From positions 1 to 64,000 of the forward strand of contig NZ_JABBGG010000011.1 of the NCBI RefSeq assembly GCF_012927275.1: a stretch of DNA of 64,000 nucleotides. Direction: 5' to 3'. Shown piece by piece: positions 1-64,000 of the stretch; positions within the stretch are counted from its first letter, which is position 1, and the number at the start of each line of letters is the position of its first letter. A program made the translations under genes and the position numbers. This DNA comes from Massilia polaris. Lineage in GTDB: Bacteria > Pseudomonadota > Gammaproteobacteria > Burkholderiales > Burkholderiaceae_D. The notes below the pieces were generated by a model. That model was not told the origin of the DNA and did no database searches. It saw only the letters and a list, made by a program, of their open reading frames with translations.

Positions 1-47
1 GGAGACTCGAGATGGTTGGCCAGGAAGTGAAGGGTATCGTCGAGCAT
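1..47 (-). CDS. Possible 5' end of a gene leaving the window
   Basis: Read on the minus strand, an ATG at 47 opens a frame to the window edge beginning MLDDTLHFLANHLES. This looks like an amphipathic protein N-terminus, but only 15 codons are visible and there is no clear Shine-Dalgarno sequence. A plus-strand frame ending with TAA at 60-62 is an equally short alternative. No function can be assigned. Confidence 0.25.
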   Translation of the reverse strand, partial: MLDDTLHFLANHLES

Positions 48-91
48 CGCGACGAAGGTTAACAGCGATGCCCGGCGTTTACAACAGCAAA

Positions 92-126
92 ATAAAAATG
101 CCGTTCAGTCTTAACTGAACGGCATT
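92..126 (-). terminator. Intrinsic terminator-like hairpin
   Basis: A perfect 12-bp inverted repeat (97-108 against 115-126) with a 6-nt loop. On the minus strand the stem is followed directly by TTTATTTTG, a U-rich tail; the plus-strand side has no U-tract. No minus-strand gene ends just to the right, so it may stop stray transcription or be a leader hairpin for the gene running off the left edge. Confidence 0.6.
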
Positions 127-233
127 AGGCTTCTGCCAGGCTTTTTTTCGCCCATCGTCCGCTCGTGTTCGCCACCGAACATTGGCGGCGGCAACTCTCC
201 CGCATAATCGGCTATCACCGACGGGAGCACGCC

Positions 234-1304
234 ATGGTTACGGTACGCAAGGGTCAAGCACCCGCCACACTGAAGCGCGATGAATTCCACCTGGTGTTCC
301 ACCGCTCATTCATGGATCCCGCCTTCGACGCCGTCGGCACCGAACTTGCCGCCATCGAAGAAATCGCCTGGGACAATTACCAGAAGGGCCGCAAAACGCC
401 CGTCACCGCCAAGGCCGGACCCGGTTTTGCCGATCCCGACTACGACCTGTCGGTGGAATGGCGCGCCACCCGCGACCGCCTGATCGAGGCCGAGAAGCGC
501 CAGAAAGATGCGGCCTCGCCCTCGCGCGTGCTGCTGATCAACGGTTCCGCCCGCAACGACGGCACCTGCCCGGGCGAAATCTCGAAGACCTTCCGCATGA
601 CGAAGCTGGCGCAGGACGTGCTCGACGCCGCCGGCATGCAGACCGACCTGCTCGACCTGAGCCTGCTGACCTCGGACTACGACCGCCACATCCACCCGTG
701 CAAGGGCTGCGTGTCGACCGCGATGCCGCTGTGCCACTGGCCGTGCAGCTGCTATCCGAACCATGGCGAGCGCCAGACCAACGACTGGATGGCCGATATC
801 TACGAGAAGTGGGTGTCGGCGCACGCGATCGTCATCCTGACGCCGGTGTACTGGTACAGCATGCCGTCGGTGCTCAAGCTGATGATCGACCGGCTGGTGT
901 GCGCCGACGGCGGCAACCCCGACCCGACCTCGACCCACGGCAAGAAGCCCGAGCTGGCCAAGGAAATCGAGCTGGCGGGCTGGAATTATCCGAAGCACCT
1001 CGCCGGACGGGTCTACGGCGTGGTCGTGCATGGCGACGTCGCCGGCATCGAAGGCACGCGGCGCGGCCTGTCGGACTGGCTGGACTGGATGGGGCTGGCC
1101 GATGCTGGAAGCATGGCGCGGCTCGACCGTTACGTCGGCTATTTCGAGTCGTATGCGGAAAGCCACGAGGTGCTCGACCGCGATACCAATGTGCAGGAGG
1201 AAGTGCGCAATGTCGCGCGCGCCGTGGCGCATGCGGTCGGAGAATTGCGGTCCGGCCGGCTGTCGCAGCCGGACCGCAGCTTGAAGGAGCCGCGCCCGAA
1301 ATAG
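234..1304 (+). CDS. Flavodoxin-fold NAD(P)H-dependent oxidoreductase
   Basis: A 356-residue protein. After an N-terminal extension of about 95 residues, a flavodoxin/NADPH-dependent FMN reductase fold starts with the FMN-phosphate loop LLINGSARNDGTCPG (about residues 100-114). A later stretch VILTPVYWYSMPS is the usual second flavin-contact segment of this family. Between them lies a Cys-rich patch (CKGC, then CHWPCSCYP), which could bind metal or be redox active. The start is placed at ATG 234 because GGGAG precedes it; an in-frame upstream start at 165 has no ribosome site. Substrate unknown; the long N-terminal extension is unusual for the family. Convergent with the next gene. Confidence 0.85.
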   Translation: MVTVRKGQAPATLKRDEFHLVFHRSFMDPAFDAVGTELAAIEEIAWDNYQKGRKTPVTAKAGPGFADPDYDLSVEWRATRDRLIEAEKRQKDAASPSRVLLINGSARNDGTCPGEISKTFRMTKLAQDVLDAAGMQTDLLDLSLLTSDYDRHIHPCKGCVSTAMPLCHWPCSCYPNHGERQTNDWMADIYEKWVSAHAIVILTPVYWYSMPSVLKLMIDRLVCADGGNPDPTSTHGKKPELAKEIELAGWNYPKHLAGRVYGVVVHGDVAGIEGTRRGLSDWLDWMGLADAGSMARLDRYVGYFESYAESHEVLDRDTNVQEEVRNVARAVAHAVGELRSGRLSQPDRSLKEPRPK

Positions 1305-1317
1305 GCGCGCCCGAAAA

Positions 1318-2103
1318 TCAGATGGCGGTCAGGCCGCCGTCGACGGCCAGCTGGTGGCCGGTGATGAACGACGCGTGGCCGGAGCACAGCCACATCGCCG
1401 CTTCGGCGATGTCGCCAGCCTGGCCCAGGCGGCCGATCGGATTGGCGTCCTTGAGCTTTTCCTCGCGGGCCGGTTCGCGCTTGAGCGCGCGCGCCAGCAT
1501 CGGCGTGTCGATCAGGCCCGGGCAAACGCTGTTGATGCGGATGCCGGCGCGGCCGTACTCGACCGCCGCGGTCTTGGTCATGCCGACCACCGCGTGCTTG
1601 CTGGCGGCGTAGATCGCCTGCGTCGGCGCGCCAGCCAGCCCGGCAACCGATGCCGTGTTGACGATGACGCCGCCGCCCTCCTGCTTGAGCATCTGGCGGA
1701 TTTCGTACTTCATGCACAGCCAGGTGCCCTTGACGTTGACGCCCATGATACGGTCGTACAGGGCTTCGTCGGCTTCGGCCAGCGGCAGGTATTCTTCTTC
1801 GATGCCGGCGTTGTTAAACGCGCAGTCGAGGCGGCCGTAGTAAGCCACGGTCTTGTCGATCAGCGCTTCGACTTCGGCGTCGCGCGTGACGTTGCAGGAT
1901 ACGAACAAGGCCTTGCCGCCCGCTTCGACAATCATCGCGGCGGTCGCATGGCCGCCATCGACCGAGGTGTCGGCTACGACGACGCAGGCGCCCGCGCGCC
2001 CGAATGCGAGCGCAGCGGCCCTGCCAATGCCGCCAGCGGCGCCTGTCACCAGGACAACCTTGCCCGCGAACGAAATTCCCTCACCCCTGCTGCTTCCTGC
2101 CAT
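1318..2103 (-). CDS. SDR family oxidoreductase
   Basis: A 261-residue classical short-chain dehydrogenase. It has the Rossmann dinucleotide loop TGAAGGIGR near residue 20, NNAG in mid-protein, the catalytic YAASK, and the C-terminal HQLAVDGG end typical of the family. GGAG lies just upstream of the ATG at 2103. It is predicted to be a cytosolic NAD(P)-dependent alcohol or ketone oxidoreductase; the substrate cannot be read from sequence. It stands alone, convergent with the flavodoxin-fold gene and about 180 bp from DUF3579, with nothing recognisable in that gap. Confidence 0.92.
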   Translation of the reverse strand: MAGSSRGEGISFAGKVVLVTGAAGGIGRAAALAFGRAGACVVVADTSVDGGHATAAMIVEAGGKALFVSCNVTRDAEVEALIDKTVAYYGRLDCAFNNAGIEEEYLPLAEADEALYDRIMGVNVKGTWLCMKYEIRQMLKQEGGGVIVNTASVAGLAGAPTQAIYAASKHAVVGMTKTAAVEYGRAGIRINSVCPGLIDTPMLARALKREPAREEKLKDANPIGRLGQAGDIAEAAMWLCSGHASFITGHQLAVDGGLTAI

Positions 2104-2287
2104 CTAATTCTCCGTTGCTATGAACACGGGCAGCGTAAGATGCCCCAAGGAAACATCATACCATAGCCCCCAAATATGTATCCATCCCTACAATAATTCC
2201 AAATGCCTGGCGGGCTTTTCGTGTGCATGGTGGTGCGAGCTGATGCGAGTTGCGAGCAGCCCGTGGACGGTCCCGGCCAGGAATTCG

Positions 2288-2632
2288 CTACGCCTTTTCG
2301 CCAGGTTCGGGCAGGATGCAGGCGTCGACGATTTGCAGGTCGTTGTCCTTGGCGAAATTGACAACGAAGTGATAGGCGAGCGCGTCGAGCTTCTTCAGGT
2401 CGTTGTTGACCACGACCGCCTTCACACCGTTGAGCACGGTTGGCCGGACGTACGGGGAATATTTGAGGTGGGCATGGCGGCCGCCCTTGGCGCCTTCCGG
2501 CTGGAAGCAGGACATGACGCCGCACAGCCGCTCGGCCCAGTCGCTGGGCCGGAACTGCCTGCCATCGCTGGTCAGGCCAAGAATGAAGAACTCGTCAGCG
2601 AGGTCTTTCCTGGTTTGCGGTAACTCGGCCAT
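2288..2632 (-). CDS. DUF3579 domain protein
   Basis: A 114-residue soluble protein matching the betaproteobacterial DUF3579 family, recognised by the layout FRPSDWAERLCGVMS, then a Tyr/Pro-rich middle and NDLQIVDACILPEP near the end. Function unknown. On the minus strand a good -10 (TATAAT, 2707-2712) lies upstream of the start, although no convincing -35 was found. Single-gene unit between the SDR and the CobD-like gene. Confidence 0.85.
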   Translation of the reverse strand: MAELPQTRKDLADEFFILGLTSDGRQFRPSDWAERLCGVMSCFQPEGAKGGRHAHLKYSPYVRPTVLNGVKAVVVNNDLKKLDALAYHFVVNFAKDNDLQIVDACILPEPGEKA

Positions 2633-2784
2633 AGGGCGGCTGGAACATGAATGCTGCGTGGATGATCCCCGGCGCGCGTTCGCCGGGTTTGGAACCGAAC
2701 GGCAGTATTATATCTTATAGAAGAGTTGATGCCGCGATTTCGCTGTGGCAAGCGGGGCACAGCGGCCCTGCCCGCCGTAGCCGC

Positions 2785-3744
2785 TTAGCCGAGCCAGGCT
2801 GCGCTGGACGCCAGCAAAAGCAGCATCATCCATAATAACAGGGCGCGCCAGACCAGTCCCACGGTGCTCTGTAGCGCGCGCAGGTTCGGCTCTTCGCCCG
2901 GCAGGATATCGTCCTCGCTGTCGCTGACGTCGACCAGGGCGGCGTCGGGCGGCAGCACCTTGGCCGCATTCTCGTTCGGGGTGCCGAGGCGGACGCCCAT
3001 GGCGCCGCCGCCGGCGGACAGGATGATGCCGCGCGCTTCGTCGGCCCAGCGGTGGGCGAAGTTGCGCCACGCGTAGATCGCGTCCTCGAAGTTGCCGACC
3101 ACCGCGAACGCCACCGCCGTCAGGCGCACCGGCGCCCAGTCGATCCAGTAGAACGCCTTGGCGGCGAACTGCCCGAATGCTTCATTGCGCATGTGCTCAG
3201 GCTCGTTCCAGGCGCGCGCCAGGTATTCCGAGACGCGGTACATGACCGCGCCGGCAGGGCCGAGCGGCATCAGGAACCAGAAAAACACCCCGAACACGTT
3301 GCGGTGGGTGGTGATCAGGGACTTTTCGACCGCGATGCGGATGATTTCAGGCGTTTCCATGCCGACCGTGTCGATGCGCGCCCATTCGGCCAGCAGGCTG
3401 CGCGCGGTGGCTTCGTCGCCCGAATTGAGGGCCAGCTGGATCGAGGTGAAGTAGTGGCTGTAGTGGCGGAAGCCGAGGGTCAGGTAGACGATCAGCACGT
3501 TCCAGGCGAACGCGGCGAAGACCAGCTCGTAATGCATCAGGGTCCAGTAGATGGCGGCCGTCGGCACCATCAGCGCCGCCATCATCAAAATCCAGCCAAG
3601 GCGGCCATGGGTGGCGTCGCCGGCATTGAACCAGTGTTCGATACGCATCGCGAAGCTTTTGATCTCCGCATAAATCATATTATCTGCGCGCAAAGGCTTG
3701 AGTTGCTCGATCAGGAGCGCGCAAAGAATGGAGAGAAATGTCAT
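2785..3744 (-). CDS. CobD/CbiB family membrane protein
   Basis: A 319-residue inner-membrane protein with several hydrophobic segments (near residues 1-15, 50-75, 80-95, 155-180) and a C-terminal anchor (VWRALLLWMMLLLLA). It resembles the CobD/CbiB family that in other bacteria attaches aminopropanol to cobyric acid. No other cobalamin biosynthesis genes are nearby, so a true corrin role is doubtful; Burkholderiales commonly carry such a stand-alone paralogue. Start set at ATG 3744 (MTFLSILCALL), preceded by AAGGACG; a longer frame to 3900 would run into the spacer next to the Nudix gene without a ribosome site. Confidence 0.82.
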   Translation of the reverse strand: MTFLSILCALLIEQLKPLRADNMIYAEIKSFAMRIEHWFNAGDATHGRLGWILMMAALMVPTAAIYWTLMHYELVFAAFAWNVLIVYLTLGFRHYSHYFTSIQLALNSGDEATARSLLAEWARIDTVGMETPEIIRIAVEKSLITTHRNVFGVFFWFLMPLGPAGAVMYRVSEYLARAWNEPEHMRNEAFGQFAAKAFYWIDWAPVRLTAVAFAVVGNFEDAIYAWRNFAHRWADEARGIILSAGGGAMGVRLGTPNENAAKVLPPDAALVDVSDSEDDILPGEEPNLRALQSTVGLVWRALLLWMMLLLLASSAAWLG

Positions 3745-3829
3745 CAAACGTCCTTTTTTGATATGAAGCAATACAGCATTGCCCGCTACGATAGCGCAGA
3801 GCAGTGCCGGAATCAAACTTATTGCCGAA

Positions 3830-4501
3830 TTAGGCGCGCAGCAAGTGGAACAGGTTGCGCAGCATGCCGGCGGTGGCGCCCCAGATGAAGTGCTGGCCAT
3901 AGGGCATCGCGTAGAAGTGGCGCCGCCCTGCCCCTTCGGGCATTTCGACCGACAGGCGCTGGTGGTTCATGCCGTCCATCAGGAACGCAAGCGGGACTTC
4001 GAACACGTCGGCCACCTCGTTGGGGTCCGGCGTCAGCTCGAACGGCGGATGGACCAGCCCAACCACCGGCGTGACCCGGTAGCCGCTTCCCGTCACGTAA
4101 TCGGGCAGCAGGCCGATGACGTCGATATGGCTGCGCGCCAGCCCGATTTCTTCCTCGGTCTCGCGCAGCGCGGTGTCGACGGCCGAGTCGTCCTCGGGCT
4201 CGGCGCGCCCGCCGGGAAAGCTGATCTGGCCCGCGTGGGCGCTCAGGTGGTCGGTGCGGCGCGTCAGCAGCAGGTTCAGGCCATCAGGGCGCTGCACCAG
4301 CGGCACCAGCACCGAGGCGGCGGTCATGTCGCGGCGCGCGGCCAGCGATTCGTCGGCGGTTTCAGGGTGCCAGTGGGGCGGCGCGGCGAAGCGCTGGCGC
4401 AGCCAGTCCTCCAGCATGCGCTCGTGGTCCAGCGCGGCTTCTCCGGCGATCGCGTCGACCGGCAGCGATTGGGGATCGAAGGAAAATTTTGGCAAAGGCA
4501 T
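3830..4501 (-). CDS. CoA pyrophosphatase (Nudix hydrolase, NudL-like)
   Basis: A 223-residue Nudix hydrolase. It carries the CoA-Nudix signature LLTRRTDHLSAHAGQISFPGG directly before the Nudix helix with RETEEEIGL, the pattern of enzymes that cleave coenzyme A and its esters to 3',5'-ADP and phosphopantetheine. Start chosen at ATG 4501 (MPLPKFSFDP); the longer open frame to 4681 crosses the rplS terminator and part of rplS and is not credible. It lies downstream of the ribosomal operon but is separated from it by a strong terminator, so it is probably expressed separately. Confidence 0.9.
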   Translation of the reverse strand: MPLPKFSFDPQSLPVDAIAGEAALDHERMLEDWLRQRFAAPPHWHPETADESLAARRDMTAASVLVPLVQRPDGLNLLLTRRTDHLSAHAGQISFPGGRAEPEDDSAVDTALRETEEEIGLARSHIDVIGLLPDYVTGSGYRVTPVVGLVHPPFELTPDPNEVADVFEVPLAFLMDGMNHQRLSVEMPEGAGRRHFYAMPYGQHFIWGATAGMLRNLFHLLRA

Positions 4502-4517
4502 TCCCGGACTATAGATG

Positions 4518-4548
4518 AAAAAAAGGCATCCTGTGAGGGATGCCTTTT
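4518..4548 (-). terminator. Terminator of the rpsP-rimM-trmD-rplS operon
   Basis: An 11-bp stem (4521-4531 with 4538-4548), 6-nt loop, then a run of seven U on the minus-strand side, 21 bp after the rplS stop codon. It also has a T-rich flank on the other strand, so it may act in both directions. Confidence 0.93.
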
Positions 4549-4568
4549 CTCTAGTGCAGCTGTCGATA

Positions 4569-4952
4569 TTACTTAGGAGCAGCCGAGCTAGCGCGACGGT
4601 TTGGCAGTTTCTCTTTGATACGTGCCGATTTACCCGAACGCTCACGCAGGTAGTACAGCTTGGCGCGGCGAACATCACCACGACGCTTGACTTCGATCGA
4701 AGCGATCAGCGGGGAATACAGCTGGAACGTACGCTCGACGCCTTCGCCGGACGAGATCTTGCGAACGATGAAGTTCGAGTTCAGGCCACGGTTACGACGG
4801 GAGATCACGACGCCTTCGTATGCCTGGGCGCGCTTGCGGGTGCCTTCGACGACGTTGACGTTGACGATGACGGTATCGCCTGGTGCGAAGTCAGGAATAG
4901 TCTTGCCGATACGGGCAATTTCTTCTTGCTCAAGTTGTTGAATCAAGTTCAT
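4569..4952 (-). CDS. rplS: 50S ribosomal protein L19
   Basis: A 127-residue L19 located at the 30S-50S interface. The family features are present: [12 protein letters not shown] start, [36 protein letters not shown] and a basic C-terminus with [13 protein letters not shown]. The start is ATG 4952, preceded by GGAG; an in-frame codon 21 nt upstream lacks support. Last gene of the conserved rpsP-rimM-trmD-rplS operon. Confidence 0.98.
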
Positions 4953-5044
4953 TTTTATAACTCCAATAACCATCGTGCTGGCACCTGGGGCCCAGTAGAG
5001 GATGGGGTTTAAACCATGGGCGACATGCCCGAGGTTTGGTGCTG

Positions 5045-5806
5045 CTACAACACGGGTTTTTCCAAACCCGCCAAAAACTTTTCATCGGCTTTGGTCAGCA
5101 GGCCGGCGCTGCGCGCCTTGCCAAGCAGGTCGGGCCGCTTGTTCAGGGTGGCTTCCAGCATGCGCTGGCGCCGCCATTTTACGATCTCTGCGTGGTTGCC
5201 GCCCATCAGCACCGGCGGCACCTCGACACCTTCGTACGCTTCCGGCCGCGTGTAATGGGGCGAATCGAGCAGTCCGTTGACGAAGCTGTCTTCGATTGCC
5301 GAGGCATCGTCGCCCAGCACACCAGGCAATTGCCGCACTACCGCGTCCATCAGCACCATCGCCGGCAATTCGCCGCCCGACAGCACGAAGTCGCCGAGGC
5401 TGATTTCCTCGTCGACGCAACGGTCCAGCAGGCGCTGGTCGACGCCTTCGTAGCGGCCGCACAGCAGCACCAGTCCCGCTTCGTCCTTCAGCTGCATGAC
5501 CTTTTCATGGGTCAGCTGCTTGCCTTGCGGCGACAGGAACACCACCCGCGGGGTTGGCAATCCGAGCTCGGTTTGCCGTTGTTTGGCTGCCGCGATCGCC
5601 GCTTCCAGGGGTTTGGCCAGCATCACCATGCCGGGACCGCCGCCATACGGGCGGTCGTCCACGGTGCGGTGCCTGTCGGTGGTGAAATCGCGCGGATTCC
5701 AGATCGTCAGGCCCCAGCGCTGCTGCTCGTGTCCGCGCCGGGTCACACCCGACTGCGTCAACGCGGCAAACATCTCGGGAAACAAGCTCACGACGTCAAA
5801 CTGCAT
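5045..5806 (-). CDS. trmD: tRNA (guanine-N1-)-methyltransferase
   Basis: A 253-residue SPOUT-class methyltransferase that makes m1G37 in tRNAs with CNN anticodons, preventing +1 frameshifting. Visible signatures are [13 protein letters not shown] at the N-terminus, [24 protein letters not shown] and the trefoil-knot segment with [10 protein letters not shown]. Full length for the family. Third gene of the rpsP-rimM-trmD-rplS operon, 23 bp after rimM and 92 bp before rplS. Confidence 0.98.
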
Positions 5807-5829
5807 CGGGCTCTCGCTTCGACCGGGCC

Positions 5830-6381
5830 TTAATAATCGAGGCCCCAGTCAACAGTAATTTTTTTGGCTTCCTGGTCGACTATCTTGACGAAGTGGTCCA
5901 CAAACGGAATCAGGCGCTCAGGCGCCTTTTCTTCGGAACCGGTTTCCACCGGCGCCACGCGCAGTATCGACTGCGCGCCGTTGTGCATCAGGTCGCTCAC
6001 CGTGCCGAGGTTTTCACCCTGCAGGTTAACGACATCAAGACCGATCAGGTCAGTCCAGTAGAATTCATCGGCCGGCAGTTCGGGGAATTCAGCGCGCGAG
6101 ACCGACACAGCGGCGCCCTTGAGCGCCTCCGCAGCATCCCGCCCGATGGTTCCGACCAACTGGACCACGACGTCGCCGCCGTGCATTTTCGCGGTCCGCA
6201 CATCGACGGAACGCAGGCTGGGCTTATCCACCCACCAGGTTTTGATGCTCAGCAGCGCATCCGCATCCTCGGAGAACGGGGTGACCCGAATCGAACCGGT
6301 GACGCCAAAGGCGCCGGAAACGTAGCCGACCTGGGTCAGGTCGTCGGGGACTTGCACCCCGGGTGCTGCCGAACTGCTCAA
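5830..6381 (-). CDS. rimM: Ribosome maturation factor RimM
   Basis: A 183-residue 30S maturation factor that binds S19 in the 16S rRNA head domain. The N-terminal RimM barrel ([16 protein letters not shown]) is followed by the PRC-barrel half, with [13 protein letters not shown] and [13 protein letters not shown]. It lies 12 bp downstream of rpsP, as expected, and is co-transcribed with trmD and rplS. Confidence 0.97.
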
Positions 6382-6393
6382 AACAGGTACGAC

Positions 6394-6642
6394 TTAAGCT
6401 ACTGCAGGCTGGCTAGCAACCAGGCGAGCAACGGTTGGCGACAGTTGTGCGCCAACGCCTTGCCAGTAAGCCAGGCGGTCTGCGGTGATGCGCAGGCTAA
6501 CTTCCTGACCCGATGCCATCGGGTTGTAGAAACCGATACGCTCGATGAAGCGGCCATCGCGGCGATTACGCGAGTCCGTAGCAACGATGTTGAAGAACGG
6601 GCGCTTCTTGGCGCCTCCACGAGCTAAACGAATAACGACCAT
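6394..6642 (-). CDS. rpsP: 30S ribosomal protein S16
   Basis: An 82-residue S16 starting [15 protein letters not shown], with [19 protein letters not shown] and LGFYNP-type segments, all diagnostic. Start placed at ATG 6642; the 18 further in-frame codons upstream do not look like S16. First gene of the four-gene translation operon, so its promoter should lie just to the right (6643-6800); no strong -35/-10 pair stood out there. Confidence 0.98.
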
Positions 6643-6809
6643 AATAATTCCAAAAAGTTGTGCTGGGCGGAAAAAGCCGACAATTATAGCGCGCAATGCC
6701 GCACAGCAGCAAGCGTTAATGACAACAGGCGCGCAGTTCGGGCCAATTGAGCATTATCCCTGATTTTGGGCTGGACCGCCACCTGTACCGGCAGCCGGGC
6801 CGATGTTGG

Positions 6810-6890
6810 TTGGGGTCAGGTCTGGCATTCGGACACGAACTCAAGCGTCAGGCGCTTGAGTTCGTGTCCGAATGCCAGACCTGACCCCAA
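6810..6890. repeat. Long perfect palindrome (REPIN/MITE-like element)
   Basis: Two 38-bp arms (6810-6847 and 6853-6890) are exact reverse complements around a 5-nt centre. The ends are TTGGGGTCAG and CTGACCCCAA. Such GGGGTCAG-ended palindromes are characteristic of dispersed REP doublets mobilised by RAYT transposases, but no transposase is in the window and no second copy was seen. It sits between rpsP and the TM2 gene and would fold into a very stable hairpin in RNA. Confidence 0.85.
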
Positions 6891-6918
6891 AGAATGGACG
6901 CTGGCGGGCGATCGCAAT

Positions 6919-7380
6919 ATGACCGATACTTTCACCTTTCCCGATTTCAAGATTGCCAAGTCCATGTCAACGCCGCACAAGAACAAGACCTTCGCTACCT
7001 TCCTCGCCGTCATCCTTGGCGGCCTCGGCGTACACCGCTTCTACCTGCGCGGGCCGCTCGACAAGCTCGGCCTGATGCACCTGTGCAGCCTGCCGATCGC
7101 GGGCATGGTGTACGGACTGGCGCCTGAGGCGGACGGCTTTTTCAAGCTGCTGCCGATCACCATCTCGTATATCGTCGCCTTCATTGAGGCGCTGGTGTTG
7201 GGCGTGACGGCCGATGAAAAATTCGACGCGCAGTTCAATGCTGGCTCCGGCCAGGCTTCGCAATCGCGCTGGATCCTGGCGGTGCTGCTGGTGACGACCA
7301 TGATCATCGGTTCGGTCACCCTGATCGGCACCATCGCGCGCGTGTTCGACCTGCTGTACACCGGCGGCGCCTACGGCTAA
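6919..7380 (+). CDS. TM2 domain membrane protein
   Basis: A 153-residue inner-membrane protein. The TM2 signature is clear: HKNKTFATFLAVILGGLGVHRFYL, followed by a second hydrophobic segment, and then two more membrane stretches (ITISYIVAFIEALVLG and WILAVLLVTTMIIGSV). Function of TM2 proteins is unknown. The start is uncertain: ATG 6919 gives an 18-residue N-terminus, ATG 6964 starts just before HKNKT; neither has a good ribosome site. The gene follows the long palindrome by 28 bp, so any transcript from upstream would carry that hairpin. Confidence 0.85.
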   Translation: MTDTFTFPDFKIAKSMSTPHKNKTFATFLAVILGGLGVHRFYLRGPLDKLGLMHLCSLPIAGMVYGLAPEADGFFKLLPITISYIVAFIEALVLGVTADEKFDAQFNAGSGQASQSRWILAVLLVTTMIIGSVTLIGTIARVFDLLYTGGAYG

Positions 7381-7391
7381 GCCGTAGCGCC
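7366..7391. terminator. Hairpin at convergent gene ends
   Basis: CTACGGC (7371-7377) pairs with GCCGTAG (7381-7387) around the TAA stop of the TM2 gene, extended by GGCG/CGCC with one bulged base. No U-tract follows on either strand, so termination activity is uncertain. Confidence 0.4.
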
Positions 7392-7397
7392 AAGCAG

Positions 7398-9374
7398 TTA
7401 ATCGCGCGGCTTGCGGGAGTCGTCGCGCAGGCGTTCAGCCGCTTCCTCTTCCGACACCATCCGGCGCGCCGAGATGCCCGAGAAGGCTGTCGGGCTGGCC
7501 AGTACCAGGTTCGCATCCCAGCTCTGCCCCACCCGCATCATCTGCGGCGCCGGCAGGCTGTCCACCACGGCCGGGTCGATCCACGGCGCCACCTGCGCCA
7601 GCACCAGCTTGATGCGCGGCTTGATGGCCGCCTCGGCGATCCGTCCGCGCTGTCCCCACGCCACCAGCACCTGCCCGCTCGGGGTTCCGTCGCTATACAC
7701 ATTGGTGAACGCGATGTCGTAGCGGATGCCGTGCCGGTAGCTCATCATGAACTCTTCGAACAGCATCGCCAGGTCCTCGCGGGTGCTCGAATACGCGTAA
7801 TCGTCGTTGGCCAGGTCCGCGCCGAAGAAACGGCCGACATCGGCGGCGCTGTACGCTTTCTGCTGCTCGCTTGCCTTGAGACCCTGGAACAACACCTGCC
7901 CCAGGCCCGCCATGTCCACCGAAGTCAGCGGATAGCTCGTGGACAAGGTGTCCGACACCAGCGTTTCGGCGCTGATCCGCCCGACCACGTTGCCCCAGAT
8001 CGACAGCGACGGATTCAGCGCGCGGTGCGCAGGCGTGAAGAAGTCGGCGGCGTGCGCCAGCTCGTGGTACAGCAGGCGGCCCAGCACGCTCACCAGCTCA
8101 TCGGCCGAACGGGTGGCGCGCTCGGTTGCCGGGAAGGCGCGGCGCGCATAGTCGTTGTCCTTGACCTGGCGGCCGAAGGCGCTGTAGTTCAGCTCGTCGT
8201 CGAAGGCGAGCCGGTAATCGGGCACTTCGGTGACGACATCGCGCTGGGCGGCGGTCAGCCACAGGTTGTTGGCGTCGAGGTAGATGGCGCCGGTGGCCGA
8301 CATGTAGAAACTCGGGCGCACATGCGAACCCAGCACGATGGCCGTAGTACCGGCCAGCATGCGGCGGAAGTCGCCGTGCGGATCCTGGGTCAGCAGGAAC
8401 TGCTCGAAATTGGCGCCGAGGAAATCGTGCGACACCAGCACCCGGCCCATGACCTGCGCCACGCTCGGGATCACGCCCGGCCCGGCCTCTTCCTGCAGCA
8501 ATGGCAAGGTGGCGGCCGTGCAGAAGTTATTGCGGATGGAGTCGGTGTAGTACAGGGCGACGTCGTAGGTGCAGCGCCCGAGCGCGCTGGCGTAGCGCGC
8601 GGCGGTGCGGTAGGGATGCACGCGCGCGGTCATGTCGAACAGCGAGTCGGCGGCCAGCGTCTGGCGCTCGATGGCGATGATCACGTCGTCGGCATCCTCG
8701 CGCCCGGTGCTGGTGGTCATGGTCGCGCGGAACTTGAGCGCCGTGTCGGATCCCACCGTTGGGGCGCGGAACATCAGCACGCGTTCGTCGGCCGTGTTCA
8801 TTTCCACTGTCGGACCGGACACCTGGATCCAGACGATGCGCGACACGCTGTCGCCGGCCGCCAGCACGGGCCAGGCCCGCAGCGACGTATCGGTTCCCGG
8901 GCGCACCGAGTGATCGGTGCGGACCGTGACGAAACTGCCTGCCGCGCGCGGCGCGACCGTGATGTCGGCCGTGACGGATTCGGCGACGCCGCTGGCCAGG
9001 CGCACGTCGGCGCGCAGCTTGACGACGCCGGCGTCCGCGCTGTCGAACGATACGGTCGGGCTTTGCGCGGACAGCAGGGTCACCGCCGGTCCGCTGACCT
9101 GGGTCCAGCTGACCTCCCCCATGACGCCGCTGCCGCAGGCGAGCACGCTGGCGCCGGCCGTCTTGCCAGTCTCGACCGTGGCATCGGCCACCACCTGCAC
9201 CGTGCAGTCGCCGACAGGCGGAACCGGAACCGGCGCTGGTACCGGCGCCGGCGCGGGCGCCGCTGGGGTAGAAGCGTTGCCGCCGCCACCGCCGCAGGCC
9301 GACAGCAGCACGGTACTCAGCAGGAAGATGGCAAAGCGGATGGGGGCATGACGAACGAAAGGAAAACGGGTCAC
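7398..9374 (-). CDS. Large lipoprotein with HExxH metallopeptidase-like domain
   Basis: A 658-residue exported lipoprotein. The signal peptide ends in lipobox LLSAC with Cys27, followed by a Gly run and an Ala/Pro linker (28-54). Two Ig/PKD-like segments, each with a WxQVSGP motif (about 90 and 182), occupy residues 55-240. The C-terminal half contains LLYHELAHAADFF with the zinc motif HELAH at 437-441, and a candidate third ligand in EDLAMLFEEF at 533-542. This is the arrangement of gluzincin peptidases, but the family is not recognised, so proteolysis is inference. Starts with GTG at 9374; no strong ribosome site. Convergent with TM2, divergent from the RTX protein. Confidence 0.75.
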   Translation of the reverse strand: MTRFPFVRHAPIRFAIFLLSTVLLSACGGGGGNASTPAAPAPAPVPAPVPVPPVGDCTVQVVADATVETGKTAGASVLACGSGVMGEVSWTQVSGPAVTLLSAQSPTVSFDSADAGVVKLRADVRLASGVAESVTADITVAPRAAGSFVTVRTDHSVRPGTDTSLRAWPVLAAGDSVSRIVWIQVSGPTVEMNTADERVLMFRAPTVGSDTALKFRATMTTSTGREDADDVIIAIERQTLAADSLFDMTARVHPYRTAARYASALGRCTYDVALYYTDSIRNNFCTAATLPLLQEEAGPGVIPSVAQVMGRVLVSHDFLGANFEQFLLTQDPHGDFRRMLAGTTAIVLGSHVRPSFYMSATGAIYLDANNLWLTAAQRDVVTEVPDYRLAFDDELNYSAFGRQVKDNDYARRAFPATERATRSADELVSVLGRLLYHELAHAADFFTPAHRALNPSLSIWGNVVGRISAETLVSDTLSTSYPLTSVDMAGLGQVLFQGLKASEQQKAYSAADVGRFFGADLANDDYAYSSTREDLAMLFEEFMMSYRHGIRYDIAFTNVYSDGTPSGQVLVAWGQRGRIAEAAIKPRIKLVLAQVAPWIDPAVVDSLPAPQMMRVGQSWDANLVLASPTAFSGISARRMVSEEEAAERLRDDSRKPRD

Positions 9375-9517
9375 AAGCGGTCCAGTTCAGGCGAGGCCAG
9401 CTACGGCTGGGAACGCCACCGATTATAGACGCGAATTTTTCACTGCGGAGGCAAGAAGCGAGCAGCCAACATTTCCGCTCAACCTGTTACAGGGTCGCAA
9501 CAAGTGACGTGAGGAAA

Positions 9518-9546
9518 TTGACTTTACTGAACAACAATCATCTAAT
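9518..9546 (+). promoter_or_regulatory. Sigma-70-like promoter for the RTX/VCBS gene
   Basis: TTGACT at 9518-9523 and TCTAAT at 9541-9546 with a 17-nt spacer, 33 bp upstream of the start codon at 9580. Both boxes match consensus at five of six positions. Confidence 0.6.
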
Positions 9547-9579
9547 ACGTCCATATGATTTTTGACACAGGAAGCGCCC

Positions 9580-12015
9580 ATGGACTACAACGGCACCAGC
9601 GGCAATGACACGATCGACCAGAAGGCGCTGGGCATTGCCGACGGCAGCAGTATTTTCGGCGGCGCCGGCGATGACACCATCACGGCCAGTAGCGGCAACC
9701 TGATCGGTGAAGCGGGCAACGATACGCTGACCGGCACCGGCGCGTATGTCGGCGTGGCCTACTGGCGGTCGCCGGCCGGCGTCAAGATCAACCTGGCGAC
9801 CGGCATCGCGCAGGACGGCTACGGCACCACCGACCAACTGGTCGGCATCCGCATCATCCAGGATTCGAACCATAGCGACGAGATCACCGGCGGCGCGGCC
9901 AGCGAAGAATTCTGGCTTAGCCGCGGCAACGACAAGGTCATCGGCGGCGGCGGCAACGATACGGTTATTTTTTACAATATCAAGTCGAGCGAAGTCACGG
10001 TCAGCTACGACAAGGCCAGCGACACCTTCACGCTGAAGAAGCACCTGGCGAACGGCGATAACGGGACCAGCACCGCCACCGGTGTCGCGGTGATCTCATT
10101 TACCGGCTCGGAATCGGATTCGCGAGATTTCAGCCGCGACATGTTCGATGACAGCACCGGTTTCCTGCGCAGCAAGCAGTTCCTGGCAGGCAGCGAGATG
10201 GGGAAGGTGCAGCAGCTCCGTACCGGCGACTTCAACGGCGACGGCAAGGCCGACATCCTCGCCGTTCGCACCAACGCCGACCTCGGCCTCACCGCCGAAC
10301 CGCTGCAAATTCTGCTGGGCGATGGCGCCGGCAATTTCACCGACGGCAGCGCCGCGGTGTTCGGCGCCATTCCAAAAGTGAACTACGTGCCGCGCATTTT
10401 CGCCGCCGACTTCAACAAGGACGGCGTCACCGATATCTTCGCACCCGATTTCGGCTACGATGCACCGCCCTTCCCGGGCGGCCAGAATTCGCTGTACCTG
10501 TCGTCGCGCGCTACCGGTCACATCACCAGCGCAACATCGACGCTGCCGCAGGCGCTGCTTCAGAATCACGGCACTTCCCTCGGCGATATCAACAAAGATG
10601 GCCACATCGACATCTTCGTCAATGCGCTTAACGAACGTACCGGCAACGCCAACCAGTTGCTGGTCAACGACGGCACCGGCCGCTTCACCGTGTCGCACAA
10701 CCTGCTGCCGGCGTCTATGACCAGCGCCACCTTCAATGCCGGCAACACCTGGTCGATGCTGCGCGACCTGAACGGCGACGGCTACGACGACATGGTGCTC
10801 GGCACCTGGGATCCAAGTCCGTTCCCGAGCCAGGTCCTGCTCAACGACGGGCGCGGCAGCTTCGCGTCGTCGACCCCGATCAACCTGCCGCGCAGCGCCC
10901 TGAACAAGGAGATCGTCATCGGCATCGAGACGATCAACCTGAACGGCGACGCCCTGCCCGACCTGGTGCTCTCGATGACCAACGGCGGCACCCACAGCGA
11001 GTTCTACACCACGCCGTACCTGCAACTGCTGGTCAACGACGGTAACGGCCGGTTCCACGACGAGACCCAGGCGCGCCTGCCCCAGAGCACGGCGACCGGC
11101 ACACCTGGCGTCGCCAACTGGTACCTGTCGGCGCATGCGGTCGACGTCAACGGCGACGGCCACCACGACATCGTGGCGGACGGCACCGCATCGGCCACGT
11201 CAAAAGTGTTCATGAACGACGGACACGGCAACTTCAAGCTGGGCTGGGAAGGCGCGCAAGGCACGCACATCGTGGCCGCCGATGTCGATGGCGACGGCAA
11301 GATCGACCTGGTCGAGTCCGGACGCACAGGCTACTCGGTGCTGTTCAACACCGGCGCCGCGGCGATTCCGGCCTCCGGCGTCTATCGCGCCAGCGACCGC
11401 GGCGACAAGGTGAACGGCGGCGCCGCAGCCGAAACAGTCTACAGCGGCAAGGGCAACGACACCGTCGATGCCGGCGCCGGTCTCGACACCGTAATCTTCA
11501 CCGGCAACCGCGCCGGCTACACGGTGGCCAAGACCGCCACCGGCTTTTCGGTAAGCGGCCCGGACGGCGTCGACGCGCTGGCCAATGTGGAGCGGATCAA
11601 GTTTGCCGACACCCACGTTGCGCTGGATATCAATGGCAGCGGCGGCCAGACCTACCGGATTTACCAGGCAGCATTCGACCGGGTGCCGGATGCGGCCGGA
11701 CTGAGCTACTGGATGAAGCAAATGGATTCCGGCGCCAGCCTGGCCGATGTGGCCGGAGGATTCGTCGGCAGCAAGGAGTTTGCGGACCTGTACGGCGGCA
11801 GCAATCCGACCGCCGAAGCTTTTGTCGAGAAACTGTACACCAACGTCCTGCACCGCAAGCCGGATGCGGCAGGCTACGATTACTGGGTCGGCGTGGTCAA
11901 AGTGGGCGCGCCAAAGGCGGAAGTGCTCGCGGCCATCAGCGAGAGCGGCGAGAACCAGGCTGCGCTGGCCAGCATTATCGGCAACGGGTTTGCCTACGTG
12001 CCTTACGCAGGCTGA
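9580..12015 (+). CDS. RTX / VCBS-repeat secreted protein with C-terminal DUF4214
   Basis: An 811-residue protein. It opens with Ca2+-binding RTX nonapeptides (SGNDTI, GGAGDDTI, GEAGNDTL, GGNDT). The middle (about 210-590) holds at least seven FG-GAP/VCBS Ca-loops such as DFNGDGKADI, DFNKDGVTDI, DINKDGHIDI and DVDGDGKIDL, which normally build a beta-propeller. A second RTX block (KGNDTVDAGAGLDTV) precedes a C-terminal DUF4214 region with two copies of an AFDRVPDAAGLSYW-like unit. No Sec signal is visible, consistent with type I secretion, though no T1SS genes are nearby. The start is ATG 9580 with AGGAAG upstream; a TTG at 9562 is less likely. Probably a surface or matrix protein. Confidence 0.88.
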   Translation: MDYNGTSGNDTIDQKALGIADGSSIFGGAGDDTITASSGNLIGEAGNDTLTGTGAYVGVAYWRSPAGVKINLATGIAQDGYGTTDQLVGIRIIQDSNHSDEITGGAASEEFWLSRGNDKVIGGGGNDTVIFYNIKSSEVTVSYDKASDTFTLKKHLANGDNGTSTATGVAVISFTGSESDSRDFSRDMFDDSTGFLRSKQFLAGSEMGKVQQLRTGDFNGDGKADILAVRTNADLGLTAEPLQILLGDGAGNFTDGSAAVFGAIPKVNYVPRIFAADFNKDGVTDIFAPDFGYDAPPFPGGQNSLYLSSRATGHITSATSTLPQALLQNHGTSLGDINKDGHIDIFVNALNERTGNANQLLVNDGTGRFTVSHNLLPASMTSATFNAGNTWSMLRDLNGDGYDDMVLGTWDPSPFPSQVLLNDGRGSFASSTPINLPRSALNKEIVIGIETINLNGDALPDLVLSMTNGGTHSEFYTTPYLQLLVNDGNGRFHDETQARLPQSTATGTPGVANWYLSAHAVDVNGDGHHDIVADGTASATSKVFMNDGHGNFKLGWEGAQGTHIVAADVDGDGKIDLVESGRTGYSVLFNTGAAAIPASGVYRASDRGDKVNGGAAAETVYSGKGNDTVDAGAGLDTVIFTGNRAGYTVAKTATGFSVSGPDGVDALANVERIKFADTHVALDINGSGGQTYRIYQAAFDRVPDAAGLSYWMKQMDSGASLADVAGGFVGSKEFADLYGGSNPTAEAFVEKLYTNVLHRKPDAAGYDYWVGVVKVGAPKAEVLAAISESGENQAALASIIGNGFAYVPYAG

Positions 12016-12022
12016 TTGAACA

Positions 12023-12050
12023 GGCGGACGGGGCCACGGCCCCATCCGCC
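12023..12050. terminator. Hairpin between convergent genes
   Basis: GGCGGA-x-GGGGCC pairs with GGCCCC-x-TCCGCC (12023-12035 with 12038-12050). It lies between the ends of the RTX protein and the acyl-CoA dehydrogenase. There is no U-tract, so it is either a bidirectional structure or a member of the GGCGGAT hairpin family seen elsewhere in the window. Confidence 0.45.
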
Positions 12051-12058
12051 ACTACTGC

Positions 12059-13849
12059 TTAGAACTGCTCGACTTCCAGCGCCAGCACACCGGCGCTGCC
12101 TTCCACGATCGCCGTACGCAAGCCCGATGCCTGCGACAGGATATGGTCGGCAAAGAAGCGCGCGGTCGCGATCTTCGCCTTGTAGAACTGCGCATCGCCC
12201 GCGCCCTCTTCCAGCTTGCGCTGGGCCGCCAGCGCGGCGCGTCCCATCTGCCAGCCACCCAGCACGATGCCGGCCAGCTTCAGGTACAGCACGCTGCCCG
12301 AGAACACACCCTTGACGTCGCCCTTGATGTTCGCCACCGTGTAGTCGACCACTTCGTCGAGCGCACGGCTGCCGTCCGCCAGCTGGCGCGCGATCGCCGC
12401 GAAATCGGCGTTGCCGCTTTCACGCAGCGCGCTTTCCGTCGCGCGCACTTGCGCGATCAGGCCCTTGGCCACGGCGCCGCCATCGCGCACCGTCTTGCGG
12501 CCAACCAGGTCGTTGGCCTGGATCGCGGTGGTGCCTTCGTAGATCGACAGGATCTTTGAATCGCGGTAGTGCTGCGCCGCGCCCGTCTCTTCGATGAAGC
12601 CCATGCCGCCGTGGACCTGGACGCCGTCGCGGGTGACCGTTTCGGACATCTCGGTCGACCAGCCCTTGATGATAGGGACCAGGTATTCGTACACCGCCAG
12701 GTTGGCCTTGCGCGTCTCCGCATCGGCATGGAAGTGCGCGACGTCGCTGATGCTCGCGCCGACGTACGCCAGCGCGCGCGCTGCCTCGACCTGCGAACGC
12801 ATCGACATCAGCATGCGGCGCACGTCCGGATGGTTGATGATCGCGACAGGGCCCGCGGAACCGGCCAGGTCGCGCGATTGCACGCGGTCCTTGGCGAAGG
12901 CCGCGGCCTGCTGGTAGGCGCGGTCGGCCACGGCGATGCCCTGCATGCCGACGCCGAAGCGCGCCGCGTTCATCATGATGAACATGTACTCGAGGCCGCG
13001 GTTCTCTTCGCCCACCAGCGTGCCGATGGCGCCGCCGTGGTCGCCGAACTGCAGCACCGCGGTCGGGCTGGCCTTGATGCCCAGCTTGTGTTCGATCGAG
13101 ACGCAGTGCGCATCGTTGCGCGCGCCGACCGAGCCGTCGGCGTTGACCATGAACTTCGGCACGACGAACAGCGAGATGCCCTTCACGCCCGGCGGCGCAT
13201 CCGGCGTGCGCGCCAGTACCAGGTGGATGATGTTCTCGGCCATGTCGTGTTCACCGTAGGTGATGAAGATCTTGGTGCCGAAAATCTTGTAGGTGCCATC
13301 GCCCTGCGGCTCGGCGCGGGTGCGCACGGCGGCCAGGTCGGAGCCCGCCTGCGGTTCGGTGAGGTTCATGGTGCCGGTCCACTTGCCGGCAATGAGCGGC
13401 TCGAGGTAGGTGGCCTTCTGTTCGTCGGTACCGGCGGTCAGCAGCGCCTCGATGGCGCCGTCGGACAGCATCGGGCACAGTGCGAACGACAGCGACGCTG
13501 CGTGCAGCATTTCGATGCAAGGCGTCGCCACCAGCTTCGGCAGGCCCTGGCCGCCGAATTCGACCGGATGCTGCAAACCCTGCCAGCCAGCTTCGCCGAA
13601 GCTCTTGAAGGCTTCCTTGAAGCCCCTGGAGGTCGTTACCTCGCCGTCGCGCCAGAAGCTCGGCTCCTCGTCGCTCGGCTGGTTCAGCGGGGCGATCACG
13701 CCGCCGCAGAATTTCGCATTCTCTTCCAGTACCGCTTCAACCGTGTCGGCGGTAGCGTCTTCGCAGCCTGGCAGCTGGCTGATGGTCGACATTCCAGCCA
13801 GTTCGTTCATCACGAACAGCATGTCTTTCAGTGGCGCGTTGTAGCTCAC
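12059..13849 (-). CDS. Acyl-CoA dehydrogenase (long form, DmdC-like)
   Basis: A 596-residue flavin-dependent acyl-CoA dehydrogenase of the extended type that includes 3-methylmercaptopropionyl-CoA dehydrogenases and FadE5-like enzymes. It has the FAD-binding MNLTEPQAGSDLAAVRT segment, KIFITYGEHD, and the GGMGFIEETGAAQHYRD active-site region, with the additional C-terminal domain that sets this subfamily apart. GTG start at 13849 with AGGAG upstream. Electrons would pass to the ETF encoded just upstream (etfB-etfA), making this a beta-oxidation-type unit; the real acyl substrate is unknown. Confidence 0.92.
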   Translation of the reverse strand: MSYNAPLKDMLFVMNELAGMSTISQLPGCEDATADTVEAVLEENAKFCGGVIAPLNQPSDEEPSFWRDGEVTTSRGFKEAFKSFGEAGWQGLQHPVEFGGQGLPKLVATPCIEMLHAASLSFALCPMLSDGAIEALLTAGTDEQKATYLEPLIAGKWTGTMNLTEPQAGSDLAAVRTRAEPQGDGTYKIFGTKIFITYGEHDMAENIIHLVLARTPDAPPGVKGISLFVVPKFMVNADGSVGARNDAHCVSIEHKLGIKASPTAVLQFGDHGGAIGTLVGEENRGLEYMFIMMNAARFGVGMQGIAVADRAYQQAAAFAKDRVQSRDLAGSAGPVAIINHPDVRRMLMSMRSQVEAARALAYVGASISDVAHFHADAETRKANLAVYEYLVPIIKGWSTEMSETVTRDGVQVHGGMGFIEETGAAQHYRDSKILSIYEGTTAIQANDLVGRKTVRDGGAVAKGLIAQVRATESALRESGNADFAAIARQLADGSRALDEVVDYTVANIKGDVKGVFSGSVLYLKLAGIVLGGWQMGRAALAAQRKLEEGAGDAQFYKAKIATARFFADHILSQASGLRTAIVEGSAGVLALEVEQF

Positions 13850-13909
13850 CTTGATCTCCTAGTTATGCGCTTGCAATTGGCCCTACGGTTGGATCACGTT
13901 CCTGGATTC

Positions 13910-14842
13910 TTAACCGAGTTCTTTGACCAGTGCCGGTACGATCTCGAACAGGTCGCCAACGATGCCGTAATCAGCCACCGAGAAAATCGGCGCTTCCGGA
14001 TCCTTGTTGATCGCGACGATGGTCTTCGAGTCCTTCATGCCGGCCAGGTGCTGGATCGCGCCCGAGATACCGACAGCGATGTACAGCGACGGCGCGACGA
14101 TCTTGCCGGTCTGGCCAACCTGCCAGTCGTTCGGCACGTAGCCCGCGTCAACCGCGGCGCGCGATGCGCCCATTGCCGCGCCCAGCTTGTCGGCCAGCGG
14201 CTCGAGCAGTTTGAAGTTGTCGGCCGAACCCATGCCGCGGCCACCCGAAACAATGATCTTCGCCGCGGTCAGTTCCGGACGGTCCGACTTGGCCACTTCG
14301 CGGCCGACAAAGCTCGACTTGCCCGAATCGCCAACTGCCGTCACGCTTTCGGTCGCAGCCGAACCGCCGGTAGCGGCAGCCGAATCGAAGCCGGTGGTGC
14401 GCACGGTGATGACCTTGACCTTGTCGGTCGACTGCACGGTGGCGATCGCGTTACCGGCGTAGATCGGACGCTCGAAGGTGTCTGGCGAATCGACCTTGGT
14501 GATTTCGGAAACCTGCGCGACGTCCAGCTTCGCAGCGACGCGTGGCAGGATGTTCTTGCCGTAGGCGGTAGCCGGGGCCAGGATGTGCGAGTACGATGAC
14601 GCCAGCGCCAGCACCTGCTCGGCGACGTTTTCGGCCAGGCCATCGGCGAAGTGGGCGGCGTCAGCCACCAGCACCTTCGATACGCCGGCGATCTGCGCGG
14701 CTTCAGCCGCTGCTGCGCCGCAGTTCGAACCAGCGACCAGGATGTGCACGTCGCCGCCGCACTGCGCAGCAGCGGTGATGGTGTGGTGGGTGCTTCCCTT
14801 GAGGGAGGCGTTGTCGTGTTCAGCAATAACTAGTGCGACCAT
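13910..14842 (-). CDS. etfA: Electron transfer flavoprotein alpha subunit
   Basis: A 310-residue ETF-alpha (FixB family). Signature features are [24 protein letters not shown]-type N-terminal strand, the FAD-binding [29 protein letters not shown] and [17 protein letters not shown]-like C-terminal core. It forms a heterodimer with EtfB and carries electrons from acyl-CoA dehydrogenases to ETF-ubiquinone oxidoreductase. Lies 56 bp after etfB and 60 bp before the dehydrogenase gene, all in one direction. Confidence 0.96.
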
Positions 14843-14898
14843 GATTGTTCCTAATTTTTTGTGTGAGGACGGCCGGGCCGCGAATGGCCAGGCCGCGA

Positions 14899-15648
14899 TC
14901 AGATAACTTTGGCTTCGGTGCGCAGCTTGGCAACCAGGGTCGCCACGTCAGGCACCTTGACGCCGGCCGAACGCTTGGCTGGCTCGACGACCTTCAGGGT
15001 CTTCAGGCGCGCAGCGACATCGACGCCCAGGTCTTCCGGCTTGACGATGTCGAGCGGCTTCTTCTTGGCCTTCATGATGTTTGGCAGCGTCACATAACGC
15101 GGCTCGTTCAGGCGCAGGTCGGTGGTGATGATCGCAGGCAGGGTCAGCGCCAGGGTTTCCAGGCCGCCGTCCACTTCGCGGGTCACGGTGACCTTGCCGT
15201 CTTCCAGCACAACCTTGGACGCGAACGTCGCCTGCGGCCAGCCCAGCAGGGCTGCCAGCATCTGGCCGGTCTGGTTGGAGTCGTCGTCGATGGCCTGCTT
15301 GCCGAGGATGATCAGCTGCGGCTGTTCCTTGTCGGCCAGCGCCTTGAGCAGCTTGGCGACCGCCAGCGGCTCGAGTTCGGCGCTGGTCTCGACCAGGATG
15401 CCGCGATCGGCGCCGATCGCCATGCCGGTGCGCAGGGTTTCCTGGCACTGGGTGACGCCGCACGATACCGCGACCACTTCGGTGACCTTGCCCGCTTCCT
15501 TCAGGCGCATCGCTTCTTCCAGCGCGATCTCGTCGAATGGATTCATCGACATTTTGACATTGGCGATATCGACGCCGCTGCCGTCGGATTTCACGCGCAC
15601 TTTGACGTTGTAGTCGACCACGCGTTTGACGGGTACCAGGACTTTCAT
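14899..15648 (-). CDS. etfB: Electron transfer flavoprotein beta subunit
   Basis: A 249-residue ETF-beta. [20 protein letters not shown] at the N-terminus, [17 protein letters not shown], and [19 protein letters not shown] are family-diagnostic. It holds AMP at the interface with EtfA. First gene of an etfB-etfA-acyl-CoA dehydrogenase unit, with a -10 box 63 bp upstream. Confidence 0.96.
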
Positions 15649-15710
15649 GGGGGTGCCTTTTGGGAAATTAGAAATTCGGTATTTGACTAAAGTGGCCTAG
15701 ATTATAAGAG

Positions 15711-15716
15711 AAAAAC
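15711..15716 (-). promoter_or_regulatory. -10 box for the etfB-etfA operon
   Basis: On the minus strand a perfect TATAAT lies 63 bp upstream of the etfB start within an AT-rich stretch; the -35 match is weak. The position suits the operon promoter. Confidence 0.5.
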
Positions 15717-15919
15717 CTCGACAGGACAGAATTAAAGCACGATCGTGCGATTTCTGGGTAGAGGGATTTGTCTAAATCGTCATTCATTGGCCATCGCTTA
15801 TATCCTTCGTGGACAGCGACCGACGTTGAAGCATCGCAATCGGACCAGATATACAATGAAGATACACTGCGAGATTAGAGTCGCGCCAAGAAACCAGTTA
15901 GCTCAGCTACGAGGCAATT

Positions 15920-16204
15920 ATGAAGAATACGACGGAACGAACGTCATCAGGATTTCTTGTCCGCTTCAGCGCTCGCGACACAACAAATCTTGTTAGCGAA
16001 GTGACTGTGGAGAAACTGGTCCAGATAACCGGATTGAGCAAGGATGAGCTAGTTCATCTTGCACTGAAGCAGATGGCGGATCGCTACTTGCCAAGCTACG
16101 AAAAAGATGACGGGCCGCTGATGGACGACCAATTGCGTGCCATCCGGGAAGGTAGTTCCGCCACAAGTACGCCGGACGAGAGTTTCACGGATAGAATTTT
16201 CTAA
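15920..16204 (+). CDS. Putative antitoxin of a MazF/PemK-type pair
   Basis: A 94-residue protein, visibly more AT-rich than its neighbours. A charged middle with TGLSKDELVHLALKQMADRYLP looks like a ribbon-helix-helix or short helical DNA-binding core, and the tail is acidic. GAGG lies five bases before ATG 15920. It ends four bases before the MazF-like gene, the usual antitoxin-first order, so antitoxin is inferred mainly from context. The composition suggests horizontal acquisition. No family name can be given with confidence. Confidence 0.7.
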   Translation: MKNTTERTSSGFLVRFSARDTTNLVSEVTVEKLVQITGLSKDELVHLALKQMADRYLPSYEKDDGPLMDDQLRAIREGSSATSTPDESFTDRIF

Positions 16205-16208
16205 CCGC

Positions 16209-16625
16209 ATGGTGTCACGGCGACAGGGAAGGAAATTTGTGCCACTCCCTGTGGCGGGGGACATTGTGTGGTGTGCATTTCCTGAAATCGTGGGAATCCG
16301 AGGGGCCAAAAAGCGTCCCGCCCTGGTCGTTCGCGTTTCGCCAGCAACACATGAAGTTGCGGTCGTCTATGGCACCACTCAAAAAACCGATCAGCTTTAT
16401 CCATCCGAAATTGCGCTTGATCCGTCAGACGCTGGCTTCGCAACCAGCGGCCTCGCGTATCGGACAAAGTTCGACCTCAGCCAGATCGTCCAACTCCCCT
16501 TTGACAGTGTCTGGTTCGGGCCTGCTCCTGGACGAGCTACGAACGCGCCACCTCCGAAGATGGGCACTCTCCACCCTAGCTGCTTTGCAGCCATGCACGC
16601 GGCGTTAAAAACAATTAAGCGATAA
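16209..16625 (+). CDS. Type II toxin, MazF/PemK family
   Basis: A 138-residue protein with the MazF/PemK fold markers GDIVWCAFPEI near residue 15 and KKRPALVVRVS about 15 residues later, then a strand with HEVAVVYGTTQK. MazF family members are ribosome-independent mRNA interferases. The start is uncertain: ATG 16209 lacks a ribosome site and would be translated by coupling to the antitoxin; GTG 16137 would overlap the antitoxin by 68 bp. The C-terminus is about 25 residues longer than compact MazF proteins. Confidence 0.78.
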   Translation: MVSRRQGRKFVPLPVAGDIVWCAFPEIVGIRGAKKRPALVVRVSPATHEVAVVYGTTQKTDQLYPSEIALDPSDAGFATSGLAYRTKFDLSQIVQLPFDSVWFGPAPGRATNAPPPKMGTLHPSCFAAMHAALKTIKR

Positions 16626-16694
16626 GCCCACATCAGCGCCGCCTAGCCGGCGTTTCCCCATCAAAGCGCTACTCCCGGACGGAAGAAATGACGA

Positions 16695-18407
16695 TTATTG
16701 TGCTGAGCGCACCTGGCTGTCCGCGAGCGCCCAGCTCTTTGCCAGGTCGCGCAGCACGCCCTGCCCGTCAGCAGTCTTGCCCTGCCCCGCCAGCGCCTTC
16801 TCCAAGCCATTCAACGCCCAACCATTACCCGGATGTAGCGCTAGTCCCTCGCGGAAGGTCTGTTCCGCGGCAGCGAAGCGCTTCGCCTTCAATTGCATGC
16901 CGCCCAATCGCTGGCGCGGGCCGTTGGCCAGCATTGGCGGTTCGGCGCTGTCAATGAGGGCTGCCGCTTCCATCGCCTTCGCCTGCAGCGCAAGGGCGTC
17001 ATCCGTGCGCTGTTCCGCCAAAGCGATTTCGGCGCCCAACTGCGCCTCCGAGCTGGCTACGAAGGCACGAATCATCTTCGCCATGTAGTCCTTGCCCGTG
17101 GACTTTGCGGCCAGCATTTTGGCCTTTGGCTTGAGCTTCTCAAGCGCGGCGCGCGCATCGGCATGCTGCCCGGTACGGGCCAGCGCGATACCGCGTGACA
17201 TTTCGCCCAGCACCGTCGCCAACCCCTTGCCGCCGGTCGGCACCGGCTCCTTCACCAGCGCATCCCAACGCTGCAGGTGCAACAAGGTCAGCACCGGAAG
17301 GCTGCGCACATACTCGCCATATTCGTGGTCACCCTTGCTGCGGCCCGCCGCGCCGCGCGCTGTTTCAAGCGCCAGGTCGCCCCGCCCTTCCATCAACGAC
17401 GCGTACCACTGGAAATGCGAATTGTGGCCGCGCCAGTCCATGCTGACCGAGAAGTTCTGCTTCTTCAGCTCAGCGAACATCGTCTCGTCCGCCGCCACCG
17501 CAAGCTGGTTGACGCGCGTCGCGTCGGCGTAGCGGCCAACGTGAGCGTAAGTGTGCGATGGCATGTGCAGCAGGTGCGGCGACTTCGGCGCCAGCGCGCC
17601 CAGGCGCTCGGCAGAGGCAACGGCACGCGCGGCGACCGGCACCGCGTCAACCACGTGGATCATGTAATGGTTCAGCCCGACGTGTCGGGGATATTTGGCC
17701 AGGCCTGCTTCAACCATGTTGGCCACTTCGCCAATCCGCCCCAGCGGCTTGCCGGTCTTGTCGTCCCACCAGTCGCCGCTGGTGGCGACCATTTCCGCTT
17801 CCGCATAATGCGTGAGCACATCCGGGTCGGCCGGATAGCGTGCCGCCAGCTGCTGCATGTAGCCGGCGTACGCGACGTCAAGCGGGTCGGCCGGCTCGGA
17901 CGATCCTGACGGCGAGCGGCACACTTCCGCGTACGGCAGCGCAAGCGGGCGGCCGGCACTGCGGCCATACCGGACGGCGAGCGACTCGATCAGCGCCAGG
18001 TCGCGTTCGGACACGCCTTTGCTGTGCTTGAGCGCGTAGTCGGCGTATTTGGCCGCTTCGGTCAGGTCGCCGCGTTTCGGGTTGTTGATGTTGGGGCCCA
18101 TCTGCACCGCCACGCCCCATGCGCACATGCCGCACTCCGGGTCCTGCGCGAGCGCGGCCTTGAACGCGCGGATCGCCTCCGGGCGGTTGAACGCATACGC
18201 TTGCGCCATGCCCTGCGCGAACAGGCGGCGCGCCGCGTCGCTGCCGTGCGAGGGCGCCAGCGTGGCCTCGCCGAAGCCGTCCAGCATCGGCGCGGTGGCT
18301 CTGGTGTCCACGGTCAGGGGCAGGATCGTGCAGGCGCCGATCACCGACAGCGATAACGCGGTCATGCATAGCCGCTGCGGGAGTTTGGAGCGAAGGAGTT
18401 TGCGCAT
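16695..18407 (-). CDS. TPR lipoprotein with CxxC and His-rich core
   Basis: A 570-residue exported protein. The signal sequence ends VIGAC, giving a lipobox with Cys26. TPR-like helical pairs occur near residues 60-125 (ARRLFAQGMAQAYAFN, EAIRAFKAALAQDP) and again at the C-terminus (FAAAEQTFREGLALHPGNGWAL). In between are CGMC (92-95) and a dense His cluster: HYMIH (247-251) and HLLHMPSHTYAHVGRY (278-293). This combination recurs in a family of TPR exported proteins of unknown function; metal or haem binding is possible but not shown. Stand-alone gene. Confidence 0.78.
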   Translation of the reverse strand: MRKLLRSKLPQRLCMTALSLSVIGACTILPLTVDTRATAPMLDGFGEATLAPSHGSDAARRLFAQGMAQAYAFNRPEAIRAFKAALAQDPECGMCAWGVAVQMGPNINNPKRGDLTEAAKYADYALKHSKGVSERDLALIESLAVRYGRSAGRPLALPYAEVCRSPSGSSEPADPLDVAYAGYMQQLAARYPADPDVLTHYAEAEMVATSGDWWDDKTGKPLGRIGEVANMVEAGLAKYPRHVGLNHYMIHVVDAVPVAARAVASAERLGALAPKSPHLLHMPSHTYAHVGRYADATRVNQLAVAADETMFAELKKQNFSVSMDWRGHNSHFQWYASLMEGRGDLALETARGAAGRSKGDHEYGEYVRSLPVLTLLHLQRWDALVKEPVPTGGKGLATVLGEMSRGIALARTGQHADARAALEKLKPKAKMLAAKSTGKDYMAKMIRAFVASSEAQLGAEIALAEQRTDDALALQAKAMEAAALIDSAEPPMLANGPRQRLGGMQLKAKRFAAAEQTFREGLALHPGNGWALNGLEKALAGQGKTADGQGVLRDLAKSWALADSQVRSAQ

Positions 18408-18618
18408 GACGTAGCCCGGTGTGTGAATGAGGTGAGGATTTGCTTAGATTGGCAATTTTGCCACATCTCACACTTCCCACCGAGATAACTTTTTACCGCT
18501 GCGCCGCAAAAGTACGGACGTGCGGACACCCGCCGGCGCGCACTGGGCGCGGCAAGGTTCGGAAAAGTCGGGAAGAGACCGGGATGGTGCGAGCGGACGC
18601 CCGCACCACGTGAGGATA

Positions 18619-18879
18619 TTACTTACGGCGCATCAGGAAAACGAATTCGTGGCCGTTCTGGGTGTGCGATACGAGGGCATTGCCAGTTTGCTTGGCAAAG
18701 GCCTGGAAGTCACGCACGGAGCCGGAGTCGGTCGCGATGATTCGCAGCACTTCGCCAGTCGCCATCTCAGCCAACGCCTTCTTCGCCTTCAAAATCGGCA
18801 AAGGGCAGTTCAAGCCTCGTGCGTCGAGTTCTTTGTGATATTCCATGATCTCGCTGTCGAGTAGGGTGTCGCTCATCAT
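18619..18879 (-). CDS. TusA-like sulfurtransferase carrier
   Basis: An 86-residue TusA-family protein with the conserved LDARGLNCPLPILKAKKAL, where the Cys carries persulfide sulfur, and the C-terminal EFVFLMRRK strand. Members relay sulfur for tRNA 2-thiouridine, molybdopterin or other pathways; this one has no tus or mnm neighbours. The start is ambiguous between two adjacent ATG codons (18879, 18876) and a third (18846). A weak hairpin follows the gene. Confidence 0.9.
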   Translation of the reverse strand: MMSDTLLDSEIMEYHKELDARGLNCPLPILKAKKALAEMATGEVLRIIATDSGSVRDFQAFAKQTGNALVSHTQNGHEFVFLMRRK

Positions 18880-19011
18880 TGCTGTGCAGGGTTTAATAGG
18901 TCACTCAACCGCATACTACTCCTATTTCCAGATCATGACGCACCGCACCAATATTTATCTTGGTTGTTGTGTTATCACAACGACAGTTGACGTATTGAAC
19001 ATGTAGAGGAT

Positions 19012-19032
19012 GGGCCCGGCAGTGCCGGGCCC
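19012..19032. terminator. GC-rich hairpin after alaS
   Basis: A 9-bp perfect stem (19012-19020 with 19024-19032) and 3-nt loop, 19 bp past the alaS stop. It lacks a U-tract on the minus strand, so termination there is plausible but not typical. Confidence 0.45.
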
Positions 19033-19050
19033 GGTTGCGCAGGCATGCGC

Positions 19051-21660
<2,610 letters not shown>

Positions 21661-21713
21661 GTTGTGTGGGCGAGTTCGGGCAGCATGCTATAAAAAAACG
21701 ATTATAGCGTAGG

Positions 21714-22469
21714 TCAGCCTGCGAAATCGGCCCCGATGATATCGATCCGGTCGGTGCAAAGCGCATCGACGCCCCAGCCGAGCAGCTCGCGCGCCCGCAG
21801 CGGGTCGTTGACCGTATAGCAAAACAACCCGAACCCGGCCTGTTTGACCTGGCGCGCGAACTGGCGCGTGAGCTTTTGGTGGTTGGCGTGGATGGCAACG
21901 GCGCCCAGGGTTTTGGCCTGTTCCAGCCAACCGGCCGGCGGGTCGTTCACCAGCAGCGCGCGCGGAATATCGGGCGCGGCCAGCTGCGCCGCGGCCAACG
22001 CCAGCGTGCTGAACGACGAAAACAGCGGCACCTGCAGCGGGTCGTCGGCGGCGATCTGAAGGCCGAACATGGCCTGGGTCAGCGTCGCCACCACCCTGCC
22101 GGTCTCCGCCTCGAAGCCCGGCGCCGGCTTGATCTCGACATTCATCCAGACCCCGCCGGCACGGCAGGCGTCGGCGAACTGGGTGTACAGCGGCACCGGC
22201 TCGCCCATGAAGCGCGGCGCGAACCAATTGCCGGCGTCCATCGCCACCAGTTCGACGGCGTCGTAGTCGGACACCTTGCCGGAACCGGGAATGGTGCGTC
22301 CGAGGAAAGGATCATGCATGACGACCGGCACACCGTCGCGCGCCAGCATCACATCGAATTCGACCGCATGGAAGCCATGTTCGATGCCGCAATGCAGGCC
22401 GGCCAGCGTGTTTTCGGGCGCCAGCTTGCCGCCGCCGCGATGGGCTACAACCTTGGGATAAGGCCACAT
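21714..22469 (-). CDS. ugpQ: Glycerophosphodiester phosphodiesterase
   Basis: A 251-residue cytosolic GDPD-family enzyme. Visible are VAHRGGGKLAPENTLAG with the catalytic His-Arg, EFDVMLARDGVPVVMHDP (metal-binding Glu/Asp and the second catalytic His), and VNVEIKP-like strand. It hydrolyses glycerophosphodiesters to sn-glycerol-3-phosphate and alcohol. The name ugpQ follows from lacking a signal peptide; no ugp transporter genes are adjacent. Confidence 0.92.
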   Translation of the reverse strand: MWPYPKVVAHRGGGKLAPENTLAGLHCGIEHGFHAVEFDVMLARDGVPVVMHDPFLGRTIPGSGKVSDYDAVELVAMDAGNWFAPRFMGEPVPLYTQFADACRAGGVWMNVEIKPAPGFEAETGRVVATLTQAMFGLQIAADDPLQVPLFSSFSTLALAAAQLAAPDIPRALLVNDPPAGWLEQAKTLGAVAIHANHQKLTRQFARQVKQAGFGLFCYTVNDPLRARELLGWGVDALCTDRIDIIGADFAG

Positions 22470-22502
22470 AGTGAAATCCGGGTCAGGAATTCCAAAACAC
22501 TA

Positions 22503-22790
22503 TCACATCCGCGCGGTCATGATGAGGCTGGCCGCCAGGGCGAAATGAAGAATTACTGTGAACCAAAACCTTATCTGAAATGCGCGCTTGGATGATTTAT
22601 GCCTCAGCCAACGCTGCGCCACGAGGGCTCCAGGCCAGCCGCCCGCAAGGCCGAGCAAAAGCAGTGTTCGCTCGGGCGTGCGGCGACGCCCGGTCCGGGC
22701 CGCACGTTTATCAAGCGCATATGCGGCGAAACACACGAGACTCGCGCAAACGTAGAACGCTGCCAGCGATGGAACTGCCTGGTCAATCAT
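22503..22790 (-). CDS. DUF1294 membrane protein
   Basis: A 95-residue protein with two hydrophobic segments around a basic RTGRRRTPERTLLLLGLAGGW motif and the end KRAFQIRFWFTVILHF, which define the DUF1294 family. Function unknown. Start at ATG 22790 with AAAGAG upstream; the open frame continues nine codons further without support. 33 bp upstream of ugpQ on the same strand, possibly co-transcribed. Confidence 0.87.
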   Translation of the reverse strand: MIDQAVPSLAAFYVCASLVCFAAYALDKRAARTGRRRTPERTLLLLGLAGGWPGALVAQRWLRHKSSKRAFQIRFWFTVILHFALAASLIMTARM

Positions 22791-22979
22791 AACGACTCTT
22801 TTCTTTAGGAAATACAAAGCTTACGGCCTCCCGGTGTTGCTGTCCAATTATCGTGTTCGAGCGTGAAGTGCCGAACAGAGACGCGGCCGGTAACACCCTA
22901 CGCTCGACAGACTGGCATTCACGGGCTTGTTGAGCACCGGAGTGCCTGTTATTTTTTCCATCAATTAGTGGAGGTCGAT

Positions 22980-23498
22980 ATGGGTTTCGATTTAGCGAAT
23001 CTGCTTCAGCAGTACACGGGCGCCAACGCCAACACCGACCGCGCGGCAGACGATTTCGACCAGGTAGCGAATGCGGCGCCACGCGCACAAGTTGCCCAGG
23101 GCGTCAGCGCGGCATTGCGTTCCGACCAGACGCCACCGTTCCCGCAGATGGTCGGCCAGATGTTCGGACAGAGCGATCCCAACCAGCGCGCAGGCACGCT
23201 CAACCAGCTGATCGGCGGCCTCGGTCCTGGACTGCTGAGCTCGATCGCCGGCGGGGCGCTGGGCAATCTGTTCGGCGGCGGCAACAACAACGCCCAGCCC
23301 CATGTTACGCCTGAACAGGCAGCAAAAATGACGCCTGAGCAGGTACAGGAAATCGCGGCCAAGGCCGAGAACGAAAACCCGGGCATCGTCGACCGCATGG
23401 GCGACTTCTACGCGGAAAACCCAACCTTGGTAAAAGCTATCGGCGGCGCTGCGCTCGCCATCGTGCTGGGCCAGGTAGCACAGGGCATGCGTCGTTAA
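22980..23498 (+). CDS. Uncharacterised conserved protein (DUF937/YidB-like)
   Basis: A 172-residue protein, rich in Gln, Asn and Ala. After a polar N-terminal half (LANLLQQYTGANANTDRAADDF), the centre is Gly-rich and hydrophobic (GGLGPGLLSSIAGGALGNLFGGG) and the C-terminus has a membrane-like helix (AIGGAALAIVLGQVAQG). It is reminiscent of DUF937/YidB-type proteins, but assignment is weak. GGAGG lies at good distance before ATG 22980. It is followed after 25 bp by the DUF3597 gene, so the two likely form an operon. Confidence 0.75.
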   Translation: MGFDLANLLQQYTGANANTDRAADDFDQVANAAPRAQVAQGVSAALRSDQTPPFPQMVGQMFGQSDPNQRAGTLNQLIGGLGPGLLSSIAGGALGNLFGGGNNNAQPHVTPEQAAKMTPEQVQEIAAKAENENPGIVDRMGDFYAENPTLVKAIGGAALAIVLGQVAQGMRR

Positions 23499-23523
23499 AC
23501 TTTAAAAACAGGAGATAAAAATC

Positions 23524-23958
23524 ATGGGTATCCTCAGCAATATTTTCCGCAAAATCTTCCCTTCGTCGCACCCGGCCGCAGCGCAAGCCAAGCCACCGGC
23601 AACGCCAGGATCGATGCAATCGCAGCCAACCCAGACCGCACAGCAGACTACGCCGCAGGCCGCGCCCCGCGCGGCAGCGCCTCCGGCCGCACCGATGGAA
23701 ATGGTCGACGTCGAAGCTATCCTCAACAAGATGGCCCAGTCGGCCGGCGAGCCGCTGAACTGGCGCACCTCGATCGTCGACCTGCTCAAGCTGCTCAACC
23801 TCGACAGCAGCCTGCAATCGCGCAAGGAACTGGCGCAGGAGCTCGACTACAAGGGCGACACGGGCGATTCGGCCGCGATGAACATCTGGCTGCACCGCCA
23901 GGTCATGAACCGCCTCGCGGCGAATGGCGGCAAGGTACCTGCCGACCTGCGCGACTAA
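23524..23958 (+). CDS. DUF3597 domain protein
   Basis: A 144-residue protein. MGILSNIFRKIFP is followed by a Gln/Pro/Ala-rich linker (20-58) and then the conserved DUF3597 core with VDVEAILNKMA, LNWRTSIVDLLKLLNLDSSL and NIWLHRQVMNRLAANGG. Structural homologues are small helical domains of unknown role. Second gene after the DUF937-like protein; an AGGAG-type site precedes it. Confidence 0.9.
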   Translation: MGILSNIFRKIFPSSHPAAAQAKPPATPGSMQSQPTQTAQQTTPQAAPRAAAPPAAPMEMVDVEAILNKMAQSAGEPLNWRTSIVDLLKLLNLDSSLQSRKELAQELDYKGDTGDSAAMNIWLHRQVMNRLAANGGKVPADLRD

Positions 23959-24082
23959 GTTCCCGCCGCTTTCTGCTGGCAATGTCCCGCCGTCGCGCGG
24001 GGCATGGCGTCTTGACCATGTCCTGCGCGCATGGAATACTCCGGTGCAAGCCAATTCGGCACTCGCCACCTGAGACTCCCAC

Positions 24083-24496
24083 ATGAAATTATTGATTGCC
24101 CTGCTGCTTGCATCCGGACCTGCCTTAGCCGATGATGCGGCGTTCTTCCGTTGCCGCGACATCAGCGACGACAGCAAGCGGCTGGCGTGCTATGACGCGG
24201 TCAGGCAGCCGACTGCTGTGCAGAAACGTGAAGTGCAGGAACAGGCGTTCGGGCTGACGCCGAAGCGGCCGGAGCTCGCGACGATCCAGAGCGTTATTCC
24301 GGGGTCGTTCGAAGGATGGGAAGGCGACCAGAGAATCAGGCTGGCCAACGGGCAGGTTTGGCAGGTGGTCGACGACAGCAACGGCGCCGTGACGGGCAAG
24401 GATTTGACAGCGACCGTGGCGCGTGGCGCGATGGGGGCGATGTATATGGAGATTGAGGGATCGCGCAAGTCGCCGCGGGTGAAGCGCGTGAAGTGA
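24083..24496 (+). CDS. Small periplasmic protein of unknown function
   Basis: A 137-residue exported protein. A 16-residue signal peptide ends at PALADDA. Mature sequence starts FRCRDISDDSKRLACYDAV, where two Cys may form a disulfide; this CRxISDDxxRLxCYD pattern is common in short exported proteobacterial proteins. The rest is beta-rich (IRLANGQVWQVVDD). Function unknown. It is convergent with trpS, with an inverted repeat in between. Confidence 0.8.
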   Translation: MKLLIALLLASGPALADDAAFFRCRDISDDSKRLACYDAVRQPTAVQKREVQEQAFGLTPKRPELATIQSVIPGSFEGWEGDQRIRLANGQVWQVVDDSNGAVTGKDLTATVARGAMGAMYMEIEGSRKSPRVKRVK

Positions 24497-24505
24497 CGCG
24501 GGTTG

Positions 24506-24551
24506 AATTCGGCGGATGCCCGGTCCCTTGGGAGCGCGCATCCGCCGAATT
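24506..24551. repeat. GGCGGAT-type inverted repeat
   Basis: A perfect 14-bp inverted repeat (24506-24519 with 24538-24551), arms AATTCGGCGGATGC and its complement, loop of 18 nt. It sits between convergent gene ends and shares the CGGCGGATGC core with 36465-36495, suggesting a REP-like family or shared terminator structure. Confidence 0.75.
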
Positions 24552-24560
24552 ATGATTAGA

Positions 24561-25583
24561 TTAGAAGTAGCTGAGACCCAGCGCGGCGCGCACTTCGTCA
24601 GCCGTGCGTGCAGCCACTTCCCGCGCCTTCATCGTGCCATCCTTCAGCACCTGCATCACATAGCCCCTGTCCTGCGCCAGCAGTTCGCGGCGCTCGCGGA
24701 TCGGCGCCAGCATTTCCTGCAGCACCACTTCCAGCCTCTTCTTGACGATGCTGTCGCCCAGCCCGCCGCGAACGTAGTGCGCCTTCATCTCTTCCAGCGC
24801 CGCCTTCTCGGTGTCGAACGCGTCGAGGTACATGAACGCCACGTTGCCTTCCAGGTGACCCGGGTCCTGCACGCGCAAGTGCAGCGGGTCGGTGTAGACC
24901 TGCTTGACCGCCGCGCGGATTTCGTCCGGCGTCGCGCCCAGGTTGATCGTATTGCCCAGCGACTTGCTCATCTTGGCCTTGCCGTCGATGCCAGGCAGGC
25001 GGCCGATCTCGGGCACCAGCGCCTTCGCCTCGACCAGGATCGCGCAGTTGTACATGCGGTTGAACTTGCGCACGATCTCGTTGGTCTGCTCGATCATCGG
25101 GATCTGGTCTTCGCCCACCGGCACCAGGCTGGCCTTGAACGCGGTGATGTCGGCAGCCTGGCTGGCCGGATAGGTGAGGAAGCCGGCCGGGATGTCGCGC
25201 TCGAAGCCGCGCTGGCGGATTTCCTCTTTGACGGTCGGGTTGCGCTCCAGCCGTGCGACGGTCACCAGATTCAAATAATAGAATGTCAGTTCTGCCAACT
25301 CTGGGATCTGGGACTGAATCAGGATCGTCGTCAGTGCGGGGTCGATGCCGACCGCCATATAGTCGAGCGCAACTTCAACCACGTTGCGGTGGACTTTGCC
25401 GATGTCGTCCATGTTGTCGGTCAACGCCTGGGCGTCAGCCAGCATCACGAATTGCTGATAGCTATGCTGATAGGCAACGCGGTTGCGCAGGCTGCCCACA
25501 AAGTGGCCAAGGTGCAGCGGACCTGTCGGGCGATCGCCCGTCAGGATGACCGGAAGGTTGGGTGTCTGGTTCGGCGTTGTCAT
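24561..25583 (-). CDS. trpS: Tryptophanyl-tRNA synthetase
   Basis: A 340-residue class I synthetase. The HIGH-type motif is [13 protein letters not shown] near residue 18, and the second signature is [12 protein letters not shown] in mid-protein. It charges tRNA-Trp. Start ATG 25583 with GAGG upstream; a longer frame to 25637 crosses the terminator hairpin and is rejected. Immediately upstream on the same strand lie an intrinsic terminator and a tiny ORF with tandem Trp codons, so expression is probably controlled by transcription attenuation responding to charged tRNA-Trp. Confidence 0.97.
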
Positions 25584-25624
25584 CGTAAATCCTCTGGATT
25601 GCCCCGATGCTGCCGCGCCAACAA

Positions 25625-25651
25625 AAACGCCGCCCAATCGAGGCGGCGTTT
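25625..25651 (-). terminator. Attenuator terminator in the trpS leader
   Basis: A 10-bp GC-rich stem (AAACGCCGCC at the right end, GGCGGCGTTT at the left, read on the minus strand) with a 7-nt loop, followed by TTTTTG. It ends 41 bp before the trpS start. No minus-strand gene lies upstream that it could serve, which supports an attenuator role. Its 5' arm can pair alternatively with GCGGCCGTT (25673-25681). Confidence 0.85.
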
Positions 25652-25687
25652 AAAAGCATCACATTGCTGTGGAACGGCCGCGCGCTG

Positions 25688-25738
25688 TCAGCGGCGCCAC
25701 CAGATTACGCTAGCAAATTGTGAGCGGAATAAATTCAT
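25688..25738 (-). CDS. trpS leader peptide with tandem Trp codons
   Basis: A 16-codon ORF on the minus strand, MNLFRSQFASVIWWRR then TGA. Two adjacent TGG codons lie at 25697-25702, four codons before the end. The coding end (GCCGC) can pair with GCGGC just downstream, a segment that can instead pair with the 5' arm of the terminator. This is the layout of a Trp attenuator. No Shine-Dalgarno is evident; the likely promoter would start transcription at or next to the ATG, so it may be a leaderless ORF, as known for trpL of Sinorhizobium meliloti. Confidence 0.75.
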   Translation of the reverse strand: MNLFRSQFASVIWWRR

Positions 25739-25744
25739 GCCAGC

Positions 25745-25773
25745 ATCGTTACAGAGTAGCCGCCTTCTGTCAA
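25745..25773 (-). promoter_or_regulatory. Candidate promoter for the trpS leader
   Basis: On the minus strand, a perfect -35 TTGACA (25768-25773) and, after 17 nt, a poor -10 AACGAT (25745-25750). Transcription would begin near 25738, at the first base of the leader ORF. The weak -10 makes this tentative. Confidence 0.4.
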
Positions 25774-25898
25774 GAACAGAACACCGATACCATTAATGCG
25801 AACTTTCGCGTTTTGCATGGCATCTAATTTATAAGTTTCCCACGAAAAATAAGGCGCCTGTGGCGCGGAAACTTCCGAATAACCAACCGGTTGAATTC

Positions 25899-28142
25899 AT
25901 GAATAACATTAACAGGCTTGAACCAAGCGCGCCGCTCGAACTGTGGGGCGGCCTCGAATGCACAGTCAACCGCGTCCACGACGATTATCACAGCCAGATG
26001 GACCGCAACGGCCATGTTCACCGGCTCGACGACATTTCCCAATTCGCAGCGCTCGGTATCCGGGCGATCCGCTACCCGATCCTGTGGGAACGCACCGCAC
26101 CCGGCGGCATCGCCGGCGCCGACTGGGAATGGCCGGACGAGCGCCTGCCGGCCCTGCGCGCGGCGGGCATCACGCCGATCGTCGGCCTGGTGCACCACGG
26201 CAGCGGTCCGCGCCACACCAGCCTGGTCGACCCGGCCTTCGCGCCGCAACTGGCGAAGTACGCCGGCGCAGTTGCCGCACGCTACCCCTGGGTCGAGTAC
26301 TACACGCCCGTCAACGAACCGCTGACCACCGCCCGCTTCTCCGGCCTCTACGGCCTGTGGTACCCGCATGGCCGCGACGACCTGACCTTCCTGAAAGCCC
26401 TGCTGGTGCAGTGCCGCGCCGTGGTCCTGTCGATGCAGGAAATCCGCAAGCACAATCCCGACGCCAGGCTGGTGCAGACCGACGACCTCGGAAAAACCTA
26501 CAGCACCCGCGAAATGGCCGATGCGGCCGCGTTCTACAACGAACGGCGCTGGCTGGGCTGGGACCTGCTGTGCGGCATGGTCGGCCCCGAGCACGCGCTG
26601 TGGAACTACCTGGTCCAGAGCGGCATCGAGCCGAACGACATCCTGTGGTTCCGCGACAATCCCTGCCCGCCCGACATCATCGGCGTCAATTACTACGTCA
26701 CCAGCGAGCGCTGGCTCGACCACCGTCCTGAGCGCTATCCGGAACATCATCGCGGCAACATCGGCGGCGTACCGTGCGCCGACATCGAATGCGCGCGCGT
26801 GCTGGCGACGCCCACGGCCGGCATCGGCCCCTTGCTGCAGGAGGCGTGGGACCGCTACCGGATCCCGCTGGCGGTCACCGAAGCGCACATCGACGCCAAC
26901 CGCGAAGACCAGTTGCGCTGGCTGCTGGAAATCTGGGAAGCCGGCAAACAGGCTCAGCTCAACGGCGTGGACATCCGCGCGATCACCGTCTGGGCGCTGC
27001 TCGGCTCGTTCGACTGGAACAGCCTCGTTACCCGCGACCAGGGCTATTACGAGCCGGGGCCGTTCGACCTGCGTTCGCCCGAACCGCGTCCGACCGCGCT
27101 GGCGCGCATGATGCGCGAACTGGCCGATGAGAAACCGCTGTCGCATCCGGTCCTGCGCGGACAGGGATGGTGGCGCCGTTCCAGCCGTTTCTCGTGCCAG
27201 CCGGTGGCGACGCCGCTGGCGCTGACCTCGATATCGGCCGATGGCCACCGGCTGGTCGGCAAGCAAGCGCGGCCGATCCTGATCACCGGCGCGACCGGCA
27301 CCCTGGGGCGTGCCTTCGCCCGCCTGTGCCGCGAGCGCAGCCTGGCCTACCAGCTGCTCAGCCGTCATGAGATGGACATCGCCGACCCGGATTCGGTCGA
27401 ACGCGCGATGGCGCGCTGCAAGCCGTGGGCCGTGGTGAACGCGTCCGGCTATGTGCGCGTCGATGATGCCGAGAACGATGTCGAGCGTTGCTTCCGCGAA
27501 AACGCGCACGGCCCGGCAGTGCTGGCCGCCGCCTGCGCACGGCATGGCGTGCACCTGACCACGTTTTCAAGCGACCTCGTATTCGACGGACGGCGGAATG
27601 ATCCCTACGTCGAGAGCGATACGGTGTCGCCGATCAATATCTACGGCAAGAGCAAGGTCGAGGCGGAAACCTCGGTACTGGAGCGGCATCCGGGATCGCT
27701 GGTGGTACGCACCAGTTCGTTCTTCGGTCCGTGGGACCAGCATAACTTCGTCACCCAGGCGCTGGCAGCGCTGGGCGGCGGCGGATCGTTCCAGGCGGCG
27801 AGCGACATTATCGTGTCGCCGACCTATGTGCCCGACCTGGTGAACACCTGCCTCGATTTGATGATCGACCGGGAATGCGGCGTGTGGCACCTGACCAACG
27901 GGCATCCGATTACCTGGGTCGAGCTGGCCAACAAGGCGGCCGGGCTGGCGGGCGTGGATGCGAGCCGCCTTGAAGGCTTGTCGATCGCCTATATCGCGCC
28001 GCGGCCGCTCTACACCGCGCTGCATAGCGAACGCGCGATGTTGTTGCCGAGTCTGGATGATGCGCTCGGACGGTTCCTCCATCAGCGCGGCGAGCCGATG
28101 CAGGATGAGGCGGCGTGTTATCCGGAGCCGGTGGCGCGGTGA
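25899..28142 (+). CDS. GH1-like glycosidase fused to RmlD-like sugar-nucleotide reductase
   Basis: A 747-residue two-domain protein. Residues 10-420 are glycoside hydrolase family 1-like, with LWGGLECTVNRV at the start, the acid/base motif TPVNEP (Asn139-Glu140) and a possible nucleophile in VTEAHID. Residues 460-745 are an RmlD-type reductase with the Rossmann loop TGATGTLG near 464 and the SDR catalytic YGKSK near 580. Such fusions are found in several betaproteobacteria; they may modify and cleave sugars in polysaccharide metabolism, but the substrate is unknown. The start is uncertain: ATG 25899 (weak site) or GTG 25860 (AAGG upstream). Divergent from trpS. Confidence 0.85.
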   Translation: MNNINRLEPSAPLELWGGLECTVNRVHDDYHSQMDRNGHVHRLDDISQFAALGIRAIRYPILWERTAPGGIAGADWEWPDERLPALRAAGITPIVGLVHHGSGPRHTSLVDPAFAPQLAKYAGAVAARYPWVEYYTPVNEPLTTARFSGLYGLWYPHGRDDLTFLKALLVQCRAVVLSMQEIRKHNPDARLVQTDDLGKTYSTREMADAAAFYNERRWLGWDLLCGMVGPEHALWNYLVQSGIEPNDILWFRDNPCPPDIIGVNYYVTSERWLDHRPERYPEHHRGNIGGVPCADIECARVLATPTAGIGPLLQEAWDRYRIPLAVTEAHIDANREDQLRWLLEIWEAGKQAQLNGVDIRAITVWALLGSFDWNSLVTRDQGYYEPGPFDLRSPEPRPTALARMMRELADEKPLSHPVLRGQGWWRRSSRFSCQPVATPLALTSISADGHRLVGKQARPILITGATGTLGRAFARLCRERSLAYQLLSRHEMDIADPDSVERAMARCKPWAVVNASGYVRVDDAENDVERCFRENAHGPAVLAAACARHGVHLTTFSSDLVFDGRRNDPYVESDTVSPINIYGKSKVEAETSVLERHPGSLVVRTSSFFGPWDQHNFVTQALAALGGGGSFQAASDIIVSPTYVPDLVNTCLDLMIDRECGVWHLTNGHPITWVELANKAAGLAGVDASRLEGLSIAYIAPRPLYTALHSERAMLLPSLDDALGRFLHQRGEPMQDEAACYPEPVAR

Positions 28143-28187
28143 TTGAATCGGCGTTGTGCACTGCCTGTTTATCCGCCGAACTCGCTC

Positions 28188-28628
28188 CTAATGCAAATGC
28201 TCCCGCACATACCGCTCAATCTCGGGCCCCTCGAACCAGGCGATATCTTTCGGAATCTCTTCCGTCACCGCCTTGCGCGCCTGTTCGCCGAGATTCTCAC
28301 GCATCAGGCCCAGGAACTTCGGCGGCGCGATCACGCACAGCGAATCGAAGCGCTTGTCGTAACAGGCCTTGTCGATATAGCGGCTCACCTCTTTCGAAAA
28401 CAGTTCCACATCATGTTCGATCGGCGTCCGGTGCGGCTGGGAAGTGTTGCGTTGCAGGCCCCGGCCGCTGAAATTTTGTCCTTCGGCATCCGACTGGACT
28501 TCACGCCCGTCCTGGCGACCTTCCGGATTGATCATGTCTTCGATCTCGCGCAGTTTTTCGTTGCTGTCGTCCATCTCGAAAATGCGCGCGCGGCTTGCAT
28601 CGGCCGCGATCACCCACGTGGTTTGCAT
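28188..28628 (-). CDS. Host attachment protein family
   Basis: A 146-residue cytosolic protein: TWVIAADASRARIFE at the N-terminus and, near the end, LCVIAPPKFLGLMRENL and IPKDIAWFEGPEIERY. This is the Host_attach family, related to the archaeal/eukaryal release-factor-1 (baeRF) fold. The name comes from Agrobacterium; the function elsewhere is unclear. A perfect AAAGGAGG lies before ATG 28628. Divergent from the antiporter gene, with which it shares a 166-bp control region. Confidence 0.9.
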   Translation of the reverse strand: MQTTWVIAADASRARIFEMDDSNEKLREIEDMINPEGRQDGREVQSDAEGQNFSGRGLQRNTSQPHRTPIEHDVELFSKEVSRYIDKACYDKRFDSLCVIAPPKFLGLMRENLGEQARKAVTEEIPKDIAWFEGPEIERYVREHLH

Positions 28629-28794
28629 ACGCCCCTCCTTTGCTTGAACAGGCAACAGCGCCTGTTGTTCCAGTGTAGCGCGCGGCCGGGAAAATGCGGC
28701 GCAGCTTAGGACCCCGGCACCCGTATAAAATAGACATTGGCTGGCTGTCGTTTTGCTTGCCCTTACGACCAACCAGAACAAAAGGCCTGACCCA

Positions 28795-30567
28795 GTGCAA
28801 GAGCAACACGCGTTCCCGTTTCTGCGGGAAATCATCCTGTTCCTGACCCTCGCGGGAATCCTGATTCCACTGCTGCAGCGTTTCCGCATCAGCCAGGTGC
28901 TGGGATTCCTCGCGGTCGGCGCCCTGCTCGGCCCCAATGGCCTGGCCTTGTTCGCCAACGATATTGCCTGGCTCAGTTACCTGACCTTTCCGAATTCCGA
29001 TGGGGTCAAGGTGCTGGGCGAGCTCGGCGTGATCTTCCTGATGTTCATGATCGGCCTGGAGCTGTCTGCTGCGCGCTTGTGGGCGCTGCGCAAGTGGGTG
29101 TTCGGCGCCGGCGTCGCCCAGGTATGCGTGTGCGCGGCGTTGATCGGCGGCACGGTGCTGCTGATGGGCCATCCGATGGAGACCGCGATCATCCTCGGTT
29201 TCGTGCTGTCGCTGTCGTCCACCGCGGTGGTCATGCAATTGATGAACGAGAGCCACACGGCAAGCACGCCGCTGGGCCTGGCCGGATTTTCCGTGCTGAT
29301 GCTGCAGGATCTCGCGGTGGTGCCGCTGCTGATCCTGATCGGCGCGATGAGCAAAAGCGCCGGCAGCGATCCGAGCTGGCTGATCGCCGGCGCCATGCTC
29401 AAGGCGGGCATCGCGATCACCTTGATCTACCTGGTCGGCGGGCGCCTGCTTCATCCGCTGTTCCGCACCTTCGCGCGCCAGCGCCAGCCGGATGTGTTCA
29501 TGGCGCTGATCCTGCTGGCGGCGCTCGGCATCGCCAGCTTGTCCGCCCTCGCCGGCATGTCGATGGCGCTGGGCGCGCTGATCGCCGGCCTGCTGCTTGC
29601 GGAAACGGAATTCAAGCACGAAATCGAAATGATGATCGATCCCTTCAAGGGCTTGCTGATGGGCCTGTTCTTCATGACTGTCGGCATGGGCATGGACCTG
29701 CGCCAGGTGGCGCTCAATCCGCTCTGGCTGGCCTCAGTTGTGCTGGGGCTGGTGACGATCAAGGCTTGCGTGGTGGCGGCGCTGTTCCGCTACGGCGGCC
29801 TCGGCCGGGGCCGTGCGATCGAAGGCGGGCTGATGCTGGCCCAGGGCGGCGAGTTCGCCTTCATCGTGATCGCCTACGCCGTGGCCGGCAAGCTTGTTGC
29901 GCCGGAACTTGGCCAGCTGGTGATGCTCGCTGTCGGCCTCAGCCTGTTCATCACGCCCGTGCTTACCCGCATCGGACGGATGATCGGCGACAACTGGGAA
30001 CACCATAAAGACGAGCTGGAGGCGGCCAGGGACGGCGAGGCGCTCGAGCACGTGCGCGAACGCATCATCATCGCCGGCTACGGCCGGGTCGGGCAGCTGC
30101 TGGGCAAGTTGCTGGCAGCGCAAGGGATTCCGTTTGTCGCTTTCGAAAACAATGCCAAGCTGGTGGCGAAAATGCGCGCGCTCGGTTTGCCGGTGTATTT
30201 CGGCGACGCGTCCCGTACCGAACTGCTGCGCCGCGTCGATGCCGGATCGGCCCCCGCCATCGTACTGACGATGGACCATCCAATGGCGGCCCTCCAGGCC
30301 GTGCGCGGCATCCGCCGCGAGTTTCCCGATATCCCCCTGCTGGCGCGTTCGCGCGATGCGCGCCATGCGCTGGCGCTCAAGCAGGCCGGCGCCACCACCG
30401 TTGTTCCCGAGACGCTCGAAGCCAGCTTGCAACTGTCGGCTTCCGTGCTGGAAACGCTTGGGCTGGACGAGGAAGACATCGACCGCATCGTCGACGACGA
30501 ACGCGACCTGTTCAGCGCGACCCTGGCCAGGAACGCCCAGCTGAGCAAGCCGCAAAGGCAGCTATAA
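28795..30567 (+). CDS. CPA2 cation:proton antiporter with TrkA-N domain
   Basis: A 590-residue inner-membrane protein of the KefB/KefC/YbaL group. About twelve membrane helices occupy residues 8-400, with LGFVLSLSSTAVVMQL and GLMLAQGGEFAFIVIAY being typical transporter segments. The C-terminal part has an RCK/TrkA-N nucleotide-binding domain beginning IIIAGYGRVGQLLGKLL. It exports K+ or Na+ in exchange for protons. GTG 28795 is preferred as the start (AAAAGG upstream) over the TTG at 28753. No KefG/KefF ancillary gene is adjacent. Confidence 0.92.
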   Translation: MQEQHAFPFLREIILFLTLAGILIPLLQRFRISQVLGFLAVGALLGPNGLALFANDIAWLSYLTFPNSDGVKVLGELGVIFLMFMIGLELSAARLWALRKWVFGAGVAQVCVCAALIGGTVLLMGHPMETAIILGFVLSLSSTAVVMQLMNESHTASTPLGLAGFSVLMLQDLAVVPLLILIGAMSKSAGSDPSWLIAGAMLKAGIAITLIYLVGGRLLHPLFRTFARQRQPDVFMALILLAALGIASLSALAGMSMALGALIAGLLLAETEFKHEIEMMIDPFKGLLMGLFFMTVGMGMDLRQVALNPLWLASVVLGLVTIKACVVAALFRYGGLGRGRAIEGGLMLAQGGEFAFIVIAYAVAGKLVAPELGQLVMLAVGLSLFITPVLTRIGRMIGDNWEHHKDELEAARDGEALEHVRERIIIAGYGRVGQLLGKLLAAQGIPFVAFENNAKLVAKMRALGLPVYFGDASRTELLRRVDAGSAPAIVLTMDHPMAALQAVRGIRREFPDIPLLARSRDARHALALKQAGATTVVPETLEASLQLSASVLETLGLDEEDIDRIVDDERDLFSATLARNAQLSKPQRQL

Positions 30568-30600
30568 TCGCTGCCTGAATTGCAACGATAAGCCGACCTC

Positions 30601-31836
30601 ATGACACAAGAAACTCCGAAGGCGCTGGGCCATATCCGCGTACTCGACCTGTCGCGCGTACTGGCCGGGCCGTGGTGCTCGCAGAACCTTGCCGACCTCG
30701 GCGCCGACGTGATCAAGATCGAGCGCCCCGGCGTCGGCGACGACACCCGCGCCTGGGGCCCGCCCTACGCGAAGGATGCGCAGGGCAACGACACCAGCGA
30801 GGCGGCGTATTACCTTGCAGCCAACCGCGGCAAGCGCTCCGTCACCGTCGACATCGCCAGCGGCGAAGGCCAGGCGATCGTGCGCGACCTGGCGCGCGAC
30901 GCCGATGTCGTGCTGGAAAACTATAAAGTCGGCCAGCTCAAACGCTATGGCCTCGACTACGACAGCCTGAAGGAAATCAATCCGGATATCGTGTACTGCT
31001 CGGTGACCGGCTTCGGCCAAGACGGCCCCTACGCGCACCGCGCCGGCTACGACTTCCTGATCCAGGGCATGGGCGGACTGATGTCGGTGACGGGCGAACG
31101 CGACGACCTGCCGGGCGGCGGTCCGCAGAAGGCCGGCGTGGCCATCACCGACCTGATGACGGGCATGTACGCCACCGTGGCGGTACTCGCTGCGCTGATG
31201 CACCGCGACCGCACCGGCGAAGGCCAGCACATCGACATGGCGCTGCTCGACACGCAAGTGGCGATGCTGGCCAACATGGGCAGCAACTACCTCAACAGCG
31301 GCAAGGCGCCCAAGCGCTGGGGCAACGCGCACGCCAATATCGTTCCGTACCAGACTTTCGCCTGTGCCGATGGCCACATCATTGTTGCTACAGGTAACGA
31401 TGGGCAGTACCAGAAATTTGTCGAGGCCGGCAACCGGCCCGACCTTGGCGCGGACCGGCGCTTTGCCACGAATCCATTGCGCGTCCAGAACCGCGACGTG
31501 CTGGTGCCGCTGCTGGCCGAGATGGTCAAGACCCGCAGCCGCGCTGAATGGATCCGCCAGCTCGAAGAGGTCGGCGTGCCCTGCGGCCCGATCAACGACC
31601 TGGCCGATGTGTTCGACAACCCGCAAGTGAAAGCGCGCGAGGTCGCCTTCGACATGGATCACCCTGCCGCGGGCAAGGTCAAGCTGGTGCGCAGCCCGAT
31701 GAAGATGTCGGTGACACCTGCCATGGCGGAGCTGCCTCCGCCAATGCTGGGCCAGCATACCGATGAGGTGCTGCGTGATTTGTTGGGGCGCAACGACACC
31801 GAGATCGCAGCCTTGCGTGGCAAGGGCGTTATCTAA
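30601..31836 (+). CDS. CaiB/BaiF family CoA-transferase
   Basis: A 411-residue family III CoA-transferase. Features are IRVLDLSRVLAGPWCSQNLADLGADVIKIE at the N-terminus (shown in part), the NRGKRSVTVDI segment, ENYKVGQLKRYGLDY containing the catalytic Asp region, and VPCGPINDLADVF near the end. These enzymes move CoA between carboxylic acids. The substrate is unknown. A TATAAT within a small inverted repeat (30556-30576) overlaps the stop codon of the antiporter and may be its -10. Confidence 0.93.
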   Translation: MTQETPKALGHIRVLDLSRVLAGPWCSQNLADLGADVIKIERPGVGDDTRAWGPPYAKDAQGNDTSEAAYYLAANRGKRSVTVDIASGEGQAIVRDLARDADVVLENYKVGQLKRYGLDYDSLKEINPDIVYCSVTGFGQDGPYAHRAGYDFLIQGMGGLMSVTGERDDLPGGGPQKAGVAITDLMTGMYATVAVLAALMHRDRTGEGQHIDMALLDTQVAMLANMGSNYLNSGKAPKRWGNAHANIVPYQTFACADGHIIVATGNDGQYQKFVEAGNRPDLGADRRFATNPLRVQNRDVLVPLLAEMVKTRSRAEWIRQLEEVGVPCGPINDLADVFDNPQVKAREVAFDMDHPAAGKVKLVRSPMKMSVTPAMAELPPPMLGQHTDEVLRDLLGRNDTEIAALRGKGVI

Positions 31837-31881
31837 GCACGCGCGTCGGTGGCGGAACGCAGTGCGTCCCGCCCCGATCGC

Positions 31882-32205
31882 TTAGTGCAGTTGGTGTTTC
31901 AGGTCGGACAGTTCGTCGTGTACCTTCATGATGGCTTCAGTCACCCGTGGCGTCACCGCGGCCTGGCTGCGGCAGACGCGCTTGGCTTCGTCGCCCATCG
32001 ACTCCAGCTCGTCCACGCACTGGCGGATGCGGTTCTCGTCGTGCGACTGGATGACCTGCTGGGCCTTGCTCGATTCACGGTCAAGTTTCTGGATGCAATC
32101 TTTCAATTGCGATGGGGCGCTGTCGGCCTGCAGGGTTTGCGAAGCCTGCCCGATCGCCTGTTGAATACTGCTGAACCTTCTTTCGATTTCCGATGATTGC
32201 AACAT
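31882..32205 (-). CDS. Small helical protein of unknown function
   Basis: A 107-residue protein predicted to be all helical and largely coiled coil: IERRFSSIQQAIGQASQTLQ, then KLDRESSKAQQVIQSHDENR and AIMKVHDELSDLKHQLH. No known family recognised. The start is ATG 32205 because GGAGG lies six bases upstream; an ATG 12 bp earlier overlaps that site. Convergent with the CoA-transferase, divergent from the LytS-type kinase. Confidence 0.72.
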   Translation of the reverse strand: MLQSSEIERRFSSIQQAIGQASQTLQADSAPSQLKDCIQKLDRESSKAQQVIQSHDENRIRQCVDELESMGDEAKRVCRSQAAVTPRVTEAIMKVHDELSDLKHQLH

Positions 32206-32406
32206 TTCAGCCTCCATACGTACGCTGGCACGGGGCCGTGCCAATTTAAATATATTAGATATTCGGCAGGCGGCAAGGTTCAGTATGTTCCTGGCCGGTA
32301 GCATCCGGCATCGATTCGCTCCGGGCCAGCCGCGTTTCGTCGCCTTGTTGTTGCCGCCGCCCCAACGCGCGGCGACAATGGCGCATCGTTTTGAAAGGAC
32401 GTTGCC

Positions 32407-33492
32407 ATGCAAATGCCCCCGCCGCCGCCCACTACCGGATTCCCGTTCCGCCAGCTCGCCCGGGACGCGGGCTACGCAGCCGTACTGAACATCCTGTGCG
32501 CCGTCGTGATCACATCGATAACGCGCCGCCCGGAGAATTTTTTCGAGAACGTGGTCTACTCGATGTGCATCGGGATGATCGTGCTGGTGATCGCCGACGG
32601 TGCGCGGCTGGCGATGTGGGGCGCGCACAAGCGTCCGCGCTGGCCGGTGTTCTTCGCCATCCTGGCCGTCGCGGTGCCGTTTGCGCAGTATGCCGGAATC
32701 GCGCTTGGCGGCCTGCTGCTCGGCCGCAGCGTCCCCTCGGCCACCGAGACGGCGTCGAAGTCGATGAACTCGATGCTGGTGTTCACGCTGCTGGCGGCCG
32801 GCGCGGCCTGGCTGTTCTTCGTCAGCCGCGACCGCATCGTCCGCGCCGAAGCGGCGCTGGCCCTGGAAACGGCGCGCGCCGAAACCATCAACCGGCAAGC
32901 GCTGCAAACCCAGCTACGGTTGCTGCAGGCGCAGATCGAGCCGCACATGCTGTTCAATACCCTGGCCAACCTGCAGGGGCTGATCGCGCTCGACCCGGCA
33001 CGCGCGCAGACGATGCTTGACCAGCTGATCCTCTACCTGCGTGCCACGCTCACCTCGTCGCGTTCCGAGAACACCACGCTGGCGCACGAATTCGCCCTGC
33101 TCGACGCCTATCTTGGCCTGATGTCGGTGCGGATGGGGCAGCGGCTCGGCTACACGCTCGACTTGCCGCCGGCGCTGGCCGGCGTGAAGCTGCCTCCGAT
33201 GCTGCTCCAGCCGCTGGTCGAAAACGCCATCGTGCATGGCATTGAACCGGACATCGACGGCGGCCATGTGACCGTCAGCGCGGCGGCGCAGGACGGCATG
33301 GTGGCGCTGTCGATTGCCGACACCGGACGCGGTTTGCACGCCACGCCGGGCCAGGCCGGCACCGGCCTGGGCGTGGCCAACACCCGCGAGCGTTTGGCCG
33401 CGGTCTACGGCGAACGCGCAAGCCTCTCCCTGACGCCCAACGCGCCGCACGGCGCGCTGGCCCGACTGACCCTGCCACTGCAAACACCATGA
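32407..33492 (+). CDS. LytS/AlgZ-type sensor histidine kinase
   Basis: A 361-residue kinase with four membrane helices in residues 20-140, then a His_kinase domain with LQAQIEPHMLFNTLANLQGLI (phosphorylated His180) and an HATPase with PLVENAIVHGIEPD and TGLGVANTRERL. It has no periplasmic domain, as usual for this type. The next gene, its LytTR-type response regulator, starts within its stop codon (ATGA overlap), so the two are co-translated. Signal unknown. Confidence 0.94.
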   Translation: MQMPPPPPTTGFPFRQLARDAGYAAVLNILCAVVITSITRRPENFFENVVYSMCIGMIVLVIADGARLAMWGAHKRPRWPVFFAILAVAVPFAQYAGIALGGLLLGRSVPSATETASKSMNSMLVFTLLAAGAAWLFFVSRDRIVRAEAALALETARAETINRQALQTQLRLLQAQIEPHMLFNTLANLQGLIALDPARAQTMLDQLILYLRATLTSSRSENTTLAHEFALLDAYLGLMSVRMGQRLGYTLDLPPALAGVKLPPMLLQPLVENAIVHGIEPDIDGGHVTVSAAAQDGMVALSIADTGRGLHATPGQAGTGLGVANTRERLAAVYGERASLSLTPNAPHGALARLTLPLQTP

Positions 33493-34274
33493 CCATCCGC
33501 GCCCTGATCGCCGAAGACGAACCTATTCTCGCTGCGACGCTTGCCGCCGCGCTGGGCAAACTGTGGCCGGGCCTCGAGATCGTCGCCACCTGCCCGAACG
33601 GGATCGACGCGGTGGCGCAGGCCCTCGCGCTGCGGCCCGACGTGCTGTTCCTGGATATCAAGATGCCGGGCCAGAGCGGGCTGGAAGCGGCCGAGGAACT
33701 TGCCGAGCGATGGGACGCGGCGCTGTCCTTCCCCGAAGTCGTGTTTGTGACCGCGTACGACGAATACGCCCTCGCCGCCTTCGAGCATGCGGCCGCCGAC
33801 TACGTCCTGAAACCGGTCAACGAAGCGCGCCTCGGCAAGACCATCGAACGCCTGCGCCAGCGCCTGGCGAACCGCAGCGGCGACCACGGCCTGGCCCAGC
33901 TGGTAGCGCAGATGCACGCGCTGCTGCCGCCGGCGCCGCAGCCGCAGGAGCGCCTGTCGATGATCCGCGCCGCCGTGGGCAACCAGGTGCGGATGATCCC
34001 CTTGTCGGACGTCGTGTATTTCGAAGCGCTCGACAAATACGTCAACGTGGTCACGCAGGAAGGCGAGGCGCTGATCCGCGTCAGCCTGAAGGAACTGCGC
34101 CCGCAGCTCGACGACAGCGTGTTCTGGCAGGTCCACCGCGGCACCATCGTCAACATCGGCGGCGTGGCCAGCGCGTCGCGCGACGACGCCGGGCGGCTGA
34201 CGCTGGCCCTTCGCACGCGGCCGGAAAAGCTGCGTGTCAGCCCGCTGTACGCACACCTGTTCCGGCAGATGTGA
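33489..34274 (+). CDS. LytTR-family response regulator
   Basis: A 261-residue regulator: receiver domain with the acidic pocket EDE (9-11), phosphoacceptor Asp56 in LFLDIKMPG and the Lys of DYVLKPVNE; then a LytTR DNA-binding domain beginning near residue 160 with MIPLSDVVYFEALDKYV and VHRGTIVNI. The two parts are joined by a linker with Pro. Paired with the LytS-type kinase. Its 3' end overlaps the convergent MFS gene by 38 bp. Confidence 0.95.
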   Translation: MTIRALIAEDEPILAATLAAALGKLWPGLEIVATCPNGIDAVAQALALRPDVLFLDIKMPGQSGLEAAEELAERWDAALSFPEVVFVTAYDEYALAAFEHAAADYVLKPVNEARLGKTIERLRQRLANRSGDHGLAQLVAQMHALLPPAPQPQERLSMIRAAVGNQVRMIPLSDVVYFEALDKYVNVVTQEGEALIRVSLKELRPQLDDSVFWQVHRGTIVNIGGVASASRDDAGRLTLALRTRPEKLRVSPLYAHLFRQM

Positions 34275-35463
34275 GGACGGGCGCCGGCGCGAGCGGCGCG
34301 AGTCCGCGCAGGCGCAGCGCAATCAGCATGGCGATCCCGAGCAGCGCGAGCAGGACCGACACCACGGCGTTCCAGGCGCCGATGCCCCACGCCAGCCCGC
34401 CTAGCCACCCGACCATGCTCCCGCCAACGTAGTAGAAGAACAGGTACAGTGCGGACGCCAGCGCCTTCGGCGCGCGCGCGCGCATGCCGACCCAGCTGCT
34501 GGCAACCGAGTGCGAAGCGAAAAAGCCGAAGGTTGCCGCGCACATGCCTGTCACCAGCACGATCAGGTTGGCCGACAGCGTCAGCGCCAGCCCGGTCATC
34601 GTCAGCGCCATCGTCATCCACAGCACGTTGCGGCGGCCGATCCGGTCGGCCAGCCTGCCCGCCCAGACCGAGCTGTACATGCCGGTCACGTACAGCACCG
34701 ACAGCAGGCCGACCGCGGTCTGGCCGAGGCTGAACGGCGCTGCCAGCAGGCGGTAGCCGATGTAGTTGTACAGGCTGACGAACACGCCCATCAGCAGGAA
34801 GCCGAGCGCGAACAGCCACGGCAGGCCATCGTCGCGAAGATGCAAGCGCGCGCCATCCAGCAGCGCTTTCACGCCCGGCCGGCCGGGACGGAAGTTGTTC
34901 GACTCCGGCAGGCTGCGCCAGAATTCCCAGCCCGCGTACAGCCCGGCCACGCCGAGGCCGAACAGCGCGAAGCGCCACGATGCGTAATCGGCGACCACCG
35001 AGGTGATGACGCGCGCCAGCATGCCGCCCAGCGCGGAGCCGCCGATGTACATGCCGATCGAGACGCCAAGCGACTGCGGCGCGATTTCCTCGCCCAGGTA
35101 GGCCATCGCCACCGCAGGCATGCCGCCCAGCGCGACGCCGAGCAGCGCGCGCAGGATCAGCAGCTGGGTGAAGTCCTGCGCGAACGCGCACAGCAGCGTG
35201 CAGGCGGCGCCGCCGACCATCGAGGCCGTCATCAATGCCTTGCGGCCGATGCGGTCCGACAGCGCGCCGCCCAGCACCAGTGTCACCGCCATCGTCAGTG
35301 TCGAAATCGACAGCACCCAGCTGCTCTCGGCGGCGCTCAGCGCGAACTGCTGCGCCATCAGCGGCATCAAAGGCTGCACGCAGTACAGCAGCGCGAACAC
35401 GGAAAAGCCGCCGAACAGGATGGCGCGGTTGATGCGCTTGACGCGCGGGCTGTCGGTGTTCAT
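34237..35463 (-). CDS. MFS transporter (YnfM-like)
   Basis: A 408-residue major facilitator with twelve predicted membrane helices. The MFS loop 2-3 motif GGALSDRIGRK and its mirror WAGRLADRIGRRN after helix 8 are clear. YnfM-like transporters export small organic molecules or drugs. It is divergent from a LysR regulator across a 100-bp region with two ATATATAT elements, so it is likely the LysR target. The 3' end overlaps the response regulator tail to tail by 38 bp. Confidence 0.93.
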   Translation of the reverse strand: MNTDSPRVKRINRAILFGGFSVFALLYCVQPLMPLMAQQFALSAAESSWVLSISTLTMAVTLVLGGALSDRIGRKALMTASMVGGAACTLLCAFAQDFTQLLILRALLGVALGGMPAVAMAYLGEEIAPQSLGVSIGMYIGGSALGGMLARVITSVVADYASWRFALFGLGVAGLYAGWEFWRSLPESNNFRPGRPGVKALLDGARLHLRDDGLPWLFALGFLLMGVFVSLYNYIGYRLLAAPFSLGQTAVGLLSVLYVTGMYSSVWAGRLADRIGRRNVLWMTMALTMTGLALTLSANLIVLVTGMCAATFGFFASHSVASSWVGMRARAPKALASALYLFFYYVGGSMVGWLGGLAWGIGAWNAVVSVLLALLGIAMLIALRLRGLAPLAPAPVLTSAGTGVRTAG

Positions 35464-35521
35464 GGATGACTCCTGGCTCGAAGGGAACCCCCATGTTAGG
35501 ATTGCGTATTAATACTGTCCA

Positions 35522-35545
35522 ATATATATTTCAGGCGATATATAT
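35522..35545. promoter_or_regulatory. Candidate LysR operator in the MFS/LysR divergent region
   Basis: Two ATATATAT elements (35522-35529 and 35538-35545) start 16 bp apart, in an AT-rich island inside GC-rich sequence, between the divergent MFS and LysR genes. LysR-type proteins bind AT-rich dyads at this position and spacing. Inferred from location only. Confidence 0.4.
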
Positions 35546-35563
35546 CTGTAAAATCGATTACTC

Positions 35564-36457
35564 ATGGAATTACGCCACCTCCGCTACTTCATCGCCGTCG
35601 CCGAAGAGCTGCATTTCACGCGCGCGGCCGAGCGCCTGCACATCGGGCAGCCGCCGCTCAGCCAGGCGATCCAGGCGCTCGAAGCCGACATCGGCGCGCA
35701 GCTGTTCGCGCGCACCAAACGCTCGGTGCGGCTGACCGACGCGGGCAAGCTGTTTTTGACGGATGCGCGGCGCATCCTCGCGCTGTCGGAACAGGCCGGG
35801 GCAACCGCGCGGCGCGCCGAACGCGGCGAGGCCGGAGAGCTGCGCATCGGCTTCACCTTCTCGACGCCGCTGACGCCGTTTTTTGCGACGGTGATCAACC
35901 GCTACCGTGCCGCGTATCCGCAGGTGAGCCTGACCTTGCATGAGCTGGCGACGCTGCGCCAGCTGGAAGGGCTGACGCAGCGGACCCTGGACCTGGGATT
36001 TATCCGGCCGCCGGAACGGGGCCGCGCCGATGACTTGAAGCTGACCGCGATGCGCCAGGATCCGCTGGTAGCGGTGCTGCCGACCGCTAACCCCTTGTGC
36101 CGCAAGAAGACGGTGGCGATGCGCGACCTCGAAGGGATGCCGTTTGTGATGTATCCGGCGGGCGCCGGGACCGGGATTTATCCGCAGATCTTCAGGCTGT
36201 GCAGGGACGCGGGGTTTGTGCCGCATGTGGCGCTGGAGGCTGGCGAGGCGTCGACCATCATCGGGCTGGTCGCAGCGGGGTGCGGGGTGTCGCTGCTGCC
36301 GAAGGCGTTCGAGCGGATCAGGATGGATGGGGTTTGCTACCGGCCGATCGCCGATGAAGGGGCGACGACGACCTTGCTGCTGGCGCAGCGCAAGGATGAA
36401 GTGTCGCCGTTAGTGGAGGCGTTTGTGGCGCTGGCCATGGAGGCGGCGCGGGAGTGA
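35564..36457 (+). CDS. LysR family transcriptional regulator
   Basis: A 297-residue regulator. The winged-helix N-terminus reads MELRHLRYFIAVAEELHFTRAAERLH, with QPPLSQAIQALEADIGAQLF as recognition segment, followed by a periplasmic-binding-protein-like effector domain starting ELRIGFTFSTPLTPFF. The pattern fits the benzoate/catechol-type LysR subgroup. Divergent from the MFS transporter, which it probably controls. Confidence 0.95.
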   Translation: MELRHLRYFIAVAEELHFTRAAERLHIGQPPLSQAIQALEADIGAQLFARTKRSVRLTDAGKLFLTDARRILALSEQAGATARRAERGEAGELRIGFTFSTPLTPFFATVINRYRAAYPQVSLTLHELATLRQLEGLTQRTLDLGFIRPPERGRADDLKLTAMRQDPLVAVLPTANPLCRKKTVAMRDLEGMPFVMYPAGAGTGIYPQIFRLCRDAGFVPHVALEAGEASTIIGLVAAGCGVSLLPKAFERIRMDGVCYRPIADEGATTTLLLAQRKDEVSPLVEAFVALAMEAARE

Positions 36458-36464
36458 CGGCATT

Positions 36465-36495
36465 CGGCGGATGCGCCCTTTGGGCGTATCCGCCG
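36465..36495. repeat. GGCGGAT-type hairpin
   Basis: A 14-bp stem with one G-T pair (36465-36478 with 36482-36495) and a 3-nt loop between the convergent LysR and SnoaL-like genes. It shares CGGCGGATGC with the repeat at 24506-24551. Confidence 0.75.
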
Positions 36496-36509
36496 GCACA
36501 CCACCGGCC

Positions 36510-37037
36510 TTAGTTCGGCTTGCCCTTCGACGACCAATACACGCTGACGATCTTCCACTTGCCTTCGGCGCCTTTCAACATCTGCCACGCCTCCAACCCG
36601 TGGTTGATCACCTTATCGCCGATACGGAAATCAAAATCGAACAGCACGAAGGCCACATGCCTGTCCTGCGTGATGCGGACATTGTAGAAGCGCTCTTCCA
36701 CGACCTGCTTTTCAGTCTGGATAAATTCGGCAAAGCCCGGATATCCCATCGGACTCATTCCGTCGAAGTTGACGTCGATCGTCTCACGTACCTTGGCGAT
36801 GCCCTTCGGGTCGGCCGGACTCGCCCACAAGATGTTCGAATTGAGCATCAGCGACGACAGCAGCTTGATATCCTTGGATTTGAGCGCGGCCTGGAAGTCC
36901 TGGACGACTTTGTTGATCGCCGCGATGTCTTCCGGCGTGCTTTCATAACGGCCCACATGCGAAGGCATGTCGGCGGCGAAAACAGGGGAGCAAATCAGGG
37001 CTGCGGCGAGAACGGCGGCGCGGAAGGAAAGGGACAT
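36510..37037 (-). CDS. Exported SnoaL-like / DUF4440 protein
   Basis: A 175-residue exported protein. The signal peptide ends near SPVFAAD. The mature part has a SnoaL/NTF2-like cone fold: EDIAAINKVVQDFQAALKSKDI, a beta-sheet with AFVLFDFDFRIG, and the end WKIVSVYWSSKG. Fold family members include ketosteroid isomerase-like enzymes and ligand binders; activity unknown. Start ATG 37037, with GAGGAG upstream; a TTG two codons earlier is less likely. Confidence 0.82.
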   Translation of the reverse strand: MSLSFRAAVLAAALICSPVFAADMPSHVGRYESTPEDIAAINKVVQDFQAALKSKDIKLLSSLMLNSNILWASPADPKGIAKVRETIDVNFDGMSPMGYPGFAEFIQTEKQVVEERFYNVRITQDRHVAFVLFDFDFRIGDKVINHGLEAWQMLKGAEGKWKIVSVYWSSKGKPN

Positions 37038-37104
37038 CGGCAACTCCTCGTTGAATGGAGCGCCGATGCTATCCCGGGCTTACACAATACGCAACAACTA
37101 GTTA

Positions 37105-37995
37105 TTACGCATAGTCGGCGTCCAGCTCCGAACCGGCATAGTTCTCCAGCTCCGCGAACAGGTTCTTCATCGACGTGCGGCTCTGGATCTTCTGGATCAC
37201 CGTGCAGTGCTCGCGGTACGACGCGATGCGCTCGGCCAGCACGGCCTGGTGCTGCGCCGGCACCTTGGCCATCAGCTCGGCCCATCCAGCCTCATAGTCA
37301 GGCTTGTTCTTGCGCACCGACGACACCAGCCGCTCGAAGTCCTTCTGCCCGGTTTTCGCGACGATGCGCCCGCCCCCTTCGATCGCGAAGATCACCGCCA
37401 GCGCGATCACGCCTTCGGCATTCAGGTCGGCATCGTTGATCGGGCCTTCGTAATGATGGCGGCGCAGCCAGTTCGCGGTGCGCACGATCGCCTGCACGGC
37501 CTTGCGCTGGCCAAGCTGGATCTCGTAGCGCTCCGGCCCCGACCAGTTCTGGTTCGGGTCTGCGCTGCAGATGTCGACGAACAGTTCCTTCAGCCTGCGC
37601 TGCATGTACACCGGGTCGTTGTCGTATTCGCCGACCAGCGAATCCTCCGGCAGCGCGGCGAGGTCGCGGACCATGCGAAAACCCACCTGGAACGCGTGCT
37701 CGGCGCCCTCTTCGACCAGGTAGTCGATCGCGCCATCTTCATCGCCGTCTTCGATCTCGTGCTCGATGCCCAGCGAGACGCAGCCGACCGTCAGGAAGTA
37801 GGCGCGCTGGATCCCTTCGGCGGTGCGGTCGTTGGTGAACTTCTCCGCGACCATGGCGGTGATCCCGGCCAGTTCATCGGCCAGGATCGCCGGCTCGTCG
37901 CCGTTGTCGCCGGCGCCGAAACAGCGGATCGCGCGCACCATACGCGGCAGGCGTTCTACTACGAGTGCTGGCAGCATTGACGGTTCCGCGTTCAC
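37105..37995 (-). CDS. Unknown protein, fourth gene of the J-domain cluster
   Basis: A 296-residue soluble, acidic, helical protein with no recognised family. Notable stretches are EDGDEDGAIDYLVEEGAEHAF, GVIALAVIFAIEGGGRIVAKTG and WAELMAKVPAQHQAV. It begins with GTG at 37995, overlapping the preceding stop (GTGA), so it is translationally coupled to the gene before it; ATG 37977 is an alternative. It closes the operon; nothing in it indicates a catalytic site. Confidence 0.75.
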   Translation of the reverse strand: MNAEPSMLPALVVERLPRMVRAIRCFGAGDNGDEPAILADELAGITAMVAEKFTNDRTAEGIQRAYFLTVGCVSLGIEHEIEDGDEDGAIDYLVEEGAEHAFQVGFRMVRDLAALPEDSLVGEYDNDPVYMQRRLKELFVDICSADPNQNWSGPERYEIQLGQRKAVQAIVRTANWLRRHHYEGPINDADLNAEGVIALAVIFAIEGGGRIVAKTGQKDFERLVSSVRKNKPDYEAGWAELMAKVPAQHQAVLAERIASYREHCTVIQKIQSRTSMKNLFAELENYAGSELDADYA

Positions 37996-38771
37996 GAGAA
38001 GATGTCGGTGCCGAGGCTCTTGCGCGTGCCGCGCTTAGGCGCGCTGCTGCGCGCCGACGGCACTTGCTTGCGCAGGCGGTACAGCAGTTCGCGCGTCGAG
38101 CGCTGCAGGAATTGCGGCTCGTCGTCCGGGTCGTCCGAGAACTCGGCGTCGGCCAGGTCGGCGCTGTGGCGGAAGTCGGGGAACAGCTCGAACAGGGCGC
38201 GGTCCCAGCCGTCTTCATTGGCCTTCACCAGCTCCACCGCCAGCGGGATGATGTCGCTGTCGGACGAGGAATGCGCGGTGATGTACGACCCCTTCGAGAT
38301 CACTTCGCCGGCCAGTTCGAGGATGTCCTTCGGCGCCATCGAGAACAGGATCGCGAACGCGGTCGCGCCGTAGTCGGTGGCCGAGGCTTCGGCCAGCAGC
38401 GCGTGGCGGCGCTCTTCGTCGTCGGTGGAGAACACCACGCCGTGGATGTGCGCGAACAGCGATTCGGCCACGCGCTCAGGGTCGTCTTCGATCATCTCTT
38501 CGGACCAGGTGGCGGCGATGAAGGCCAGGCTGTCGGCCCATGCCTTGGGCGGCACCAGCAGGGTCGCCAGCGAGGTCTTGCCGCCGTCGAAGCCGGACAG
38601 GTGCAGCGCGGTGACTTGCGGCGGCAGGGTGCCGAGCACCTCGGAGACCACCAGGTCGCCGTGCGTTTCAGCAGCTTCCGAGAACGCCTGTTCAGCGTGC
38701 CCGAGCGAGCCGGCCAGCACCAGCTCCGTCACTTGTTTCGACAGCGCGGGCAGGTAGGTTTTTTCGGTCAT
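37992..38771 (-). CDS. Unknown protein, third gene of the J-domain cluster
   Basis: A 259-residue soluble protein, family not recognised. N-terminal half is helical (LPALSKQVTELVLAGSLGHAEQAFSEAAETH); the middle has GAATAFAILFSM-like hydrophobic helices and acidic loops (WSEEMIEDDPERVAE); the C-terminus is basic (RLRKQVPSARSSAPKRGTRK), which might touch nucleic acid. Its ATG overlaps the stop of the preceding gene by one base (TAATG), and its own stop overlaps the next start. Confidence 0.75.
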   Translation of the reverse strand: MTEKTYLPALSKQVTELVLAGSLGHAEQAFSEAAETHGDLVVSEVLGTLPPQVTALHLSGFDGGKTSLATLLVPPKAWADSLAFIAATWSEEMIEDDPERVAESLFAHIHGVVFSTDDEERRHALLAEASATDYGATAFAILFSMAPKDILELAGEVISKGSYITAHSSSDSDIIPLAVELVKANEDGWDRALFELFPDFRHSADLADAEFSDDPDDEPQFLQRSTRELLYRLRKQVPSARSSAPKRGTRKSLGTDIFS

Positions 38772-39277
38772 TATTGGTCTCCGTCCTGGTCGAACATCTG
38801 CGCGAAGTCGTCGGTGGCGCCGCCATCGCCGTCATCGTCGACATCGTCGCCGTCGTCGTTTTCACCCAGCTTGTCGAACGAGTTGTCCTCTTCTTCCCAC
38901 ATGCGCGGGTGCTTGAACAGGAAGGCGGTGATGATGGCCTGGCGCGCCAGTTCCGGGTGGTTCCCGGTCATCGCCGCGTACATGGCCGCGCCCTCGCCTT
39001 CGACGGCAGCCATCGCGAACACCTTGGCCGGGTCGCCGCCTTCGTAATCGAACGCTTCGCGCAGCAGCCCTTTTGGATTGCTGAAGGTGATGCGGTCGAC
39101 CAGCGCGAAGCTCATCATGTTGACGTCTTCAATGCCGCCGCCATCGGTGTATTCGCCAACCAGCGCATCGACCATCATGTCGTAGTTCTTGCGGTTTGGC
39201 GGATCGCCCAAAATGCCGTCGATCTGGCCGCCTAGCTCGCGCGACTGGTAGGCAAATTCGGGATGTACTCTTGTCAT
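38771..39277 (-). CDS. Unknown acidic protein, second gene of the J-domain cluster
   Basis: A 168-residue protein not assigned to a family. The N-terminal 130 residues look folded (YDMMVDALVGEY, DVNMMSFALVDRITF, NHPELARQAIITAFLFKHPRMW). The last 40 are extremely acidic (ENDDGDDVDDDGDGG), likely disordered, perhaps binding Ca2+ or a basic partner such as the tail of the next protein. Start ATG 39277, with AGGA upstream; the frame continues 36 codons further without support. 62 bp after the J-domain gene. Confidence 0.75.
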   Translation of the reverse strand: MTRVHPEFAYQSRELGGQIDGILGDPPNRKNYDMMVDALVGEYTDGGGIEDVNMMSFALVDRITFSNPKGLLREAFDYEGGDPAKVFAMAAVEGEGAAMYAAMTGNHPELARQAIITAFLFKHPRMWEEEDNSFDKLGENDDGDDVDDDGDGGATDDFAQMFDQDGDQ

Positions 39278-39339
39278 GGTAAAAATCCTGTTGGTGGTGC
39301 GTGTTGTGTCCGGAAAGGCGCCGGGATGGCGCCGGATGC

Positions 39340-39630
39340 TCAGGCTGGCAGGGGAACGCCGTTCAGCTGGAACAGCGCGCGCCACAGCTCGTAGGCTTCG
39401 GCCTCGGCATCGAGGATGATGCGGTGGTTGACGCTCTGGTCGTATTCGTCGCGTTTGGCGCGGTCCGACAAGATTTCATAGGCCTTGGCGACGCTTTTGA
39501 AGCGCACTGCGGCGGCCGGCGCGTCGTTGCGGTCGGGGTGGTAGCGCATGGCCAGCGAACGATAGACCTTTTTGATCTCCTCGTCGCTGGCGTTCGGCGC
39601 CACGCCCAGTACCGCATATAAATTTTCCAA
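39340..39630 (-). CDS. J-domain (DnaJ-like) protein
   Basis: A 96-residue protein that is almost entirely a J-domain: [25 protein letters not shown] followed by the diagnostic HPD in RYHPDRND and [17 protein letters not shown]-domains stimulate Hsp70 ATPase. It lacks the Gly/Phe and zinc parts of DnaJ, so it is a class III J-protein that targets Hsp70 to specific clients. The start is unusual: TTG 39630 has GGGGG upstream, while GTG 39657 would add nine residues. First gene of the four-gene cluster. Confidence 0.85.
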
Positions 39631-39763
39631 TCGAAACCCCCAGCGGTCGGACAACACATTAAAGCGAGATTATCCTATAGATCAGCCCCGGCTGTCAGGG
39701 TTGCCGCGCGGGGCCCGCGCGTACGGTAAAATGCGGCAACCTGATTCCAACCTATCTATTTCC

Positions 39764-41521
39764 ATGAGCAACGAGAAAAACAAACCCGACGCGGCGGCGA
39801 ACGCGCCGACGTCGAACTTCCTGCGCGCCATTGTCGACCACGACCTGGCCGCCGGCACCCACGTCCGCCCGGGCCTGCCGCCCGTCATCACGCGCTTCCC
39901 GCCGGAGCCGAACGGCTACCTGCATATCGGCCACGCCAAGTCGATCTGCCTGAATTTCGGCCTCGCGCGCGACTACCAGGGCCTGTGCCACCTGCGTTTC
40001 GACGACACCAACCCGGCCAGGGAAGAACAGGAATACGTCGACACCATCATCGACAGCGTCAAATGGCTCGGTTTCTCGTGGGAGCAGGAAGGCAGGAACC
40101 ACCTGTACTTCGCCAGCGACTACTTCGACCAGCTGTACGAGATGGCCGAGTACCTGATCAGCGCCGGTTTCGCCTATGTCGACAGCCAGAGCGCCGAGGA
40201 TATGGCTAAAAACCGCGGCAACTTCGGTACGCCGGGCACCAATTCGCCGTTCCGCAACCGCCCTGCCGGGGAATCGCTGGCGATCTTCCGCGACATGAAG
40301 GCCGGCAAGTACAAGGATGGCGAACACATCCTGCGCGCCAAGGTCAGCGAAGACGCGATGGCCGCGCCCAACATGAACCTGCGCGACCCGGCCATCTACC
40401 GGATCCGCCACGCGCATCACCACCGTACCGGCGACGCCTGGTGCATCTACCCGATGTACGACTACACGCACCCGATTTCGGATGCGCTGGAAAACATCAC
40501 GCATTCGCTGTGCACGCTCGAGTTCCAGGACCACCGCCCGTTCTACGACTGGCTGCTGGCCACGCTGGCCGAAGGCGGCTTCTTCCGGCAGCCGGTGCCG
40601 CGCCAGTACGAATTCGCGCGCATGAACCTGACCTATGTGGTCACCAGCAAGCGCAAGCTGCGCCAGCTGGTCGACGAAAAGATCGTGTCGGGCTGGGACG
40701 ACCCGCTGATGCCGACCATCGTCGGCCTGCGCCGCCGCGGCTATACGCCGGAATCGATCCAGTTGTTCTGCGAGCGCATCGGCGTCTCGAAGGCCGACGG
40801 CTGGATCGACATGAGCACGCTCGAAGGCAGCCTGCGCGACGACCTCGACCCGAAAGCGCCGCGCGCCAGTGCGGTGCTGCGTCCGCTCAAGCTGGTCATC
40901 GACAACTTCCCGGATGGCCAGTCGGTCGACTGCAGCGCGCCGGTCCACCCGCATCTGCCGGAACTGGGCAACCGCAGCTTCCCGATCACCAAAAACCTGT
41001 GGATCGAGCAGGAAGACTTCATGGAAGTGCCTAGCAAGGGCTACTTCCGCCTGTTCCCGCCAAGCGGCGACACGCCGGGCAGCCGCGTGCGCCTGCGCTT
41101 CGGCTACGTGATCGAGTGCACCGGTTTCGACAAGGATGCCGACGGCAAGGTGATTGCCGTGCACGCCAACTACTTCGAAGACAGCAAGTCGGGCACCGAA
41201 GGCGCCAACACCTACAAGGTCAAGGGCAACATCCACTGGGTGTCGGCCGACGCCGCTTTGGCCGCGGAAGTGCGCCTGTACGACCGCCTGTTCACCGACC
41301 CGAACCCGGACGCCGGCGGCAAGGACTTCAAGCTGGCGCTCAACCCGAACGCGCTGGAAGTGATCACCGCCTACCTGGAACCGGGCATGAAGGACGCCGC
41401 GGGCGACCAGCGCTTCCAGTTCGAACGGCACGGCTATTTTGTGGCCGACCGGGTCGATTCCACGCCTGGCAAACCGGTGTTCAACCGGATAACAACCCTG
41501 AAGGACAGCTGGGCTAAGTAA
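39764..41521 (+). CDS. glnS: Glutaminyl-tRNA synthetase
   Basis: A 585-residue class I synthetase of normal length. The HIGH motif is in PPEPNGYLHIGHAKSIC (near residue 52) and the KMSKS equivalent is VTSKRKLRQLV. The C-terminal anticodon-binding beta-barrels carry IEQEDFMEVPSKGYFRLFP. It charges tRNA-Gln directly. Start ATG 39764 (MSNEKNKP); a longer in-frame extension overlaps the divergent J-domain gene and is rejected. A strong terminator follows. Confidence 0.97.
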   Translation: MSNEKNKPDAAANAPTSNFLRAIVDHDLAAGTHVRPGLPPVITRFPPEPNGYLHIGHAKSICLNFGLARDYQGLCHLRFDDTNPAREEQEYVDTIIDSVKWLGFSWEQEGRNHLYFASDYFDQLYEMAEYLISAGFAYVDSQSAEDMAKNRGNFGTPGTNSPFRNRPAGESLAIFRDMKAGKYKDGEHILRAKVSEDAMAAPNMNLRDPAIYRIRHAHHHRTGDAWCIYPMYDYTHPISDALENITHSLCTLEFQDHRPFYDWLLATLAEGGFFRQPVPRQYEFARMNLTYVVTSKRKLRQLVDEKIVSGWDDPLMPTIVGLRRRGYTPESIQLFCERIGVSKADGWIDMSTLEGSLRDDLDPKAPRASAVLRPLKLVIDNFPDGQSVDCSAPVHPHLPELGNRSFPITKNLWIEQEDFMEVPSKGYFRLFPPSGDTPGSRVRLRFGYVIECTGFDKDADGKVIAVHANYFEDSKSGTEGANTYKVKGNIHWVSADAALAAEVRLYDRLFTDPNPDAGGKDFKLALNPNALEVITAYLEPGMKDAAGDQRFQFERHGYFVADRVDSTPGKPVFNRITTLKDSWAK

Positions 41522-41541
41522 GCCAGCCGCCCTGTCCGACC

Positions 41542-41577
41542 TCCCGCCCCGGCCCTTGCCGCGGCGGGATTTTTTTT
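41542..41577 (+). terminator. Intrinsic terminator of glnS
   Basis: A TCCCGCC/GGCGGGA stem (41542-41548 with 41563-41569) enclosing further GC pairing, followed by eight T residues, 20 bp after the glnS stop. Confidence 0.93.
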
Positions 41578-41698
41578 GCTAAAACGCTAGCAACTGTTGT
41601 GTATTTGAAATCCTATCAACAGTGATAGGTCCGCGAACTTGTAACAGTGGGTAACGTAGGAAAAAACCGGCCAGCCTTCCTCAAATCCGAAAGCCGAC

Positions 41699-43564
41699 AT
41701 GCCTCCTTGGTTTCATCGACAGCAAGCGTATGCGAAGCATCGCGCGATCTGGTACGGCGCATTGTTCTCCGCCGTGACCGGGCTGCTGTTCTATCTTGCC
41801 GCTGCCAAGTTCATGGAAGGCGACATCCGCGAAAGCTTCACCAATCACGCGCGCACTGCCCAGAACACCATCAACGCCCGTATCAAGTCGTATACGGACG
41901 TGTTGCGCGGAACCGCCAGCCTGTTCAGCACGATCGAACCGGTGACGCGCGAACAATTCCGCGAATACGTCCTGGGCCTGAACGTCCGCAACCACTTCCC
42001 CGCGATCGAGACCATCAACTATGCGCAGTACGTGCGCCACCAAGACCTGCCCGCCTTCGAGCAGCGCATGCGCGCCGAGCAGCAGGCCGGACGCTTCGGC
42101 GGCGCACCGTTCAAGGTAACGCCGGTGGTAGCCGAACCGGACCACTCGATCATCACCTTCATCGAACCGGACGTGCCATGGTTCGGCGCGTTCGGCTACG
42201 ACCTGCACACCAATTCCTACGTGCGCGCGACCATCGCCGCTTCGCGCGACGGCGCCGCCCTGATGACGTCGGGCACGCGCATCGTCGCGATGTCGACCCC
42301 GAGCCAGACCGGCCTCGGCATGCGGCTGCCCACCTACCGTCCGGGCATGCCGATCAACACGGTGGACGAACGCCGCGCCGCCTATATTGGTTCGGTCGGC
42401 ATCGCCTTCAGCGTGCCCAAGCTGATCAAGGGCGTGCTCGACGAAATGCCGGTCGATCCGGTGCGCCTGACGCTGGTGGATGTCGGCCAGGGGCTGAAAG
42501 TGGTGCCGCCGCGGCCGGGCCAGCCGCCAATCGTGCTGTTCGATAGCATTGCCACCGATGCGCAGCCAGCGCCGCCCCTGGCCGCGGGTAACGATATCGT
42601 CACCGTGAAACTGCCGGTCGACTATAACGGGCGCATCTGGGAGGCGACCTTCAGCGCCCGGAAGAACGCTCTGTACAACGGCATCGAACAGTACTTCCCG
42701 CTGCTGGCGATGGCGGCCGGCTCGGTCAGCGCGATCCTGATCTACGCCTTGCTGTACACCCTCACGTCGGCGCGCATCCGGGCCGTTCAGCTGGCGCGCG
42801 ACATGACCAAGGAGCTGCGCGACAGCCAGGCCAGGCTGCAGCTGTCGCACGCGAGCCTGCGGCGGCTGGCGGCGCACGCCGAGAACATCAAGGAGAGCGA
42901 GCGCAAGCGGATCGCGCGCGAGATCCACGACGACCTCGGCCAGAACCTGCTGGCGCTGCGCATCGACGCCGACATGCTGGCCTCGCGCACGCGCGAGCGC
43001 CATCCGCGCCTGCACGAACGGGTGCGCGCAACCTTGCAGCAGATCGACGCGATCATCAAGAGCGTACGCCAGATCATCAACGACCTGCGCCCCAACGTGC
43101 TCGACCTCGGCCTGAACGCGGCGGTGGACTGGCAGATCCGCGAGTTCCGGCGCCTGACCGGCATCGCCTGCGAGCTGGTGGAGAACGAACACGAGCTCGA
43201 CATCAGCGACCACTGTGCTACCGCGCTGTTCCGCATCCTCCAGGAGTCGCTCAGCAATATCTCGCGCCACGCGCACGCCGACCGGGTCCGGGTCGACCTG
43301 CACGTGGAGAACAGCAACATCACCATGATGGTGTGTGACAACGGCATCGGCCTGGTGCGCGACGGCGTTGGCAAGCCCGGCTCGTTCGGCCTGGTGGGCA
43401 TCGAGGAACGCATTCACTTGTTGGGTGGAACATTTACGATCAGCAGTAACGGCGGAAAAGGCACCTGCGTCTGCATCACCGTACCGATTGCAAACGAGAA
43501 TGGTTCGCTGCGCACGCATCCCGCCGGCCAGACACATGGCAGCGACCACTTTATTCCCGCCTGA
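41699..43564 (+). CDS. CHASE-domain sensor histidine kinase (NarX-like)
   Basis: A 621-residue membrane kinase. One helix at residues 20-37 and another at 335-357 flank a periplasmic CHASE domain (FPAIETINYAQYVRHQD and VPWFGAFGYDLHTN). The cytosolic part has the HisKA_3 motif REIHDDLGQNLLALR with His410 and an HATPase with LQESLSNISRHAHA and GLVGIEERIHLLGG. CHASE domains sense small extracellular ligands. No response regulator is adjacent; NarL/FixJ-type partners must lie elsewhere. The gene ends 265 bp before the FCGIVRPP-repeat protein. Confidence 0.93.
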   Translation: MPPWFHRQQAYAKHRAIWYGALFSAVTGLLFYLAAAKFMEGDIRESFTNHARTAQNTINARIKSYTDVLRGTASLFSTIEPVTREQFREYVLGLNVRNHFPAIETINYAQYVRHQDLPAFEQRMRAEQQAGRFGGAPFKVTPVVAEPDHSIITFIEPDVPWFGAFGYDLHTNSYVRATIAASRDGAALMTSGTRIVAMSTPSQTGLGMRLPTYRPGMPINTVDERRAAYIGSVGIAFSVPKLIKGVLDEMPVDPVRLTLVDVGQGLKVVPPRPGQPPIVLFDSIATDAQPAPPLAAGNDIVTVKLPVDYNGRIWEATFSARKNALYNGIEQYFPLLAMAAGSVSAILIYALLYTLTSARIRAVQLARDMTKELRDSQARLQLSHASLRRLAAHAENIKESERKRIAREIHDDLGQNLLALRIDADMLASRTRERHPRLHERVRATLQQIDAIIKSVRQIINDLRPNVLDLGLNAAVDWQIREFRRLTGIACELVENEHELDISDHCATALFRILQESLSNISRHAHADRVRVDLHVENSNITMMVCDNGIGLVRDGVGKPGSFGLVGIEERIHLLGGTFTISSNGGKGTCVCITVPIANENGSLRTHPAGQTHGSDHFIPA

Positions 43565-43829
43565 GCGTCGCCCATCGCCCGTGCATCGCAGTTGCAGCGA
43601 TGCGTGGCGATTGTGCAACGCGCGGCTTTCACCGATGGGTAGTTGACGATGGTCAAGTCCCCGACCAAACCCGTGCGCAAGAATAGGGTTCTCGTGCTTT
43701 TGGTCAAGAGTGTTCTTGATGCCAATCTAGCCCAGGTGAAATGGAGGTTACTTATAGACAACCCGATCGCACCATCCGCACCACTTAAACGTACTTAAAA
43801 AACATCTCACTCCCGAAAAAGGAAATGTC

Positions 43830-44624
43830 ATGAACTCAACCGTAGACTTCAAAGAAATTTCGGAACTGAACCTTGATCCGATCAAGCAAAAGCTCATGCA
43901 TGTCGAGTCCGGCGAAGGATGGACGCAGGAGCAAGTGAATGCCGTCGAGGTCGAGTACCGGCGCTTTCTTTACCTGATGAAAAAATTCCCGAACGAACAG
44001 ACCTCGCCGGCCGTGGCGGTCGACACCTTCTGGCATTACCACATCCTGGACACCATGAAATACGCGGTCGATTGCGAGCATGTGTTTGGCCATTTTCTGC
44101 ACCACTACCCGTATGTCGGCATGCATGGCGAAGATGCCGATGCCGAGCATCACAGCAGCGGCGAGCGCATGCGCGAGCTGTACGAGCAGACCTTCGCCGT
44201 GAGCTACAACCCGGGCGCCGCGTTCTGTGGCATCGTGCGTCCGCCTGAACAGAAACAGGCCGGCCAGGCTGCTTTCTGCGGCATTGTTCGCCCGCCGCAG
44301 CAGGACGCGGCATTCTGTGGGATTGTTCGTCCACCTGAGCAAAAGGCGGCGGCGTTCTGTGGCATTGTTCGCCCGCCGGAACAAAAGACGGCAGCGTTCT
44401 GTGGGATTGTTCGCCCGCCTGAGCAGCAGGCATCCGCGGCGTTTTGCGGCATCGTGCGTCCGCCCGCGCAGAAGGCCGCGGCCGCGTTCTGTGGAATTGT
44501 GCGCCCGCCTGAGCAGGACAAGCAGGCCGCAACCGCCTACTGCGCACTCGGCAAGCTGCCGCACGGCGCCAAGGGCGACGCCATCAGGACCAATGCCGGT
44601 GTTGCGGCCGCTGCAGCCCATTAA
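43830..44624 (+). CDS. Protein with N-terminal GRDP-like domain and seven FCGIVRPP repeats
   Basis: A 264-residue protein. Residues 1-128 form a folded-looking domain rich in His and Cys (DTFWHYHILDTMKYAVDCEHVFGHF, shown in part), resembling bacterial glycine-rich-domain-containing (GRDP-like) proteins. From residue 130 come seven units AAFCGIVRPPxQ (at 130, 147, 160, 174, 188, 203, 218) spaced 13-17 residues by Lys/Gln/Ala linkers, and a degenerate eighth unit TAYCALGKLPHG at 235. Each has one Cys. No signal peptide. The architecture resembles a multi-core RiPP precursor or a multivalent metal/thiol protein. A good AAGGAAA site precedes the ATG. No maturation enzyme lies within several kb. 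Confidence 0.85.
   Translation: MNSTVDFKEISELNLDPIKQKLMHVESGEGWTQEQVNAVEVEYRRFLYLMKKFPNEQTSPAVAVDTFWHYHILDTMKYAVDCEHVFGHFLHHYPYVGMHGEDADAEHHSSGERMRELYEQTFAVSYNPGAAFCGIVRPPEQKQAGQAAFCGIVRPPQQDAAFCGIVRPPEQKAAAFCGIVRPPEQKTAAFCGIVRPPEQQASAAFCGIVRPPAQKAAAAFCGIVRPPEQDKQAATAYCALGKLPHGAKGDAIRTNAGVAAAAAH
44217..44516 (+). repeat. Seven in-frame FCGIVRPP coding repeats
   Basis: The seven repeat units span codons 130-229. At DNA level the copies differ mostly at third positions (TGT or TGC, ATC or ATT, CGT or CGC), so the peptide rather than the DNA is being conserved. Confidence 0.9.
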
Positions 44625-44665
44625 AACGGCAACGGGCGCACCCTGACGGGAGCGCCCGCAATATG

Positions 44666-44700
44666 CAAGGCACGGGTCGCATGGAACCGTGCCTTGTTTC
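44666..44700 (+). terminator. Terminator after the FCGIVRPP gene
   Basis: A 10-bp stem (44666-44675 with 44687-44696) and 11-nt loop followed by TTTC. A second hairpin (GGGCGC/GCGCCC, about 44635-44657) lies just before it. It stands between convergent genes and may work both ways. Confidence 0.7.
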
Positions 44701-44712
44701 TTGCGTGTCCGC

Positions 44713-44976
44713 TTACGCGGCAGCGGGATTGCCAGGCTGAACGGCCATCAGCGCGCGCAGCTCGCGGATACTGAAATTGCTCACCTCATGCATGCGCAGC
44801 AAGATGGTCGCGCCGATCGGCAAGGTGCGGTGCCGGATCTTGCTGATCACCGGCGGCGCCACTTCGAGGGCACGCGACAGCGCGGCATCGTTTTTCAGGT
44901 GCAGTTTCTCCATGATCGCATCGAGGACGCGGTTGGGATCGTAGCCGGCTGCATCCGGAATTTTTCTTCCTGACAT
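44713..44976 (-). CDS. Small HTH protein
   Basis: An 87-residue protein with an XRE-like helix-turn-helix: LKNDAALSRALEVAPPVISKIRHRTLPIG, followed by ILLRMHEVSNFSIRELRALM. This matches short phage-repressor-like regulators common in Oxalobacteraceae. Start ATG 44976 with GAGAG upstream. It is convergent with the FCGIVRPP gene, whose regulator it could be, although nothing shows that directly. Confidence 0.8.
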   Translation of the reverse strand: MSGRKIPDAAGYDPNRVLDAIMEKLHLKNDAALSRALEVAPPVISKIRHRTLPIGATILLRMHEVSNFSIRELRALMAVQPGNPAAA

Positions 44977-45175
44977 TACAAATCTCTCAAGCAAGTTCGT
45001 ACCGTGTCTAATTCGACGCGGAAAGGTTACTACAAATCAATAAATGGTGTGAATTGCCAAAAACCATCGAATATGCGGCGTTTCGTGCAATCGGCACGAT
45101 GATACACAGCTTTGATGATAGCTGCATAAGACCGCCCGATTTTGCTTCGGCGGCGGCGGCTTGGCGGGCCGGCAT

Positions 45176-45436
45176 TTACTGGTCGCCGGAGCGCGGCGGA
45201 ATCAGCGTGACGGGCGTGAACATCCAGTCGATGGCGATGCGGGCGGCCAGTTGGCTGTAGGTGGAGGGAATCAGGCAGAACTGGACCAGCATGCGGTCCT
45301 CGTCCGATGGTGCGAGCCGCCAGTTGAGCTGGCGGCGGATCTCTTCAGGCGCGGGCGGCGGGCGGCGCTCTGCTTCGCGCGCTGCCATGTAGGCCCGGAC
45401 CTGCTCCTTGGTCGGTTGGTTGATGCGATGCGGCAT
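45176..45436 (-). CDS. Hypothetical protein
   Basis: An 86-residue protein, no family recognised. Basic/Pro-rich N-terminus (MPHRINQPTKEQVRAYMAAREAERRPPPAPEE, shown in part as PTKEQVRAYMAAREAE), then a short beta/helix part (EDRMLVQFCLIPSTYSQLAARIAIDW). ATG 45436 with AGGG upstream. The 200 bp to its right and the 160 bp to its left show no other gene. Confidence 0.6.
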   Translation of the reverse strand: MPHRINQPTKEQVRAYMAAREAERRPPPAPEEIRRQLNWRLAPSDEDRMLVQFCLIPSTYSQLAARIAIDWMFTPVTLIPPRSGDQ

Positions 45437-45597
45437 GGAAAGCCCTGGCACAAGTAGGCGATCGGATAAGACTTCGCTCACGATAAGCCCGGCAAGGGCG
45501 GTCCGCTTGAGAGAGCTCAAATGTGAATCCGATTTCGCCCCGCCAACTCGTGCCTGTGCACGCGACACGACGCTTTCACTTCATTGCGAAGCGTGCT

Positions 45598-45846
45598 TCA
45601 CTTCTTCTGGTGCACGCGCCGTTGCTGGCTTTCTTGCGTTTTCTGCTTATTTTGCTTGTCCGTAAATAGGGTGACCGCATCTTTGCGGGCTTGCTCTAGC
45701 GTACGCATTTCTTCCTGATCGTCGTGTTTGACGAAAAAGTCCGCCGCCTGAGCGTCAACCACTAACTTAATGGCAGCGGCGTCTTCCAGGTCGTAAATTT
45801 CGGTGAGGAGGGTCGTTATTTCGTCCAGGTATTCTTCGTAGGTCAT
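45598..45846 (-). CDS. Hypothetical helical protein
   Basis: An 82-residue protein: TYEEYLDEITTLLTEIYDLEDAAAIKLVVDAQAADFFVKHDD (excerpt TYEEYLDEITTLLTEIYDL), then a Lys/Gln-rich tail. Predicted helical, family not recognised. ATG 45846 has GGAAA upstream. It is 24 bp upstream-to-downstream of the NAD(P)-binding protein gene on the same strand and could be co-transcribed with it. Confidence 0.6.
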   Translation of the reverse strand: MTYEEYLDEITTLLTEIYDLEDAAAIKLVVDAQAADFFVKHDDQEEMRTLEQARKDAVTLFTDKQNKQKTQESQQRRVHQKK

Positions 45847-45869
45847 GTTCGTTTCCAATAATAAGTCCG

Positions 45870-46757
45870 CTATTGTGCCAGAGCCATGGCCGCCACGGCT
45901 TCCGCCACGTCCGGATGGCGCAGGCGCACGCCCAGTTCCTGGCGCAGGCGGCGGTTATCCAGGCGGCGCGATTCCGACATAAACGACAGCAGCATCGGCG
46001 ACACCTGCGCCTGCAGTTCGGCGCGTGGCAGGCGCGGCGGGCGCGGCAACGCGAACGCATCGGCGACCGTATCGAAATAATCGCCCATCTTCAGGCGGCT
46101 GTCGTCCACCGCATGATAGACCCGCCCGGGCCGGGCCCGGAACAGCGCCAGCGCGACCACCTGCGCCAGGTCGTCCGCGTGGATGTGGTTGGTGAACACG
46201 TCGTCTGCCGGCAGCAAGGCCGGCGTGCCCTGCTCCAGCCGCTTGATCGGCAGGCGGTCGGCAGCGTAAATGCCGGGCACGCGCACGATGGCCAGGTGCG
46301 CGCCGCTGCGGCGCGCCCAATCGCGCAGCACGCGCTCGGCATCGACGCGGCGTTGGGCGCGTGCGTTGCGCGGCGCCACCGTGCGCGTCTCCGGCACCAG
46401 TTCGCCCGCGCAGTCGCCATACACCCCGCTGGTGCTGACGTAGACCACGCGCCCGCCGGCAGGCAGCAAGGCGGTCAGGCGCCGGCTACGCAGGTCCAGT
46501 TCGCCGTCAGGCTGCGGCGGCGCCAGGTGCACCACGTACTGCGCCAGTCCGGCCAGCCGTTTCAGCGTTTCAGGCTGATCGAGGTTGCCGACGACCGGCA
46601 CCGCCCCCGCCCGGCGCAGCTCGGCGCAACGCCCGGCGCTGCTGGTGAGCGCGAACACGCGAAAACGATCTCGCACCAGCGGCAACAGGCGCATGCCGAC
46701 GTCGCCGCAACCGATGATCAGAAGGTGCGGCCGCTTGAATTGTCGAGTTTTGTCCAT
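45870..46757 (-). CDS. NAD(P)-dependent epimerase/SDR-like protein
   Basis: A 295-residue extended-SDR protein of the YeeZ type. Features are LLIIGCGDVGMRLLPLV (Rossmann loop), VVYVSTSGVYGDCAG (active-site strand with Ser and Tyr) and NHIHADDLAQVVALAL. The YxxxK catalytic pair is not obvious, as in several YeeZ-like proteins, so catalysis is uncertain. Start ATG 46757 (MDKTRQFKRP); an upstream frame extension is not supported. Confidence 0.85.
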   Translation of the reverse strand: MDKTRQFKRPHLLIIGCGDVGMRLLPLVRDRFRVFALTSSAGRCAELRRAGAVPVVGNLDQPETLKRLAGLAQYVVHLAPPQPDGELDLRSRRLTALLPAGGRVVYVSTSGVYGDCAGELVPETRTVAPRNARAQRRVDAERVLRDWARRSGAHLAIVRVPGIYAADRLPIKRLEQGTPALLPADDVFTNHIHADDLAQVVALALFRARPGRVYHAVDDSRLKMGDYFDTVADAFALPRPPRLPRAELQAQVSPMLLSFMSESRRLDNRRLRQELGVRLRHPDVAEAVAAMALAQ

Positions 46758-46857
46758 GTCATTTATTGTATGACAAGACGTGCGCGCGGGGTTACGGGAC
46801 AATGCGGGTACCGCCGCTGTGCTATCATTTCCTGTTGATAAAGAACTAAAGTTTGCT

Positions 46858-47439
46858 ATGACTTACGCGGAACTACGCCGGAATCCCGCGGCCGACGCCT
46901 TCTGGGCCGGGCTGGCGGCGCGCGACCACTGCCTCCAGATATACGACTCCGACCGCCTCTTCCTGAACGCGCTGGAAGGCTTCGTCGCGGGTGGCATCCG
47001 GCAAGGCGATTCGATCGTCCTGATCGCAACGCCGGCACACCTGTCCGCCCTCGCCGCCCGTCTCTCGCGCAACGGCTTCGACGTCGATGCGGCGGTGGAA
47101 CGCGGCCAGTACATCGCGCTCGACGCCGCCCAGACCCTGGCCCGTTTCATGGTCGACGGCTGGCCTGATGAAGCCATGTTCAACGCCGTGGTCGACGAAC
47201 TGCTCGGCCGCGCACGGCGCCACCACCACAAGGTACGCGCGTTCGGCGAGATGGTCGCACTGATGTGGGCTGACGGCCTGTGCGACGCCGCGGTCCAGCT
47301 CGAACACTTCTGGACCCGCCTCTGCGTCCAGGAAGAATTCTCTCTGTTCTGCGCCTATCCTAAAGCAGCGTTCGGCGACGCTGCCGATGCCGGCATCCAC
47401 CAAGTGTGCGCTGCCCATTCCAAGCTGTATACAATGTAA
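46858..47439 (+). CDS. MEDS-domain sensory protein
   Basis: A 193-residue protein matching the MEDS domain (named for methanogen/methylotroph DcmR sensors): HCLQIYDSDRLFLNALEGFVAGGIRQGDSIVLIATPAH near the start (excerpt HCLQIYDSDRLFLNALEGF), GQYIALDAAQTLARFMVDGWPD in the middle and FSLFCAYPKAAF at the end. Such domains are usually fused to kinases or regulators; here it stands alone, so it may modulate a separate partner. ATG 46858 is chosen by similarity; the ribosome site is weak. Confidence 0.85.
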   Translation: MTYAELRRNPAADAFWAGLAARDHCLQIYDSDRLFLNALEGFVAGGIRQGDSIVLIATPAHLSALAARLSRNGFDVDAAVERGQYIALDAAQTLARFMVDGWPDEAMFNAVVDELLGRARRHHHKVRAFGEMVALMWADGLCDAAVQLEHFWTRLCVQEEFSLFCAYPKAAFGDAADAGIHQVCAAHSKLYTM

Positions 47440-47511
47440 TCTTCGCCTCACCGGCGCCTGTCGAGGCTGCCGGAACCAGCAGGCAGGCAACTTCCAACAC
47501 ACTCATTCAGC

Positions 47512-48537
47512 ATGACTTTCCAGATTACAGTCCTACCTAGCGGCCATCAATTTGCTTGCGAACCCGATGAAACGGTCCTGACGGCAGCCCTGCGCGCCGG
47601 CATCGGCCTGCCGTACGGCTGCAAGAACGGCGCCTGCGGTTCGTGCAAGGGCAAAGTCGTCGAAGGCTCGGTCGAGCACAAGGCGCATCAGCAACGCGCG
47701 CTGCCGGAAGACGAGCGCGCACTTGGCATGGCCCTGTTCTGCTGCGCCGTTCCAGGAAACGACCTGGTCATCGAAGCGCGCGAAGTCGCCGGCAGCAGCG
47801 AATACCCGGTACGCAAGATGCCGGCGCGCGTGGCCAGCGTCGAAAAAGTCGCACCCGATGTTGCCGTGGTCACGCTTCAGTTGCCCGCCAACGAAGCGCT
47901 CGCCTACCGCGCCGGCCAGTACATCGAATTCCTGCTCAAGGACGGCAAGCGCCGCAGCTACAGCATGGCCAGCGCGCCCAGCCTCGAAGGCCCGGTCACG
48001 CTGCACATCCGCTACATGGCGGGCGGACTGTTTACCGAGCAGGTGTTCAACACGATGAAAGAGCGCGACATTTTGCGCTTCGAAGGGCCGCACGGCACCT
48101 TCTTCCTGCGCGAGGAAACCGACAAGCCGATCGTGCTGCTGGCGTCCGGAACCGGGTTCGCGCCGATCAAGGCGCTGGTCGAGCACCTGATCCACTTGAA
48201 ATCGACCCGTCCGGTCAGCCTGTACTGGGGTGGACGCCGTCCGCTCGACCTGTACATGAACGCGCTATGCGAAGAATGGGCGGCCACCCTGCCGGGCTTT
48301 AGCTACGTGCCGGTGGTATCGCACGCGCTGCCGGAAGACCACTGGGCCGGCCGGACCGGCTTCGTGCACGCGGCGGTCATGCAGGACATTCCCGACCTGT
48401 CGAACTACCAGGTCTACGCCTGCGGCGCGCCGATCGTGGTCGACTCCGCGCGCCGTGACTACGTCGAAAAGTGCAAGCTGCCAGCCGACGAGTTTTACGC
48501 CGACGCCTTCACCAGCGAAGCCGACCTCGCCCCATAA
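47512..48537 (+). CDS. 2Fe-2S/FAD oxidoreductase, CDP-6-deoxy-delta-3,4-glucoseen reductase-like
   Basis: A 341-residue electron-transfer protein. A plant-type 2Fe-2S ferredoxin domain comes first (CKNGACGSCKGKV plus a later Cys in FCCAV), then the ferredoxin-NADP reductase core with FAD motif RRSYSMAS and NAD segments ASGTGFAPIKALVEH and VYACGAP. It matches enzymes annotated as CDP-6-deoxy-delta-3,4-glucoseen reductase (AscD), but no deoxysugar genes are near, so its true partner is unknown; it may feed electrons to an oxygenase. Confidence 0.9.
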   Translation: MTFQITVLPSGHQFACEPDETVLTAALRAGIGLPYGCKNGACGSCKGKVVEGSVEHKAHQQRALPEDERALGMALFCCAVPGNDLVIEAREVAGSSEYPVRKMPARVASVEKVAPDVAVVTLQLPANEALAYRAGQYIEFLLKDGKRRSYSMASAPSLEGPVTLHIRYMAGGLFTEQVFNTMKERDILRFEGPHGTFFLREETDKPIVLLASGTGFAPIKALVEHLIHLKSTRPVSLYWGGRRPLDLYMNALCEEWAATLPGFSYVPVVSHALPEDHWAGRTGFVHAAVMQDIPDLSNYQVYACGAPIVVDSARRDYVEKCKLPADEFYADAFTSEADLAP

Positions 48538-48568
48538 TCCGCCGACCGATTTTGGAACAAAAACCACG

Positions 48569-49180
48569 TTAGCGGCGGCGTACGGAACCTGCATCGAATT
48601 GCTGGCGATGCCTGCCCGTCACCTCGCGGTAGAACGCGCGGATCTCCACCATGTCCGCCTCGATTTCCCCGCTGGTGGTGTACATCCGCCCGATGCCGCC
48701 GGCCTTGCGCGCGTAGTCGAGGTAGGCCAGCCCGATCGGCACGCCGGCGCCATGCGCGATGTGATAAAAGCCGGTCTTCCAGTGCGTGACCTTTCCGCGC
48801 GTGCCTTCCGGCGCGACGATCACCGCCAGCCGTTCGCGCGCCGCGAAGGCGTCCACCGTTTTCTGCACCAGGTTCGATGACGCGCTGCGGTCGACCGGAA
48901 TTCCTCCCAGCCAGCGCGCGACCGGTCCCAGCGGACCGGCGAAAACACTCGCCTTGGCCATCCAGTAGACCCGCAGCCGCAGCACGAACGCGACCATCAG
49001 CGTGATCGGGAAATCCCAGTTGCTGGTGTGTGGCGCGGCAATGAGCACGTATTTCGGATGCGCCGCGATCTCATCGGGCGTCATGCCCTCGGTGCGCCAG
49101 CCCATCAGGCGCAAGACCACCCCCGACAGGGCGCGCATGGCGGTGTTGACGACGGGCGTGTCAAAAATCGTGGTCTGCAT
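48569..49180 (-). CDS. Lysophospholipid acyltransferase family protein
   Basis: A 203-residue membrane-associated acyltransferase (PlsC fold). The catalytic HxxxxD motif appears as HTSNWD, and the glycerol-phosphate site as VAPEGTRGKVTHWKTG. It should acylate lysophospholipids or an alcohol acceptor. Start chosen at ATG 49180 (MQTTIFDTPVVN); another ATG at 49240 would add 20 residues; neither has a good ribosome site. Confidence 0.87.
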   Translation of the reverse strand: MQTTIFDTPVVNTAMRALSGVVLRLMGWRTEGMTPDEIAAHPKYVLIAAPHTSNWDFPITLMVAFVLRLRVYWMAKASVFAGPLGPVARWLGGIPVDRSASSNLVQKTVDAFAARERLAVIVAPEGTRGKVTHWKTGFYHIAHGAGVPIGLAYLDYARKAGGIGRMYTTSGEIEADMVEIRAFYREVTGRHRQQFDAGSVRRR

Positions 49181-49326
49181 GAAGTTGAAAATGGGAAGGC
49201 GCGCGCTGGGGTCCGGTATTTTACCCGAGTCGACACTCATTCTGTTGACGCGCGGAAAGCCGTTCAAAAGAGGTAAGATCAAACCACGAAGGCAAAAATT
49301 TTCCCCGAACAACCAGGAGTGAGCAT

Positions 49327-49713
49327 ATGCAAATCAACGTCAACACCGACAAGTCCGTCGAGCGCCACCAGGGGCTGGACGAGCACGTTCAAACCGTTGT
49401 CGGCGCTGCCGTCCAGCGCTTCGGCGAACAGATCACCCGGGTCGAGGTTCACCTGTCCGATGAAAACGCCGACAAGTCGGCCGACGGCGGCAGCCGCTGC
49501 ACACTGGAAGCGCGCGTCACCGGCTACCAGCCGGTCGCCGTCAGCAACCACGCCGCCACCCTGCACCAGGCCATCAATGGCGCGGCTGACAAACTCAAGC
49601 GTGCGATCGACAGCGCGCTGGGCCGCCTGCACGACAAGAAACTGCATGAAAAACCGCAGATCGCGGAAGAAGCCCTGACCGAGCAGCACGACGACCAGGG
49701 CAATATGATGTAA
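49327..49713 (+). CDS. HPF/RaiA family ribosome-associated protein
   Basis: A 128-residue protein: MQINVNTDKSVERHQGLDEHV, then RFGEQITRVEVHLSDENADK and CTLEARVTGYQPVAVSNHAATLHQAI with the helix AADKLKRAIDSALGR. This is the beta-alpha-beta fold of hibernation-promoting factors that sit in the 30S decoding channel. It is not the short Hpf next to rpoN, so it is a paralogue. AGGAG precedes ATG 49327. Confidence 0.88.
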   Translation: MQINVNTDKSVERHQGLDEHVQTVVGAAVQRFGEQITRVEVHLSDENADKSADGGSRCTLEARVTGYQPVAVSNHAATLHQAINGAADKLKRAIDSALGRLHDKKLHEKPQIAEEALTEQHDDQGNMM

Positions 49714-49746
49714 TCCCCATCGCCGGCGGCCGCCCGGCTGCCAGCT

Positions 49747-50532
49747 CTACAGCCCGTCCTGCGCCAGCTGGCGCAGGTAGCGCACTCCCGCCAGCGCGCG
49801 GCTCCCGTACCACGACATCATTTCCCCATCGACCAGCCGCACCGGCTTGCCGATCTGCTTTTCCAGCGCTTCCGCATGGGTTTCGGTGAAACGGTAAGGT
49901 TCGGTCGACAGCAGCACGCCGTCGATGCCCGCCACCAGCTCGTCCGACCAGTCGAAGCGCGGATAACGCGCTTCGCCCAGTTGCGGCACGCTCCAGCCGA
50001 TTTCAGCGAGCATGCGCGCGATGTAGGTGTCGGAAGAAATGCTCATCCACGGGTCTTGCCAGATGCAATACAGCACGGTACACGCCCTGCCCTTTGGCCG
50101 CGCGCGCAGCTGCGCCAGTTCGGAGGCGAACGCCGCGCACCACGCCTCGGCCTCATCGTTGGCGCAAAAGATCCCGCCCATCAGGCGCGCCAGGCCAAGG
50201 TTGTCTTCCGGCGCAAGCGGATGGGTGACCACGATATTCGGCACGAACTCAGCCAGCGCATCGACGGTCGGCTTCTCGTTCTCGTCGATATTGACGACCA
50301 GGTGGGTCGGCGCCAGCGCGCGGATTTTGTGAATGTTCACATCCTTGGTGCCGCCGATCTTGGGAATGGACGCGACCATGTCGGCCGGATGGATGCAGAA
50401 GCCGGTCCGCCCGGCCAGTTGCTGCGCCAGTCCCAGGTCGCACAGCAATTCGGTGATCGACGGCACCAGCGAGACGATGCGGGCATCCGGCGCCGGTTGG
50501 TGTTCGCGTCCAAGGGCATCAAGCAGTTTCAT
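49747..50532 (-). CDS. BtuF-like helical-backbone binding protein without signal peptide
   Basis: A 261-residue protein of the periplasmic metal/cobalamin-binding (BtuF/FhuD) class: RIVSLVPSITELLCDLGL, GRTGFCIHP, PTHLVVNIDENEKPTVDAL and GWSVPQLGEARYPRFDWSD. No signal peptide or lipobox is visible, so it may be cytosolic or the start may be mis-called. No BtuCD transporter genes are near. Related cytosolic members are annotated as cobalamin-binding proteins. Confidence 0.85.
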   Translation of the reverse strand: MKLLDALGREHQPAPDARIVSLVPSITELLCDLGLAQQLAGRTGFCIHPADMVASIPKIGGTKDVNIHKIRALAPTHLVVNIDENEKPTVDALAEFVPNIVVTHPLAPEDNLGLARLMGGIFCANDEAEAWCAAFASELAQLRARPKGRACTVLYCIWQDPWMSISSDTYIARMLAEIGWSVPQLGEARYPRFDWSDELVAGIDGVLLSTEPYRFTETHAEALEKQIGKPVRLVDGEMMSWYGSRALAGVRYLRQLAQDGL

Positions 50533-50609
50533 GGAATTTCATTAGAAGTGAATGCCCGCTATTGAAACACTGTTGTTTAGCGAGCGCCAGTGCTCCCGCG
50601 CGGGATGCA

Positions 50610-51635
50610 ATGCGCTATCATTCGTTTCTTAACAGAATTGTACTGCTGAAATACGACGGAAAGCGCATTTTGGAACAGATCGGCACCTTCGGTGCGTCCC
50701 CCTACAAGGTCGAGGACCTGCAGTTATTCAACGGCACTAACGCGGAAACCACCGCGCGGGCGCTGGCCGGCTGCGCCATCATCCGCCTGCCGCATGGCGG
50801 CAAGGTCGCCGACAGCTATCGCGCGCGCCTGTACATCGTGCTGCGCGGCGCGCTCGACGTGGAAGCCGATACCAGCAGCGGGATGAACGACGGCACCGTC
50901 AGCCGGATCCTGCCGGGCGAGAGCGTCGGCGAGCAGGCCGTGCTGGACGATACCGCCAACCTGTTCGCCATCACCGCCAGCGAAGAGTCCGACCTGCTGG
51001 TCATCGAAGCGGAGCTGGTGTGGCGCCTGATCGACGAATCGAACGGCCTCGCGCGCAACCTGCTGCGCATGCTGTCGTTCCGCATCCGCGCCGCCAACGC
51101 GCTGCTGCGCCGGCGCCAGAAGCTGGGCGAGTTCTATCGCCAGCTGTCGCTGAACGACAGCCTGACCGGGCTGTGCAACCGCGCCTGGCTGAACGACATG
51201 CTGCCCAAGATGATCGCCACGGCGCAGCGCAACGGCGCCCCGCTGTCGCTGGTCATGATCGACCTCGACCACTTCAAGCGCTTCAACGACACCCACGGCC
51301 ACCCGGCCGGCGACGACGCGCTGCGGGTCGCCTCCGACGTCGTCGCCGCGGCCTTGCGCCCGACCGACTTCGCCGTGCGTTACGGCGGCGAAGAGCTGAT
51401 GGTCATCCTCCCCGACACCAGCGAGCAGCTGGCGCTGATGGTCGCCGAGCGCCTGTGCTGGCGCCTGCAGGAAGCGGTGGTATTTTCCGACATGCGCCTG
51501 CCGCTGCCGCACATCACCGGCTCGTTTGGCGTCGCCTGCCTGGCGGCTGGCGAGACCGAAGACGCGCTGGTCGCGCGCGCCGACGCGGCGCTGTACCGCG
51601 CCAAGCAGGACGGCCGCAACCGCGTCGCGCTCTAG
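50610..51635 (+). CDS. Diguanylate cyclase with N-terminal cNMP-binding-like domain
   Basis: A 341-residue protein. Residues about 30-150 look like a cyclic-nucleotide-binding barrel (IIRLPHGGKV, LYIVLRGALDVEAD, LPGESVGEQAVLDD). A helical linker leads to a GGDEF domain (LNDSLTGLCNRAWLND, then GGEEL near 260). An RxxD inhibitory site (RPTD) lies five residues before GGEEL. It makes cyclic di-GMP from GTP. Start set at ATG 50610; a TTG at 50562 is an alternative. Confidence 0.9.
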   Translation: MRYHSFLNRIVLLKYDGKRILEQIGTFGASPYKVEDLQLFNGTNAETTARALAGCAIIRLPHGGKVADSYRARLYIVLRGALDVEADTSSGMNDGTVSRILPGESVGEQAVLDDTANLFAITASEESDLLVIEAELVWRLIDESNGLARNLLRMLSFRIRAANALLRRRQKLGEFYRQLSLNDSLTGLCNRAWLNDMLPKMIATAQRNGAPLSLVMIDLDHFKRFNDTHGHPAGDDALRVASDVVAAALRPTDFAVRYGGEELMVILPDTSEQLALMVAERLCWRLQEAVVFSDMRLPLPHITGSFGVACLAAGETEDALVARADAALYRAKQDGRNRVAL

Positions 51636-51752
51636 TTCCGCTCATCCGAACGGATGTTGATCTCGGCTTTAAATGAGCCAATGAGGTACGCAACGCCCTG
51701 CGATTCGTACAAAACCGGCGCATAATCTTTAATAGCCTAGCAGGAGATGGCT

Positions 51753-52019
51753 ATGCCACGCCCTAAGCCCGCTCCACCTACCGATGCCGCCGCCGTACTT
51801 CCGGAAAACGCGAAACCACGCGGCAAAGCATTGGCCCGTCCACGTCGCTGCAGCTGCTCGGTGTATCTTCACGGCCAGGACACATATCCTGGCGCGATCG
51901 ACTTGTACACCTTTGCAATTCGCGGGCGGTCCGGACAGAGCTACCAAATTGTCGCCAGCACGATTAACCATGTAGTCGTGATTTGCGCAATCGCCCGCCG
52001 ATTCACACCCCTTGGCTGA
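51753..52019 (+). CDS. Orphan small protein
   Basis: An 88-residue protein, Pro/Ala/Arg-rich at the start, then CSCSVYLHGQDTYPGAIDLYTFAIRG and a hydrophobic end. No family recognised. ATG 51753 has AGGAG six bases upstream; the ATG at 51747 overlaps that site. Close to exonuclease I, 48 bp before it. Confidence 0.55.
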   Translation: MPRPKPAPPTDAAAVLPENAKPRGKALARPRRCSCSVYLHGQDTYPGAIDLYTFAIRGRSGQSYQIVASTINHVVVICAIARRFTPLG

Positions 52020-52067
52020 GCGCCGATCCTGACACTCGCGGGTCGTGGCGGCGGTACAATACGCCCC

Positions 52068-53516
52068 ATGACAACCCACACCTTCCTCTGGCACGACTAC
52101 GAAACCTTCGGCGTGCAACCGCGGCGCGACCGCCCGGCGCAGTTTGCGGCGATCCGCACCGACGCCAAGCTGAACGAGATCGGCGACCCGATCATGCTGT
52201 ACTGTCAGCCGGCGCCGGACTTCCTGCCCGATCCGCAGTCCTGCCTGATCACCGGCATCACGCCGCAGCAGTGCCTCGAACGGGGTGTGCCAGAACATCA
52301 ATTCGCCGCCACCATCGAAGCCGCGTTCTCGCAGCCCGGCACCATCGGGGTCGGCTACAACACGATCCGCTTCGATGACGAGGTGACGCGCTTCCTGTTC
52401 TGGCGCAACCTGATCGATCCGTACGCGCGCGAGTGGCAGAACAACTGCGGCCGCTGGGACCTGCTCGACGTCGTCCGCATGACCTACGCGCTGCGCCCGG
52501 AAGGCATCGAGTGGCCGCTGCGCGAAGATGGCCGCCCGAGCTTCAAGCTGGAGGAACTGTCGAAGGCCAACGGCCTGGCGCACGAAGCGGCGCACGACGC
52601 GCTATCCGACGTGCGCGCGACCATCGCGCTGGCGCGCCTGATCCGCGACAAGCAGCCGCGCCTGTTCGACTTCTGCCTCAGCCTTCACAAGAAGGACAAA
52701 GTCGCCTCCGAGATGGGCATGCACCTGGCAGCCGGTACCCGCCAGCCGTTCCTGCACGTGTCGGGCATGTTCCCGGCCGAACGCGGCTGCATCGGGCTGG
52801 TCTGGCCGCTCGCCACCCACCCGTCGAACAAGAACGAAGTGCTGGTGTGGGACTGCAGCCACGATCCGTCCGAGCTGTTCGGCATGGATGCGGAGACGAT
52901 CCGCATGCGCATGTTCGCGCGCAGCGCCGACCTGCCCGAAGGCGTGACCCGCCTGCCGGTGAAGAGCATCCACCTGAACAAGTCGCCGATGCTGGTCGGG
53001 AACCTCAAGACCTTGAGCGCGGCGATGGCCGAACGCTGGGGCATCGACATGGAACGCGGCCTCGCGCACGCCGCCATCGCGGCCGCCGCGCCGGACATGA
53101 GCGTGGTGTGGGAGCAGGTCTACTACCGCCCCGCGGCAGCGCAAGAAACCGATGTCGATGAAGACCTGTACGGCGGTTTCGTCAGCCGCGACGACCGCCG
53201 CAGGCTGGACTCCTTGCGCGCCGAGGCGCCCGCCAAACTGGCGCAGCAGCGTCCGTCGTTCGAGGACGAACGGCTGGCCGAACTGCTGTTCCGCTACCGC
53301 GCGCGCAACTTCCCCGAGACCCTGAGCGAGGCCGAGGCACAGCACTGGGAGCAGCACCGCGCGGCCCGCCTGTTCGACGGCGCCGCGGGAGCGCGCACCG
53401 TGGAGCAGCTGTTTGCCGAAGTCGATGCGCTGTCCGAAGACGCCGGCGAACGCGCCGAAGAAATCCTTGGCGCGCTGTACGACTACGCGGAATCGATCGC
53501 GCCGCAGCGCTACTGA
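52068..53516 (+). CDS. sbcB: Exodeoxyribonuclease I
   Basis: A 482-residue 3'-5' single-strand DNA exonuclease. The DnaQ-like exonuclease motifs are visible: LWHDYETFG (Exo I), GVGYNTIRFDDEVTRFLFWRN (Exo II region, excerpt VGYNTIRFDDEVTRF) and HDALSDVRATIALA (Exo III). The C-terminal half is the SH3-like and helical domains. It acts in recombination and repair. The 3' end overlaps the convergent hybrid kinase by 7 bp. Confidence 0.95.
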   Translation: MTTHTFLWHDYETFGVQPRRDRPAQFAAIRTDAKLNEIGDPIMLYCQPAPDFLPDPQSCLITGITPQQCLERGVPEHQFAATIEAAFSQPGTIGVGYNTIRFDDEVTRFLFWRNLIDPYAREWQNNCGRWDLLDVVRMTYALRPEGIEWPLREDGRPSFKLEELSKANGLAHEAAHDALSDVRATIALARLIRDKQPRLFDFCLSLHKKDKVASEMGMHLAAGTRQPFLHVSGMFPAERGCIGLVWPLATHPSNKNEVLVWDCSHDPSELFGMDAETIRMRMFARSADLPEGVTRLPVKSIHLNKSPMLVGNLKTLSAAMAERWGIDMERGLAHAAIAAAAPDMSVVWEQVYYRPAAAQETDVDEDLYGGFVSRDDRRRLDSLRAEAPAKLAQQRPSFEDERLAELLFRYRARNFPETLSEAEAQHWEQHRAARLFDGAAGARTVEQLFAEVDALSEDAGERAEEILGALYDYAESIAPQRY

Positions 53517-56404
53517 GCGCTTTTCTCCGCCGCCATGCGCAGCAGTTCGGCCAGGGCGGCGGTGTCGACCGGCTTGACGAAGTGCTGGTCGAAGCCGGCC
53601 GCGCGGGTGCGGTTGCGGTCCTGCTCCTGGCCGTAGCCCGTGACCGCCACCAGCATCGCGCCGGCGCTCGCCGGATCGGCGCGCAGGCGGCGCGCCAGTT
53701 CATACCCGTCCATGTCGGGCAGGCCGATATCGAGCAGGCACACGTCGGGACGCACTGACTGCGCCAGCGCCAGTGCCCGGATCGAACTGTATTCGACCGA
53801 CACCTCGTGCCCGAGCGCTTCGACGTACATCGCCAGCATTTCGGCTGCATCGGCATTGTCGTCGACAACCATCACCTTCAAGGCTTTACCCGGCGCTGCC
53901 GGCGCGATGCCCGACGTCTCGGGCTTGACCGCAGCCTGAGCCGCAATGCGCGGCAGGCAAAGCGTGAACGTGCTGCCTTCGCCAATCGCGTCGCTGTGCG
54001 CCGATACGGTGCCGCCGTGCAGTTCGACCAGGCTTTTCACCAGCGCCAGCCCGATCCCCAGCCCGCCCTGCGAGCGGTCGGAGGTGCGCTCGGCCTGCGA
54101 GAACAGCTCGAAGGCGCGCGCCAGCACGTCGGGCGTCATGCCGATGCCGTTGTCGGTGACGCGCATGCGCACCACGCCGCCATCGAGCTCGACCGCCACC
54201 ACGATACTGCCGTCGAGCGGCGTGTACTTGGCTGCGTTGTTGAGCAGGTTGGTCATCACCTGGGTCAGGCGCTTCTGGTCGCCCAGCACATACGCCGGTT
54301 CGGGCGGCGTATGCACCGTCAGCTGGTGCCTGCGCGCGTCGATCAGCGGACGGACCTGCTCGACCGCCTCGGCGACGATGCGGCGCGCGTCCAGCTTTTC
54401 GCGCTCGAGGGTGATCAGGCCGCGCGTGACGCGCGACACGTCCAGCAGGTCGTCGACCAGGCCGGTCATGTGCTTGACCTGGCGCGAGATGACGGCGCTG
54501 GTCTGCTTGACGCGCGCGGCGTCGAGCCGGCCCATGGCCAGCAGGTCGGCGGCGGCGCCGATCGGCGACAGCGGGTTGCGTAGCTCGTGCGCCAGCATCG
54601 CCAGGAATTCGTCCTTGCGGCGGTCGTCCTGGCGCAGCGCTTCCTCCGCCCGCACCCGATCGGTGATGTCCATTTGCGTGACCACCGCGCCGCTGACGGC
54701 GCCCGCTTCATCGCGGATCGGCGCACCCGTGATCAGCACGATGCGGCGCACCGGCGGCGTGTCGCAGGTTTCGATCTCGATGGTGGCGCGCGGCGCTTCT
54801 TCGCCGCGCAGCACGCGCGCGGTGACCCAGTCCTCCGGCGCCAGCGGCAGGCCGTGGCGCGCCGATCCGTCGGCCCACCATCCGCTGCGCATCGCTGCCT
54901 GCTCGCCGTCGCACCGTTCGCCCCACAAGCGCCGGTGGGCCGCGTTGGATTGCCGGATCACGCCGCTGGCGTCGGTCACCACGATGCCGGCGGGCGCGGC
55001 CTGCAGCAGTGCGTCGATGCGGCTGCGCTCGGCCTGCGCCGCGAGCGCAGAGTCGAGCGCGCGCCGCTCGCTTTCGCGCAATTCCGCCTCGTTGCGCTTG
55101 CGCTCGGCGATGTCCTTGAACAGCAAGGCCACCTCGCGCCGCGCCGGATTGCCGATCCTGAACGCGTAGACGTCGAACCAGCGGCCCATCGCCCTAGCTT
55201 CGTTTTCGAAGCGCACCGGTTCGCCGGTATCGGCCACCCGCCCGTACGTTTCGATCCAGTGCCGTTCCAGTCCCGGGTAAATGTCGAGCGCGGTTTTCCC
55301 GATCACTTCCTCGGGCATGCCGGTGTGGGTGAAGAACGCGTCATTCGCTTCGCGAAAACGGTAATCGGCTGGCTTGCCCGCGTCGTCGTACAGCATTTCG
55401 ATAATGCCGAAGCCTTCGTCGATCGATGCGAACAGGCTGCGGAAGCGCGCATCGCGATCGTGCATCTCGGCCTCCGCGCGAACCTGTTCGGTCAGGTTGA
55501 CGGTGGAGGTGATGATGCCTTCGACTTCGCCGTTCACGCCGAACAGCGGGTACCACGAGATGCTGAAAATACCATCTTCAGCGGTACCGCCGGTGTTCAT
55601 CGCGAAACGAACCAGCTGGCGGTCGGCGACGTACGGCTCGCCGGTGGCGTAGATGCGGTCGAGGACAGGCAGCAAGGTCGGCGCGGCGTCAGGAAAGGCC
55701 TCGCGGTATGGTTTGCCGATGATGTCGCGGTGCTGGCTCATGGCCCGGTGCGCGTCATTCTCCAGCACGAAGCGATGTTCCGGCCCGAGCATCACCGAAA
55801 TCGGCACCGGCACCGCCATCAGCAGCGACTGGAAGTATTCACGCTCCTTGCGCAGTTCCTCGGTGCGCGCAACCACGCGCACGTCAAGTTCTTCGTTGGC
55901 CTCGCGAAGGCGGTGATTGGCCTGTTCTATTTCGCGCGACTGGCGGTCGAGGCGCGACTCCATGCTCTCCTCGCGCGCCAGCCAGTTGCGGAACTGGGTG
56001 ACGTCCTCGGCACGGTGAAGGATATGGGTCAGCGTCCCGTCCGCATCCAGCACCGGGATGTTGATCACGCTCCAGTGGCGTTCCTCGAACGAGGCGCCTG
56101 CGCGCACGTCATACTTTTGCACCGCCATCGTGTCCCGCTCGCGGGTACGCAGCACACGTTCCAGCGATGCGCGCAGCATGGCAGAGCCGGTCGGCTGCGG
56201 ATCGCCCGGGTTGTCCGGGAACACCTCGAACACGCCGCGTCCGATGATTGCCGCGCGCTCCGTGAGCGATGCCTTGACGAACGCATCGTTGACAGCGGCG
56301 ATCGTGAAGTCGGGCGCCAGCACCATCAGCGGCGCGGGTATCGCCGCAAACAGCGCGCGGTAGTCGGGTTCGGGAGCAGTGCGTAATGCCGAATCGGATT
56401 CCAT
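53510..56404 (-). CDS. PAS-rich hybrid sensor histidine kinase
   Basis: A 964-residue cytosolic hybrid kinase without membrane helices. Several PAS-type domains fill residues 10-590 (YRALFAAIPAPLMVLAPDF; a coiled coil REIEQANHRLREANEELDVR; DIAERKRNEAELRESERR; ITDRVRAEEALRQDDRRK). HisKA has FLAMLAHELRNPLSPIG with His606, then HATPase with NLLNNAAKYTP and GIGLALVKSLVELHGG, and a C-terminal receiver with Asp892 in LLDIGLPDMDGY. Start ATG 56404 with GAGGG; the frame extends into pyrF but is not needed. Upstream pyrF is on the same strand. Confidence 0.92.
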   Translation of the reverse strand: MESDSALRTAPEPDYRALFAAIPAPLMVLAPDFTIAAVNDAFVKASLTERAAIIGRGVFEVFPDNPGDPQPTGSAMLRASLERVLRTRERDTMAVQKYDVRAGASFEERHWSVINIPVLDADGTLTHILHRAEDVTQFRNWLAREESMESRLDRQSREIEQANHRLREANEELDVRVVARTEELRKEREYFQSLLMAVPVPISVMLGPEHRFVLENDAHRAMSQHRDIIGKPYREAFPDAAPTLLPVLDRIYATGEPYVADRQLVRFAMNTGGTAEDGIFSISWYPLFGVNGEVEGIITSTVNLTEQVRAEAEMHDRDARFRSLFASIDEGFGIIEMLYDDAGKPADYRFREANDAFFTHTGMPEEVIGKTALDIYPGLERHWIETYGRVADTGEPVRFENEARAMGRWFDVYAFRIGNPARREVALLFKDIAERKRNEAELRESERRALDSALAAQAERSRIDALLQAAPAGIVVTDASGVIRQSNAAHRRLWGERCDGEQAAMRSGWWADGSARHGLPLAPEDWVTARVLRGEEAPRATIEIETCDTPPVRRIVLITGAPIRDEAGAVSGAVVTQMDITDRVRAEEALRQDDRRKDEFLAMLAHELRNPLSPIGAAADLLAMGRLDAARVKQTSAVISRQVKHMTGLVDDLLDVSRVTRGLITLEREKLDARRIVAEAVEQVRPLIDARRHQLTVHTPPEPAYVLGDQKRLTQVMTNLLNNAAKYTPLDGSIVVAVELDGGVVRMRVTDNGIGMTPDVLARAFELFSQAERTSDRSQGGLGIGLALVKSLVELHGGTVSAHSDAIGEGSTFTLCLPRIAAQAAVKPETSGIAPAAPGKALKVMVVDDNADAAEMLAMYVEALGHEVSVEYSSIRALALAQSVRPDVCLLDIGLPDMDGYELARRLRADPASAGAMLVAVTGYGQEQDRNRTRAAGFDQHFVKPVDTAALAELLRMAAEKSAQ

Positions 56405-56498
56405 GCGGCCCTCAGCTATTGCACGCGCGGCAAAGCCCAGCGCCGCCTCCTCGCCGGGTTGGGGTGGTTCGGAAGCGGATCCGGCCACGGTGGCCGCG

Positions 56499-57320
56499 CT
56501 AGTTGCGGAAGCGGTTGATGTCGTCGCGCGTCTGCCGCGCCACGCGCCGCGCGGCGGCGGCGAAATCTTCACCGTCCTGCGGCACCGCGTACAGGATCGC
56601 GCGCGAGGAATTGATCATCATGCCGGCGCCGTTGGCGGTCTTGCCCGCGCCGACTGTCGCGGCGACGTCGCCGCCCTGGGCGCCGACACCAGGCACCAGC
56701 AGCGGCATGTCGCCGACGATCGCGCGCACCTGGGCCAGTTCTTCCGGGAAGGTGGCGCCGACCACCAGCGCGCACTGGCCGTTGCGGTTCCACTGGTCGG
56801 CCACCAGGCGCGCCACGTGCTGGTACAGCGGGATGCCGCCGACGTCGAGGAACTGCAGGTCGGAGCCGCCCGCGTTGGAGGTGCGGCACAGGACGATCAC
56901 GCCGCGGTCCGGCCAGGCCATGTAGGGTTCGACCGAATCGAAGCCCATGTACGGGTTGACGGTGACGGCGTCGGCGCCATAGCGGTCGAACGCTTCGCGC
57001 GCGTACTGGTGCGCGGTGGCGCCGATGTCGCCGCGCTTGGCGTCGAGCACCAGCGGGATATGCGGATAGTGTTCGCGCAGGTAGCGGCAGATTTCTTCCA
57101 GCTGGCCTTCGGCGCCGAGCGCGGCGAAATAGGCGATCTGCGGCTTGAAGGCGCAGGCCAGGTCGGCGGTGGCGTCGATGATGGCCTTGCAAAACGTCAC
57201 GATAGCGTCCGGCTGGTCCTTCAGGTGCGCCGGGAATCGGTCCCGGTCGGGATCGAGCCCGACACACAGCAGCGAGTTATTGGTGGTCCAGGCGGCGGAC
57301 AGCTTTTCGATGAATTTCAC
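56499..57320 (-). CDS. pyrF: Orotidine 5'-phosphate decarboxylase
   Basis: A 273-residue group-2 (long-form) OMP decarboxylase, the last step of UMP synthesis. The catalytic signature [13 protein letters not shown] is present, with [15 protein letters not shown] at the N-terminus and [14 protein letters not shown] and [10 protein letters not shown] near the end. The best start is GTG 57320 ([11 protein letters not shown]) with GAAGG upstream; ATG 57353 would add eleven residues not typical for PyrF. Confidence 0.96.
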
Positions 57321-57390
57321 GGGAACCTTCGTATTCAAATGCAAACGCGGCATTGTACCGCGAGCGCGGCGCGCATTTGTACGCACACAA

Positions 57391-57420
57391 TTGATGGTTT
57401 AGGGTATATTTTTATATATT
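57391..57420 (+). promoter_or_regulatory. Sigma-70-like promoter for the lemA operon
   Basis: TTGATG (57391-57396) and TATATT (57415-57420) with an 18-nt spacer, in an AT-rich patch 27 bp before the lemA start. Confidence 0.6.
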
Positions 57421-57447
57421 CGACAACTACCCGGGATTGATACCATC

Positions 57448-58056
57448 ATGACACTTAACGGATTCGCGCGCACCGCCCAGATGCTGCTGGCGTTCGCCAT
57501 GGCCGCCCTGCTGTCCGGCTGCGGCTATAACCAGTTCCAGACCAGGGACGAAGCGGTCAAGGCGGCCTGGGGCGAAGTGGTCAACCAGTACCAGCGCCGC
57601 GCCGACCTGATTCCGAACCTGGTGAATACCGTCAAGGGCTACGCCTCGCACGAAAAGGAAACCCTGGAATCGGTCACGCGCGCCCGCGCCGCCGCCACCA
57701 GTTTCCAGATCACGCCTGAAGTGCTGAACAATCCGGAAGCGTTCCAGAAATTCCAGCAGGTACAAGGCGAGCTGTCCGGCGCACTGTCGCGCCTGATGGT
57801 GGTCGTGGAAAAATATCCCGACCTGAAGGCCGATGCCAGCTTCCGCGACCTGCAGTCGCAACTGGAAGGCACTGAAAACCGCATCACCGTTGCGCGCCAG
57901 CGCTACATCGTGTCGGTGCAGGAATACAACGTGCATGTGCGCAGTTTCCCGACCAACCTGACCGCGATGTTGTTCGGCTACGACGTCAAGCCATCGTTCA
58001 CCGTCGAAAACGAGAAGGCTATCTCGACCGCCCCGACCGTCAATTTCGGCAAATAA
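57448..58056 (+). CDS. lemA: LemA family lipoprotein
   Basis: A 202-residue lipoprotein. The signal peptide ends ALLSGCGYN (lipobox Cys), followed by the LemA helical bundle: AWGEVVNQYQRRADLIPNLVNTVKG, then SRLMVVVEKYPDLKADASF and YNVHVRSFPTNLTAMLFGY. LemA proteins often sit with TPM-domain proteins, as here. Function unknown, possibly envelope stress. First gene of a three-gene operon. Confidence 0.93.
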   Translation: MTLNGFARTAQMLLAFAMAALLSGCGYNQFQTRDEAVKAAWGEVVNQYQRRADLIPNLVNTVKGYASHEKETLESVTRARAAATSFQITPEVLNNPEAFQKFQQVQGELSGALSRLMVVVEKYPDLKADASFRDLQSQLEGTENRITVARQRYIVSVQEYNVHVRSFPTNLTAMLFGYDVKPSFTVENEKAISTAPTVNFGK

Positions 58057-58059
58057 GCG

Positions 58060-58863
58060 ATGACCCTGCTGCGTTTCCTCTGGGCTGCGGTGCTGGCGCT
58101 GGCGATTGCCGGCGGCGCCCGGGCGCAGTTTGTGCCGGTGCCGGCGCTGACCGGTCACGTCACCGACCAGGCCGGCATGCTGACGCCCGACCAGCACGCG
58201 CGCCTTGAAGCCGTGCTGACCGACTACGAGGCCAAGACCGGCAGCCAGATCGCCGTACTGCTGGTCAAAACCACCGAGCCGGAAGCCATCGAGCAGTACG
58301 GCATCCGCGTGGTCGACCAGTGGAAACTGGGCCGCAAGGGCATCGACGACGGCGTGCTGCTGCTGGTGGCGCGCGATAATCCATCGGCACTGCGGCGCCT
58401 GCGCATCGAAGCCGGGCGCGGCGTCCAGGGCGTGCTGACCGACGCCCAGTCCAAGCGCATCCTGCAGGACGTGATCGCACCGCATTTCCGTCAGGAAGCC
58501 TATTACGACGGCCTGGTGGCGGGTGTCGGTTCGATCGCCACCTTGCTCAATAAAGAAATGTTCCCCGCCCCGCCGCCGCAAGCCCAGCGCCAGGCGCAGG
58601 CCGAGGACGACGGATTCCCTATCCTCCCACTGATCATCGGCGCCTTCGTGCTGATGTCGATCTTCCGGCCGCGCCGCCGTTCGCACCTGTCGCGCGGCGG
58701 CTGGGGCAGCGGCGCCACCGGTTTCATCCTCGGCAGCATCCTGAGTAACGCCGGCCGCGGCGGGTTCGGCGGCGGCGGCTTTGGCGGCGGTGGCGGTGGC
58801 GGCGGCGGGTTCGGCGGCGGCGGTGGCGGCTTTGACGGCGGCGGCGCCTCGGGAGACTGGTAA
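58060..58863 (+). CDS. TPM-domain protein with Gly-rich tail (YgcG-like)
   Basis: A 267-residue exported/membrane protein. A signal peptide ends near GGARAQF. The TPM domain follows (VTDQAGMLTPDQHARLEAVL, GSQIAVLLVKTTEPEAIEQYG, DGVLLLVARDN), then a membrane helix at about 190-205 and a basic loop, and finally a Gly/Phe-rich tail (about 235-262), typical for YgcG. It begins 3 bp after lemA and overlaps the next TPM gene by one base. Confidence 0.93.
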   Translation: MTLLRFLWAAVLALAIAGGARAQFVPVPALTGHVTDQAGMLTPDQHARLEAVLTDYEAKTGSQIAVLLVKTTEPEAIEQYGIRVVDQWKLGRKGIDDGVLLLVARDNPSALRRLRIEAGRGVQGVLTDAQSKRILQDVIAPHFRQEAYYDGLVAGVGSIATLLNKEMFPAPPPQAQRQAQAEDDGFPILPLIIGAFVLMSIFRPRRRSHLSRGGWGSGATGFILGSILSNAGRGGFGGGGFGGGGGGGGGFGGGGGGFDGGGASGDW

Positions 58864-59378
58864 TGGCTAGTTCAATCAACGCGCGCATCAAACGCGCGCT
58901 GCGCCACTGGCGCACCACGGCCGCGGTCGGACGCGAAGCATTCCCGACTGCAAGCCTGTCCGACCTCGGCGCGGCCATCACCGAAGGCGAGCTGCGCCAT
59001 CGCGGCGAAGTACGCCTGATCGTCGAGAACTCGATGCCCTTCGATGCGGTCTGGAACGATGTCACCAACCGCCAGCGCGCCCTCGCGCTGTTCGCCGAAT
59101 ATGGCGTGTGGGACACCGAGGACAACTGCGGCGTGCTGATCTATGTAAACCTGGCCGAGCACAAGGTCGAGATCGTCTGCGACCGGCACATTGGCCGCCT
59201 GATCGACAGCGCGACCTGGGGTGCGATCTGCCAGACCATGACGCAAGGCTTCGCGCGCGGCGAGTTCCACGACAGCACACTGGCGGCGATCCGCCAGGTC
59301 AACGACCTGCTGCGCCAGCACTTCCCTGCCGAAGGCGAAGCCGTCAACGAACTGCCGGACCACCCGATCGTGCTATAG
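58863..59378 (+). CDS. Second TPM-domain protein
   Basis: A 171-residue protein with a divergent TPM domain: SLSDLGAAITEGELRHRGEVRLIVENS, ALALFAEYGVWDTEDNCGVLIYVNLAEHKVEIVCDRHIG (excerpt NCGVLIYVNLAEHKVEIVCD) and a helical C-terminus. No signal peptide. The lemA-TPM-TPM arrangement is common in Burkholderiales. Its start overlaps the previous stop by one base, showing translational coupling. Confidence 0.92.
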   Translation: MASSINARIKRALRHWRTTAAVGREAFPTASLSDLGAAITEGELRHRGEVRLIVENSMPFDAVWNDVTNRQRALALFAEYGVWDTEDNCGVLIYVNLAEHKVEIVCDRHIGRLIDSATWGAICQTMTQGFARGEFHDSTLAAIRQVNDLLRQHFPAEGEAVNELPDHPIVL

Positions 59379-59431
59379 CGGCCGGCCGAGTGGTTACAAT
59401 CGCGGTTTTCTAAGACACCATGGAACCCACA

Positions 59432-60196
59432 ATGAGATTAGCCAACAAAGTAGCCATCATCACCGGAGCGACCCAGGGCATCGGGCTGGCCTGCGCCGAG
59501 CGGCTGGTGAAGGAAGGCGCGCGCGTGATGATGGTCGACGTCAAGCCCGAGGGCGCCGATGCTGCCGCCACGCTGGGCAATGCGGCGCGCTTTTTCGCGG
59601 CCGACGTCAGCCAGAAAGCCGATGTCGACGCGATGCTCGCCGCCACGCTGAAGGAATTCGGCCAGGTCGACATCCTGATCAACAATGCGGGTGTGACCCA
59701 TGCGGCGGATTTCCTCGACCTGGCCGAAGAAGATTTCGACCGGGTGCTGCGGATCAACCTCAAATCGATGTTCCTGTGCGGCCAGGCGGTGGCGCGCGAG
59801 ATGGTCAAGCGCCAGTCCGGCTGCATCATCAACATGTCGAGCGTGAATTCCGAACTGGCGATACCGAACCAGGTGCCGTATGTGGTGTCAAAGGGTGGCG
59901 TGAACCAGCTGACCAAGGTGATGGCGCTGAACCTGGCGCCGCACGGTATTCGCGTCAACGGCATCGGTCCCGGCACCATCCTCACTGAACTGGCTAAAAA
60001 AGCAGTCATGGCCAGTCCGGAAGCACGCCGCACGATCCTGTCGCGTACGCCGATGGGGCGCTGCGGCGAGCCGGAAGAAGTGGCGTCCGTCGCCGCCTTC
60101 CTCGCCAGCGACGACGCCTCCTACATGACCGGCCAGACCATGTACGTCGATGGCGGCCGCCTTGCCCTTAACTACACGGTGCCGGTAAAAGAATGA
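59432..60196 (+). CDS. SDR family oxidoreductase
   Basis: A 254-residue classical SDR. NAD(P) loop TGATQGIG, then NNAG, Ser in NMSSVNSE and the catalytic YVVSK; C-terminal GQTMYVDGG. It resembles glucose-1-dehydrogenase and 3-ketoacyl-reductase-like SDRs; substrate unknown. Start at ATG 59432 (MRLANKVAIITG), with GGAA six bases before; ATG 59420 is an alternative. Its stop (TGA) overlaps the ATG of the OhrR-like gene. Confidence 0.93.
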   Translation: MRLANKVAIITGATQGIGLACAERLVKEGARVMMVDVKPEGADAAATLGNAARFFAADVSQKADVDAMLAATLKEFGQVDILINNAGVTHAADFLDLAEEDFDRVLRINLKSMFLCGQAVAREMVKRQSGCIINMSSVNSELAIPNQVPYVVSKGGVNQLTKVMALNLAPHGIRVNGIGPGTILTELAKKAVMASPEARRTILSRTPMGRCGEPEEVASVAAFLASDDASYMTGQTMYVDGGRLALNYTVPVKE

Positions 60197-60674
60197 ACAG
60201 CCTAATGAAGCAGGACGGCTCGCAGCCCGTCACCAGTTCTGCTTCGCGCTGTATTCGGCATCGCATGCGATGACCAAGACCTACAAGCCGATGCTCGACC
60301 GGCTTGGGCTGACCTACCCGCAATACCTGGTCATGCTGGTGCTGTGGGCACAGGACGGCATCCTGGTCAAGGACATCGGCACGCGCCTGTTCCTCGACTC
60401 GGGCACCCTGCCCCCGCTGCTCAAGCGGCTGGAGGCGAACGGGCTGGTGGCGCGCAACCGCGACCTGCACGACGAGCGCCAGGTGCGCATTTCGCTCAGC
60501 GCCGCGGGCCGCTCGCTGCGCATCACCGCGCAGGCGATTCCGGCGCAGGTGGTCTCGGCCAGCGGCCGTCCCGGCGACGCCCTCGGCAGCCTGCGCGGCC
60601 AGCTCGCCACCGTCCGCGACGACCTGTTCCGGTCGATGGATGGCGCCGGATCGGGCTTTTCCGAGCAGTTATAG
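60193..60674 (+). pseudogene. MarR/OhrR family regulator with N-terminal frameshift
   Basis: The frame from ATG 60270 gives a 134-residue OhrR-like winged-helix protein (LGLTYPQYLVMLVLWAQDG, LLKRLEANGLVARNRDLHDERQVRI). The preceding in-frame codons also encode the family N-terminus HQFCFALYSASHAMTK, which holds the redox-sensing Cys of OhrR, but no start codon exists in that frame after the stop at 60186. Good starts (ATG 60193 in an ATGA overlap with the SDR, or ATG 60205) are in another frame. A one-base loss or two-base gain between about 60206 and 60240 would explain this; it is either a mutation or an assembly error. Confidence 0.7.
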
Positions 60675-60776
60675 GAAAAAAGTATGTCTGGTATCTGGAA
60701 ATACAATTGGACGTATATGTGGCGACGCAACATAATCTCACCTGTCTCCACTATTCTCCTCCAAGAAAATAGTTTT

Positions 60777-60806
60777 AAGCCCGCTTTCATCAGCGGGCTT
60801 TTTTTT
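60777..60806 (+). terminator. Strong intrinsic terminator
   Basis: AAGCCCGCT pairs with AGCGGGCTT (60777-60785 with 60792-60800), loop of 6, then eight T. It follows the OhrR-like gene by about 100 bp. Confidence 0.95.
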
Positions 60807-60929
60807 GTTTACGCGATTTGCACGCGGATGCCACAGTCCTGGGCGACCACCGCCTCTCGGCGAAGTTCTGCCGCCACCGCCGTTCGTTTGCGTCACGTCA
60901 TACCACGGTCACATTGCCCCCCTATACTT

Positions 60930-61067
60930 GCTTCATCTGCTGTACACGCACCCGATATGCGTGACCGCAGGCAGGTGTGCCGACCTTCAAAGGCGGCACA
61001 CCACTCCGAATTCACGTCTCTTGGCCCGATCTTGGGTTTTGCCCGCTGCGAAGCGGGCATTTTTTTT
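60930..61067 (+). ncRNA. Candidate small RNA
   Basis: Within a 532-bp region without a credible gene (60675-61207), a -10-like TATACT (60923-60928) is followed by a bulged 12-bp hairpin (60974-61002, stem GGTGTGCCG/CGGCACACC extended by CCT/AGG) and ends in a perfect intrinsic terminator at 61040-61067. The layout fits a free-standing sRNA of about 130 nt. No family is recognised, no convincing -35 is present, and expression is unknown. Confidence 0.4.
61040..61067 (+). terminator. Strong intrinsic terminator
   Basis: TGCCCGCT pairs with AGCGGGCA (61040-61047 with 61052-61059) across a GCGA tetraloop and is followed by eight T. No gene ends close upstream, implying a noncoding transcript. 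Confidence 0.93.
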
Positions 61068-61207
61068 GACGCGGTGATTCCTGCTAAGTTTGATCTATAT
61101 CTAGCTCAACGTTGATCCGGCACTTGAAGACAGGTGACTTTCTACTATGATGAATATCCTTTGCCATGTTTGCATGTACCGCCAGCTAACGTCACCGGAG
61201 TCGATCT

Positions 61208-61528
61208 ATGAGTGAACACCTGCTTGAACCAGTCGCCGCCAAAATCCAGGCATTCCCGCCAGGCCGCCGCCACCACCACGCCGCCAACGAAGACCAGTTG
61301 CACCTGCGCGAACTGAATCCCGACGATGTTGTCGACCACCTTGGCGCTGACGGCCCTGACGCGGCCAGCTTCGGACCGGTGCGTGAAACCTGCCCGAAGT
61401 GCGAAAACACCCATCTGCGGCTGGTGTTGCGCCAGCATTCCGTCCGCGTCGCCCACCTGTTGTGCGTTAACTGCGACAGCTGCTTCGACGCCTGCTACCC
61501 CGACGGCACGCCGGCGCTGACGATCTGA
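61208..61528 (+). CDS. Small Cys-rich (zinc-ribbon-like) protein
   Basis: A 106-residue soluble protein. A His-rich stretch (RRHHHAANEDQLH) is followed by TCPKCEN and, about 25 residues later, LLCVNCDSCFDACY. The two CxxC pairs are spaced as in a zinc ribbon, with two further Cys. Family and function unknown; DNA, RNA or metal binding is possible. GGAG precedes ATG 61208. Confidence 0.72.
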   Translation: MSEHLLEPVAAKIQAFPPGRRHHHAANEDQLHLRELNPDDVVDHLGADGPDAASFGPVRETCPKCENTHLRLVLRQHSVRVAHLLCVNCDSCFDACYPDGTPALTI

Positions 61529-61605
61529 ACCGCCATGCGCCGGTCTCGTCCGGAGCAGCCTGGGCCGGCGTGGTATCGTTGCCGCTTTCCACGCCAACGA
61601 CGCCG

Positions 61606-62013
61606 ATGCCTGCCCTGCTTTCACGCCTTGTCCTCGACCCCGGATTCCAGCGCTTGCGCTATCGCAGCGCCTTCATCATGTACGCCGCAATCGTGGCGAT
61701 GGGCGCGATTCCCGGCGTCCGTGCCGAAATCGGCAACTTCGCTTCCGGCATCGTGCTGCACACGCTGGCCTATGGCGCCATCACCTTCCTGCTTTACACC
61801 GGCACCAGCGGGACGGGGCGGGCGCGCGCCCTGAAGTCCGTGCTGACCGTGGCCGCGATGGGCGCCGTCGACGAGCTGGTCCAGAGCTTCCTTCCCTACC
61901 GGCGCGGCGCGCTAAGCGACTGGCTGGTCGATTGCAATGCCGCCATCGTGGTCGCCGGCCTGCTGTGGGCCTTCCTGCCCGGCCAGCCGCGTCATGCCGG
62001 GCCTGGCCGGTAA
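61606..62013 (+). CDS. VanZ-like membrane protein
   Basis: A 135-residue protein with four hydrophobic segments (IMYAAIVAMGAIPG, VLHTLAYGAITFLLY, VLTVAAMGAVDELVQSFLP, IVVAGLLWAFL). The DELxQxFLPYRxGxxxDWLVD motif, seen here as DELVQSFLPYRRGALSDWLVD in two parts, is typical of VanZ-family proteins. VanZ confers low-level teicoplanin resistance in enterococci, but in Gram-negatives the role is unknown. Start ATG 61606. Confidence 0.82.
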   Translation: MPALLSRLVLDPGFQRLRYRSAFIMYAAIVAMGAIPGVRAEIGNFASGIVLHTLAYGAITFLLYTGTSGTGRARALKSVLTVAAMGAVDELVQSFLPYRRGALSDWLVDCNAAIVVAGLLWAFLPGQPRHAGPGR

Positions 62014-62173
62014 GGAGTTCTGGCCGGAAAATTCACCGAACTGTTCAACCGTTTGATTTGGGTCACGTAACGACCGTGTAGCCTGGAACGACGGCCGCGC
62101 CAGCGCCTCTGACCGGAGTGGCACGCGGGATTGTCACGCACTCACGGAAAACACCCAACCAAAGGAGTCGATC

Positions 62174-62698
62174 ATGAAGCGAAAAGAACAGAGCCTGTTG
62201 TTGGCCGGGTTGCTGGCACTCGGGCTGGCCGGATGTACCACGGACAGAATGCGCAGCAGCGATACCGCCAGCACCACCTCGGACCAGTCACCCACCGGCA
62301 TCAGCTACGGCACCCAATCCCCCCGCGAAACCGTCACCGGCCAGAGCACCAGCGGCACCGCAGGCACCGCCAGCACGGCGGCCGGCACCGCCGCTGCCAC
62401 CATGGACCAGCAAACCGCGCCGGCGCAGGCCTCGACCGCCACCGGCATGCCGGCGGCGCCGCCAAACAGCGTGGTCACGATGATTGAAGTTGTGCCGCGT
62501 TCGGACGACGCCACCGGGGCGGGCACGATGGCCGGCGCAGCCGTGGGCGGCACCGTCGCCGGCACCGCCGAGCGCGTCTACCGCGTCACTTTGCGCATGG
62601 ACGACGGCAGTACCCGCGTCGTCACGCAGGAATGGGCCCCGACCTTCCGCAGCGGCGACCGGGTCAACCTCAGCGGCGGCGAAATCCAGCGCCGCTAG
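62174..62698 (+). CDS. Putative lipoprotein
   Basis: A 174-residue lipoprotein. Signal peptide ending LGLAGCTTD (lipobox Cys). A long Ser/Thr/Ala/Gly-rich disordered stretch (30-100) precedes a Gly-zipper-like GAGTMAGAAVGGTVAGTA and a C-terminal beta domain (YRVTLRMDDGSTRVVTQEW, FRSGDRVNLSGGEIQRR). It resembles outer-membrane glycine-zipper lipoproteins. AAGGAG precedes ATG 62174. Confidence 0.82.
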   Translation: MKRKEQSLLLAGLLALGLAGCTTDRMRSSDTASTTSDQSPTGISYGTQSPRETVTGQSTSGTAGTASTAAGTAAATMDQQTAPAQASTATGMPAAPPNSVVTMIEVVPRSDDATGAGTMAGAAVGGTVAGTAERVYRVTLRMDDGSTRVVTQEWAPTFRSGDRVNLSGGEIQRR

Positions 62699-62706
62699 GC
62701 GCGGCC

Positions 62707-63747
62707 TCAGTACAGGCGCTCGACCTGGTAGCCTCGCTGCGAAAGCAGTTGCGGCAAGCCGTTCGCGCCCAGCACGTGCAGCAGGCCGACGCCCACAAAG
62801 CTGACTTTTCCGTCCTTCATGATGTGCTCGATCCGTTGCGCCATTTCGGGGTTGCGCCGGTCAAGCAGGGTGCGGCGGGTGAAGTCGGATGTCACGGTGC
62901 CCGCGCCGATGGTGTCGGTCAACAGTGCGTCCAATGCGTCCGCGTCGCCCGAGCGCCAGGCGTCGATGACCGCCCTGGCCTTCTTCAGCGACATGCCGCT
63001 GGACAGGTCGTCGAGTGCCTCGCGCAGGTAGCTTTCGGCGCTGGCGTCGCCGAGCGTATCGAACAGCGACAGCTGGTAGTCGGCGCTCTCGAGTTCGACG
63101 AGCCTGGCGCCGCGCGCCTGCACCGTGTCGAGCAGGAAGGATTCGTTGCCGTGCGTGCGCTGGAAGCCGCTGCGTTCCAGTTCGATCCCGATCAGCATGT
63201 TCGCCAGCAGCCACGGCTTCATGTGGCCGACGCCGGACAGCGGAATGCCGACGGCGTGCAGGGCCGCGGTCAGGCGGCGCAAAGTATCGGGCGACACGTG
63301 ATTGCGGATGTGATCGCCGGCCGGGTAGCTGGCGTGCTTGCGCACGGCCAGTTCGAAGGCGCCGTTGGCGCGCGTGTCCAGTTCGAGCACGAGCTGGCTC
63401 GAATCCGCCAGCGCGCGGCTGACCTGCGGGGCAAGCGGATAGAACGAGCGTGCACCGACGTGGATGGTGCCGAACAGATAGGCCATTTCGCCGTCGCGCG
63501 CGATGCGGAACAACGCGCCCTGCGGTCTGGCAGGCGCGGGATCGATGGGTGCGGCAGAGTTTCCAGCGGCTGCGAATCCGCTGTGTGCCACCGACCCTGC
63601 AACGGCGACACCGGACCCGGGAGCGAACTCGGCCGCTGTGGCCGGTGCGCTATCTGAAGCGCTCGCGGTTATTGAACAGGAGATGCTGAACGCAAGCCCG
63701 GCAAACAATCGGGCAAGGCAAAGCGGCAGCGGTGATTGATTCGACAT
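62707..63747 (-). CDS. TraB/GumN family protein
   Basis: A 346-residue exported protein. A signal peptide spans residues 1-30; a low-complexity Ala/Gly stretch leads to the TraB/GumN domain: LFRIARDGEMAYLFGTIHVGA, LVLELDT, LKPWLLANML-like helix (MKPWLLANMLIGIEL) and SFVGVGLLHVLGANGLPQLL. The GTIHVG and GLLHV His/Gly motifs resemble those of the Tiki/TraB metallopeptidase superfamily. The periplasmic role is unknown. Convergent with the lipoprotein gene. Confidence 0.9.
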   Translation of the reverse strand: MSNQSPLPLCLARLFAGLAFSISCSITASASDSAPATAAEFAPGSGVAVAGSVAHSGFAAAGNSAAPIDPAPARPQGALFRIARDGEMAYLFGTIHVGARSFYPLAPQVSRALADSSQLVLELDTRANGAFELAVRKHASYPAGDHIRNHVSPDTLRRLTAALHAVGIPLSGVGHMKPWLLANMLIGIELERSGFQRTHGNESFLLDTVQARGARLVELESADYQLSLFDTLGDASAESYLREALDDLSSGMSLKKARAVIDAWRSGDADALDALLTDTIGAGTVTSDFTRRTLLDRRNPEMAQRIEHIMKDGKVSFVGVGLLHVLGANGLPQLLSQRGYQVERLY

Positions 63748-63866
63748 CCAGGGTTCCGGCAGGCACAGAGAATACTGCCCGGATATCTTAGAACACCTGA
63801 TGCCTGCCCGGAACCTTCACACAAGGAAAATTTCACTGCGTTATCGCTTTTACAAAGCAGGCCTGA

Positions 63867-64000
63867 TTATGGTTCTCCGCACTGGTGCAGCGTGGCGGCG
63901 CGGATCTGTTCCAGCGGAACCTTGGGCCTGCGGTCCGCGTACAGCAAGCCGTTGGTTTCCTGGAAGGTGTCGGCGAACTGGGTGTAGCAGAATCCGCTGA
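63867..64000 (-). CDS. 3' end of a glycoside hydrolase family 2-like gene (truncated by window)
   Basis: The last 44 codons of a minus-strand gene whose start lies beyond the window: [27 protein letters not shown], shown in part, then TAA at 63867. The CYTQxxDxxQExNGLLxxDRxPK pattern is the C-terminal end of the GH2 beta-galactosidase/glucuronidase catalytic barrel. The GH2 assignment rests on this segment only. The 119 bp between this end and the TraB/GumN gene show nothing else. Confidence 0.7.

Follow-up and report, generated by a model that had tools for sequence, protein, structure and literature searches.

In Bacillus subtilis, stalling at the Trp codons of the rtpA (anti-TRAP) leader peptide acts on the translation of the next gene; rtpA is a different gene from trpS, and this control is combined with a T-box. 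For trpS itself, candidate attenuators have been predicted upstream of the gene in Streptomyces (PMC1262725), S. lividans is reported to have a leaderless trpS leader that contains the residues LWR (PMC8079986), and an auxiliary tryptophanyl-tRNA synthetase (TrpRS) gene under ribosome-mediated transcriptional attenuation is, by its title, the subject of Vecchione and Sello 2010 (cited in PMC4787780). Ribosome profiling has revealed a leader coding sequence before trpS in Caulobacter crescentus (PMC4117421), and in Sinorhizobium meliloti the trpL RNA (rnTrpL) starts at the leader ATG, translation of the Trp codons controlling the terminator of trpE(G) (PMC7298713). The passages retrieved from PMC2965389 contain no mention of trpS. 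Here we describe a leader upstream of trpS in a 64-kb stretch of Massilia polaris DNA (the window), and read it, with a probability of almost nine in ten, as a ribosome-mediated Trp attenuator that controls an auxiliary, TrpRS-II-type trpS gene.

The leader locus and its gene

An earlier note on this DNA had pointed out a 16-codon minus-strand ORF with adjacent TGG codons, alternative hairpins with a terminator behind it, GCGGCCGTT at 25681-25673 and a TTGACA hexamer, all of which are present in the sequence where it had placed them (Table 1). Read on the minus strand, the leader peptide is M N L F R S Q F A S V I W W R R stop. The -35 hexamer is followed by a 17-nt spacer, the extended -10 and six bases before the leader ATG; the -10 agrees at 3 of 6 positions, which we counted against the attenuator reading. 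The terminator hairpin, AAACGCCGCC-TCGATTG-GGCGGCGTTT (25651-25625), is followed by five T (25627-25623), and the trpS ATG at 25583 does lie 41 bp past it, as previously indicated. A generic promoter and terminator scan of the window listed neither the terminator nor the promoter of the leader. The sole minus-strand terminator-like site of that scan (25866-25854, with a T-rich tail) lies upstream of the leader promoter.

Table 1. Coordinates of the trpS leader and its parts in the window.
Feature	Position	Strand	Basis
TTGACA, -35 hexamer	25768..25773	-	Read from sequence; kept in relatives 35-37 nt before the leader ATG
Extended -10, TGT AACGAT (TGCAACCAT in most family relatives)	25745..25753	-	Read from sequence and relatives
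Leader ORF, MNLFRSQFASVIWWRR and stop, 16 codons, probably leaderless	25688..25738	-	ORF reading, mini-ORF scan, relatives
Tandem Trp codons TGG TGG, putative sensor	25697..25702	-	Sequence; modelled antiterminator peaks, on a broad plateau, when they occupy the A site
Segment 1 (TGGTGGCGCCGC)	25691..25702	-	Fold; 1:2 swap test
Segment 2 (GCGCGCGGCCGTT), partner of 1 or 3	25673..25685	-	Fold, swap tests, stall modelling
Segment 3, 5' arm of the terminator; partner of 2, 4 or 5	25642..25651	-	Swap tests
Segment 4 and U-tract of the intrinsic terminator	25623..25634	-	3:4 swap test
Segment 5 (CATCGGGGC)	25601..25609	-	Covariation over loci; weak in the window alone
Segment 6, CGATG including the trpS start codon; could pair with CATCG of segment 5	25581..25585	-	Sequence reading
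AGAGGA, Shine-Dalgarno-like, of trpS	25590..25595	-	Sequence reading
trpS, TrpRS-II-like tryptophan--tRNA ligase, 340 aa	24561..25583	-	TIGR00233; PDB match

The trpS protein scores over the TIGR00233 cut-off (226.5 versus 176.75 bits). Its best PDB matches, 1yi8 (E 3.5e-116) and 2a4m (E 6.6e-114, deposited as tryptophanyl-tRNA synthetase II), are proteins that we take to be from Deinococcus; the next ones are 2g36 (E 1.2e-67) and 1i6k (E 8.7e-38). By these PDB sequence matches the protein is closer to TrpRS II of the Deinococcus radiodurans type than to standard TrpRS. The genome also encodes a second TrpRS of 400 aa, over the PRK12283 cut-off, which is the housekeeping enzyme, and the attenuated trpS is therefore an auxiliary enzyme here. 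Elsewhere, TrpRS II and TrpRS1 have been reported to work with nitric oxide synthase and in indolmycin resistance (PMC9437257). Among the best 80 of 354, the nearest named relatives are Massilia soli (98% identity), M. agrisoli (97%) and M. cavernae (95%).

A Trp-rich leader, MFFTKKHHVTQAGSIEAWLWRRWQSWAK and stop (L150, 3141-3055, minus strand), also precedes trpE in the same genome, the trpE product scoring over the TIGR00564 cut-off. It is located in the gap after a HAD-phosphatase gene and accompanied by a terminator-like hairpin and T run, as read by eye. Elsewhere in the window, positions 60743-60806 (plus strand) match the Betaproteobacteria toxic small RNA (Rfam RF02278) with 53.5 bits against a gathering score of 50.

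Conservation of the leader in relatives

At E up to 1e-60, 278 of the 392 family genomes have a trpS homologue, and at E up to 1e-75 so do 57 of 399 genomes of the order. The 95 loci that we read out of the 278 family genomes were mostly the best-scoring among the matches listed, so that several genera were left unread. We applied a strict rule consisting of a Trp-containing ORF of 9-45 aa, a -35 agreeing at at least 5 of 6 positions 34-37 nt before its ATG, and a terminator score of at least 12. By this rule a Trp leader is present in 71 of 80 named loci (the best 80 of 354), 53 of them with WW: in Massilia (19/19), Janthinobacterium (16/16), Duganella (13/13), Pseudoduganella (10/10), Rugamonas (8/8), Telluria (1/1) and others (4/5); in the same best 80 it is absent from Collimonas (0/7), Glaciimonas (0/1) and one MAG. 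WW occurs in 2 of the 13 Duganella and 5 of the 8 Rugamonas loci, many of the former and some of the latter having a single Trp codon. We counted the absent leaders and the single codons against the attenuator reading. Further genomes, a set overlapping the named loci, gave leaders in 4/4 loci of g1, 74/78 of g6, g14, g18 and g40 together and 27/35 other loci of the order, and none by the strict rule in g28 (Collimonas, 0/9), g32 (0/3), f25 (0/3) and f41 (0/10). Five more of these other loci of the order carry a WW leader and fail the strict rule (L107, L110, L114, L125, L128). Altogether, nine families of the order have loci with a leader (f1, f5, f21, f27, f31, f32, f37, f42, f51).

The leader peptides themselves are very different (MKAIQSHPSSLSWWRR, MTTKPATAAFFFSWWRL, MNSRNAFASFTWWWRLF, MNQNRFAFYGFYWWRPA), with the Trp codons mostly near the end. 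The distance from the -35 to the ATG is 35 nt in 42, 36 nt in 45 and 37 nt in one of the 88 loci passing a 33-38 nt filter. Within the set of 107 leaders modelled below (32-39 nt scanned), 103 have a -35 of at least 5/6, at 35, 36 or 37 nt in 41, 51 and 11 cases, and four (L107, L110, L114, L125) are without one. Since this spacing is conserved, we infer a transcription start at or beside the leader ATG, and thus a leaderless leader mRNA. That the Trp codons, the spacing and the stems are kept while the peptides otherwise differ supports the initial reading of this region as a Trp attenuator.

Beyond the order, a search of the class added one other genome in 369, and one of the phylum gave 25 of 398, some of them already known (both E up to 1e-95). 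From these came 18 loci that belong to other orders and classes of the phylum: a WW mini-ORF stands ahead of trpS in 15 of them (L234, L235, L237-L249), L233 has a single-W ORF, and L232 and L250 are without a Trp mini-ORF. Only 2 of 12 loci pass the strict rule there, so that a leaderless start is not established for them. Several of these WW-leader loci are without a U-tract, judged by eye.

Alternative pairings and the modelled ribosome stall

We exchanged segments between loci and asked whether native partners pair better (swap test; 25 hand-picked representatives, with the kinship among loci left in place). For the terminator (3:4), as posited in the earlier note, none of 20,000 permutations was as good as the native combination, and for 1:2 three were. 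The 1:2 pairing is confirmed in this way, with the refinement that segment 1, according to the fold, is wider than the GCCGC first given and takes in part of the Trp codons. The leader, its promoter spacing, the terminator and 1:2 are borne out by sequence and covariation. For the antiterminator (2:3) the swap test was not significant (1344/20000; 291/20000 in 10 representatives, a subset picked afterwards); an initial run had given 1689/5000, before segments were shortened and the terminators of L128 and L131 corrected. This test is insensitive because a GGCGGC:GCCGCC core is common to the loci. Both 1:2 and 2:3 beat shuffled segments in 25/25 representatives (mean z -1.7 and -1.8, some near zero; -1.9 and -0.5 in the window). 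Judged by covariation, 2:3 is the weakest link, for which the signal across loci is weak. Of what the earlier note proposed to look for in relatives, conserved Trp codons and compensatory stem changes, the codons are there and 3:4 and 1:2 covary, but compensatory change in 2:3 is weak.

To model stalling, we folded nascent RNA that stops short of segment 4 and kept the ribosome footprint unpaired, assuming it to reach 12 nt from the start of the A-site codon. The 107 leaders modelled come from within the order (95 with WW, 12 with one W); omitted were loci without a leader ORF, those with a degraded or mis-detected terminator or ORF (L096, L148, L076, L048, L085) and the duplicates L093-L095. 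With no ribosome on the RNA, 2:3 had a mean probability of 0.12 (0.05 in the window). This rose to 0.29 (window 0.50) when the ribosome sat at the stop codon and to 0.70 (window 0.82) when the first Trp codon occupied the A site, the stall giving a higher value than the stop in 106 of the 107. A probability above 0.5 was reached by all 107 stalled leaders, but also by 21 leaders at the stop and by 13 that had no ribosome. When the stall was moved codon by codon, the mean peaked at the Trp codons (0.703 and 0.691), with 0.30 four codons before and 0.42 four after; in the window the plateau is broad (0.77-0.82 from -3 to +3, 0.09 at -4, 0.07 at +5). The mean dropped to 0.42 once the stretch from the ribosome to segment 3 was shuffled, the native value being higher in 105/107. 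Modelling thus shows that a stall at the Trp codons favours the antiterminator, and the 2:3 pairing of the earlier note stands on this count, its covariation being weak.

In the mechanism that we propose, the transcript would begin at or beside the leader ATG, and translation would initiate on this leaderless mRNA. With ample charged tRNA-Trp, the ribosome would reach the stop codon and mask segment 2, 3:4 would form and transcription would end. If charged tRNA-Trp were scarce, through Trp starvation or failure of the housekeeping TrpRS, the ribosome would stall at WW and mask segment 1, segment 2 would hold segment 3, and RNA polymerase would read into trpS. The leader would, in this manner, respond to tRNA charging.

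Natural variants

We classed 80 family loci by the PRK12283-type TrpRS of their genomes into 50 dual (including G139, with its copy in pieces, and G203, with two overlapping pieces) and 30 sole. The 30 sole genomes have one TIGR00233-passing match each (G349 being 82% complete), and 29 of them keep the Trp leader ORF. Among those of g18 (Massilia or Telluria), 19/20 keep both the leader and the tail (5-9 T in ten), and the hairpin of the remaining one (L148) is degraded. Among those of g6 (the Janthinobacterium group), 6/7 keep the WW leader and the hairpin and have lost the U-tract, with 1-3 T in the ten positions after the hairpin versus 4-7 in the four dual genomes of the group, a comparison that rests on few independent events. 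These six are L014, L018, L023, L033, L091 and L092; the seventh, G349, has kept the T run and has no Trp codon. Collimonas has two synthetases and no leader. Since sole genomes keep the leader and two-synthetase Collimonas is without it, we rejected the idea that the attenuator marks an auxiliary rather than a sole synthetase.

Individual loci depart from this layout in other ways. In G139 (L076), whose housekeeping TrpRS appears in pieces, we did not find the terminator hairpin that usually precedes the TrpRS-II gene. The leader is missing from L054, where the promoter adjoins the hairpin before trpS and a second TrpRS is present. The genome G422, of another family, has a TrpRS-II copy without a leader (L098, 81% identical to that of the window), possibly acquired by transfer, as well as its own TrpRS-II copy with a WW leader (L123).

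A fifth segment beside the trpS ribosome-binding site

Segment 3 and the loop pair with a further segment, 5, whose 3' end lies at a median of 18 nt (13-33) before the trpS ATG (43 loci). Over 47 loci, native 3:5 duplexes were at -21.6 kcal/mol versus -16.5 for swapped ones (0/20000; 41/20000 in the 16 family loci and 4/20000 in the 10 loci outside the order), and over the 43 loci with a mapped trpS start at -21.3 versus -16.0 kcal/mol (0/20000). The pairing was first spotted by eye in some loci tested later, and these two tests are therefore not blind. A test of 62 distinct family loci, which brought in added ones, gave -17.3 versus -16.1 kcal/mol (0/20000), and 3:5 beats a shuffled segment in 46/47 loci. 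It is weak in the window (z -0.6), where the best duplex found is another one; by homology, we would read it as ATCGGGGC (25608-25601) with GCCTCGAT (25644-25637) of arm 3 and the loop.

Segment 5 also pairs with the ribosome-binding site (5:6) better in native than in swapped combinations of the 43 loci (0/20000), against 5415/20000 for a control of segment 3 with the ribosome-binding site; examples are CGTTCTCC with GGAGAACG in L109 and TATCTCC with GGAGATA in L244. Within the family 5:6 was not significant (1269/20000; controls 576 and 2130/20000), the control of segment 3 with the ribosome-binding site being itself borderline there. The 43-locus test was run without L045, L114, L115 and L131 (no start by rule) and includes L127, whose start is probably wrong; the family test was run without L022, L048, L076, L085 and L148, without L045, L058, L070, L074, L083, L088 and L089 (no start), and without six duplicates. 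The null control of the 43-locus test and the separate repeats argue against relatedness as the cause of the covariation.

The 3:5 covariation suggests a translational layer, in either direction: segment 3 and the loop would additionally pair with segment 5 beside the ribosome-binding site, coupling translational control to the same stall. In one model, 3:4 would free segment 5 to shut the ribosome-binding site with segment 6, and the stall would hand segment 3 from 2 to 5, opening the site; in the other, 3:5 itself would block the site and 2:3 release it. The element might even be mainly translational, with 3:5 and 5:6 as the switch and termination secondary. We consider this unlikely, although 3:5 covaries about as strongly as the terminator, and U-tracts are missing from the six Janthinobacterium-group genomes with leader and hairpin and from several WW-leader loci outside the order; the T-rich tail is there in the window and in most of the 80 family loci, and 5:6 fades within the family. 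Moreover, equilibrium folding of the 43 loci, in which the translational layer did not show, gave no difference in opening of the ribosome-binding site between stall and stop (Shine-Dalgarno p 0.55, AUG p 0.16) and favoured neither of the two models.

Much less probable still is a plain terminator or barrier before trpS beside which the WW ORF is incidental. Relatives with promoter and terminator and no Trp leader (L022, L054, L101-L103) fit such a view, but a terminator of this kind would have no gene to serve. The upstream ORF at 25860-28142 is on the plus strand (glycosyl hydrolase 1 and RmlD domains over the Pfam cut-offs), and the 576-aa minus-strand ORF overlapping it (25824-27554) has no Pfam family match and looks like its shadow; with no real minus-strand gene upstream, none needs this terminator, as had been surmised. 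A plain terminator also leaves aside that Trp codons, spacing and 1:2 are kept while leader residues vary, and that the window holds a single such WW ORF. Of its seven ATG mini-ORFs of 9-45 aa with WW, on both strands, the leader ORF alone has a terminator score of at least 18 (22.9, versus at most 11.9 in the others) and, along with it, a -35 that agrees at 5 or more of 6 positions 34-37 nt before its ATG. A different Trp sensor, a T-box or another RNA family, can practically be dismissed, since the leader gave no Rfam match at or above a gathering score and nothing counted in favour of such a sensor. Weak matches there to RNAI and anti-hemB fell below their gathering scores and were set aside.

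Returning to the attenuator, we tentatively suggest, with somewhat less than even confidence, that arm 3 acts as a hub common to the antiterminator, the terminator and a helix at the ribosome-binding site. One Trp stall would set both transcription and translation of the TrpRS-II gene, the design would go with the gene across the phylum, and in lineages without a second TrpRS it would be retained, as in the Massilia group, or have its terminator disarmed, as in the Janthinobacterium group.

Comparison with known systems

The earlier note had missed the TrpRS-II type, the housekeeping TrpRS alongside and the covarying segment near the ribosome-binding site. It knew of no description of trpS control by attenuation in this lineage, which agrees with the literature matches listed (mostly outside subscription papers), where neither trpS attenuation in the order nor a fifth segment appears, but it overlooked the Streptomyces descriptions (PMC1262725, PMC8079986). 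The present locus carries Trp attenuation of trpS beyond Streptomyces, to an element that recurs before TrpRS-II genes of proteobacteria. Natural variants of this element, with a single Trp codon, with the U-tract or the leader lost, or with the synthetase as the sole or the second one, can be compared directly. Its covarying segment 5 would join control of transcription and translation in one leader, and a leaderless leader peptide kept over several families would be a convenient system for leaderless initiation.

With S. meliloti trpL this leader shares the RNA start at the leader ATG, as inferred here, and Trp codons that govern a terminator, whereas the target there is trpE(G) and here a synthetase. 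As in Caulobacter crescentus, a small leader ORF precedes trpS in a proteobacterium, but the available account of that leader does not give sequence, structures or mechanism. Like those of Streptomyces, leaderless in S. lividans, it places a Trp leader peptide before trpS; unlike them, it belongs to another phylum, and in the accessible descriptions S. lividans trpL2 has one Trp codon and no uridine-rich stretch is reported, nor do the leaders described there have a further segment near the ribosome-binding site. Attenuation of trpS is thus known from Streptomyces, and the fifth segment covarying with the terminator arm is what is new here.
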